From assembly GCA_017551425.1 (NCBI GenBank), contig JAFZLQ010000033.1, positions 1-39,398 of the forward strand: 39,398 nt of DNA. Direction: 5' to 3'. Below the pieces are notes generated by a model. It saw only the letters and a list, made by a program, of their open reading frames with translations. It had not been told where the DNA came from and did no database searches. The stretch comes from Bacteroidales bacterium. GTDB taxonomy: Bacteria > Bacteroidota > Bacteroidia > Bacteroidales > UBA932. This document shows positions 1-39,398 of the stretch, in pieces (within the stretch, counting starts at the first letter, position 1; every line of letters begins with the position of its first letter). The position numbers and the translations under genes are program-made.

Positions 1-10
1 ATTGAGCATT

Positions 11-1408
11 ATGAAAACGTTCTACAAAATCGCACTCTCAGCCGCAGCGGCTGTCGCGATAGCACTTACGCCTTGCACTGTTAATGCCCAATCCAGAAGC
101 GGCGGCAGCAGCCGTTCGTCTTCAAGCCAGACAACGTCCCGCTCTTCATCATCTTCCGGCAGTTCCCGTAGTTCATCTTCGGTCAGCAGCGGAAGCCGCA
201 GTTCGTCATCGTCGTCTGTCTCCAGGGCAGTGGGCGGAACAATCAGCAACTCCAGCAGCAGTCGCTCCAGCAGTTCTTCCAACCGCAGCAGCGCAACCAC
301 TTCGCGTTCCAGCAGTTCCTCGAACCGCAGCAGCGCCACCACCAGCACTACCCGCAGCAGCAGTTCCAGCACTCGCAGCAGTGCCAGTACCTCGCGCTCC
401 GGCAGCAGCGGAACTTCCCGCAGCAGTTCGACTGCAAGCAGCAACACTTCCCGCAGCAGCAGCGTGAGCACCAGTGGCGGAAGCCGCAGTGCCGCTTCTA
501 CGAGTTCCAAAACCACCACTGTCAGCGGCGGATCCCGCAGCAGTGTGGGCGGTGTGGGCAATGCCAACACCAACAGGAATGTGAATCCTACCAACAGTTA
601 CGACCGTCAGACCGCCGGCACCCCCAACGATGTCCGCTTCGACGACCATGGCAAGCGTATCGCTCCCATGCATCGTCCTCCCGTGCCTTACGATCGTCCC
701 GGTTTCTTCTACGGCCATCATCCTCACTACTATGGATACAGGGTGCATCATCTGCCTCACTACGACAGATATCGCTACTGGGGAAGGTACTACTACTTCT
801 ATAACGGCATCTACTACCGTTACTGGAACAACGCATACTACATCTGCCGTCCTCCTTACGGCATCCTGTTCGACAGGGCGCTTTATGAACTGGAACTGGA
901 CGTGCTGAGGTTCTCATACTACAACAACGTCTACCGCACCTATAATGTGGTGAACAGCAACTACTCGACCATCAACGAGCAGAACCAGATCATCGCTCAG
1001 AACAATGCGACCATCGCGGCCCAGAACGCCGCCATCGCACAGAACAACGCGACGATCGCAAGCCAGCAGGCTGCTTCTTCTACTCCTTCGGTGGATATCA
1101 ATACCCTCAAGTCGTATGCTTCCTTCCAACTTGCCAACAAACTCGGCCTCGTGCAGAGTTTCGCAGCCAACGGGCAGGACTACTACTACGACGACGGTGT
1201 ATTCTTCGTAGCAGATGCAAAGGGCCAGTTCAAGACCATCGTTCCTCCTGCAGGTGCCCTCATCAAGGCTCTGCCTGAAGACTACGAGGTCGTGACCCTC
1301 GCCGACGGCAACGAGTACTACAAGGTGGATGACACCATCTACCGCATGACTGTAGCCGACGGAGTGCCTTACTTCGAGGTCCTCGGCCAGATGCAGCAGG
1401 AATCTTAA
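11..1408 (+). CDS. Secreted Ser/Arg-rich low-complexity protein, DUF6515-like
   Basis: The likely start is the ATG at 11; a TTG in frame at position 2 would add only three residues. The 465-residue product begins with a Lys-containing, Ala-rich hydrophobic signal peptide ending near VNAQS. Residues about 30-190 are almost only Ser, Arg, Thr, Asn and Gly, with repeated RSSSSSNRSSATTS-like units. Next comes a His/Tyr-rich stretch (residues about 220-290) of the kind seen in DUF6515-type Bacteroidota proteins. Residues about 320-352 hold repeated AQNNATIA-like units that should form a coiled coil. The C-terminal part is a compact domain rich in Tyr and Asp. It is probably periplasmic or surface exposed. 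The function is unknown and the family assignment is from memory. Its stop codon overlaps the convergent murI stop. Confidence 0.75.
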   Translation: MKTFYKIALSAAAAVAIALTPCTVNAQSRSGGSSRSSSSQTTSRSSSSSGSSRSSSSVSSGSRSSSSSSVSRAVGGTISNSSSSRSSSSSNRSSATTSRSSSSSNRSSATTSTTRSSSSSTRSSASTSRSGSSGTSRSSSTASSNTSRSSSVSTSGGSRSAASTSSKTTTVSGGSRSSVGGVGNANTNRNVNPTNSYDRQTAGTPNDVRFDDHGKRIAPMHRPPVPYDRPGFFYGHHPHYYGYRVHHLPHYDRYRYWGRYYYFYNGIYYRYWNNAYYICRPPYGILFDRALYELELDVLRFSYYNNVYRTYNVVNSNYSTINEQNQIIAQNNATIAAQNAAIAQNNATIASQQAASSTPSVDINTLKSYASFQLANKLGLVQSFAANGQDYYYDDGVFFVADAKGQFKTIVPPAGALIKALPEDYEVVTLADGNEYYKVDDTIYRMTVADGVPYFEVLGQMQQES

Positions 1409-2163
1409 ATAAGGGAAAAGGTTCTCCGGAGCCGGGAATCGTCCCCGGATGAAACCAACTCAATCTGAGGAGCGGCGTGGCTGATGGCTACGCCGCTTTC
1501 TTTTATGACCTGGAGGAGGCGGGCGGCGACGGCGGGGGCGGGGTCGATGAACTGAACGTCCGGATGGCCGAGTTCGCCGGCGACTTTGCGGAGGGTCCCC
1601 AGCAGGAAAGGATAATGGGTGCAGCCGAGTACTATGCGGTCGGCGCCGGCATCGAGCAGCGGCTTCAGGCTGGTGCGGATCGTGGCTTCGGCTTCAGGGC
1701 CATCCAGTGTGCCGTTTTCTACCAATTCCACGAATCCCTTCCCGACATGCTCGACAATCTCTACATGGTCGGCAAAACGCCCTTTGGTATTGAGGTATTT
1801 GCTGCCTTTAAGGGTGCCTGCGGTGGCAAGGACTCCGATGACTCCGGTCTGCGTGCCAAGTGCCGCCGGTTTGACGGCCGGTTCCATGCCTATGAACGGC
1901 AGGGAATAGTTGCTGCGGAGCCATTCGATGGCTGCGGCGGTGGCGGTGTTGCAGGCCAGCACTATCACATCCGCACCCTTGGAGATGAAGTAATCGGTTA
2001 TTTCGCGAAGGCGCTCCCGGATGTATTCGGGGGTCTTTTCTCCATAGGGGCAATGGGCATTGTCGGAATAATAGATGTAGTGTTCGCCTGGCAGGACCTT
2101 GCGGATCTCACGGAAAACCGAAAGACCGCCTACGCCCGAGTCCATTATGCCTATAGTCGCCAT
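1405..2163 (-). CDS. murI: Glutamate racemase
   Basis: This 252-residue protein converts L-glutamate to D-glutamate for peptidoglycan synthesis in the cytoplasm. The family hallmarks are clear: the N-terminal DSGVGGLSV motif with Asp8 and Ser9, the first catalytic cysteine in ACNTAT (Cys71), the second in GCTHYP (Cys181), and the YSDNAHCPYG segment. Length is normal for the family. The ATG at 2163 is the natural start because it precedes the conserved GIMDSG strand directly. The gene is divergent from the glycosyltransferase at 2205 with only 41 bases between, and convergent with the upstream secreted protein, sharing the TTAA at 1405-1408 for both stops. Confidence 0.96.
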   Translation of the reverse strand: MATIGIMDSGVGGLSVFREIRKVLPGEHYIYYSDNAHCPYGEKTPEYIRERLREITDYFISKGADVIVLACNTATAAAIEWLRSNYSLPFIGMEPAVKPAALGTQTGVIGVLATAGTLKGSKYLNTKGRFADHVEIVEHVGKGFVELVENGTLDGPEAEATIRTSLKPLLDAGADRIVLGCTHYPFLLGTLRKVAGELGHPDVQFIDPAPAVAARLLQVIKESGVAISHAAPQIELVSSGDDSRLRRTFSLI

Positions 2164-2165
2164 TT

Positions 2166-2198
2166 TTTGCGAAGATACTAATTTAATTGCTAAATTTG
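2166..2198 (+). promoter_or_regulatory. Putative promoter of the first glycosyltransferase gene
   Basis: TTTG at 2166-2169 followed after 21 bases by TAAATTTG at 2191-2198 matches the Bacteroidota sigma-ABfr promoter pattern (TTTG, 19-21 bases, TAnnTTTG). The ATG lies only six bases further on, so the mRNA would be nearly leaderless. The element overlaps the murI promoter region on the other strand. Confidence 0.55.
2170..2177 (-). promoter_or_regulatory. Putative -7 element for murI
   Basis: Read on the minus strand this is TATCTTCG, one base off the Bacteroidota TAnnTTTG -7 consensus, ending six bases before the murI ATG. No TTG-type -33 element is visible at the expected distance. If real, the transcript would have almost no leader. 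Confidence 0.35.
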
Positions 2199-2204
2199 TG
2201 AGAA

Positions 2205-3050
2205 ATGATAGGAATCATTGTCATTAACTTCGGCAATACGGAACGGACTGTCCGTTTCGTGAAGGAAGAATGCTCCAAGGTGGCGGCAGAGCACAGGGTA
2301 GTGGTGGTGGACAATGGTTCCGGAGAGGCCGCCGTGGCAGAACTGAAGGCCGCTCTCGAGGGCCTTGCGGACATCGTTCCGGCAAAAGAGAATCTGGGGT
2401 TTGCGAAGGGAAATAACCTCGGTGCGGACTATGCTATAAGGCAGTTCGGGGCCGACTTCCTCCTGTTTGTGAACAACGACATAGTATTCACCTATCCGGA
2501 CTTGACCGATCGTCTGGCGGCAAAACTGAATGAGTTGCCGGAGGCCGGGATAATTGGGCCGAAAGTGGTTGGCCCGGACGGCCGCCTGCAGAGCCCTTCA
2601 CCCAAGGCCACTTTCAGCCAGAGAAATCTCCTGCCATACTGGGGTAAATTGGTTTATTCCAAAGGCACTTTGCGCCGGAAAATGATGGTTGATTATGCCG
2701 AGACCGCTCCGGAAGGGCCCTGCGCAACGGTTTCAGGGTGCTGTTTCATGGTAAAGGCCGAAGCGTTTGCAGAAGCGGGTATGTTCGATCCGGCAACTTT
2801 CCTTTACGGAGAGGAAATGATCCTTTCTGCGCGGATGAAGGCGATAGGAAAAGTAACATATTATTATCCTGCCGTTTCCGTGCTTCACGAACATGGGGCG
2901 ACCACCCGGAAGTATTACGACAGGAAACGCATCCGCAGCATGAAGTTCGAAAGCGAGGCGTACTATTACCGGAAATACGAAAAAACGCCCGGCTGGCAGA
3001 TTACCCTCGGGCGCTTCACTCTATGGCTGAAAGGCCTTATGGGCCGTTAG
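2205..3050 (+). CDS. Family 2 glycosyltransferase (rhamnosyltransferase-like)
   Basis: A 281-residue GT-A fold enzyme that probably transfers a sugar from a nucleotide donor to a surface glycan precursor at the cytoplasmic face of the membrane. Visible features are the N-terminal IGIIVINFGN strand, VVVVDNGSG, the ENLGFAKGNNLG nucleotide-binding loop and the metal-binding FVNND motif (residues 88-92). These are typical of the WbbL/rhamnosyltransferase branch. The acceptor cannot be told. The C-terminus is basic and hydrophobic (RFTLWLKGLMGR), consistent with membrane association. The gene is convergent with the second glycosyltransferase, whose stop codon overlaps this one at 3047-3050. Confidence 0.88.
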   Translation: MIGIIVINFGNTERTVRFVKEECSKVAAEHRVVVVDNGSGEAAVAELKAALEGLADIVPAKENLGFAKGNNLGADYAIRQFGADFLLFVNNDIVFTYPDLTDRLAAKLNELPEAGIIGPKVVGPDGRLQSPSPKATFSQRNLLPYWGKLVYSKGTLRRKMMVDYAETAPEGPCATVSGCCFMVKAEAFAEAGMFDPATFLYGEEMILSARMKAIGKVTYYYPAVSVLHEHGATTRKYYDRKRIRSMKFESEAYYYRKYEKTPGWQITLGRFTLWLKGLMGR

Positions 3051-3976
3051 CGAAGGGAATCGCGCAGCGCGATAAGCCAACGGAAAAGACCGAAAGAAAG
3101 GTTCAGGATGCGTATCTTGAGCCTTTCTGCGTATATGCCGTCCATTTGCAGGGGCAGGCGCGAGGCAAGGCCGCATCTGTCATAAACCTCTTTTGCGGGG
3201 ATGCCCATTGCAGCGGATCTGGACGCCAGAACTATCATCAATTTGAAGATGGTGTAGTTCCGCACAAGCGCGTCCTGTACCGCGCTTGCAACGGCGTCCA
3301 TCGCCCGGGCCAACTGCTCGGGGTCGTCATCGCGATAGGTGCGGGATGCACTGCCTTCGATGATGCCTATCCGGTAGAAGGGGATATCTGCGAAACGTAT
3401 GCTGTCGGCAGCCCCGAGGCATGCCGCAAAAAAGACGGTATCTTCTGAGATCCGAACTCCCTCCGGGAATTGTAACTTATTGGTTTTGAGGAAATTACCC
3501 CGGAATATGCATGCGCAGGAACTGCCCCGGAGATAGCCCTTCCGCATCAAGCCTTCTCTGTCTGAAACGCTGCCGTCCGCAAACAGCCCGCTCCAGGGAT
3601 AACGCTCTTTGCTTCCCGCGAACATCCTGAGTATCAGCATGTCTTCCCGGCTGGAATCGAGGGCCTTGGCCAAAGATCCGGCGCATCCAGGGTCGAGGGT
3701 ATCGTCGGCATCCACAAAAGCCACCCATTCACCCCGGGCTTCTTTAAGTCCGAGATTCCTGGCAGAGGCGACTCCGCCGTTTTCCTGATGCAAAACGCTT
3801 ATGGCCGGGAATTCCGCCGCCAGTTTCTCTGCCAGCGCCAGTGTGCCGTCGGTGGAACCGTCATCTACGATAACCGCCTCGAAATCAATGACTCCCAGCG
3901 CGAAAACAACGCTCTTGACACATGCGGCAAGCGTCTGCTCCGCATTAAAGACTGGAATGATGACGGAAAGTTTCAT
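3047..3976 (-). CDS. Family 2 glycosyltransferase
   Basis: A 309-residue GT2 enzyme. The N-terminus MKLSVIIPVFNAE, the VDDGSTDG motif (Asp38-Asp39), ENGGVASARN and the metal-binding DADD (residues 89-92) are classic for the family, and SEDTVFF further on fits the catalytic region. The open frame continues far upstream, antisense to prfB, but the conserved fold begins at the ATG at 3976, so the longer frame is rejected. The C-terminus is hydrophobic and basic. The donor and acceptor sugars are unknown. Lying next to a second glycosyltransferase suggests a role in cell-surface polysaccharide, though there is no larger glycan cluster in the window. Confidence 0.88.
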   Translation of the reverse strand: MKLSVIIPVFNAEQTLAACVKSVVFALGVIDFEAVIVDDGSTDGTLALAEKLAAEFPAISVLHQENGGVASARNLGLKEARGEWVAFVDADDTLDPGCAGSLAKALDSSREDMLILRMFAGSKERYPWSGLFADGSVSDREGLMRKGYLRGSSCACIFRGNFLKTNKLQFPEGVRISEDTVFFAACLGAADSIRFADIPFYRIGIIEGSASRTYRDDDPEQLARAMDAVASAVQDALVRNYTIFKLMIVLASRSAAMGIPAKEVYDRCGLASRLPLQMDGIYAERLKIRILNLSFGLFRWLIALRDSLR

Positions 3977-4015
3977 TTCGTGTTGTAAATATCGGAAAAA
4001 ATCGGGAATAATCAT

Positions 4016-4023
4016 TAAATTTG
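4016..4023 (+). promoter_or_regulatory. Putative -7 element for prfB
   Basis: TAAATTTG matches the Bacteroidota -7 consensus TAnnTTTG and sits four bases before the first prfB ATG (4028) and seven before the second (4031). No convincing TTG -33 element is found 19-21 bases upstream, so this is weaker than the other promoters listed. If it is used, the transcript would be leaderless. Confidence 0.4.
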
Positions 4024-4027
4024 TAAG

Positions 4028-5098
4028 ATGATGATAACACAGGAACAGATAAAGGAACTGCGCCAGCGCATCTCTGTGCTGGAGAAGTCTCTCGATATAG
4101 CAGGGAAGAGGGCCGATCTGGCCGAGAAGGATGCCCATTGCCAGGCACCGGGCTTCTGGGATGATCCCAAGGCCGCCGAGGCGTTTTTGAAGGAAGTGAG
4201 CGGGGTGAAGGCATGGGTGACTGCCTTCGATGCCGTGGTTTCTGCGGTCGACGATCTGGAAGTGCTGCTGGAACTGGATCCTGAAGGCCCCGACACCGAT
4301 GCCGCATACTCCACGGCCGTTCGCAAACTGGAAGATCTGGAATTCAAGAATATGCTTGGCGAAGAGGGCGACAGCCTCGGCGCGGTGCTCACCATCAACT
4401 CCGGCGCCGGTGGCACTGAATCCAACGACTGGAGTTCCATGCTGATGCGCATGTATATGCGCTGGGGCGAGCGCAACGGCTACAAGATGACCGTCACCGA
4501 GTTGGTCGAGGGGGATGAGGCGGGCATCAAGAGCGCCACCATCCAGTTCGAGGGCGATTATGCTTACGGATATCTGAAGGCGGAAAGCGGCGTGCACCGG
4601 CTCGTGCGCATATCCCCCTTCAACGCCCAGGGCAAGCGCCAGACTACCTTCAGCAGCGTCTTCGTCTATCCTCTGGTGGATGACACCATCAACATAGAAA
4701 TCAACCCTGCCGATATCGAGTGGGATACCTTCCGCTCCGGAGGCCACGGCGGGCAGAACGTCAACAAGGTGGAGACCGGCGTGCGCGTGAGGCATATCCC
4801 CACGGGCATAATGGTGGAAAACACCGAAACCCGCAGCCAGCAGGACAATCGCCAGAACGCCCTCCGCATCCTCAAATCCCGCCTCTACGACATCGAACTC
4901 AAGAAGCGTCAGGAGAAGCAGGCGGAACTTGAAGGGCAAAAGAAAAAGATCGAATGGGGCTCGCAGATCCGCTCCTACGTGCTGCACCCCTACCGCATGG
5001 TCAAGGACCTCCGCACCGGCATGGAAACCGCCGATACCCAGGGCGTCCTGGACGGAGACCTCAACGCTTTCATGAAAGAATTCCTGATGCAACAGTAA
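4028..5098 (+). CDS. prfB: Peptide chain release factor 2, no programmed frameshift
   Basis: RF2 recognises UGA and UAA stop codons in the ribosomal A site and triggers peptide release. The 356-residue product carries the tripeptide recognition motif SPF (in VRISPFNAQGKRQ) and the GGQ hydrolysis motif (SGGHGGQNVNKVETG), and is full length. Two ATG codons are adjacent at 4028 and 4031; the second gives the usual MITxEQ N-terminus. In most bacteria an early in-frame UGA after CUU demands a +1 shift. Here the equivalent place reads CTC GAT (4091-4096, Leu22-Asp23) in a single open frame, so autoregulatory frameshifting is absent. The fumarase gene follows after 12 bases. Confidence 0.95.
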   Translation: MMITQEQIKELRQRISVLEKSLDIAGKRADLAEKDAHCQAPGFWDDPKAAEAFLKEVSGVKAWVTAFDAVVSAVDDLEVLLELDPEGPDTDAAYSTAVRKLEDLEFKNMLGEEGDSLGAVLTINSGAGGTESNDWSSMLMRMYMRWGERNGYKMTVTELVEGDEAGIKSATIQFEGDYAYGYLKAESGVHRLVRISPFNAQGKRQTTFSSVFVYPLVDDTINIEINPADIEWDTFRSGGHGGQNVNKVETGVRVRHIPTGIMVENTETRSQQDNRQNALRILKSRLYDIELKKRQEKQAELEGQKKKIEWGSQIRSYVLHPYRMVKDLRTGMETADTQGVLDGDLNAFMKEFLMQQ

Positions 5099-5110
5099 AC
5101 AATCAACCAT

Positions 5111-6757
5111 ATGGCAGAATTCAAGTATGCGCCGATGTTCCAACTCGGCCCCGACACCACGGAGTATTACAAAATCCCCGGTTCCGAGAAACTGGTCAAA
5201 ACCTCAAAATTCGGGGGCCACTGCGGATGCGGCGGCAAGACCATCCTCGAGGTGAGCCCCGAGGCCCTCACGCTGGTAGCGCAGCAGTCTTTCCACGACT
5301 GCCAGTTCATGCTTCGCCGCGCCCACAACGAGCAGGTGGCGGCCATCCTTCACGATCCCGAGGCCTCGGACAACGACAAATACGTGGCACTGCAGTTCCT
5401 CCGCAACGCAGAGACGGCCGTGAAGGGCGTACTGCCGTTCTGCCAGGACACCGGCACGGCAATCATCCACGGAGAGAAAGGCCAGAGGGTCTGGACCGAT
5501 TTCGAAGACGAGGAGGCCCTGAGCCGCGGCGTGTTCAACACCTACACGCAGGAGAATCTCCGCTACAGCCAAAACGCCCCGCTGGATATGTACAACGAGG
5601 TCAACACCAAGTGCAACCTGCCCGCACAGATAGACATAGAGGCCACTCAGGGCGATGAATACCGCTTTATTATGGTTGCCAAGGGCGGCGGCAGCGCCAA
5701 CAAGACCTACTTCTACCCTATGACCAAGGCCACCATCCAGAACGAAGGCACCCTCCTCCCGTTCCTCATCGACAAGATGAAGAGCCTCGGCACCGCAGCC
5801 TGCCCGCCTTATCATATCGCATTCGTGATCGGCGGCACCAGCGCAGAGAAGAACCTGCTAACAGTCAAGCTGGCCAGCATCAAATTCTACGACAACCTCC
5901 CCACCACGGGAGACGAAACCGGCCGGGCTTTCCGCGATATCGACCTGGAGAAGAAACTCCTCGAAGCATCGGCCAGAATCGGCCTCGGAGCGCAGTTCGG
6001 CGGCAAATACCTCGCCCACGACATCCGAGTCATACGCCTGCCCCGCCACGGTGCCAGCTGCCCTATCGGCATGGGCGTCAGCTGCTCGGCGGACCGCAAC
6101 ATCAAGAGCAAGATCAACGCCGACGGTGTCTGGATTGAGAAAATGGACACCAATCCGTCGGAGCTGATTCCGGAAGAGTACCGCCGTCCCGGCGAGGGCC
6201 CGAAGGGCATAGAAATCGACCTTGACAAGGGCATGGACGCAGTGCGCGCAGAACTCACAAAGTATCCTGTCAGCACCCGTGTCAATCTCAAAGGCACCAT
6301 CATAGTCGCCCGCGACATCGCCCACGCCAAACTCAAAGCCAGGCTCGACGCCGGCGAAGGCCTGCCCCAGTACTTCAAGGACTACCCCGTGCTTTACGCC
6401 GGCCCGGCAAAAACTCCCGAGGGCTACCCCTGCGGCTCGATGGGCCCCACCACGGCCAACCGTATGGATCCGTATGTGGATGAATTCCAGGCAAATGGCG
6501 CATCTCTGGTGATGATTGCAAAGGGCAACCGCACCCAGCAGGTGACCGATGCCTGCAAGAAGCACGGCGGCTTCTACCTTGGCACCATCGGCGGAGTGGC
6601 CGCAATCCTGGCGCAGAACAACATCAAGAGCATCGAGTGCCTGGAGTATCCGGAGCTCGGAATGGAGGCCATCTGGAAGATACGGGTGGAGGATTTCCCG
6701 GCATTCATTCTCGTTGACGACAAGGGGAACGACTTCTTCAAGACCATAGGACTCTAG
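5111..6757 (+). CDS. Fumarate hydratase class I, iron-sulfur type
   Basis: A 548-residue cytoplasmic enzyme interconverting fumarate and L-malate in the TCA cycle or in the reductive branch used by anaerobic Bacteroidota for succinate formation. It is the single-chain (FumA/FumB-like) form with fused alpha and beta parts. Probable ligands of the 4Fe-4S cluster are Cys111 (PFCQDTGTA), Cys231 ([14 protein letters not shown]) and Cys317 ([10 protein letters not shown]), judged by similarity to known class I fumarases. The C-terminal [16 protein letters not shown] and GGVAAIL motifs complete the beta domain. It starts 12 bases after prfB and may be read from the same transcript. A large inverted repeat follows the gene. 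The oxygen-labile cluster fits an anaerobe. Confidence 0.95.
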
Positions 6758-6769
6758 GCTTTCATAAGC

Positions 6770-6842
6770 CGCAGAAAGAGTAAAGCACCCGGGAGCCTTT
6801 CAGACTGGTTTTATGGCTCCCGGGTGCTTTACTCTTTCTGCG
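6770..6842. terminator. Perfect 28-bp inverted repeat after the fumarase gene
   Basis: Left arm 6770-6797 and right arm 6815-6842 are exact reverse complements over 28 bases, separated by a 17-base loop. The stem would be very stable as RNA and could end or protect the fumarase transcript. There is no T-tract after the right arm, so a standard intrinsic terminator is not fully supported. The remaining stretch up to 6916 shows nothing else convincing. Confidence 0.6.
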
Positions 6843-6916
6843 CGCATACGTGGCTGCGGGCACATTTTTTGCAACGTCATCCCGCGCACATACGAACACG
6901 AAACAAAACTTCATAA

Positions 6917-7909
6917 ATGGAAAGCGTAAACATCAAAGAACTCAACGAACGCATCCAGCGCGAGAGCGGCTTCGTTGACATCCTCTCCCTGGAGATGGGC
7001 AAGGTGATCGTAGGACAGAAACACCTCGTAGAAAATCTTCTGATAGCCCTCCTGGCAGACGGCCACATCCTTCTGGAAGGCATGCCGGGACTCGCCAAAA
7101 CCCTGGCAATCAGCACCTTATCCAAAGCGGTAAGCGCAAAATTCAGCCGCATCCAGTTCACTCCGGACCTCCTTCCCGCAGACGTTACCGGCACCCTCAT
7201 CTACTCCCAGAAGAAAGAGGAGTTCGAGGTTCACAAAGGCCCCATCTTCGCCAACTTCGTGCTGGCTGACGAAATCAACCGCGCCCCGGCGAAAGTGCAG
7301 TCCGCGCTGCTCGAGGCCATGCAGGAGCGTCAGGTCACCCTCGGAGACAGCACCTACAAGCTTCCCGAGCCGTTCCTGGTGATGGCCACCCAGAATCCCG
7401 TCGAGCAGGAGGGCACCTATCCCCTGCCCGAGGCCCAGGTTGACCGTTTCATGCTCAAGGTCATCGTGGATTATCCCGGCAAGGAGGAGGAAAAGCTCAT
7501 CGTGCGCATGAACAACAGCGGCAGCTTCCCCGAGCCCAATCCAGTGGTTACGCCGGAAGAAATCGTCCGCGCCCGCAAACTCGTCCGAGAGGTCTATATG
7601 GACGAGAAGATCGAACGTTACATCGTAGATATAGTATATGCCACCCGCACCCCGGGAGAATACGGTCTCAAGGAACTCGAAGGACTCATCGGCTTCGGGG
7701 CCTCGCCCCGTGCCAGCATCTCGCTGAGCCTCGCGGCCAAGGCCTATGCCTTCATCAAGCGCCGCGGCTACGTCATTCCCGAGGACGTGAGGGCAGTCTG
7801 CTACGAGGTGCTGAGGCACCGCATCGGGCTCACATACGAGGCTGAGGCAGAGAATGTTACGGCAGAGCAGATTATTGAGAAGGTGATTAACGCTGTTATA
7901 GTTCCGTAA
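6917..7909 (+). CDS. MoxR-family AAA+ ATPase of the Bat cluster
   Basis: A 330-residue AAA+ ATPase thought to act as a chaperone for the von Willebrand factor A (VWA) proteins encoded next to it. The Walker A motif is GMPGLAKT (residues 55-62), Walker B is FVLADEIN (Asp118-Glu119), and sensor-1 is in MATQNPVEQEGTYPLPEAQ with the arginine-finger region VDRF behind it. Length is typical of MoxR. It opens the aerotolerance gene cluster, but unlike the other members it is separated from the next gene by 120 bases filled with palindromic repeats. No clear promoter was found upstream. Confidence 0.95.
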   Translation: MESVNIKELNERIQRESGFVDILSLEMGKVIVGQKHLVENLLIALLADGHILLEGMPGLAKTLAISTLSKAVSAKFSRIQFTPDLLPADVTGTLIYSQKKEEFEVHKGPIFANFVLADEINRAPAKVQSALLEAMQERQVTLGDSTYKLPEPFLVMATQNPVEQEGTYPLPEAQVDRFMLKVIVDYPGKEEEKLIVRMNNSGSFPEPNPVVTPEEIVRARKLVREVYMDEKIERYIVDIVYATRTPGEYGLKELEGLIGFGASPRASISLSLAAKAYAFIKRRGYVIPEDVRAVCYEVLRHRIGLTYEAEAENVTAEQIIEKVINAVIVP

Positions 7910-7910
7910 A

Positions 7911-8023
7911 GAGATTTCTCGACTCGCTCCGCTCGCTCGAAATGACAATTCTTTCCTGTCATTTCGACTAAGCGAAGCGCACGGAGAAATCCCCGTTGTC
8001 ATTCTGAGCGAAGCGAAGAATCT
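7911..8023. repeat. Cluster of three dispersed palindromic-type repeats
   Basis: The gap between moxR and the DUF58 gene holds three related units. Unit 1 (7911-7947) reads on the minus strand as TGTCATTTCGAGC...GAAATCTC. Unit 2 (7957-7992) reads on the plus strand as TGTCATTTCGAC...GAGAAATC. Unit 3 (7997-8023) reads TGTCATTCTGAGCGAAGCGA on the plus strand, ending GAATCT. Units 1 and 2 face each other, with perfect 10-base arms CGAAATGACA/TGTCATTTCG around a 9-base loop. This type of short GC-rich unit is widespread in bacterial intergenic regions and has no known function. Confidence 0.75.
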
Positions 8024-8029
8024 ATTATT

Positions 8030-8911
8030 ATGACACCAGAAGAGTTAATAAAGAAGGTCCGGAAGATCGAGATAAAGACCAAGGCGCTCTCGCACCAGAT
8101 ATTCGCGGGAGAGTACCACTCGGCCTTCAAGGGCAGGGGCATGGCCTTCAGCGAGGTGCGCGAGTACCAGTGGGGCGACGACGTGCGCAGCATGGACTGG
8201 AACGTCACGGCGCGCCTCCGCAGCCCGTACGTGAAGGTCTTCGAGGAGGAGCGCGAGCTTACCGTGGTGCTGCTGGTGGACGTGAGCCGTTCCGGACTCT
8301 TCGGCACCCAGGGGCAGACAAAGCGCGAGCGCATAGCGGAAATCGCCGCTGTGCTCAGCTTCAGCGCAATCCTCAACAACGACAAAGTGGGAGCCCTGTT
8401 CTTCAGCGACCACGTGGAGAAATTCATCCCTCCGAAGAAGGGCCGCAGCCACCTGCTCCACATAATCCGCGAGATGCTCCAGCTCGAGCCTACCTCGGAC
8501 GGCACGGACATAAGCGAGGCCCTGAGGTTCCTAACCGGAGCGCTCAAGAAGAAGTGTACCGCGTTCATACTCAGCGACATGATTGACGTCGCCCCCGACG
8601 GCACGCCCCGTTACGAAGACGCCCTCAAGGTGGCCGCAGGCAGGCACGACCTCTCTGTCATCAAGGTTCACGACCCGAGGGAGCGCACTCTCGTTCCGGT
8701 GGGCCTCGTGCACATAAAGGACGCAGAGACGGGCCGCGGCAGCTGGATAAATACTGACTCCGCACGCGTGCGCCGCAGCTATTCGGCCTGGTTCGACGAG
8801 CTCGGCCGCCGTGAGGAACGCCTCTTCAACAAGTACAAAATCGACAGTGTAGATATAGCCACCGACTCCGACTACGTCAAGGGCCTGATGGCACTGTTCG
8901 CCCGCAAATGA
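8030..8911 (+). CDS. DUF58 domain protein of the Bat cluster
   Basis: A 293-residue cytoplasmic protein of the DUF58 family, with a VWA-like fold. The family signature GRGMAFSEVREYQWGDDVRSMDWNVTAR occupies residues about 36-62, and a metal-ion-dependent adhesion motif DVSRS lies at residues 84-88. It has no signal peptide or membrane span. DUF58 genes regularly follow MoxR genes in Bat clusters and are thought to be MoxR clients, though the biochemical role is unknown. Its stop overlaps the next start as ATGA at 8908-8911. The ATG at 8030 is the first in frame after the intergenic repeats. Confidence 0.92.
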   Translation: MTPEELIKKVRKIEIKTKALSHQIFAGEYHSAFKGRGMAFSEVREYQWGDDVRSMDWNVTARLRSPYVKVFEEERELTVVLLVDVSRSGLFGTQGQTKRERIAEIAAVLSFSAILNNDKVGALFFSDHVEKFIPPKKGRSHLLHIIREMLQLEPTSDGTDISEALRFLTGALKKKCTAFILSDMIDVAPDGTPRYEDALKVAAGRHDLSVIKVHDPRERTLVPVGLVHIKDAETGRGSWINTDSARVRRSYSAWFDELGRREERLFNKYKIDSVDIATDSDYVKGLMALFARK

Positions 8912-9903
8912 AGATACTGACCATCATACTCGCCGCTTTGCTGGACATTGTTCCGGCGGGAGATGCCGCAATCGTGCAGCTCCAGAAGCGGGATTCCATA
9001 CTCATCGCAGACCAGCTGCGATACGAAATCAGCCTCACCGGGCTCAGGCAGGACGACGGCATCGCCCTGCCCGACATCCAGAGCATCTCCAACGACACTC
9101 TCACGGTGCTCGGCACCTGGCAGCTGGATACCCTGGTGCGCGGCCGCAGCTTCCGGGCCAAGAACGAAAAATCGGCCCGCAAGGCCCTGGCAAAGGGTTT
9201 CGACATCAAGGCAGGAATAGTGCTGGTGCCGTTCGAGGAAGGCGAATACCATCTGCCCGACCTCCCGGTGCTCCGCAAAAGCGGAGACAGCATCGACACC
9301 CTTGTGTTCAAGGGAGTCACCATGGACGTGAAGACCATGCCGGTGGACACCGCCACCTTCGAGATCCACGATATCAAGGGCCAGATAAAGTACCCCGTAA
9401 CCTTCGGGGAGGTCCTTCCCTGGGCGCTCGGAGTGCTGGGGGCCGCAGGCCTCATCGCCCTTCTGGTATGGATGGGCGTACGTGCCTCCAAACGCAGGCA
9501 GGAGGCCCTCAAGCCCAAGGATCCCGCCTACATCGTAGCCCTGCGCGAGCTTGAGAAATACCGCTCGGACAAATACTGGGCGCCCGAGAAGCAGAAGGGG
9601 TTCTATTCCGGAATCACCGACGCCCTCAAGTTCTACATAGACGACCGTTTTGGCGTGGACGCCCCGGAAATGACCACCGCAGAGCTGTTTGCGGCCCTCA
9701 AGGACGACAAGGACATCACCCCCGCCATGTACGGCAGCCTCAAGGAGCTCTTCGAGAGGGCCGACTTCGTGAAGTTCGCCAAGTTCGTGGCCTCCGACGA
9801 AGACAACGCCCGGGCGCTGCCGCTTGCCGTGAGCTTCGTTACATCGACATACCAGACCCAGCTTGAAAAGGAAGCAGCCGGAGAGGAGGCCGGGGAAGAA
9901 TAA
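8908..9903 (+). CDS. Bat-cluster membrane protein with cytoplasmic helical domain
   Basis: A 331-residue protein without a firm family name. It has a short hydrophobic N-terminus that may be a signal peptide, an extracytoplasmic beta-rich region (residues about 25-165), one membrane span (about 168-192, PWALGVLGAAGLIALLVWMGV) followed by basic RASKRRQ, and a cytoplasmic helical part. That part (YSGITDALKFYIDDRFGVDA ... LFERADFVKFA) resembles the cytoplasmic tail of BatD encoded downstream. Its position between the DUF58 and BatA genes is usual for Bacteroidota Bat clusters. It is translationally coupled on both sides (ATGA at 8908, TAATG at 9901). The function is unknown. Confidence 0.82.
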   Translation: MKILTIILAALLDIVPAGDAAIVQLQKRDSILIADQLRYEISLTGLRQDDGIALPDIQSISNDTLTVLGTWQLDTLVRGRSFRAKNEKSARKALAKGFDIKAGIVLVPFEEGEYHLPDLPVLRKSGDSIDTLVFKGVTMDVKTMPVDTATFEIHDIKGQIKYPVTFGEVLPWALGVLGAAGLIALLVWMGVRASKRRQEALKPKDPAYIVALRELEKYRSDKYWAPEKQKGFYSGITDALKFYIDDRFGVDAPEMTTAELFAALKDDKDITPAMYGSLKELFERADFVKFAKFVASDEDNARALPLAVSFVTSTYQTQLEKEAAGEEAGEE

Positions 9904-10886
9904 TGTACTTCGAATACCCGCGTCTGCTGTGGCTGCTGGCCGTTCCCGCACTGCTCGTCCTGCATTACCTGTGGATGGAGCTGAGCGGCCGCAAGCCCCA
10001 CCTCCGCGTATCCACATCGGCACCATGGAAGCAGGAAGGCATGCCCGTGCTGGCAATCCTGAGGCACCTGCCGTTCGTGCTGCGGACGGTGGCCCTCGTC
10101 TGCATCGTCCTGGCAATCGCACGCCCGCGTTCCAGCACCGAGGTCGAAAAGATAGACACCGAGGGCATAGACATTGTGCTGGCGATGGACGTGTCCACCA
10201 GTATGCTCGCCCGCGACTTCAACCCCGACCGCATCAGCGCCGCCAAGGACATCGCCATAGAATTCATCGCCCAGAGGCCCTCCGACCGCATGGGCATCGT
10301 GGTCTTTGCCGGCGAGAGCTACACCCAGTGTCCCCTCACCACCGACCGCGCCACCCTCATCAACCTTATGAAGGAGGTGCAGACGGGGCTGATCGAAGAC
10401 GGCACCGCCATAGGCAACGGCCTTGCGACGGCGGTGGCCCGCATGAAGGATTCCGACGCCAAGAGTCGCGTGGTCATACTGCTGACGGACGGCGTGAACA
10501 ACTCCGGCGAGATCGCCCCGCAGACGGCGGCAGAGATTGCAAAGACCTACGGCATAAGGGTTTACACCATAGGCGTAGGAGCAAACGGAATGGCGCCGTA
10601 CCCCGTTATGACCCCCTGGGGCATAGACGTGCAGAAGATGAAGGTGGAGATCGACGAAGACTTGCTGAAGTCCATCGCAAGCGTCACCGGAGGGCGCTAC
10701 TTCCGCGCCACCGACAACACCAAGCTGTCGGAGATATATTCAGAAATCAACCAGATGGAGAAAGCGCGTACGACAATCGACAGCTTCCCCGTCTATAAAG
10801 AACTGTTCGGACGTTATGCCATCGCGGCGCTCGTTTGCCTGCTGCTGGAGATACTCGTCCGCATATTGATAAGGAGGATGCCGTAA
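9903..10886 (+). CDS. batA: BatA, membrane-anchored VWA-domain protein
   Basis: A 327-residue inner-membrane protein of the aerotolerance complex. Two hydrophobic segments near the N-terminus (residues about 7-25 and 56-73) precede a VWA domain with the metal-binding DVSTS motif (Asp96, Ser98, Ser100) and the later conserved Thr and LLTDGVNN segment. A final membrane span (about 302-322) lies before basic RRMP. In B. fragilis the bat genes support survival under oxygen, probably through handling of envelope or exported proteins, but the mechanism is not settled. The start overlaps the previous stop (TAATG at 9901-9905), and the stop overlaps the batB start. Confidence 0.93.
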   Translation: MYFEYPRLLWLLAVPALLVLHYLWMELSGRKPHLRVSTSAPWKQEGMPVLAILRHLPFVLRTVALVCIVLAIARPRSSTEVEKIDTEGIDIVLAMDVSTSMLARDFNPDRISAAKDIAIEFIAQRPSDRMGIVVFAGESYTQCPLTTDRATLINLMKEVQTGLIEDGTAIGNGLATAVARMKDSDAKSRVVILLTDGVNNSGEIAPQTAAEIAKTYGIRVYTIGVGANGMAPYPVMTPWGIDVQKMKVEIDEDLLKSIASVTGGRYFRATDNTKLSEIYSEINQMEKARTTIDSFPVYKELFGRYAIAALVCLLLEILVRILIRRMP

Positions 10887-11887
10887 TGCTGATGTTCGCT
10901 TCCCCTGAATTCCTGTGGCTCCTGCTGCTCGTGCCCGTCATCCCCGTGGTGTACGGCATCCTGCGTGCGCTGAGGGCCCGCCGCGTGCGCCGCTTCGGAG
11001 ATCCCGCCCTCGTGCGGCAGCTCATGCCGTCCTGGTCGGGCCCCAAGGGCTGGGTGCGCGTCATACTCTTCAGCCTGGCTTTCGCCTGCTTCGCCATAGG
11101 GATCTCGCGTCCGCAGATGGGCGCAAAACTCCGTGAGCACGAAGCCATGGGCGCGGAGATAATGATATGCCTGGACGTGTCCAACTCCATGCTGGCCCAG
11201 GACTACTCCCCTTCCCGCCTGGACAGGGCCAAACTCGCCATCTCCCGCGTGGTCGACAAGCTGCAGGGAGACCGCATCGGCCTGATAATCTTCGCCGGAA
11301 CCTCGTTCGTGCAGCTCCCCATCACCACCGACTACGTGTCGGCGAAGATGTTCCTGGGCAACATAGACACCGGTTCCGTGCCGGTACAGGGCACGGCCAT
11401 AGGCGATGCCATCAAGACCGCCGCCAAGAGCTTCAGCGCCCAGAGCGACAAGAGCCGCGCCATCATAATAATCACCGACGGAGAGAACCACGAAGACGAC
11501 GCCGTGGACGCCGCAAAGCAGGCGGCGGAGCTCGGCATAAAGATCTACACAATAGGCGTGGGCTCCGTCCAGGGCCAGCCTATTCCGGTGGAAGGCGGAC
11601 TGCTGAAGGACGGCCAGGGCAACATAGTTGTGACCCGGCTCGACGAGGGCACGCTCCGCAAGGTGGCGGAGGTCGGAAACGGCGCCTACGTGCATGCGGG
11701 CACCGAGGAATTCGGCCTCGGCCCCATAGTGGACGACATCAAGAAAATGGAGGCCGAACGCTACAGCTCCATGGTGTTCGAGGAGTACGACGAGCTGTTC
11801 ATGTACTTCTTCGCCGCGGCGCTCGCGCTGTTCGTACTCGAAATGCTAATTGGTGAAAGGAGGCACCGTGTGAGCCTGTTCCAATGA
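10886..11887 (+). CDS. batB: BatB, membrane-anchored VWA-domain protein
   Basis: A 333-residue paralogue of BatA. I choose the ATG at 10886, overlapping the batA stop (TAATG), because MLMFASPEFLWLLLLV is the standard N-terminus; the frame is open 17 codons further but inside batA. Layout: two N-terminal hydrophobic segments (about 9-28 and 57-74), a VWA domain with metal motif DVSNS (Asp97, Ser99, Ser101) and ITDGENHEDDA, and a C-terminal membrane span (about 310-327). BatA and BatB probably form a hetero-complex in the inner membrane with the VWA domains on the outer side. The stop overlaps the batC start as ATGA. Confidence 0.93.
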   Translation: MLMFASPEFLWLLLLVPVIPVVYGILRALRARRVRRFGDPALVRQLMPSWSGPKGWVRVILFSLAFACFAIGISRPQMGAKLREHEAMGAEIMICLDVSNSMLAQDYSPSRLDRAKLAISRVVDKLQGDRIGLIIFAGTSFVQLPITTDYVSAKMFLGNIDTGSVPVQGTAIGDAIKTAAKSFSAQSDKSRAIIIITDGENHEDDAVDAAKQAAELGIKIYTIGVGSVQGQPIPVEGGLLKDGQGNIVVTRLDEGTLRKVAEVGNGAYVHAGTEEFGLGPIVDDIKKMEAERYSSMVFEEYDELFMYFFAAALALFVLEMLIGERRHRVSLFQ

Positions 11888-12588
11888 AACTCAACAAGTT
11901 GATAATGACGGCATTGCTGCTTTTCGCGGCCCTGAGCATGCAGGCGCAGGCGGACAGGCGCGAAGTGCGTGCCGGCAACCGCAAGTTCAAGAAGGAGGAA
12001 TACAAGGCCGCCGAGATAGATTACCGCAAGGCGGTGCTGAAGGATTCCCTCTCCGTGGCTGGCGAATACAACCTCGCGTCGAGCCTGTACCGCCAGCAGG
12101 ACTGGGAGGGCGCGGGCAAGGCGCTGCAGACCGTCAAGGACATAGCCCCAGCCGGAGAAAACGCCGCCCGGTGGCATTACAACAGTGGTGACGTCGCCCT
12201 GCAGAAGAAAGACTATGCCTCCGCTGTGGAGGCCTTCAGGCAGGCACTCCTTCTCACCCCCGACGACCTGGACGCCAAGGAGAATTACATCTATGCCAAG
12301 CTGATGCTCCAGAACCAGCAGAACGGCGGAGGCGGGCAGGACAACCAGGCCCAGGATCAGAATCAGGACCAGCAGGACCAGCAGGACCAGAACGATCAGC
12401 AGAATCAACAGGATCAACAAGATCAACAGGACCAGCCTCAGGATCAGCCTCAGGACCAGCAGATTTCTCCCCAGCAGGCCCAGCAGATGCTGCAGGCAAT
12501 CCAGGCCAAGGAAAAGGAAACCCAGGACAAGGTGAACAAGGAGAAGGCCTCCGCACTCAAGTCCAGACAGAAAGACAAGAATTGGTAA
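11884..12588 (+). CDS. batC: BatC, TPR protein with Gln/Asp-rich tail
   Basis: A 234-residue protein with a cleavable signal peptide (LIMTALLLFAALSMQAQA), so it acts in the periplasm. Residues about 25-140 form tetratricopeptide (TPR) repeats, for example YNLASSLYRQQDWEGAGKAL and WHYNSGDVALQKKDYASAVE. Residues about 150-200 are an extreme low-complexity run of Gln, Asp and Asn built from QDQ units. A Lys/Glu-rich helix closes the protein. BatC-type TPR proteins are proposed to bind BatA/BatB. The tail is unlikely to fold. The gene is coupled to batB (ATGA) and to the batD part of the next gene (TAATG at 12586). Confidence 0.9.
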   Translation: MKLNKLIMTALLLFAALSMQAQADRREVRAGNRKFKKEEYKAAEIDYRKAVLKDSLSVAGEYNLASSLYRQQDWEGAGKALQTVKDIAPAGENAARWHYNSGDVALQKKDYASAVEAFRQALLLTPDDLDAKENYIYAKLMLQNQQNGGGGQDNQAQDQNQDQQDQQDQNDQQNQQDQQDQQDQPQDQPQDQQISPQQAQQMLQAIQAKEKETQDKVNKEKASALKSRQKDKNW

Positions 12589-15188
12589 TGAGACGATCAG
12601 CCATATTGCTCGCGGCATTGCTCGCATGGTCGGCAAGCGCATTCGCGCAGGCCACCATATCGGTAAACGCACAGAATCTCGTAGCCGCGGACGAGCAGTT
12701 CAACGTAACCTTCACCATAGAGGGCGAAAGCCGCCCGTCCGACTTCGAGTGGGAGCCGGGCGAGGGATTCCAGCTTGTCTGGGGACCCCAGAAAGGCACT
12801 TCGTCGTCTATCAGCATAATCAACGGAAAGAAGACTCAATCGTCGCAAACCACTTATACTTACGTACTTATGCCGCGCGCTACCGGCACCTTCCAGCTTC
12901 CGGCGGCAAGCGCTACCGTAAAGGGCCAGCGGATCACTTCCCGCAGCATTACCATACAGGTGGTTTCCGGCGGGGCGGCGGCCCGGCAGCAGCAACAGGG
13001 GCAGGCCTCCGGCGGCAGCGGTAACGGCGGAGCCGAAACTCCGTCCGGCGAGGACATCTTCATGCGCCTGAGCGTAAGCAAGACCAAAGCGGTGGTGGGA
13101 GAGACCATCAACGCCACCCTCAAACTGTACCACCGGGTGAACATCGCAGGCTTCGAGGACGCCCGCTTCCCTTCGTTCAACGGATTCTGGAGCCAGGAGG
13201 TGCAGGCGCCGCAGAACATCGAATTCCACAGGGAGAACGTCGGCGACCGCATCTACGACGCCGCCGTGCTCCGCAGCTGGACCCTGATTCCCCAGCAGGC
13301 CGGCGAAATCACCATAGATCCCGCTGAACTCGTGTGCCTCGTGAACGTACGCGACAGGCGCGCCTCCAGCGGCAGCATCTTCGACAGTTTCTTCCAGGAC
13401 GAGTACCGCACCGTGCGCAAGCGCGTCAGCACTCCGGCCGTCAAAATCAACGTTTCGCGCATTCCTGCGGGCGCTCCGGCGTCCTTCGGCGGCGGCGTGG
13501 GCTCGTTCCGCATGAACGCATCGCTGAGCCGCGATTCGCTTCAGACGCACGACGCCGGCACCCTGCGCATCGCCGTAAGCGGCAAGGGCAACATCTCGCT
13601 GCTGGAGGCGCCCAAGGTGGATTTCCCGCCAGACTTCGAGGTGTACGACATCAAGACAAGCGTTGACGGGAACACCAAGACCTTCGAGTACCCCTTCATA
13701 CCCCGCAGCCACGGCAGCTTCGTCATCGGCCCCGTGGAATACAGCTACTACGACGCCGCAGCGGGCAAGTTCGTCACCCTGCGCAGCGAGGCCATGCCGC
13801 TGAAGGTGAGCAAGGGTGCGGAAAGCGCCCAGGCATCCGCCGGTGGGCAGCTGGTGGTGAATCCCAACCGCAAGGACGTGCGCGACCTGGGCAGCGACAT
13901 ACGTTATATCGCCACCCGCAGGCCGCAGCTTACGCGCAAGGGCTACTTCTTCGTGGGCTCGGGCCTGTTCTGGCTGATTGCGGCGCTGCTCTGCGCCGTC
14001 GCCGCGGCCGTTTACTTCCTGGTACGCAAAGCCGCCGCACGCAGGGCGGACGTAGTGGGCACACGCCGGAGCGGCGCCTCCAAGATGGCCCGCAAGCGCC
14101 TCGCCCTGGCCGGGGACTTCCTGCATAAAGACCTCTACGGCGCCTTCTACGAGGAGCTTCACAAGGCCCTGCTGGGCTTCGTGTCCGACAAGCTCGCCAT
14201 AGGGGCGGCGGACCTCAGCAAGGAGAACATCAGCGAGCGTCTGGTGGCAGCCGGGGTGAGCGAAGAGCTCGCCGGGCGGTTCAACGGGCTGCTGGACGCC
14301 TGCGAATTCGCAAGATACGCCCCGTCCGAGGGGCACGACGCCATGAGCGCGCACTACGAGGGTGCCGTGGCGGTCATATCGGATATAGATATGTCACTGA
14401 AAAAGTCTACCGGCAAAGGAATCGGTGCTGCAATAGCATTGCTTGCCCTGCTGACCCTGCCTGCGCAGGCTCAGGATGCCGACTCGCTCTGGCGGGCCGG
14501 CACAGACGCTTATGCCGACGGACGGTGGGAGGAGGCTGCCGCCGCATGGCAGGCAATCGCCGACGGCGGGCAGGAGAGCTGCAAGCTGTACTACAACCTC
14601 GGCAACGCCGCCTTCAAGCAGAACGACATCGCCCACGCCATCCTGTGGTACGAGCGCGCGGTGAAGGCGGATCCGTCCGACCCGGACGCCCGTTACAACC
14701 TCGAATTCGCCCGCACGCAGCTGCAGGACCGCATCGAGGAGGTACCTGAATTCTTCCTGGAGACCTGGGGACGCAAGCTCTGCTGGCTGCTGCCTTCCGG
14801 AGTCTGGGCCGTGCTGTTCCTGGTGTTCCTTGCAGGGACCCTGGCCATGCTGCTGCTTTTCCTGCTCGGGCGCGGCGGCGCGCGAAAGACCGGATTCTTT
14901 GCCGGTATCGCCCTGCTGGTCCTCGCCCTGCTCTGCCTCGACTTCGCGTTCTGGCAGCGCACCGACGCCCGTTCAGACACCGGCGCCATAGTCACTTCCG
15001 CCGTCGTTGAAGTGAAGAGTTCGCCGGGCAGCGGAGTCAATCTGTTCGTGCTGCACGAAGGCACCAAGGTCAAGGTTCTGGAGCAGGTGGGCGAATGGTG
15101 CAACGTAGAACTTGCAGACGGCCGCCAGGGATGGTTGAAAGTCGGGAATTTTGATTATATTTGCACATTTGGAAATATAAACTCTTAG
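12588..15188 (+). CDS. BatD-BatE fusion protein
   Basis: One uninterrupted 866-residue frame contains two usually separate Bat proteins. I use the ATG at 12588 overlapping the batC stop, not the TTG two codons earlier. Residues 1-600 are BatD: signal peptide ending AFAQA, a long periplasmic beta-rich region, a membrane span at about 451-475, and a cytoplasmic helical tail. From Met602 (ATG at 14391) the sequence is BatE: a signal-peptide-like hydrophobic segment ending PAQAQ, TPR repeats (about 630-700), two close membrane spans (about 735-790), and a C-terminal SH3-like domain (IVTSAVVEVKSSPGSGVNLF). Membrane topology agrees with a fused chain. A promoter for exbB lies within the last 60 bases. 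Confidence 0.85.
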   Translation: MRRSAILLAALLAWSASAFAQATISVNAQNLVAADEQFNVTFTIEGESRPSDFEWEPGEGFQLVWGPQKGTSSSISIINGKKTQSSQTTYTYVLMPRATGTFQLPAASATVKGQRITSRSITIQVVSGGAAARQQQQGQASGGSGNGGAETPSGEDIFMRLSVSKTKAVVGETINATLKLYHRVNIAGFEDARFPSFNGFWSQEVQAPQNIEFHRENVGDRIYDAAVLRSWTLIPQQAGEITIDPAELVCLVNVRDRRASSGSIFDSFFQDEYRTVRKRVSTPAVKINVSRIPAGAPASFGGGVGSFRMNASLSRDSLQTHDAGTLRIAVSGKGNISLLEAPKVDFPPDFEVYDIKTSVDGNTKTFEYPFIPRSHGSFVIGPVEYSYYDAAAGKFVTLRSEAMPLKVSKGAESAQASAGGQLVVNPNRKDVRDLGSDIRYIATRRPQLTRKGYFFVGSGLFWLIAALLCAVAAAVYFLVRKAAARRADVVGTRRSGASKMARKRLALAGDFLHKDLYGAFYEELHKALLGFVSDKLAIGAADLSKENISERLVAAGVSEELAGRFNGLLDACEFARYAPSEGHDAMSAHYEGAVAVISDIDMSLKKSTGKGIGAAIALLALLTLPAQAQDADSLWRAGTDAYADGRWEEAAAAWQAIADGGQESCKLYYNLGNAAFKQNDIAHAILWYERAVKADPSDPDARYNLEFARTQLQDRIEEVPEFFLETWGRKLCWLLPSGVWAVLFLVFLAGTLAMLLLFLLGRGGARKTGFFAGIALLVLALLCLDFAFWQRTDARSDTGAIVTSAVVEVKSSPGSGVNLFVLHEGTKVKVLEQVGEWCNVELADGRQGWLKVGNFDYICTFGNINS
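15135..15163 (+). promoter_or_regulatory. Putative promoter for exbB-exbD-tonB
   Basis: TTG at 15135-15137 and TATATTTG at 15156-15163, separated by 18 bases, fit the Bacteroidota promoter pattern apart from a slightly short spacer. It lies inside the end of the batD-batE gene, 28 bases before the exbB ATG, and could uncouple the TonB-system genes from the Bat genes. Confidence 0.5.
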
Positions 15189-15191
15189 AAT

Positions 15192-15911
15192 ATGCTCAGT
15201 TATTTACTTCAGGCAGACCCTGTGGAGGCGGTACAGGCCGCTGTTCCCGTTCAGCAGGAAATGACCTTTTCCCTCATCGATATGGCAGTCAAGGGCGGCT
15301 GGCTCATGGTCGTTCTGCTCGCCCTGTCGGTAGTAGCCCTCTTCATCTTCGGCAAGAAGCTCTGGATGATACGCCAGGCCTCCAGGATCGACAAGGACTT
15401 CATGATGGACATCCGCGACTACATCCACGACGGCAAGCTCAAGAGCGCCAAGACCCTCTGCTCCAAGTACGACACCCCCGTCGCCCGCATGGTGGAGACC
15501 GGCATAGACCGCATCGGCAGGCCCCTCGGAGACATCCAGAGCGCAGTGGAGAACGTGGGCAACGTAGAGGTCGCCCGTCTGGAGAAGGGACTTCCCTACC
15601 TCGCCATGATAGCCGGCGGCGCCCCGATGATCGGTTTCCTCGGCACCGTCATGGGTATGGTCCAGGCCTTCTTCAACATGTCCCAGGCAGGTAACAACAT
15701 CGATATAACCCTCCTCTCCAGCGGTATCTACACCGCAATGATCACCACCGTCGGCGGTCTCATCGTGGGTATCATCGCATACTTCGGATACAACTACCTC
15801 ACCTCCAAGGTGTCCAACGTGGTGTTCCAGATGGAGAGCAGCACCATAGAGTTCATGGATCTGCTGGACGACGAGCCCCAGGAAAAGACAACCGCTAAAG
15901 AAGAAGAGTGA
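15192..15911 (+). CDS. exbB: ExbB/TolQ/MotA-family proton channel
   Basis: A 239-residue inner-membrane protein of the motor that energises TonB with the proton gradient. It shows three membrane spans: about 33-53 (GGWLMVVLLALSVVALFIF), about 137-160 (MIAGGAPMIGFLGTVMGMVQAFF) and about 176-200 (IYTAMITTVGGLIVGIIAYFGY). The GFLGTVMGM and TTVGGLIVGI motifs are the family signatures. It lies between BatE and ExbD; its stop overlaps the exbD start (TGATG at 15909). Its partner genes follow directly, so the assignment to a TonB rather than a TolA system is well supported. Confidence 0.93.
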   Translation: MLSYLLQADPVEAVQAAVPVQQEMTFSLIDMAVKGGWLMVVLLALSVVALFIFGKKLWMIRQASRIDKDFMMDIRDYIHDGKLKSAKTLCSKYDTPVARMVETGIDRIGRPLGDIQSAVENVGNVEVARLEKGLPYLAMIAGGAPMIGFLGTVMGMVQAFFNMSQAGNNIDITLLSSGIYTAMITTVGGLIVGIIAYFGYNYLTSKVSNVVFQMESSTIEFMDLLDDEPQEKTTAKEEE

Positions 15912-16321
15912 TGGCACTCAAGCGCACAACCAAGGCAGACCCGAACGTGGCGATGTCGAGTATGACCGACATCGTGTTCCTGCTCCTTATCTTCTTCCTG
16001 GTTACGAGTACGCTGGTGAACCCCAACGCCCTCAAGCTCCTTCTTCCCAAGAGCACGGGGCAGGTGGGCGCAAAGGCCACCGTTACCGTATCCATCAAGG
16101 ACTGGGGCGAGGAGCGCTACACCTACCACGTGAACGGCAACGAGACGCCCGTCGCCTTCGACCAGATCGAGGACGAGCTCGTGGATCTCCTCCAGACTGA
16201 AGAGGATCCCACCTTCTCCATCCACTCCGACGAATCGGTCCCCATCAGGGAGATCGTCCAGGTGATGAACATCGCCAAACGTAACCATTACAAGGTAATC
16301 CTGGCCACGCAACCCGAATGA
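15911..16321 (+). CDS. exbD: ExbD-family TonB motor subunit
   Basis: A 136-residue protein with a short cytoplasmic N-terminus, one membrane span (about 21-40) and a periplasmic domain. The proton-carrying aspartate is Asp20 in SSMTDIVFLLLIFF, as in all ExbD/TolR proteins. I choose the ATG at 15911 overlapping the exbB stop; a GTG one codon earlier also opens the frame but lies inside exbB. The periplasmic part ends with the usual EIVQVMNIAKRNHYKVILAT segment. The stop overlaps the tonB-like start (ATGA at 16318-16321). Confidence 0.93.
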   Translation: MALKRTTKADPNVAMSSMTDIVFLLLIFFLVTSTLVNPNALKLLLPKSTGQVGAKATVTVSIKDWGEERYTYHVNGNETPVAFDQIEDELVDLLQTEEDPTFSIHSDESVPIREIVQVMNIAKRNHYKVILATQPE

Positions 16322-17100
16322 AACAGTACCTCCGCGAACGCCACGAAAGGGAGCGCAACTCCACGTTGACCGGCATCGTCCTCACGCTGACGGTCCATCT
16401 CTGCGCGGCCCTGCTGGTGTCGTTTACCGGTATCAAATACCTGTATCCGCCGCCCGAGGAGAAGAGCATACTGCTCGACTTCGAGGACGAGCCCGTCCTT
16501 GCCCAGCAGAATCCGGGGCGCGACCCCAAGGGCGAGGATGTCAACCCTGACGAGAAGATAGAACTCGTGCAGAAGGCGGAGTCTCCCACGGTTTCCACAA
16601 AGCCCAACAAGACCACCGCCACCAAGCCCGACACCCACGGAGACGTGGATGTGCCGGAGCCCAAACGGGATGAAGAGCCTACGGTCGATCCCCGCGCCAC
16701 GTTCCCCGGAATGTCCAAGAAAGACACCACACTCACGGCGCAGCACGGCTCCAGCGACGCATCCACCACATTCAAGCCCGGTCAGCCTACAGGCAACGTG
16801 AGCAAAGGCAACACCGACGGCAAGCCCAACGCCCACCTTGAAGGCCGCGAGGTCGACAAGGCAGGCCTCAAGAAACCCGTATATACTTCCCAGGAAAGCG
16901 GCAAGGTTGTCGTGAAGATCTGGGTTGACCAGTACGGCAAAGTACAGAAAGCCGTTCCCGGAGCGGACGGCACCACGGTAACGGACAAAGCCCTGTGGAC
17001 GGCCGCACGCAACGCCGCCCTCGAAACGGGCTTCACCATGAGCGCCAGTGCCCCGGCGCTGCAGGAGGGCACCATAACGTATATCTTTAATCTGAAATGA
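16318..17100 (+). CDS. TonB-family energy transducer
   Basis: A 260-residue protein that should transmit ExbB-ExbD energy to outer-membrane receptors. It has a basic cytoplasmic start (KQYLRERHERER), a membrane anchor (about 17-40, LTGIVLTLTVHLCAALLVSF), a long Lys/Asp/Thr/Pro-rich periplasmic linker (about 45-180) and a C-terminal TonB domain (about 185-260, VVVKIWVDQYGKVQKAVPG ... ITYIFNLK). Pro-Lys/Glu-Pro repeats typical of enteric TonB are replaced by a mixed linker, as is common in Bacteroidota. The receptor served is not in the window. A 7-bp hairpin TGATGAC-gtga-GTCATCA spans its stop codon (17098-17115). Confidence 0.88.
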   Translation: MKQYLRERHERERNSTLTGIVLTLTVHLCAALLVSFTGIKYLYPPPEEKSILLDFEDEPVLAQQNPGRDPKGEDVNPDEKIELVQKAESPTVSTKPNKTTATKPDTHGDVDVPEPKRDEEPTVDPRATFPGMSKKDTTLTAQHGSSDASTTFKPGQPTGNVSKGNTDGKPNAHLEGREVDKAGLKKPVYTSQESGKVVVKIWVDQYGKVQKAVPGADGTTVTDKALWTAARNAALETGFTMSASAPALQEGTITYIFNLK

Positions 17101-17124
17101 TGACGTGAGTCATCACGCAAACCT

Positions 17125-18396
17125 ATGGAAGGATTTTCAAAAGACGGCCGAAAACTTAGACCACGCAAGTCCGCCACCGCAGGCAGGACAGAAAAAGTAG
17201 ATCTCCAGAGCGAGGGCTCCCGCCCCTACGAGAACCGCAGGCCCTACGGAGAGCACCGCAGCAGCTACGGAGAGCATCATTCTTACGGAGGACACCGCAA
17301 TTACGGCGAGCACCGCGCCTACGGCGAGAACCGCCCTTACGGGGACAACCGCAACAGCCGCCCTTACGGCGAGCAGCGGCCCCACGGGGACCGTCCCTAC
17401 GGAGAGCGCCCCTACGGCGACCGCCCGTCGAGACCCAGATACAGCAACAACGAGGAACGCCCCTATCGCAGCGACAGCCATACGCGCCTGGAGAACGCAT
17501 GGGGTGAGCACCAGGGCAAGCAGCATGCGCCCGGCAAACCCCGCAAGGGAGGCAAGAACTTCAAGGGAGGCAAATCCCCCTTCTCCAAGTCTTCCAACGA
17601 GGGCATCAACCGCATGATAAGCCGCCGTCCCCAGGTTGACAGGGATTACGACGGCCCTGCATACGAGCCCGTGGCAAAGGACGAGATGCGCCTCAACCGC
17701 TTCATCGCCAATTCCGGCGTCTGCTCGCGCCGCGAGGCCGACACCTTCATCCAGGCCGGCGTCGTTACGGTAAACGGAGAGGTTGTTACGGAGCTCGGCA
17801 CCAAGGTTAACATCTTCAACGACGACGTCCGCTTCAACGGCGAGCGCCTCAAGGGAGAGACCAAGGTTTACCTGGTGATGAACAAGCCCAAGGGTTACGT
17901 GACATCCGCATCCGATCCCCACGCAGACAAGACCGTGATGGACCTCCTCGGAGGCTGCCCCACACGCGTCTATCCGGTAGGAAGGCTCGACAAGGCCACC
18001 ACCGGAGTGCTGATGTTCACCAACGACGGAGAGATTGCCGAACGCCTCACCCACCCCTCATACGACAAGAAAAAGATCTACCAGGTGGCCCTTGAGCGCA
18101 ATCTCACCCAGGAAGACTACGACAGCATACTCTCCGGCGTCACCCTGCAGGACGGTCCCGTACGCGCCGACGCCCTCGAGTTCGTGGACGAGAACGACCA
18201 CAGCAAGCTCGGCATAGAGATACACTCCGGCAAGAACCGCATCGTACGCCGCATCTTCGAGTCTCTCGGCTATACGGTAAAAGCCCTCGACCGCGTCTAT
18301 TTTGCAGGCCTCACCAAGAAGGGCCTCAAGAAAGGCGAATGGCGCTACCTCAACGAGAAAGAAGTCAACATGCTCAAGATGGGGGCATACGTATAA
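17125..18396 (+). CDS. RluB/RsuA-type pseudouridine synthase with repetitive N-terminal tail
   Basis: A 423-residue enzyme expected to make pseudouridine in 23S rRNA. The S4 RNA-binding domain covers residues about 188-235 (RLNRFIANSGVCSRREADTF). The catalytic domain has the aspartate motif GRLDKATTG (Asp289), FTNDGE and the C-terminal SGKNRIVRRIF motif. The family normally starts close to the S4 domain. Here about 180 extra residues precede it, with residues 33-102 made of repeated RPYGE/HRSYGE-like units and then Lys/Gly-rich sequence, all likely disordered and RNA-attracting. The Era start overlaps its stop (TAATG at 18394). Whether it is RluB or a paralogue cannot be decided here. Confidence 0.9.
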   Translation: MEGFSKDGRKLRPRKSATAGRTEKVDLQSEGSRPYENRRPYGEHRSSYGEHHSYGGHRNYGEHRAYGENRPYGDNRNSRPYGEQRPHGDRPYGERPYGDRPSRPRYSNNEERPYRSDSHTRLENAWGEHQGKQHAPGKPRKGGKNFKGGKSPFSKSSNEGINRMISRRPQVDRDYDGPAYEPVAKDEMRLNRFIANSGVCSRREADTFIQAGVVTVNGEVVTELGTKVNIFNDDVRFNGERLKGETKVYLVMNKPKGYVTSASDPHADKTVMDLLGGCPTRVYPVGRLDKATTGVLMFTNDGEIAERLTHPSYDKKKIYQVALERNLTQEDYDSILSGVTLQDGPVRADALEFVDENDHSKLGIEIHSGKNRIVRRIFESLGYTVKALDRVYFAGLTKKGLKKGEWRYLNEKEVNMLKMGAYV

Positions 18397-19277
18397 TGGA
18401 GCACCACAGCGGATTCGTCAACATAATCGGCAACCCCAACGTCGGCAAGAGCACGCTGATGAACGCCCTCGTGGGCGAGAAGCTGTCCATCGTCACCGCA
18501 AAGGCCCAGACCACGCGCCACCGCATCATGGGCATAGTGAACGGCGAGGACTGGCAGATAGTGTATTCAGACACCCCCGGCATACTCAAGCCCAACTACC
18601 GTCTCCAGCAGAACATGATGAACTTCGTGGACGGAGCAATTGGAGACGCAGACATCATCCTCTATGTTACGGACACCGTGGAGACGCCCGACAAGAACGC
18701 CGAATACGTGGCCAAGCTCGCGCGTCTCGAGTGCCCTGTGATAGTGGTGATCAACAAGATAGACATCAGCACCCAGGAGAAGGTAATGGAGCTTTCCGCA
18801 TGGTGGAAGGCCCAGCTTCCCGGGGCCGAGATAATTCCCGCCAGCGCCCAGGAGAGGTTCAACCTGCAGAGCATCCTGGACGCGGTGGTTTCGCGCCTGC
18901 CGGTCTGCCCGCCGTGGTTCGACAAGGACGCCTTCACAGACAAGAACCTCCGCTTCTTCGCATCGGAAATCATACGCGAGAAGATTTTCCTCAACTATCA
19001 GGAAGAGATTCCCTACTGCTGCGAGGTGGGCATAGAGAGCTTCAAGGAGGGCGCCGAGCGCTACGACATAAGCGCCGTGATCTACGTGTCGCGCGAGTCG
19101 CAGAAGGGCATAATAATCGGCAAGAAGGGCGCCGCGCTCAAGAAAACCGGCACCCAGGCGCGCATAGACATGGAAGACTTTTTCCAGAAGAAGGTCTTCC
19201 TGAGCATTTACGTTAAAGTGGATCCCGACTGGCGCGAGAACAAACGCGAGTTGCGCCGCTTTGGCTACGAAGACTGA
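18396..19277 (+). CDS. era: GTPase Era
   Basis: A 293-residue GTPase that binds 16S rRNA near its 3' end during 30S subunit assembly. The GTP-binding motifs are in order: G1 GNPNVGKST, the QTTRH switch region, G3 DTPG and G4 NKID. The C-terminal KH domain carries GIIIGKKGAALKKTGTQAR. I choose the ATG at 18396, which overlaps the preceding stop codon and starts MEHHSGFVNIIGNPN; the frame is open further upstream but inside the pseudouridine synthase gene. Pairing an rRNA modification enzyme with Era suggests a small ribosome-biogenesis operon. The topoisomerase gene begins six bases after the stop. Confidence 0.96.
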   Translation: MEHHSGFVNIIGNPNVGKSTLMNALVGEKLSIVTAKAQTTRHRIMGIVNGEDWQIVYSDTPGILKPNYRLQQNMMNFVDGAIGDADIILYVTDTVETPDKNAEYVAKLARLECPVIVVINKIDISTQEKVMELSAWWKAQLPGAEIIPASAQERFNLQSILDAVVSRLPVCPPWFDKDAFTDKNLRFFASEIIREKIFLNYQEEIPYCCEVGIESFKEGAERYDISAVIYVSRESQKGIIIGKKGAALKKTGTQARIDMEDFFQKKVFLSIYVKVDPDWRENKRELRRFGYED

Positions 19278-19282
19278 GACCT

Positions 19283-22036
19283 ATGGAAGAAGAGAACATT
19301 GTGACCGAAGAAATCATCGAAGACGATGACCTCGAAATAGCGGAAGACGCCCAGTCCAGCGGCAAATTCACACGCCTGCTGGAAGGGGACGCCCACAAGT
19401 TCAAGCTCTCCGGCATGTTCAAGGACTGGTACCTCGACTATGCCTCCTACGTCATCCTGCACCGTGCCGTACCCCATATCGCAGACGGCCTCAAGCCCGT
19501 GCAGCGCAGGGTCCTTCACGCCATGTACAGGATAGACGACGGCTCCTTCACCAAGGTCGCCAACATAGTCGGCCAGGCCATGCAGTATCACCCGCACGGA
19601 GACCAGTCCATTCTCGGAGCCCTCGTAACGCTGGGCCAGAAGGGTTTTACGGTTGATTGCCAGGGTAACTGGGGCAACATACTCACCGGAGACGCCAACG
19701 CCGCACCCCGATACATCGAGGCGCGCCTGAGCAAGTTCGCCAAGGAGGTGCTGTTCGACCCCAAGGTCACCCCTACCATGAAGTCCTACGACGGCCGCAA
19801 CGACGAGCCCACCGAGCTTCCGGTGCGCTTCCCGCTGCTGCTCGCCCAGGGCACCGACGGCATCGGCGTAGGCCTTGCCTCCAAGATACTGCCGCACAAT
19901 TTCAACGAGCTTCTGGACGCTTCGGTCGCCATTCTTGAGGGCAAGCCCTATGAAATCTATCCCGACTTCCCCACCGGCGGATTCGCAGACTGCTCCAAGT
20001 ACATGCAGGGCAAACGCGGCGGCAGGGTGAAAGTGCGCGCCCGCATAGAGAAAATCGACAAGAGCACCATCGCCATCACCGAGATTCCCTACGGCAAGTA
20101 CACCAAAGACCTCATCGAGTCAATACTGCGCGCAAAGGACAAGGGCAAGATCAAGATAAAGAAGATCGAGGACATGACCACAGACAAGGTGGAGATCCTC
20201 ATCCACTTGCCTGGGGACGTGTCTCCGGACAAGACCATCGACGCCCTTTACGCATTCACGGACTGCGAATGCAACATCGCCCCCAACGCCTGCGTAATCA
20301 TCGACAACAAGCCCAAGTTCCTCACCGTCAACGAGATACTCGAATACAGCACAATGCGCACGAGGGACATCCTCCTGCAGCAGCTGCAGATAAAGCTCGC
20401 GGAGCTGGAGAACGACTGGCACTACAGCTCGCTGGAGCGCCTGTACTTCGAGAACCGCGTCTATAAGATACTCGAGCAGGACCAGTCGAGCTGGGAGGAG
20501 CAGAAGGAAGACACCCTCGCCAAGATGAAGACCTACGAGGGCCTGCTGCACCGCGAGGTGACCATGGAAGACATTGAGCGCCTTGTTGACAAGCCCGTGC
20601 GCAAGATCTCCAAATTCGACGTCAAGGCCGTTGACGAGCGCATCAAGGGTATTGAAGCCGAGATGGCAAAGGTGAAGGACAACATCGCCCACATCGACCG
20701 CTTCACCATCGACTGGTTCAAGCAGCTCAAGAAGAAGTACGGCAAGGACTTCCCCAGGCACACGGAGCTCACCGGTTTCGAGACCATCGCCGCCACCAAG
20801 GTGGTGAACAACAACGCCAAGCTCAGCGCCAACCTTGCTGAGGGCTTCGTGGGCATTGGGCTCAAGAAAGACGACGGAGGCGAGTTCATCAGCGAATGCT
20901 CAGACCTTTCCGAGATAATAGTCATACGCCGCGACGGCACCTACATAGTCACGAAGGTTAGCGACAAAGCCTTCTTCGGCAAGGACCTGCTTTACGTGGG
21001 CGTGTTCAACAGGGGCGACACCCGCACCATCTACAACGCCATCTACCGCGCCGGCAAGAGCAGCGTCTATTACGCCAAGCGTTTTGCCGTGACATCCGTC
21101 ACGCGCGACAAGGAATACGACATCACCACCGGCGAGCCCGGGTCGCAGATAGTCTGGTTCACCGCCAACCACAACGGCGAGGCGGAGACCGTGCGCATAC
21201 TCCTCCGTCCCAAGCCCAAGCTCAAGAAGACCTCGTTCGAGTACGACTTCTCCGAGCTCGGCATCAAGAGCAGGACGGCACGCGGCAACCTCGTGAGCAA
21301 GAACGCCATTCGCAACATCACGCTGCGCAGCAAGGGCGTGAGCACCATCGCCGGCAAGCAGATCTGGTACGACACAGATATCCAGAAACTCAACGACGAG
21401 GGCCACGGCCTTTACCTGGGCGAATTCGGCGAGGGCGACAAAGTGCTGGCCGTGTTCAGGAACGGCACGTTCTACACCACTTCGTTCGACCTGTCCAACC
21501 GCTACCAGGGAGATGTGCTGAGGATAGAGAAGTTCGATCCCGACAAGACATTCACCGCCCTGTACTGGGACGCAGGGGTCAAGTCGTTCTACGTCAAGCG
21601 CTTCTCCTTCATCCCCAGCGACAACACTCCCCTTTCGTTCATAGCCGAGGGCGCCAAGAGCCGCCTCGTTGAGCTCAGCGACGACAGGCATCCTCAGTAC
21701 GAGGTAAGCTGGAAGCTGGACGACAAGCCGGCGGAGCTCATCGACGCAGAGGAGTGGATCGGCAAGAAGGGCTACGCCGCCAAGGGCAAGAAGGTGGTCG
21801 AGAGGGGCGAGGTGCAAAGCGTACGATTCGTGGAGCCGCTGGTGAAGCCGGAAGACGAAGAGCCTGAGGAAGAACCTGAGGAGCAGGAAGTTACAGCTCC
21901 GGAAGAGGCTCCGGTAGAAACTCCGGGTGAGGCTCCGGCGCAGGCCAGGCAGGACATCCGCGGCAAGGAAATCCGTATCCCGGAGACCGCCGAAGAGCCT
22001 ATCGAACTTATATTCGAAGAACCAACTTTATTTTAA
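19283..22036 (+). CDS. parC: Topoisomerase IV subunit A (ParC-type)
   Basis: A 917-residue type IIA topoisomerase subunit that cleaves and rejoins DNA to separate daughter chromosomes. The active-site tyrosine is Tyr144 in AAPRYIEARLS, and the quinolone-resistance-determining region is around YHPHGDQSILGALV (residues 102-116). The N-terminus (1-35) is acidic. The beta-pinwheel C-terminal domain begins near residue 530 but lacks an obvious GyrA box (QRRGGKG), which favours ParC over GyrA. The last 70 residues are Glu/Pro-rich. Its ATPase partner ParE is not in this window. It starts six bases after era and is followed by a small membrane-protein gene. Confidence 0.9.
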   Translation: MEEENIVTEEIIEDDDLEIAEDAQSSGKFTRLLEGDAHKFKLSGMFKDWYLDYASYVILHRAVPHIADGLKPVQRRVLHAMYRIDDGSFTKVANIVGQAMQYHPHGDQSILGALVTLGQKGFTVDCQGNWGNILTGDANAAPRYIEARLSKFAKEVLFDPKVTPTMKSYDGRNDEPTELPVRFPLLLAQGTDGIGVGLASKILPHNFNELLDASVAILEGKPYEIYPDFPTGGFADCSKYMQGKRGGRVKVRARIEKIDKSTIAITEIPYGKYTKDLIESILRAKDKGKIKIKKIEDMTTDKVEILIHLPGDVSPDKTIDALYAFTDCECNIAPNACVIIDNKPKFLTVNEILEYSTMRTRDILLQQLQIKLAELENDWHYSSLERLYFENRVYKILEQDQSSWEEQKEDTLAKMKTYEGLLHREVTMEDIERLVDKPVRKISKFDVKAVDERIKGIEAEMAKVKDNIAHIDRFTIDWFKQLKKKYGKDFPRHTELTGFETIAATKVVNNNAKLSANLAEGFVGIGLKKDDGGEFISECSDLSEIIVIRRDGTYIVTKVSDKAFFGKDLLYVGVFNRGDTRTIYNAIYRAGKSSVYYAKRFAVTSVTRDKEYDITTGEPGSQIVWFTANHNGEAETVRILLRPKPKLKKTSFEYDFSELGIKSRTARGNLVSKNAIRNITLRSKGVSTIAGKQIWYDTDIQKLNDEGHGLYLGEFGEGDKVLAVFRNGTFYTTSFDLSNRYQGDVLRIEKFDPDKTFTALYWDAGVKSFYVKRFSFIPSDNTPLSFIAEGAKSRLVELSDDRHPQYEVSWKLDDKPAELIDAEEWIGKKGYAAKGKKVVERGEVQSVRFVEPLVKPEDEEPEEEPEEQEVTAPEEAPVETPGEAPAQARQDIRGKEIRIPETAEEPIELIFEEPTLF

Positions 22037-22042
22037 TTCATT

Positions 22043-22219
22043 ATGATCGGAACAATCGTTTACATCCTGGGTATCATCGCAGCCGTCTGGTGCGTGCTCG
22101 ACATTTTCAAGAAACCCAAACTCGACCTCATCATGAAGATCTTGCTTGCAATCGCAGTGCTCGCCTTCAGCTGGGTCGGCTTCCTGGTATATTACTTCCT
22201 TATCCGCCAGAGGATCTAA
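22043..22219 (+). CDS. Small membrane protein, PLDc_N-like, 58 residues
   Basis: A short frame missed by length cut-offs. It encodes 58 residues with two hydrophobic spans (about 2-20, IGTIVYILGIIAAVWCVLD, and about 31-53, MKILLAIAVLAFSWVGFLVYY) joined by a basic loop FKKPKLDLI. The layout resembles the small PLDc_N (phospholipase D nuclease N-terminal) membrane proteins. It starts seven bases after the parC stop in coding style like its neighbours, and a strong hairpin with a T-tract follows 16 bases after its stop, which fits the end of an operon. The function is unknown. Confidence 0.75.
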   Translation: MIGTIVYILGIIAAVWCVLDIFKKPKLDLIMKILLAIAVLAFSWVGFLVYYFLIRQRI

Positions 22220-22235
22220 GTATCCCAGCCCCGGC

Positions 22236-22282
22236 AAAAACGTCGCCGGTGGTCCTGTTGCTGGACCGCCGGCGACGTTTTT
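22236..22282. terminator. Hairpin 1: long palindrome, likely bidirectional terminator
   Basis: Arms of 20 bases (22236-22255 and 22263-22282) pair with a single G-T wobble around the loop TGTTGCT. The core is GGTGGTCC/GGACCGCC. The outer ends are A5 on the left and T5 on the right, so an RNA from either strand would form a GC-rich stem followed by U residues. It is also the first of five related hairpins around the transposase gene. Confidence 0.7.
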
Positions 22283-22328
22283 ACACTTTTTCCGTGTCTG
22301 GTGGTCCAGCCGATGGACCACCGGGAGC
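22271..22328 (+). repeat. Left copy of 58-base direct repeat
   Basis: Matches 23331-23388 at 55 of 58 positions; the three differences lie in the short spacer between hairpins. It contains the right outer arm of hairpin 1, a TTTCCGTGT spacer and all of hairpin 2. Confidence 0.85.
22298..22324. repeat. REP-like hairpin 2
   Basis: CTGGTGGTCC and GGACCACCGG (10-base arms including one G-T wobble) flank the 7-base loop AGCCGAT. It is identical to hairpin 5 downstream of the transposase gene. Confidence 0.8.
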
Positions 22329-22352
22329 ATTATTGTAGGTTTTTCGTTACTG

Positions 22353-22374
22353 GAGGTCCAACAGCTGGACCACC
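22353..22374. repeat. REP-like hairpin 3, degenerate, next to the transposase promoter
   Basis: GAGGTCC and GGACCACC with the 7-base loop AACAGCT; one A-A mismatch breaks the 8-base arms. It ends five bases before the -33 element of the transposase promoter. Confidence 0.65.
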
Positions 22375-22378
22375 TGTG

Positions 22379-22408
22379 TTGTTCTTTATGAGAAAACCTC
22401 TATATTTG
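22379..22408 (+). promoter_or_regulatory. Putative promoter of the transposase gene
   Basis: TTG at 22379-22381, a 19-base spacer, and TATATTTG at 22401-22408 match the Bacteroidota promoter consensus well. It lies 15 bases before the ATG at 22424, which supports that start over the upstream in-frame codons. Confidence 0.6.
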
Positions 22409-22423
22409 CTGAAAACTAATACT

Positions 22424-23284
22424 ATGAATTTCTTCTTTATCACCACAGATCATTTTGATGACCGAATCTGGTTCATCGATGACGACGATTTCAAAGTCGC
22501 TATGAATTATGTCCCCATTGCATCTGTAGTAGCAGATGTCACTATTCTTGCATTCATCTTGATGTCAAATCACATTCATTTCCTTGTGGAAGGCACAAGA
22601 GAGGGCGCTGATCATTTTATCAATCACTTCAAAAAAATCTATGGAATGCATTACGAAAGAAAGTATTCCGTAAGAGAATTCCTAAGGCGCAATACAGTGG
22701 ATACTCAGGAATTGTATACAGCGAATGAAGCCCTTGAAAAATGCATTGCGTATATTATAATGAATCCGGTAGCGGCGAATATCTGTGCTTTCCCATCAGA
22801 TTATCTCTGGGGCTCCGGCAATGCCTTCTTCAACCCTTCACCAATGAGGGGAACCAGGGTATCAAGCCTTTCGGGAAGAAAAAGGCGCAGTTTGCTCCAC
22901 AGCAAAACGAAAGTAAGTTATGGTATGCTAATAGGAGAAGGGTATATTCATCCTCGTTCATATGTGGCTGTGAAGTTTGTTGAATCATTGTTTCGCACGC
23001 CTTCGCGTATGCACTTCTTTCTCAAGAATTCCTCAAAAGCGAAAAAGCGACTGGATAAAGATGCCTCTCCGTCTTTTAGGGATCAGAGTATTATTGCATC
23101 ATCTCAAGACCTTTGCCGGAGCCTGTTTCGCAAGTCTTCACAGGATGAACTCACGCCGGAGGAACTTGTTGAATTCTTAAAGCAATTAAAACGCCGGTTC
23201 AGTGCAGATGTAAATCAGTTGGCCCGGGTAACCGGTATCTCAAGAGTGGAGATTTCCCGGAAGCTTGAAGGCCTTCAGTTGTAG
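22424..23284 (+). CDS. REP-associated tyrosine (Y1/HUH) transposase
   Basis: A 286-residue Y1_Tnp (IS200-like) protein. The metal-binding HUH motif is His50-Ile-His52 in LMSNHIHFLVEG, and the likely nucleophile is Tyr110 in CIAYIIMNPVAAN, followed by the SDYLWGS segment usual for RAYT proteins. The C-terminal 60 residues (SQDELTPEELVEFLKQL ... VNQLARVTGISRVEISRKLEG) look like an added helix-turn-helix. The frame is open upstream through the hairpins, but the promoter and conserved start favour the ATG at 22424. RAYTs cut single-stranded DNA at hairpin repeats and are usually single-copy, domesticated genes. Codon use is AT-rich compared with neighbours. All key residues are present, so it may be active. 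Confidence 0.88.
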   Translation: MNFFFITTDHFDDRIWFIDDDDFKVAMNYVPIASVVADVTILAFILMSNHIHFLVEGTREGADHFINHFKKIYGMHYERKYSVREFLRRNTVDTQELYTANEALEKCIAYIIMNPVAANICAFPSDYLWGSGNAFFNPSPMRGTRVSSLSGRKRRSLLHSKTKVSYGMLIGEGYIHPRSYVAVKFVESLFRTPSRMHFFLKNSSKAKKRLDKDASPSFRDQSIIASSQDLCRSLFRKSSQDELTPEELVEFLKQLKRRFSADVNQLARVTGISRVEISRKLEGLQL

Positions 23285-23304
23285 ATTATAGATGAAAACC
23301 CTAG

Positions 23305-23333
23305 GCCGGTGGTCCAGCAACAGGACCACCGGC
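23305..23333. repeat. REP-like hairpin 4, followed by a T-tract
   Basis: GCCGGTGGTCC and GGACCACCGGC (11-base perfect arms) flank the 7-base loop AGCAACA, which is the exact reverse complement of the hairpin 1 loop. CGACGTTTTT continues to the right as in hairpin 1, but the matching left outer arm is replaced by unrelated sequence. It could also terminate the transposase transcript, 21 bases after the stop codon. Confidence 0.8.
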
Positions 23334-23388
23334 GACGTTTTTGCCCTCTTTCCGTGTCTGGTGGTCCAGCCGATGGACCACCGGGAGC
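23331..23388 (+). repeat. Right copy of 58-base direct repeat
   Basis: The partner of 22271-22328, with the copies starting exactly 1060 bases apart. After the repeat a short perfect hairpin AGCGGC-GAG-GCCGCT spans 23386-23400. Confidence 0.85.
23358..23384. repeat. REP-like hairpin 5
   Basis: Identical in arms and loop (AGCCGAT) to hairpin 2 at 22298-22324. Confidence 0.8.
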
Positions 23389-23447
23389 GGCGAGGCCGCT
23401 AACGAAAGGATGCGAAAACAAAATCAATAAAAAATATCTACCTTGTA

Positions 23448-23479
23448 TTGCAAAGTATTAAAAAGTTTATATATCTTTG
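23448..23479 (+). promoter_or_regulatory. Putative promoter of the efflux operon
   Basis: TTGC at 23448-23451, a 20-base spacer and TATCTTTG at 23472-23479 give the best Bacteroidota promoter match in the window. The 5' untranslated region to the ATG at 23547 would be about 60 bases. No operator-like dyad is obvious. Confidence 0.65.
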
Positions 23480-23546
23480 CATCGTAATAATCTTTGCGAG
23501 GCTTGTTAATTACGCCGGGGCACAGATTTTGTGGCAAATACGCGCT

Positions 23547-24269
23547 ATGCTTATAGAACTGAAAGACGTCAACAAGACATACAACAACGGGCAGCCCCTG
23601 CACGTGCTCAAGGGCATCAACCTGAATATAGACGCAGGCGAATTCGTTTCCATCATGGGAGCTTCCGGCTCCGGGAAATCCACCCTGCTCAACATTCTGG
23701 GAATACTCGACAATTACGATACCGGCGAGTACTACATTGACGGCCGCCTCATAAAGGGCCTGAGCGAGCGCCAGGCTGCGGATTACCGCAACCGCCTCAT
23801 CGGCTTTATCTTCCAGAGTTTCAACCTAATAGGCTTCAAGACGGCCGTAGAGAACGTGGAACTGCCCCTGTTTTACCAGGGCGTGAACCGCGCCAGGCGC
23901 CACGAGCTCGCCATGCAGTATCTGGACCGCCTCGGTCTCGCGGACTGGGCCAGGCACTACCCCAACGAGATGTCCGGAGGCCAGAAGCAGAGAGTCGCAA
24001 TAGCCCGCGCCCTCATTACCAATCCCAAGATCCTCCTCGCGGACGAGCCCACCGGCGCCCTCGATTCCAAGACCTCTGAGGAAGTGATGCAGCTGCTCGG
24101 CCGGCTCAACCGGGAGGACGGCGTCACCATAATAGTCGTAACCCACGAGAGCGGCGTGGCCAACTGCACAGACAAGATAGTCCACATAAAGGACGGCATT
24201 ATCGGGCAGATAGAAGACAACCGCGAGCACCGCTCTTCCGTCTTCGGCACCTCAACCATCATGAAATGA
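23547..24269 (+). CDS. ABC transporter ATPase, MacB/LolD type
   Basis: A 240-residue ATP-binding subunit. Walker A is GASGSGKST (residues 38-46), the Q-loop is in FIFQSFNLIG, the signature motif is MSGGQKQRV (142-150), Walker B is ILLADEPTGALD, and the H-loop is VVTHE. I choose the ATG at 23547; the longer open frame upstream starts on the promoter itself. The first of five tightly packed efflux genes, it drives the two permeases that follow and is coupled to the first by an ATGA overlap at 24266. LolD/MacB ATPases power mechanotransmission rather than classic substrate passage through the membrane. Confidence 0.94.
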   Translation: MLIELKDVNKTYNNGQPLHVLKGINLNIDAGEFVSIMGASGSGKSTLLNILGILDNYDTGEYYIDGRLIKGLSERQAADYRNRLIGFIFQSFNLIGFKTAVENVELPLFYQGVNRARRHELAMQYLDRLGLADWARHYPNEMSGGQKQRVAIARALITNPKILLADEPTGALDSKTSEEVMQLLGRLNREDGVTIIVVTHESGVANCTDKIVHIKDGIIGQIEDNREHRSSVFGTSTIMK

Positions 24270-25597
24270 AAGACATCTTCACGGAAATATGGGAGAGCGT
24301 GCGGCGCAACAAGCTGCGCACCTGCCTTACCGGCTTCGCGGTATCGTGGGGCATCTTCATGCTCATCGTGCTGCTGGGCGCCGGCAACGGCCTCATGAAC
24401 TCCTTCCTGCGGGGCAGCGGAGAGATTGCCACGAACACGATGCAGGTCAACCCCGGCCGCACTTCCAAGCCTTACGACGGTCTCAAGGAGGGCCGCCGCA
24501 TAGAGCTGGACGACAGGGACATAGAGCTCACATCAGGCAAGATGTTCAGCCAGTATGTTGACGATGTGGTGGCAACCGTGGGCACGAGCGTGCAGATCAG
24601 CTACGGCAAAAAATACAGCTCCGGCTACATAGAAGGGAATTACCCCTCACGCCGGCAGATCGACAAGATAGACCTGCTCTACGGGCGTTTCATCAACGAC
24701 ACGGATATCAACAAGTTGCGCAAGGTGGTCGTGCTCCCTCAGAACATGGCGGAGAACCTCCTTGGCGGTGAAGGCACGAGAAACACCGGTGCCCAGATGG
24801 GCAGCATTCATCTTGGTGCCGAAGGGGATGGAAAGAAGGTCGATCCGGGTGCGCTCGTAGGCAAATACGTCAAGATAGGAGGCCTCGCCTGGCTCGTCGT
24901 CGGAATCACCAAGTCCGACATGACCCGCAACGACAACCTCTTCTACGCCCCTTTCACCACGGTCAAGACCGTCTATGGCAAGGGAAAGGCCATCGACGAC
25001 CTTACCTTCACCTTCCACGGGCTCAAGACGGAGGCTGAGAGCGACGCCTTCGAGAAGGAATACCGAGCAGCCATCAATCTGCAGCACCGCGCCGCTCCCG
25101 ACGACGAGCGCGCCGTCTGGATCTGGAACCGCTTCAAGCAGAACCTGCAGATGAACAAGGCTACGGGCATCCTCACCATCGCACTTTGGATAATCGGCCT
25201 GTTCACGCTGCTCGGCGGCATTGTGGGCGTGAGCAACATCATGCTCATCACCGTCAAGGAGCGCACGCACGAGTTCGGCATCCGCAAGGCCATCGGCGCC
25301 AGTCCCTGGGACATCACCAAGCTCATCCTGGCGGAAAGCGTAAGCATCACCGCGATTTTCGGATACATCGGCATGTTCCTGGGCATGCTGGCCTGCCAGC
25401 TGCTGGACAAGACCGTAGGACAGGCGTCAGTATCGATAATGGACGACCAGATAGCGATGCTCGTCAACCCTTCAGTCGGGCTTGACGTGGCCCTGGAAGC
25501 CACCCTGGTCCTTATCGTCGCCGGCTCAATAGCCGGATTCTTCCCGGCCCGCAAGGCCTCAATGGTCAGACCTATAGAAGCACTGCGCGCAGAATGA
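24266..25597 (+). CDS. MacB-type ABC permease 1
   Basis: A 443-residue inner-membrane protein with the MacB_PCD-FtsX layout. The N-terminal amphipathic segment and first span (about 18-42, CLTGFAVSWGIFMLIVLLGAGNGL) precede a large periplasmic domain (about 45-290). Three C-terminal spans follow, the second block starting after VKERTHEFGIRKAIGASP, a motif seen in nearly all FtsX-type permeases. It carries no ATPase domain, so it depends on the upstream ATPase. Its stop overlaps the start of permease 2 (ATGA at 25594-25597). Confidence 0.93.
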   Translation: MKDIFTEIWESVRRNKLRTCLTGFAVSWGIFMLIVLLGAGNGLMNSFLRGSGEIATNTMQVNPGRTSKPYDGLKEGRRIELDDRDIELTSGKMFSQYVDDVVATVGTSVQISYGKKYSSGYIEGNYPSRRQIDKIDLLYGRFINDTDINKLRKVVVLPQNMAENLLGGEGTRNTGAQMGSIHLGAEGDGKKVDPGALVGKYVKIGGLAWLVVGITKSDMTRNDNLFYAPFTTVKTVYGKGKAIDDLTFTFHGLKTEAESDAFEKEYRAAINLQHRAAPDDERAVWIWNRFKQNLQMNKATGILTIALWIIGLFTLLGGIVGVSNIMLITVKERTHEFGIRKAIGASPWDITKLILAESVSITAIFGYIGMFLGMLACQLLDKTVGQASVSIMDDQIAMLVNPSVGLDVALEATLVLIVAGSIAGFFPARKASMVRPIEALRAE

Positions 25598-26841
25598 AAC
25601 TCGACGTTGACAGTTTCCGCGAGATAGCGGATGCGCTGGTGCGCAACAAGAGCAGGAGCCTGCTTACCGGCTTCGGCGTCTTCTGGGGCATATTCATGCT
25701 GCTGTTCATGATGGGCGGCGGCCAGGGGCTCAAGCAGGTCATAGGAGCGAACTTCGAGGGCTTCGCCACCAATACGGCAATTATGGTCTCCAGCCAGACC
25801 ACCAAGCCATGGAAGGGCTTCAAGGAAGGACGATACTGGAACCTCACATATACAGACGTGGACCGTCTCAAGCAGATGATTCCGGAGCTGGAGACCGTAA
25901 CCCCGGTCATTTCTTCCTGGGGATCGACGATAATCCACGACGACAACAGCTTCAGCGGCAGTTTCAAGGGCGTCTACGCAGATTATGCCAAGATAGAGGA
26001 GCCCCGTATCAAATACGGACGATACATAAACGAGACGGACGTCCTCCAGGAGCGCAAGGTATGCGTAATCGGCAAGCGGGTTTACAACAATCTCTTCCCC
26101 GAGGGAGGAGACCCCTGCGGCAGCTTCATACGTGTGGGGCCAGTCTATTACCAGGTAATCGGCGTGGATTTCAGCGACGGCAACATGAGCATAAGCGGGC
26201 GCACTTCCGAATCGGTATCGGTGCCTCTCCCCGTAGCCCAGAAGATACTCAACAGGGGCGCCACGGTCGATCTTCTCTGCGTCACAGGACGCTCCGGCGT
26301 GCGGATGACGGAGCTGGAGCCCCGCATCAGGCAGGTCGTCGCTAGGCAGCACATGTTCGACCCTTCGGACAAGCAGGCCATGTTCGTGATCAACACGGAG
26401 CAGATGTTCACGCTGATAGACAACCTCTTTACGGGCGTCAACTTCCTCATCTGGCTGGTCGGCCTCGGCACCATACTCGCCGGCGTCATCGGCGTGAGCA
26501 ACATCATGATGGTGACGGTAAAGGAGCGCACGACCGAAATCGGCATCAGGCGCGCCATAGGAGCCACGCCACGGGACATCCTCAGCCAGATAATCATGGA
26601 GAGCATCAGCCTCACGCTGGTGGCGGGGTCGTTCGGAATAGTCTTCGCCGTGCAGCTTCTGAGGCTGCTGGAGACAATAGTCAATTCGGCCCCGGACAGC
26701 GCCGGAGCCACCTTCCAGATAGGATTCTGGACGGCCGTAGTGGCGGCGCTGCTGCTTACGGCGCTGGGTGTGGTCGCGGGTCTCGCACCGGCCTCCCGCG
26801 CAATGGCCATCAAGCCGGTGGATGCAATGAGAGACGAATAA
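25594..26841 (+). CDS. MacB-type ABC permease 2
   Basis: A 415-residue paralogue of permease 1 with the same order: N-terminal span (about 20-42, LLTGFGVFWGIFMLLFMMGG), periplasmic MacB_PCD domain, then three spans with VKERTTEIGIRRAIGATPRDIL between. The related N-termini (LRTCLTGFAVSWGIFML against SRSLLTGFGVFWGIFML) show that the two genes arose by duplication. A heterodimer with permease 1 is the simplest model. The adaptor gene starts 16 bases downstream. Confidence 0.93.
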   Translation: MKLDVDSFREIADALVRNKSRSLLTGFGVFWGIFMLLFMMGGGQGLKQVIGANFEGFATNTAIMVSSQTTKPWKGFKEGRYWNLTYTDVDRLKQMIPELETVTPVISSWGSTIIHDDNSFSGSFKGVYADYAKIEEPRIKYGRYINETDVLQERKVCVIGKRVYNNLFPEGGDPCGSFIRVGPVYYQVIGVDFSDGNMSISGRTSESVSVPLPVAQKILNRGATVDLLCVTGRSGVRMTELEPRIRQVVARQHMFDPSDKQAMFVINTEQMFTLIDNLFTGVNFLIWLVGLGTILAGVIGVSNIMMVTVKERTTEIGIRRAIGATPRDILSQIIMESISLTLVAGSFGIVFAVQLLRLLETIVNSAPDSAGATFQIGFWTAVVAALLLTALGVVAGLAPASRAMAIKPVDAMRDE

Positions 26842-26857
26842 TAATAAGACAAAACAT

Positions 26858-27970
26858 ATGAAACGAGTATTCAAGTACATCATTTTCGCACTGATCGCGG
26901 TAATCTTCGTCGGAACCTTCGTGTTCCTGTTCAAGAAATCCCGCCCCGAGAAGGTGCAGTACCAGGAGCTGGAAGCCACGATGGGCGACATCAGCCGTAC
27001 CACCGTCATCACAGGCAAGATAGTGCCGCGCAACGAGGTGAACGTGAAGCCGCAGATCAACGGCATCATCTCCGAGCTCTGCAAGGAGGCCGGCCAGCAG
27101 GTGAAGGAAGGCGAGGTGATCGCCAAGCTCCGCGTCATCCCCGACATGAACTCCCTCAGTTCAGCCCAGAGCCGCGTGCGCCTCGCAGAGATCAACCTCA
27201 AGCAGGCCAAGACCAACTATGAGCGCGAAAAGGCCCTGTACGACAAGCACCTCGTGAGCGACGAGGAATACGACCAGGTTCTCCAGACCTACAACCAGGC
27301 GGTGGAAGAGAAGAACGCCGCCCAGGAGTCCCTGGAGGTCATCCGCGACGGCGTCTCCAAGAGCAACGCCACAGGAAGCTCCACGCTCGTGCGCTCCACC
27401 ATCACCGGCCTCATCCTCGACATACCCGTGAAGGTGGGCAACTCCGTCATCCAGGCCAATACCATGAACGACGGCACCACCGTGGCCACGGTAGCCAACA
27501 TGTCGGACCTCATCTTCGACGGCAACATAGACGAGACCGAGGTAGGTTCGCTGGTGGAGGGAATGCCCATGCTCATCAGCATAGGCGCACTTGCGGACTA
27601 CAGCACCGAGGCCTCCCTGGAGTACATTTCGCCCAAGGCCACGGAGAACAACGGCGCCAACCAGTTCGAAATCAAGGCCGCCGTCAGGGCCGACGGGGAC
27701 AGGATGATACGCTCCGGATACAGCGCCAACGCGGAAATAGTGCTCGAGCATGCAGACAGCGTGCTGATTATACCGGAGAGCGCGCTGGAGTTCGAAGGGG
27801 ACGACACTTTCGTCTATCTGAAGGGCGCCGAGGGCGGTTTTGAGAAGACGCCCGTAAAGACAGGACTGTCCGACGGCCTCAACATACAGATTCTGGAAGG
27901 CCTGTCCGAGGGCGACATAGTCCGCGGCTCGCGCATCATCAAGGAAACCAAGAAACCCGGGGACAAATGA
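26858..27970 (+). CDS. Periplasmic adaptor (membrane fusion) protein, MacA/HlyD family
   Basis: A 370-residue adaptor that should bridge the permease pair and the outer-membrane channel. It has an N-terminal membrane anchor (about 6-25), a first lipoyl half (KPQINGIISELCKEAGQQVKEGEVIAKL is the core region), a coiled-coil hairpin (about 95-155), the second lipoyl half (STITGLILDIPVKVGNSV), a beta barrel, and a C-terminal membrane-proximal domain (ALEFEGDDTFVYL ... VRGSRII). No lipobox is present. The ATGA overlap at 27967 couples it to the TolC-like gene. Confidence 0.93.
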   Translation: MKRVFKYIIFALIAVIFVGTFVFLFKKSRPEKVQYQELEATMGDISRTTVITGKIVPRNEVNVKPQINGIISELCKEAGQQVKEGEVIAKLRVIPDMNSLSSAQSRVRLAEINLKQAKTNYEREKALYDKHLVSDEEYDQVLQTYNQAVEEKNAAQESLEVIRDGVSKSNATGSSTLVRSTITGLILDIPVKVGNSVIQANTMNDGTTVATVANMSDLIFDGNIDETEVGSLVEGMPMLISIGALADYSTEASLEYISPKATENNGANQFEIKAAVRADGDRMIRSGYSANAEIVLEHADSVLIIPESALEFEGDDTFVYLKGAEGGFEKTPVKTGLSDGLNIQILEGLSEGDIVRGSRIIKETKKPGDK

Positions 27971-29286
27971 GAAGACTGATACTTACGGCGGCCGCAGTGC
28001 TGGGTAGCGTCTGCGCGTCCGCACAGCAGGGGCCCTGGAGCCTCAAGGACTGCATCGACTACGCCCTGGAGCACAATCTCACGGTGCAGCAGAGCAGCCT
28101 TACTGTGGAGCAGCGCGAGGTTGACCTCAACACAGCGGAAAGCCGCCGTCTGCCCGGCGTGAGCGCCTCCGCCGGCGAGAACTTCTCCTTCGGCCGCGGC
28201 CTTACGGCAGACAATACGTATTCCAACTCGAACACCACTTCCACGTCGTTCAGCCTCGGCGCCGACCTCCCCATCTTCCAGGGATTCGACATCACCAACG
28301 GCATCAAGCTGAGCAAGCTCAATCTGGCCGCAGCTACGGCGGAGCTGGAAAAAGCCCGCGACGACATACGCGTGGCAGTGGCCCAGGCGTACGTGCAGAT
28401 CCTTTATAACCAGGAACTTCTGCGCGTAGCCAAGGAGCAGTCGGCGCATGACGCTGAGCTGCTGGAGCAGGTGCGCGAACGCTATGCGGCAGGCAAGGTG
28501 AGCTCTGCTGAGGTGTCGGCCCAGCAGGCCACCCTCGCCCAGAGCAGGCAGAGCGAGATCCAGGCGGCGGGCAACCTCGACATTTCCGTGCTGGAACTCA
28601 CCCAGCTGCTTGAACTGCAGTCCCCCGAGGGCTTCTCCATAGTCGTTCCCGAGGTAGGCGACGTGGCCGCGATACTGCTCATGCGCCCCGAGGCCATTTA
28701 CGAGCAGGCGGTGGACAACAAGCCGTCCATCGAGGCAGCAAAGATCAACCTCGACTACGCCAAGGTGAGCATCGACCGCGCCAAGGGCGCCTTCCTGCCC
28801 TCCCTTTCCCTAAGCGGCGGTCTCGGTACCAACTATTACACCAATTCCAAGATGGCGTCTGCGTCTTTCGGAGACCAGATCAAGAACAACTTCAGCCAGT
28901 ACCTGGGAGTATCGCTGCAGGTGCCCATTTTCCAGCGCTTCTCCGCGCGCAACCAGGTGCGCAGCGCCGAGATATCCTACCGCGGCCAGGAGATCCAGCT
29001 GGAGAGCGCCAAGAAGTCCCTTTACAAGGAAATCCAGCAGGCCTACTACAACGCCGTCAATTCGCAGGCGCGGTACAACGGCAGCCTGGAGAGCGCACGC
29101 AGCGCCCGCGAGCACTATGAACTCACGGAAGAGAAATACAAGGTCGGGAAAGCCGGCATAGCCGACTACAACGACGCCCGCAACTCGTGGCTGCGAGCCG
29201 AGTCAGAGTACATCCAGGCCCGCTTCCAGTGCCTCTACCAGACGCGGCTCCTGGACTTCTACCGCTGCGGGGAGATAGATTTTTAG
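27967..29286 (+). CDS. TolC-family outer-membrane efflux protein
   Basis: A 439-residue outer-membrane channel protein with a signal peptide ending near CASAQQ. Two related halves of long helices are visible: WSLKDCIDYALEHNLTVQQ at the start and the repeated A/Q/E-rich helical stretches (about 105-225 and 310-420), with strand segments such as SLSLSGGLGTNYY between. The duplicated OEP layout and length are standard. It completes an inner-to-outer-membrane export path with the four upstream genes. The substrate is unknown; drugs, lipids or peptides are all possible for this family. Confidence 0.92.
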   Translation: MRRLILTAAAVLGSVCASAQQGPWSLKDCIDYALEHNLTVQQSSLTVEQREVDLNTAESRRLPGVSASAGENFSFGRGLTADNTYSNSNTTSTSFSLGADLPIFQGFDITNGIKLSKLNLAAATAELEKARDDIRVAVAQAYVQILYNQELLRVAKEQSAHDAELLEQVRERYAAGKVSSAEVSAQQATLAQSRQSEIQAAGNLDISVLELTQLLELQSPEGFSIVVPEVGDVAAILLMRPEAIYEQAVDNKPSIEAAKINLDYAKVSIDRAKGAFLPSLSLSGGLGTNYYTNSKMASASFGDQIKNNFSQYLGVSLQVPIFQRFSARNQVRSAEISYRGQEIQLESAKKSLYKEIQQAYYNAVNSQARYNGSLESARSAREHYELTEEKYKVGKAGIADYNDARNSWLRAESEYIQARFQCLYQTRLLDFYRCGEIDF

Positions 29287-29299
29287 CCGAACGCATCTC

Positions 29300-29330
29300 T
29301 TGCAATTCTGAAAAAAAACTCGTACCTTCG
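29300..29330 (+). promoter_or_regulatory. Putative promoter of the DUF1015 gene
   Basis: TTGC at 29300-29303, a 19-base spacer and TACCTTCG at 29323-29330 (one base off TAnnTTTG). The ATG follows 21 bases later. No terminator for the efflux operon is visible in the 65-base gap. Confidence 0.5.
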
Positions 29331-29351
29331 GAAAGATTAACTAATAACACT

Positions 29352-30593
29352 ATGGTACGAGTAAAACCCTTTGCAGCACTCAGGCCTCCCAGAAGCATCG
29401 TCACAGAGGTCGCAGCACCTCCGTATGACGTCCTGAATTCAGAAGAAGCACGAAAGATGGCCGGGGAGAAATCCCTCCTCCACATCACCAAGCCGGAGAT
29501 AGACTTCACCCCCATCGCGGACGAGCACGACCCCAAAGTTTACGACAAGGCCGTGGAGAACTTCCGCCTCTGGCAGGAGCGCGGCTGGCTCCGCAGGGAC
29601 GGCGGCCCGTGCTACTACGTCTATGCCCAGACAATGGCCGGCCGCACCCAGTACGGCCTCGTGCTCTGCGCCCATACGGACGACTACGCCTCCGGCGTCA
29701 TCAAGAAGCATGAGCTCACCCGCAAAGACAAGGAAGACGACCGCATGATCCACGTGCGCATCCAGAACGCCAACATCGAGCCCGTATTCTTCTCGTACAG
29801 GGACGACCCCGAGCTCAACGAAATAGTCGCGGAAGCCGTAAAGGGCCAGCCGGAGTATTCCTTCACCTGCGAGAACGGCTTCGGCCATGAGTTCTGGATC
29901 ATCGGAGACCCGCTGACAGTAGAACGCATCACCCGCATATTCACCACCCGCATAGACGCCTTCTACGTGGCCGACGGCCATCACCGCACCGCCGCGGCAG
30001 CCCGCGTGGGAGCGGAGAAGCGCGCCCAGAACCCCAATCATACAGGCAACGAGGAATACAACTTCTTCATGGCCGTATGCTTCCCGGAGAGCCAGCTCAA
30101 GATCCTGGACTACAACCGTGTGGTCAAAGACCTCAACGGCATGACCGACGGGCAGTTCCTCTCCGCCCTCGAAGAAGACTTCATCGTGGAGCACGCCGGC
30201 AAGGAAATCCTCAAGCCCAAGGGGCTGCACAACTTCAGCATGTACCTCGGCGGCCGCTGGTATTCCCTCACCGCACGCGAGGGCAGGTACGACGACAAAG
30301 ACCCCATCGGGGTGCTCGACGTCACCATCCTGTCCAATCTCGTGCTGGACAAGCTGCTCGGCATAAAGGACCTCCGCACAGACAAGCGCATAGACTTCAT
30401 CGGCGGCATCCGCGGGCTCGGCGAGCTCGTGCGCCGCGTGGACGAAACCGGCATGAAAGTCGCCTTCGCCCTCTATCCCGTCTCCATGAAACAGCTGCTC
30501 GACATAGCCGACAGCGGCAACATCATGCCGCCCAAGACTACATGGTTCGAGCCCAAACTCCGTTCCGGACTTGCAATTCACACATTAGACTAG
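29352..30593 (+). CDS. DUF1015 family protein
   Basis: A 413-residue cytoplasmic protein of the DUF1015 family. Family features are the N-terminal VRVKPFAALRPPRSIVTEVAAPPYDV, the HITKPEID segment, and the VADGHHRTAAAARV motif in the middle. The ATG at 29352 places the conserved start directly after the promoter; the frame is open further upstream within the TolC-like gene. In many Bacteroidota this gene lies by serC and serA, suggesting a link to serine metabolism, but those genes are not here. The biochemical function is not known. Confidence 0.9.
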   Translation: MVRVKPFAALRPPRSIVTEVAAPPYDVLNSEEARKMAGEKSLLHITKPEIDFTPIADEHDPKVYDKAVENFRLWQERGWLRRDGGPCYYVYAQTMAGRTQYGLVLCAHTDDYASGVIKKHELTRKDKEDDRMIHVRIQNANIEPVFFSYRDDPELNEIVAEAVKGQPEYSFTCENGFGHEFWIIGDPLTVERITRIFTTRIDAFYVADGHHRTAAAARVGAEKRAQNPNHTGNEEYNFFMAVCFPESQLKILDYNRVVKDLNGMTDGQFLSALEEDFIVEHAGKEILKPKGLHNFSMYLGGRWYSLTAREGRYDDKDPIGVLDVTILSNLVLDKLLGIKDLRTDKRIDFIGGIRGLGELVRRVDETGMKVAFALYPVSMKQLLDIADSGNIMPPKTTWFEPKLRSGLAIHTLD

Positions 30594-30603
30594 CGCTTCC
30601 GGG

Positions 30604-32823
30604 ATGACTGTCGACTCCGCCACCATACACAAGACCCTTAAGGATTTCTTCGGATACGACACCTTCAAGGGAGACCAGGAACGCATCATCCGCCATCTTC
30701 TGGGTGGCGGAGATGCCTTTGTGCTCATGCCCACGGGCGGCGGCAAGTCGCTCTGCTACCAGCTGCCCGCCCTGCTCATGGAAGGCACCGCGATAGTCAT
30801 ATCGCCCCTCATCGCCCTCATGAAGAACCAGGTGGACCTTCTGCGCGGGTTCGAGGCCGGCGAGGGAAGCATAGCCCATTTCCTCAATTCCTCGCTCAGC
30901 AAGGTGCAGATAGACGCCGTACGGGCAGACCTGCTGAGCGGCAGGACCAAGATCCTCTACGTGGCCCCGGAGTCCCTCACCAAAGAGGAGAACGTCTCCC
31001 TGCTGCGGGACGTGAAGATTTCCTTCTACGCCGTGGACGAGGCCCACTGTATCTCCGAATGGGGGCACGACTTCCGCCCGGAGTACCGCCGCATACGCGT
31101 GCTGGTGGACGAAATCGGCCGTCTGCCCATAATCGCTCTCACCGCCACCGCCACCCCCAAGGTGCAGAGCGACATCCTCAAGAACCTCGGCATACAGAAT
31201 GCGGCCGTCTTCAAGTCTTCGTTCAACCGTCCCAACCTCTATTACGAGGTGCGCGACAAGCAGGACGTGGACAAAGACATGATCAAATACATCAAGCAGA
31301 ATCCCGGCAAGTCCGGCATAGTTTACTGCCTGAGCCGCAAGAAGGTCGAGGAGATAGCCCAGCTGCTCAGCATCAACGGCATCAAGGCGCGTCCGTACCA
31401 CGCAGGTCTTGACGCCAAGACGCGGGCGGAGAACCAGGACGCCTTCCTCACGGAGGAGATCAACGTAATCGTCGCCACCATAGCCTTCGGAATGGGCATA
31501 GACAAGCCCGACGTACGCTTCGTGCTGCATTACGACATCCCCAAGAGCATAGAATCCTACTACCAGGAGACAGGACGCTCCGGCCGCGACGGCAAGGAGG
31601 GCAGCTGCATAGCCTACTACAGCTACAAAGACATACAGAAGCTGGAAAAGTTCATGCAGGGCAAGCCTGTGAGCGAGCAGGAGATCAACCGCCAGCTGCT
31701 CGGAGAGGTGGTGGCGTACGCCGAGTCCAACCAGTGCCGCAGGAAGCTGCTTCTCAATTACTTCGGCGAGGATTATCCGCAGGACAACTGCTGCAGCTGC
31801 GACAACTGCGTCAATCCCAAACCCACCTTCGACGGCTGGAGGGAGATGCGACTCGTGATAGAGCTCATAGAGATGCTCCCCGAGCACTTCAAGATCGAGC
31901 ACCTCGCGCTCATCCTTTCCGGCACGTCCAACGCCATGATAAAGTCGTACAAGCACGACACCCTGCCGCTGTTCGGCGCCGGAAAGAACCACTCGGAGAA
32001 GTTCTGGTGCTCATGCATACACCAGGGTCTCATACTCCACTTCCTGGAGAAGGAGATAGAGAGCTACGGCCACATAGACGTGACGGACGAGGGACGCGAG
32101 TTCCTCAAGCATCCCCATGAACTCATGATGGTGGAAGACCGCGTCTTTGCCGGCACCGGCCCCGCGGACGACGACGAGGATGAAGAATCCGCAGCCGCCA
32201 CAGCAGCCGCGATGAAAGGCGGCAGCGCCGGCGATCCCATGCTTCTCGCCATGCTCAAGGACCTCCGCCGGGACATGGCCCGCAAGCTCGGCCTCCAGCC
32301 CTGGATACTCTTCGGGGACCCGGCCCTGGAAGACATGTCGATCCTCTATCCAATCACCATTGAGGAACTCCGCGGCTGCCAGGGCGTAGGCGAGGGCAAG
32401 GCCCGCAAGTTCGGCGCCGAGTTCGTGGATCTCATCCGCAAATACGTAGATGAGAACGAAATCATCCGCCCGGACGACTTCGTGGTCAAATCGGTCCCCA
32501 GCAAGTCTGCGAACAAGATTTTCATCATCCAGAGCATAGACAAATGCATGTCGCTGGAAGACATCGCAGACGCCAGGGGCCTGGATATGGACGAGCTCAT
32601 GACAGAGATAGAGGCGATAGTCTCCACCGGCACCAAGCTCAACCTGGACTACTACATCGAGTCCACCCTCGACGAAGACATAGTCGAGGAAATATACGAA
32701 TACTTCAAGGAAGAGGCGTCTTCAGACTCCGTCTCCGAGGCTATCGAGGCGCTCGGCTCGGAGTACGACGAGATGGAAATCCGCCTCGTCCGCATCAAAT
32801 TCCTTTGTGAGATAGCCTCGTGA
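30604..32823 (+). CDS. recQ: ATP-dependent DNA helicase RecQ
   Basis: A 739-residue 3'-5' DNA helicase for recombination and fork repair. Motif I is TGGGKSLCYQLP (GGGKS at 45-49), motif II is DEAH (145-148) followed by the RecQ-specific CISEWGHDFRPEYR loop, and motif VI is QETGRSGRDG. The zinc site is in CRRKLLLNYFGED ... NCCSCDNC. A winged helix follows, then an acidic Ala-rich linker (about 515-535), an HRDC-like domain (MARKLGLQPWILFGD ... GEGKARKFG) and an extra C-terminal helical region of about 120 residues usual in Bacteroidota RecQ. It begins 10 bases after the DUF1015 gene and overlaps the dnaG start as GTGA. Confidence 0.95.
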   Translation: MTVDSATIHKTLKDFFGYDTFKGDQERIIRHLLGGGDAFVLMPTGGGKSLCYQLPALLMEGTAIVISPLIALMKNQVDLLRGFEAGEGSIAHFLNSSLSKVQIDAVRADLLSGRTKILYVAPESLTKEENVSLLRDVKISFYAVDEAHCISEWGHDFRPEYRRIRVLVDEIGRLPIIALTATATPKVQSDILKNLGIQNAAVFKSSFNRPNLYYEVRDKQDVDKDMIKYIKQNPGKSGIVYCLSRKKVEEIAQLLSINGIKARPYHAGLDAKTRAENQDAFLTEEINVIVATIAFGMGIDKPDVRFVLHYDIPKSIESYYQETGRSGRDGKEGSCIAYYSYKDIQKLEKFMQGKPVSEQEINRQLLGEVVAYAESNQCRRKLLLNYFGEDYPQDNCCSCDNCVNPKPTFDGWREMRLVIELIEMLPEHFKIEHLALILSGTSNAMIKSYKHDTLPLFGAGKNHSEKFWCSCIHQGLILHFLEKEIESYGHIDVTDEGREFLKHPHELMMVEDRVFAGTGPADDDEDEESAAATAAAMKGGSAGDPMLLAMLKDLRRDMARKLGLQPWILFGDPALEDMSILYPITIEELRGCQGVGEGKARKFGAEFVDLIRKYVDENEIIRPDDFVVKSVPSKSANKIFIIQSIDKCMSLEDIADARGLDMDELMTEIEAIVSTGTKLNLDYYIESTLDEDIVEEIYEYFKEEASSDSVSEAIEALGSEYDEMEIRLVRIKFLCEIAS

Positions 32824-34823
32824 TACCCAGGGAGACCGTAAGCCTCATCCTCGACACCGCACGCATTGAGGATGTTGTAGGTGACTTCGTGACGCTCAAG
32901 CGCCGCGGTGCCAACTACGTGGCCTGCTGTCCCTTCCACAACGAAAAGACCCCTTCTTTCTACGTCTCTCCGGCCAAGGGCATCTTCAAATGCTTCGGCT
33001 GCGGCAAGTCCGGCTCCGCCGTGGGCTTCGTAATGGAGCACGAACACTGCTCCTACGCCGAGGCCCTCAGATATCTGGCCGCCAAATATAAGATAGACGT
33101 GGTGGAAGAAGAGGAGAGCGCAGAGGAGATAGAGCGCCGCCAGAGGCGCGAGAGCCTTCTGCTGGTGAGCGAATTCGCCCAGAAGTTCTTTGCGGAGCAG
33201 CTCAATACGCCCGAGGGCCGCTCGGTCGGCTATGCATATCTCCGCGGCCGCGGGCTCGAAGACGAGACCATACGCCGCTTCGGGCTCGGCTGGGCGCCGT
33301 CGGGACGCACCGCATTGCTGGACGCCGCCAAAGCGGCCGGTTACAAGCAGGAATACCTCCTCGCCGCCGGCCTCGCAGTCCAGCGGGAGGACGGCAGCCT
33401 TGCGGACAAGTTCCGCGAGAGGGTCATGTTCCCCATTCATTCCGTGAGCGGGCGCGTGCTGGCCTTCAGCGGCAGGACCCTCCATGCAGACAATCCGGCA
33501 AAGTACGTAAATTCCCCGGAGACAGAGATTTACGTCAAGAGCCGCCAGCTGCTGGGCATATGGTTCGCAAAGGCCGAGATCGCCCGCAGCGGCAAGTGCA
33601 TCCTGGTCGAGGGCAACGTCGATATGGTCACCCTGCACCAGCTCGGCATCACCAATGTCGTGGCATCCCTCGGCACCTCGCTCACGGTAGAGCAGATCCG
33701 CCTCATCCATAAGTTTACGGAGAACGTAACCATAATGTACGATGGCGACAGTGCCGGAATCCACGCCGCCCTGCGCGGCCTAGGGCTGGTGCTTCAGGAA
33801 GGCCTCAACGTGAAGATAGTCCTCCTGCCCGAAGGCGAAGATCCCGATTCCTTCGGCCGCACGCACACTCTCAAGGAGGTACAGGACTACATAGCCGCCG
33901 GCGAGCGCGACTTCATCGAGTTCAAGACGGACCTGCTGCTGTCCGAGGCCGGCAACGACCCGCTCAAGAAGGCCGAGCTGATAAACGACATCGCGGATAC
34001 CATCGCACAGATTCCGGACCCCGTCAAACGTTCCGTGTATGTGGATACCGTCTCGCTGCGATTCAACATCGAGCCCGGAATCATTTTCCAGCGCATCGGA
34101 AACGTCCGCAAAAAGATGCAGGAGGACGCCATGAGGGACCGCCGGCGCGAGATTCCCGGTGAGGCCGGGAATGACGGGCGGTTTGAGAATGACGGTCAGG
34201 CCGGGAATGACGGGCCCTCCGTCATGCCCGACCTGATCGGGCATCCCGTAGAAGAGAATCGCACGCTGGCCCCGGCCGAGCGAGACCTGCTGTACTTCCT
34301 GCTGACATACGGCACCGAGGAACTCGACTTCGAGACCGATTCCCCATACTACTCCGGCACCGAAGACGACAAACCCACCGTCGCCGGCTTCATCCGCGAG
34401 GCCATGGAAGACGATGGCACAGTATTCGCCAACAGCGCTTACCGCAAGCTTTACGACGCTTATATGAACCTGTACGACAGCGGTTTAAGCCAGGAGCAGA
34501 TAGTCAAGTCGATGCTCGACGGGGAAGACCGCACCATAGCAAGCCTAGCCGCCGGCTTCTCCACGGAGAAGTACCAGCTTACCGTTGGGGCATTCGAGGC
34601 GGCGCTCACCAGCCGCACCACATTCCTGGTGTCCGGCGTTCCCAAGGCCATAATGGTCTATGCCGAGCGCCGCGTACAGGACCGCATAGACAACATACGC
34701 CGCTCGCTTGTGTCCGCGTCGCCCCAGGAGCAGCTCAAGCTGATGCAGGAGATGCTCAAGCTGCAGACGGCCCAGCGCCGCATCAACCAGAAGATAGGAA
34801 GAGAAAAAACAGAAAAGCAATGA
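32820..34823 (+). CDS. dnaG: DNA primase with repeat insertion in a linker
   Basis: A 667-residue primase that makes RNA primers at the replication fork. The start is GTG at 32820, overlapping the recQ stop, since [20 protein letters not shown] matches the family N-terminus. The CHC2 zinc ribbon uses Cys37, His40, Cys58 and Cys61. The RNA polymerase core includes [18 protein letters not shown], and the TOPRIM site has VEGNVD (about 264) and DGDSAG (about 307). The C-terminal part (about 480-667) should bind the DnaB helicase. Between core and C-terminal domain, residues about 443-476 ([10 protein letters not shown] ... [11 protein letters not shown]) are translated palindromic DNA repeats and not conserved primase sequence. 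It overlaps metG as ATGA. Confidence 0.95.
34151..34246. repeat. Palindromic repeats inserted in frame in dnaG
   Basis: Two 17-base direct copies AGGCCGGGAATGACGGG (34162-34178 and 34198-34214, 36 bases apart) and two hairpins: ATTCCCGG-N5-CCGGGAAT (34152-34172) and ATGCCCGA-N5-TCGGGCAT (34224-34244). Such GTCATTCCCGG and GTCATGCCCGA units are typical dispersed intergenic repeats; here they are translated without breaking the frame. Confidence 0.8.
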
Positions 34824-36991
34824 ATACAAAACGAACTCTCGTAACCTGCGCGCTGCCGTACGCCAACGGCCCCGTGCACATCGGCCACCTCGCCGGCGTT
34901 TACGTACCCGCAGACATCTATGTCCGCTATCTCCGCATGAGGGGCCGCGACGTCCTTTACATTTGCGGCTCGGATGAGCACGGCGTGCCCATCACCATCA
35001 AGGCGCGCGAGCAGGGATGCACCCCGCAGGACATAGTGGACCGCTACCACAAGGTCATCAAGGATTCCTTCACCGGACTGGGAATCAACTTCGACATCTA
35101 CGGCCGCACCTCGTCCGCGGTGCATGCCGAGGGCGCCTCCGAGTTCTTCCGCAAGATGTACGACGAGGGCAAGTTCACCACGCGCGAGAGCGAGCAGTAC
35201 TACGATCCGGAGGCCAAAACCTTCCTTGCAGACCGCTATATCGTAGGCACCTGCCCCAAATGCGGCAATCCCGGAGCCTACGGCGACCAGTGCGAGAAAT
35301 GCGGCAGCACCCTCAGCCCGGAGGAACTCATCGACCCCCGCTCCAAGCTCAGCGGAGCCGCCCCTGTCAAGAAAAAGACCACCCACTGGTACCTCCCGCT
35401 GCAGGATTACGAGCAGTGGCTGCGCGAATGGATACTCGAGGGCCACAAGGAGTGGCGCACCAACGTCTATGGACAGGTGAAGAGCTGGCTCGACGGAGGC
35501 CTGCAGCCACGCGCCGTCACCCGGGACCTCGACTGGGGCGTGCCCGTGCCCGTAGAGGGCGCCGAGGGCAAGGTGCTCTACGTCTGGTTCGACGCCCCCA
35601 TCGGCTATATCTCCAATACCCGCGAGCTGCTGCCCGAGAGCTGGGAGCAATGGTGGAAGAGCGAGGATACGCGCCTGATTCACTTCATCGGAAAAGACAA
35701 CATAGTCTTCCACTGCATCGTGTTCCCCGCCATGCTCAAGGCTTACGGCGGTTATGTGCTGCCGGACAATGTGCCCGCCAACGAGTTCCTGAATCTCGAG
35801 GGGGACAAGATATCCACCTCCCGCGGCTGGGCCGTATGGGCGCATGAATACCTTGAGGACTTCCCGGGCAAGGAAGACGTCATGCGCTACACCCTCACCG
35901 CCAACGCGCCGCAGACTGCCGACAACGACTTCAGCTGGAAAGACTTCCAGGCCCGCAACAACAACGAGCTGGTGGCGGTATTCGGCAACTTCGTCAACCG
36001 CGCCGTGGTGCTTACCCACAAGTACTTCGGCGGCAAGGTGCCCCCTTGCGGGCAACTGCAGGACGTGGACAAGGAGCTGCTGGCCGAGATCCCGGCGCTC
36101 AAGGAGTCCATGGAGAAGAACATAGAGAACTTCCGCTTCAGGGAGGCCCTCCGCGACGCCATGGGCATGGCACGCGCCGGCAACAAGTACATATCCGACA
36201 CCGAGCCCTGGAAGGTCGCCAAGACCGACATGGAACGCACCGGCACCATACTCAACCTGTCGCTTCAGGTATGCGCCAGCCTCGCCATCGCCTTCGAGCC
36301 CTTCACCCCGTTTGCCGCGGAGAGGCTGCGCAAGATGCTGGGCGTCACGCTGTTCGCGGGCTCCGACCATCGCGTGGGAGAAGCGGAGACGGTGAATACC
36401 TACAAGCCCGGCGAAGGATGCGCGCTGCATACCGTCAGCGGGCCTGTCCCCGCCGCCGCTCCCGGGGAACTGCGCCTCGACTGGGAGATTCTCGGACGTC
36501 CGCAGATCCTGCCCGCCGGCTTTGAAATCGGCGAGCCCGAGCTGCTTTTCGCCAAGATAGAGGACGAAGCCATCGAAGTCCAGCTCCGTAAGCTCGACGA
36601 GGCCCGCGCACGCATAGAGGCCGCCCGCAAGGCGGAAGAGGCTAAACGCGTGGCTCCGCAGAAGGACGAATGCAGCTTCGAGGACTTCGAGAAAATGGAC
36701 ATCCGCACCGCTACCGTGCTCGAGGCGGAGCGGGTTCCCAAGACGGACAAGCTCCTCAAGCTCACCATCGACACCGGCATCGACCGCCGCGTCATAGTGT
36801 CCGGCATCGCCGAATACTACAAGCCCGAAGACATGGTCGGCAAGCAGATATGCATCCTTGCCAACCTCAAGCCCAGGGCGATCCGCGGCATAGAGAGCCA
36901 CGGCATGATACTCATGGCCAAACAGGCCGACGGCACCATGCGCTACGTTACTCCGGCCGAGGTCGTAACCAACGGTGCACAAGTAGGTTAG
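34820..36991 (+). CDS. metG: Methionyl-tRNA synthetase with C-terminal tRNA-binding domain
   Basis: A 723-residue class I aminoacyl-tRNA synthetase charging initiator and elongator tRNA-Met. The HIGH motif is His20-Ile-Gly-His23 in [14 protein letters not shown]; the KMSKS loop is KISTS (330-334). The zinc knuckle has [18 protein letters not shown]. The anticodon-binding helical domain follows, and after a Glu/Ala/Arg-rich linker the last 105 residues form an EMAPII/Trbp111-type OB-fold domain ([20 protein letters not shown] ... [10 protein letters not shown]). The KISTS variant is, as I recall, normal for Bacteroidota. The start overlaps the dnaG stop. The order recQ-dnaG-metG forms a coupled housekeeping run. 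Confidence 0.96.
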
Positions 36992-36995
36992 CCTT

Positions 36996-38465
36996 ATGAA
37001 ACGATTGTTTTGCGCATGCGCCGCGATCCTTGTGTTCGCGGCCGTTTCGTTCGCCCAGGACTGGGGCGGGCATTACAGGATGGACATTCCCGGTACTGTC
37101 TCCGGAGACCTGTACCTCGTTCCGGCGGATTTCCATTCCACGGAATTCCTGCTTGCAGTCACCACTCCGGCAGGGGACAGGATCGTTTACGACAGCTCCA
37201 CTTCCGGACCGGTGGAACTGAGCGACGGCGCCTTTGTCTGGCGCTATCCCGCAGAAGACATCGACTACTCCGTCTCCTTGGACCTTGACCCCGTAAACGA
37301 CGAGGATGTGCCCATGATGGGCTATATCCTGGTTACGGAGAGCCTTCTTTCCGAAACGCCTCCCCACAGTGCCGGCATCAGCCCCGACGGGCTTTACAAG
37401 CGTGACGACCGCTGCTTCGTCAGCCCGGACGGCTGCATGTACCGCATAAGCGACGACGGCAGCACCTGCACCCTCGCCTGCGGGGGCCGCTATTCAGGCA
37501 CGGTGCAGCTGCCCCAGAGCGTCAAGGGTCCGTTCGGCAGGTATTTCCGCGTTACCGGGATCGATGAAGACACATTCAGGTTCTCCCATGGCGTCACGCA
37601 GGTAAAGACCTATGACGGGTCGCAGCATTTTGCCCCGGGTTCCCTTGCGTACACGGACATCCCTTACGACTGGAACAGCTATCCCAAGCCGTTCTGCGCT
37701 TATCCCGACAAGAGCAGGACCCGCTTCGTAATACCAGGAGACAGGGGCGACGGGTTCCCGGAAGGCGACTCCCAGTGGGTGATCTTCAAGCAGAACCTCG
37801 CTCCAGCGGTGCTGAGCGGCAATACAGCAGGTGCCGCAGGCAAGCGGCCGGGGCGCGTCGATCAGGACTTCGACAGCACCATGGGCGTTTTCTATACGCT
37901 TCAGTCGTCCCCGGAGGACATAGCCAGAATGTTCCGCGGCTACAGTTCGATGGAAATAGAGGCGCTGGTGGCAGATGACTGGTTCGTCGCTTACCATACC
38001 TTCCCCGCATTCGGACGCTGGAAGTATCCCGAGAAGGAAGTCTCCGCCCCCAGGTTCGTAGAGACCGCAATGGCCGGGCGCACCGGCCGCACCGTGATGT
38101 ACAGCCGCAAGGCAGCATGGCTTCGCGAGGGCAAGGGCGAGCTGGACATCGTGGAGTTCGAACACGTCAACCGCGAGGCCATGGTGGCCTTTGTATGGCA
38201 CGACGGCGGCGAAATCCTCGCCACCACCACCCTTACTACGATAGTCGAGTCCGGATCCGAGGATTCCAGCGTGTGGAATGTCGATGACGACGGCCGCTTC
38301 GGCATCCCCGACGTCGTGACAATCGCCCTCGACCGCAACGGTGCAGTTACCGTCTTCCTGGCCAAGAACTCACCCGAGAGCGTCACCTGCTTCGCCCTGC
38401 ACCAGGCCGGAGACTCCTTCGAGCAAGTCGGCCTCGGCCAGTGGTACAGGTACGTGGATCTGTAA
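36996..38465 (+). CDS. Secreted protein of unknown function with one BspA-like segment
   Basis: A 489-residue protein with a clear signal peptide (CACAAILVFAAVSFAQ). It begins four bases after metG. Most of the sequence I do not recognise: an N-terminal beta-rich region (about 22-120), then residues about 148-203, where the pattern YRISDDGST ... YSGTVQLPQSVKGPFGRYFRVTGIDEDTF follows the leader of BspA-type leucine-rich-repeat proteins (Y-x-G-x-V-x-I/L-P-x-S-V ... Y-x-V-T-x-I). No run of full repeats follows. The C-terminal half is a mixed domain with a TTLTTIVES segment. It is probably exported to the periplasm or surface. No sorting signal (por secretion or lipobox) is obvious. Confidence 0.75.
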   Translation: MKRLFCACAAILVFAAVSFAQDWGGHYRMDIPGTVSGDLYLVPADFHSTEFLLAVTTPAGDRIVYDSSTSGPVELSDGAFVWRYPAEDIDYSVSLDLDPVNDEDVPMMGYILVTESLLSETPPHSAGISPDGLYKRDDRCFVSPDGCMYRISDDGSTCTLACGGRYSGTVQLPQSVKGPFGRYFRVTGIDEDTFRFSHGVTQVKTYDGSQHFAPGSLAYTDIPYDWNSYPKPFCAYPDKSRTRFVIPGDRGDGFPEGDSQWVIFKQNLAPAVLSGNTAGAAGKRPGRVDQDFDSTMGVFYTLQSSPEDIARMFRGYSSMEIEALVADDWFVAYHTFPAFGRWKYPEKEVSAPRFVETAMAGRTGRTVMYSRKAAWLREGKGELDIVEFEHVNREAMVAFVWHDGGEILATTTLTTIVESGSEDSSVWNVDDDGRFGIPDVVTIALDRNGAVTVFLAKNSPESVTCFALHQAGDSFEQVGLGQWYRYVDL

Positions 38466-38480
38466 TAGGAGCAGAAACAC

Positions 38481-39110
38481 CTATTCCCCCAACAGCGGGG
38501 CGAGAGCGGCGACCGCTTCCTGGATGCGGGCGGTCTGGGCGTGGGCCCACTCGCTTGTGGCGCCGCCTTCCGGCACGGGGTCAAGCTCGAAGGGCTCCCC
38601 TATCGCCAGGCGGTAGCGGTGCGGGAACTTCCAGAACTTGTTGTACACCGGCACGATCTGGGCTCCGGTGAGGCCGGCGAGGTAGGCCGCGCCCGTCTTG
38701 AACGGCAGCAGTCCCCCGCCTTCCTTGTTGCGCCTCCCTTCCGGGAAAATGATTATGTGCTCGCCCTTCTGCAACACCGCCTGGGAATCGTACATCCACT
38801 TGCGGGATGAATTATGCCTGTCGATGGGAATGCAGCAGGCGGTATCGTAGAAGAAACGGGTGAAGCCGTTCTTCTCGTAATAGTCGTCAGCCACAAGCGG
38901 GTGCATCAGGATGCTGGGATACTCGTCCATCAGGATGACGGGATCCATCATTCCGACGTGGCGGCACGCGAATATGGTGGGCTTGTCTATACTGGGCTTC
39001 CTGCCGTAAACCTTGGGCCTGTGCACCAGATGCGCCATCACGTAGCCGATGCCGCGGAGCAGGTACTCTTTGAATCCGAGACCTGCATCCTTAACCAATC
39101 CGCTCGCCAT
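38481..39110 (-). CDS. 1-acylglycerol-3-phosphate acyltransferase-like (PlsC family)
   Basis: A 209-residue acyltransferase of the PlsC/LPLAT family. The catalytic HX4D motif is RHVGMMD (residues about 50-56) and the substrate-binding motif is FPEGRRNKEGG; TACCIPIDRH and GAQIVPVYNKF supply the other two blocks. It is shorter than typical PlsC and lacks a strong N-terminal span, so the exact acceptor lipid is uncertain. The upstream neighbour on the same strand is a lipid-kinase-like gene whose stop directly abuts this ATG, suggesting a phospholipid or surface-lipid pair. Confidence 0.88.
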   Translation of the reverse strand: MASGLVKDAGLGFKEYLLRGIGYVMAHLVHRPKVYGRKPSIDKPTIFACRHVGMMDPVILMDEYPSILMHPLVADDYYEKNGFTRFFYDTACCIPIDRHNSSRKWMYDSQAVLQKGEHIIIFPEGRRNKEGGGLLPFKTGAAYLAGLTGAQIVPVYNKFWKFPHRYRLAIGEPFELDPVPEGGATSEWAHAQTARIQEAVAALAPLLGE

Positions 39111-39398
39111 TTACGGTACTATTATGTTGATCTGCTGGCCGGTGACCTCCACGGTAACGGGCAGGGTGCCGGGCACCTCGCCGTCGAGCTCCACATAATC
39201 GGCATTCTTGCCCAGAGGCTTGACGGTCATCTTCTTGAAACGCCTGGAGATGATGCCGGGGAGGACGGCGAAGTCGCCCTTGAAGATATGCATCATCTGG
39301 GAGAAGCCCTTGATATGGTTCACACCGCCCTGGATGGACACTTCCACCAGGCCGTCGTCCCACTTGCCGCCGTCCAGGGTCTGGCGAAGGCCGCCTCC
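39111..39398 (-). CDS. C-terminal fragment of a diacylglycerol-kinase-family lipid kinase
   Basis: Only the last 95 residues are inside the window; the gene continues past base 39398. The segment reads GGGLRQTLDGGKWDDGLVEV, then a helical part, YVELDGEVPGTLPVTVEV and a final INIIVP. That order (DDGLxEV ... DGExxGxxPxxxEV) is the C-terminal signature of DagK/YegS/BmrU lipid kinases, which phosphorylate diacylglycerol or similar lipids. Its product could be recycled by the adjacent acyltransferase. The ATP-binding part is not seen, so the call rests on the C-terminal motif only. Confidence 0.7.
   Translation of the reverse strand, partial: GGGLRQTLDGGKWDDGLVEVSIQGGVNHIKGFSQMMHIFKGDFAVLPGIISRRFKKMTVKPLGKNADYVELDGEVPGTLPVTVEVTGQQINIIVP

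Follow-up and report, generated by a model that had tools for sequence, protein, structure and literature searches.

The locus and its question

How RAYT transposases select the hairpins that accompany them, and whether they spread these hairpins, is an open question in the field. The stretch of DNA analysed here (the window; 39,398 nt of a Bacteroidales bacterium of the UBA932 lineage, assembly GCA_017551425.1, contig JAFZLQ010000033.1; all coordinates are window positions) carries the gene of a probable single-strand DNA transposase, bracketed by regularly spaced hairpins. We consider it likely, at a probability of roughly 0.8, that the locus belongs to a RAYT-REPIN-like system, in which an HUH/Tyr transposase, kept as one copy per hairpin family, serves dispersed non-autonomous hairpin pairs. 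This reading rests on a predicted fold and on features read from sequence, namely the pairing of the hairpins, their fixed spacing, the dispersed copies in relatives and the match of their stems to those flanking the transposase in their own genome.

The transposase gene

The gene lies between hairpins 3 and 4 (Table 1) and has an alternative in-frame start at 22388. The earlier note had proposed an HUH transposase with intact HIH and Tyr residues, and these residues (His50, His52 and Tyr110) were indeed invariant across 27 aligned sequences. In the predicted structure, the HUH part spans approximately residues 1-120 and shows a Y1 fold with the HUH motif and a single catalytic Tyr, as broadly expected of RAYT/TnpAREP proteins, and the C-terminal part (residues 216-285) resembles a ParB/Spo0J DNA-binding domain with a low Z score. 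The protein scored 20.1 bits against Pfam Y1_Tnp (PF01797), under the gathering score of 23, and 44.7 bits (E 1.2e-11) against the NCBIfam equivalog NF047646 (REP_Tyr_transpos), under the curated cut-off of 80; when profiles were compared, E. coli RayT gave no significant match. These sub-threshold scores and the missing match to RayT weigh against the RAYT-REPIN reading. Two viral contigs (L001 and L002) carried a 31% match confined to transposase residues 209-264.

Downstream of hairpin 3 and ahead of the gene start, TATATTTG at 22401-22408 resembles the Bacteroidetes -7 promoter motif, and hairpin 3 could influence transcription.

Table 1. Positions of the transposase gene, the five hairpins and the inverted repeat in the window
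Feature	Position	Strand	Description
RAYT-like HUH/Tyr transposase	22424..23284	+	286 aa
Hairpin 1	22241..22277	none	tag to tag, CG...CG; core 22248-22270; arms (20 nt, 95% complementary) reach 22236-22282 and end in A5/T5
Hairpin 2	22293..22329	none	tag to tag, CG...CA; core 22300-22322; 52 bp from hairpin 1
Hairpin 3	22345..22381		core 22352-22374; 5' tag CG, no 3' tag; 52 bp from hairpin 2
Hairpin 4	23301..23337	none	core 23308-23330; no 5' tag, 3' tag CG
Hairpin 5	23353..23389		tag to tag, CG...CG; core 23360-23382; 52 bp from hairpin 4
Inverted repeat, left arm	22233..22273	+	41 nt, 98% complementary; joins hairpin 1 to hairpin 4
Inverted repeat, right arm	23305..23345	+	

Five hairpins at the gene

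A pattern match that allowed up to three mismatches recovered the three hairpins before and two after the gene that had been described earlier, so that the window has REP-like hairpins flanking the gene, a further broad trait of RAYT/TnpAREP loci. Hairpins 1 and 3 contain one stem mismatch each. Shuffled controls (n = 100) held on average 0.16 matches per window, and none held five. Folding of the two gene flanks as single-stranded DNA gave z values of -9.75 and -4.94. The claim that the loop is always 7 bases long was correct for the pattern, which has a 7-nt loop in all five hairpins, and incorrect for the open loop of hairpins 2 and 5, where an A-T pair closes the loop and leaves 5 bases unpaired.

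A YG/CR tag is present at eight of the ten hairpin feet in the window, the exceptions being the right foot of hairpin 3 and the left foot of hairpin 4. YG is all that is conserved at the foot. The GT[AG]G of canonical GTAG REPs was not found at the 5' feet in the window, which read CGTCGCC, CGTGTCT and CGTTACT. Judged by the GTAG foot, this is not a canonical REP system.

Many relatives share a geometry but differ in stem

A protein search returned 1611 relatives at E <=0.001 among 2169 candidates, and one match among the best 120 listed was 99% identical. A scan of GTDB contigs gave at least 503 relatives, of which the best 80 (all from Bacteroidales or Bacteroidia; L003-L082) were analysed; many of these 80 also have hairpins at the gene, with other stems. 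Of 37 relative genomes, four contain the exact window pattern (1, 10, 8 and 8 hairpins) and the other 33 lack it. The idea that GGTGGTCC with a 7-base loop is a phylum-wide signature finds no support in this form; stems are lineage-specific and loops differ (7, 9 or an even number of bases among transposase lineages). The length from tag to tag is mostly 37 or 38 nt.

What many relatives share is the distance from hairpin centre to foot. In 92 odd-centred hairpins, the 5' YG occurred at 17 nt from the centre in 84% of cases and the 3' CR in 83%; in 51 even-centred hairpins, the corresponding values at 18 nt were 55% and 57%. At 1-2 nt off the main distance the frequencies were 0-6%, except two nt inward, in the stem, where they were 21-25% and 14-22%; the tag is not unique to 17 nt, being found also at 11, 14 and 15 nt, within the stem, in 21-35% of odd hairpins. 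Both tags were seen on at least one hairpin within 500 nt of the gene at 51 of these 80 best-scoring loci. Two observations count against the RAYT-REPIN reading: neither tag was found on any hairpin within 500 nt of the gene at 25 of the 80 loci, and of 143 well-paired hairpins in the gene's vicinity, 33 were untagged on both sides.

The hairpins of a single transposase at L064 (and L103) are of the GGTCC type on its upstream side and of the nGTCC type on its downstream side. Among 12 distant paralogues of the transposase from the same genomes (L184-L195), the scan found a hairpin at three and none at nine.

Hairpin pairs away from the gene

GGTCC-N7-GGACC hairpin pairs were detected in 21 of 47 genomes holding relatives of the gene, and the reversed-pattern control in none of the 47. 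The 74 distinct pairs in the fetched DNA are spaced, start to start, by either 52 bp (48 pairs) or 51 bp (26 pairs). In L083-L143, 51 of 65 distinct pairs were scored as lying more than 400 nt from any transposase, a count that includes one miscall (L113 1982, beside a transposase split by the scan). Among these lone pairs, 38 are intergenic, whereas the other 13 extend by more than 60 nt into open frames of at least 120 codons. A second type, nGTCC-N9, occurred in 21 of 30 genomes (e.g., 11 pairs in G023; the control gave 1 in two genomes), although this count in part represents pairs flanking the transposase itself.

The lone pairs are spelled like the flanks of the transposase in their own genome. 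The outer 5-bp stems of 42 lone pairs from nine genomes matched those flanks at 4.57 of 5 positions, as against 1.92 of 5 for the transposase flanks of ten other genomes, and the own genome was strictly best for 30 of the 42; this comparison includes L113 1982, and genomes with more flank stems match more easily. Two further broad RAYT/TnpAREP traits were found in relatives, (i) inverted hairpin pairs (REPINs) dispersed through the genome that holds the gene and (ii) one gene copy per hairpin family among the copies fetched. The suggestion of a REP/REPIN-like family with its own transposase holds in this respect, as copies exist away from the gene in relatives.

Gene and hairpins across genomes

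Hairpin copies had also been expected to accompany the gene. Among 61 genomes (G002 and relatives; gene threshold E 1e-60), 19 have the gene, eight have GGTCC pairs and seven have both. GGTCC pairs are present in seven of the 19 gene carriers as against one of the 42 remaining genomes (Fisher p 7e-4, or 0.002 without G002), which supports the expectation for this type of pair. Two facts speak against the RAYT-REPIN reading. G061 has GGTCC pairs and no transposase at E 1e-60, and its gene may have been lost or left unassembled. Twelve of the 19 genomes with the gene lack a GGTCC pair, which would be expected if their enzymes use other stems.

The transposase region adjoins a gene which, from reading its sequence, we take to encode a topoisomerase IV subunit A-like protein. 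By this gene, the nearest of 120 genomes centred on G058 was G058 itself (92%), followed by G012 (89%). G058 contains 44 window-like hairpins at up to two mismatches (control 3), largely in arrays with a period of ~52 bp, including beside a transposase (L231). No such hairpin was found in G012, G020 or G070 at the same threshold, and the counts in G074 (3, two of them forming one pair; control 4) and G117 (2; control 7) were not above control. The G058 arrays, which reach up to 14 hairpins with the ~52 bp period at L235, L237 and L238, have no YG/CR foot; AG stands on one side and a mixture on the other. The lack of this foot counts against the RAYT-REPIN reading.

The topoisomerase gene and the next small gene are conserved up to window position 22218-22224 in G058, G012 and G070, and the window's transposase had no match in eight fetched regions of relatives. 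In G070 an ABC transporter gene is also retained further along, and the interval between it and the topoisomerase gene, which in the window is taken by the transposase, holds a few copies of a ~60 bp repeat (L226 3900-4120).

Alternative readings

The protein may have been domesticated, binding the hairpins for regulation or chromosome organisation without moving them. We regard this as unlikely, if the best of the alternatives, as (i) the HUH and Tyr residues are invariant, (ii) several distinct hairpin families coexist within one genome, and (iii) at the one G058 pair checked at its G012 site, both sides are conserved and the GGTCC hairpin is missing from G012. The last difference is compatible with gain or loss alike.

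The locus could instead be a complete IS200/IS605-type insertion sequence with hairpin ends, the other pairs being decayed or internally deleted copies. An HUH/Tyr enzyme with hairpins on both sides fits such an element, as does the same gene neighbourhood in three relatives without a transposase match. Nevertheless, no near-identical gene copies were found: in the 21 genomes with at least two fetched copies (score >=350), none exceeded 65% identity within a genome, whereas the pairs are multi-copy, and several loci have a complete pair on each side of the gene. We find this explanation improbable.

Least credible of all is that the hairpins are ordinary intrinsic terminators of neighbouring genes among which the transposase landed. 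In its favour, hairpin 1 is long-armed, ends in T5 and stands a short way behind the small gene upstream, and 16 of the 38 intergenic lone pairs lie between convergent genes against eight between divergent genes. Against it, T5 stands directly at the stem only in hairpin 1 of the five in the window; the 51/52 bp pairing, the fixed-distance tag and the genome-shared stems are not what terminators show; and G058 has an array of 14 hairpins.

Proposed recognition in a probable RAYT-REPIN-like system

Under the preferred reading of a transposase serving its own hairpin pairs, the enzyme would bind the folded single-stranded hairpin and measure 17-18 nt from its centre to the YG/CR foot, near which Tyr110 would cleave. 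Cleavage would then move or copy the hairpin pairs, probably where replication forks expose single-stranded DNA. Two elements might contribute to recognition, one common to the lineages (the foot, and G-T-N-C close to the apex) and one particular to each lineage (the outer stem of ~5 bp).

The conservation of GGTCC follows from its use as the search word. Outside this core, positions 1-5 were paired in 82-86% of 142 hairpin halves (30-42% expected) and positions 6-8 in 60-65% (32-37% expected); position 9 is a nearly invariant G-C, which makes its pairing uninformative, and pairing stops at position 10. Hairpin type tracks the protein tree, with nine changes against shuffled means of 20.7 and 20.8 (0/200 as low), for the 46 proteins labelled by hand out of 83 (92 matches minus short and identical ones), the 37 others being omitted for having no tagged hairpin, another or unclear word, or mixed hairpins (L064).

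One residue may contribute to this correspondence. Arg89 is present in 15 of 15 GGTCC-type proteins and four of 21 nGTCC-type proteins; it may recognise the G-C pair at the top of GGTCC-type hairpins. In six independent pairs, ~5.75 agreed with hairpin type and none disagreed, the best of 349 residue-column tests (next 3.72), a post hoc link with an uncorrected sign-test p of 0.03. All seven hold-out loci agreed (Arg in L152, L203, L204 and L216; non-Arg in L176, L205 and L213), two of which, L152 and L216, have the same hairpin words as L039 and L140, which had entered the original comparison. L214, with Arg89 and an even-centred CGTCC word, counts against the link if admitted; L202 has Leu89 and an imperfectly paired GGTCC on one arm; at many of the new loci with Arg89 no hairpin could be recognised. 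The predicted structure places Arg89 between the helix (59-81) that follows the HUH strands and the strand (92-97) preceding the Tyr helix. Insertions between helix C and strand 4 adjoin the hairpin-recognition region according to PMC6006769, and the Arg89 region may correspond to this insertion site.

It is attractive to speculate, and we do so tentatively, that these loci form a separate Bacteroidales RAYT-REPIN branch with a two-part code, a shared ruler from centre to YG/CR foot and a lineage-specific stem partly read by Arg89, in which enzyme and hairpin diverge in step as several independent pairs per genome. PMC8266576 describes tests of three duos of enzyme and hairpin, all with GTAG feet. 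The present set comprises dozens of related enzyme-hairpin pairs that vary in stem and loop and largely keep one geometry, and one transposase residue is predicted to track one hairpin base pair, so that recognition and mobility should be directly testable by swaps. Relatives amid their own differently spelled hairpins are a natural set for studying hairpin recognition, and a predicted candidate set of separable single-strand DNA enzymes.

Comparison with known systems

A literature search, weak in subscription journals, found no title or abstract start describing this transposase family. IS200/IS605 elements share the HUH/Tyr fold and hairpins, whereas here near-identical gene copies were not seen among those fetched and pairs lie on each side of the gene. 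The CGTC-tagged REPs, as described in PMC3733652, have loops of mostly 4-5, stems of 8-9 bp, a CCA tail and no adjoining transposase, and in these respects the present hairpins differ; the likeness lies in the foot, which in some copies reads CGTC or TGTC, in the occurrence of dimers, and in Bacteroidetes being among the phyla.

REP-like systems in Bacteroidetes are already in print in PMC6006769, so the kind is not new. There, TnpAY1 subclass 2.6 (RAYT group 5), mostly of Bacteroidetes, is described as having atypical secondary structures beside the gene, with further copies in other places, and resembles the present family in phylum and in both these traits. Its median length of 179 aa and its YIH[QN]NP and WQ motifs (Table 1 of that paper) differ from the 286 aa and YIIMNP found here, a separation made by length and motifs.

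The system is most readily set beside TnpAREP/RAYT with REP/REPIN (E. coli rayT, PDB 4er8), with which it shares the HUH/Tyr fold, one gene per hairpin family, paired flanking hairpins and copies elsewhere, and from which it differs in having no GTAG foot, a longer protein with a C-terminal part, a foot-to-foot length of mostly 37-38 nt and pairs at 51/52 bp.
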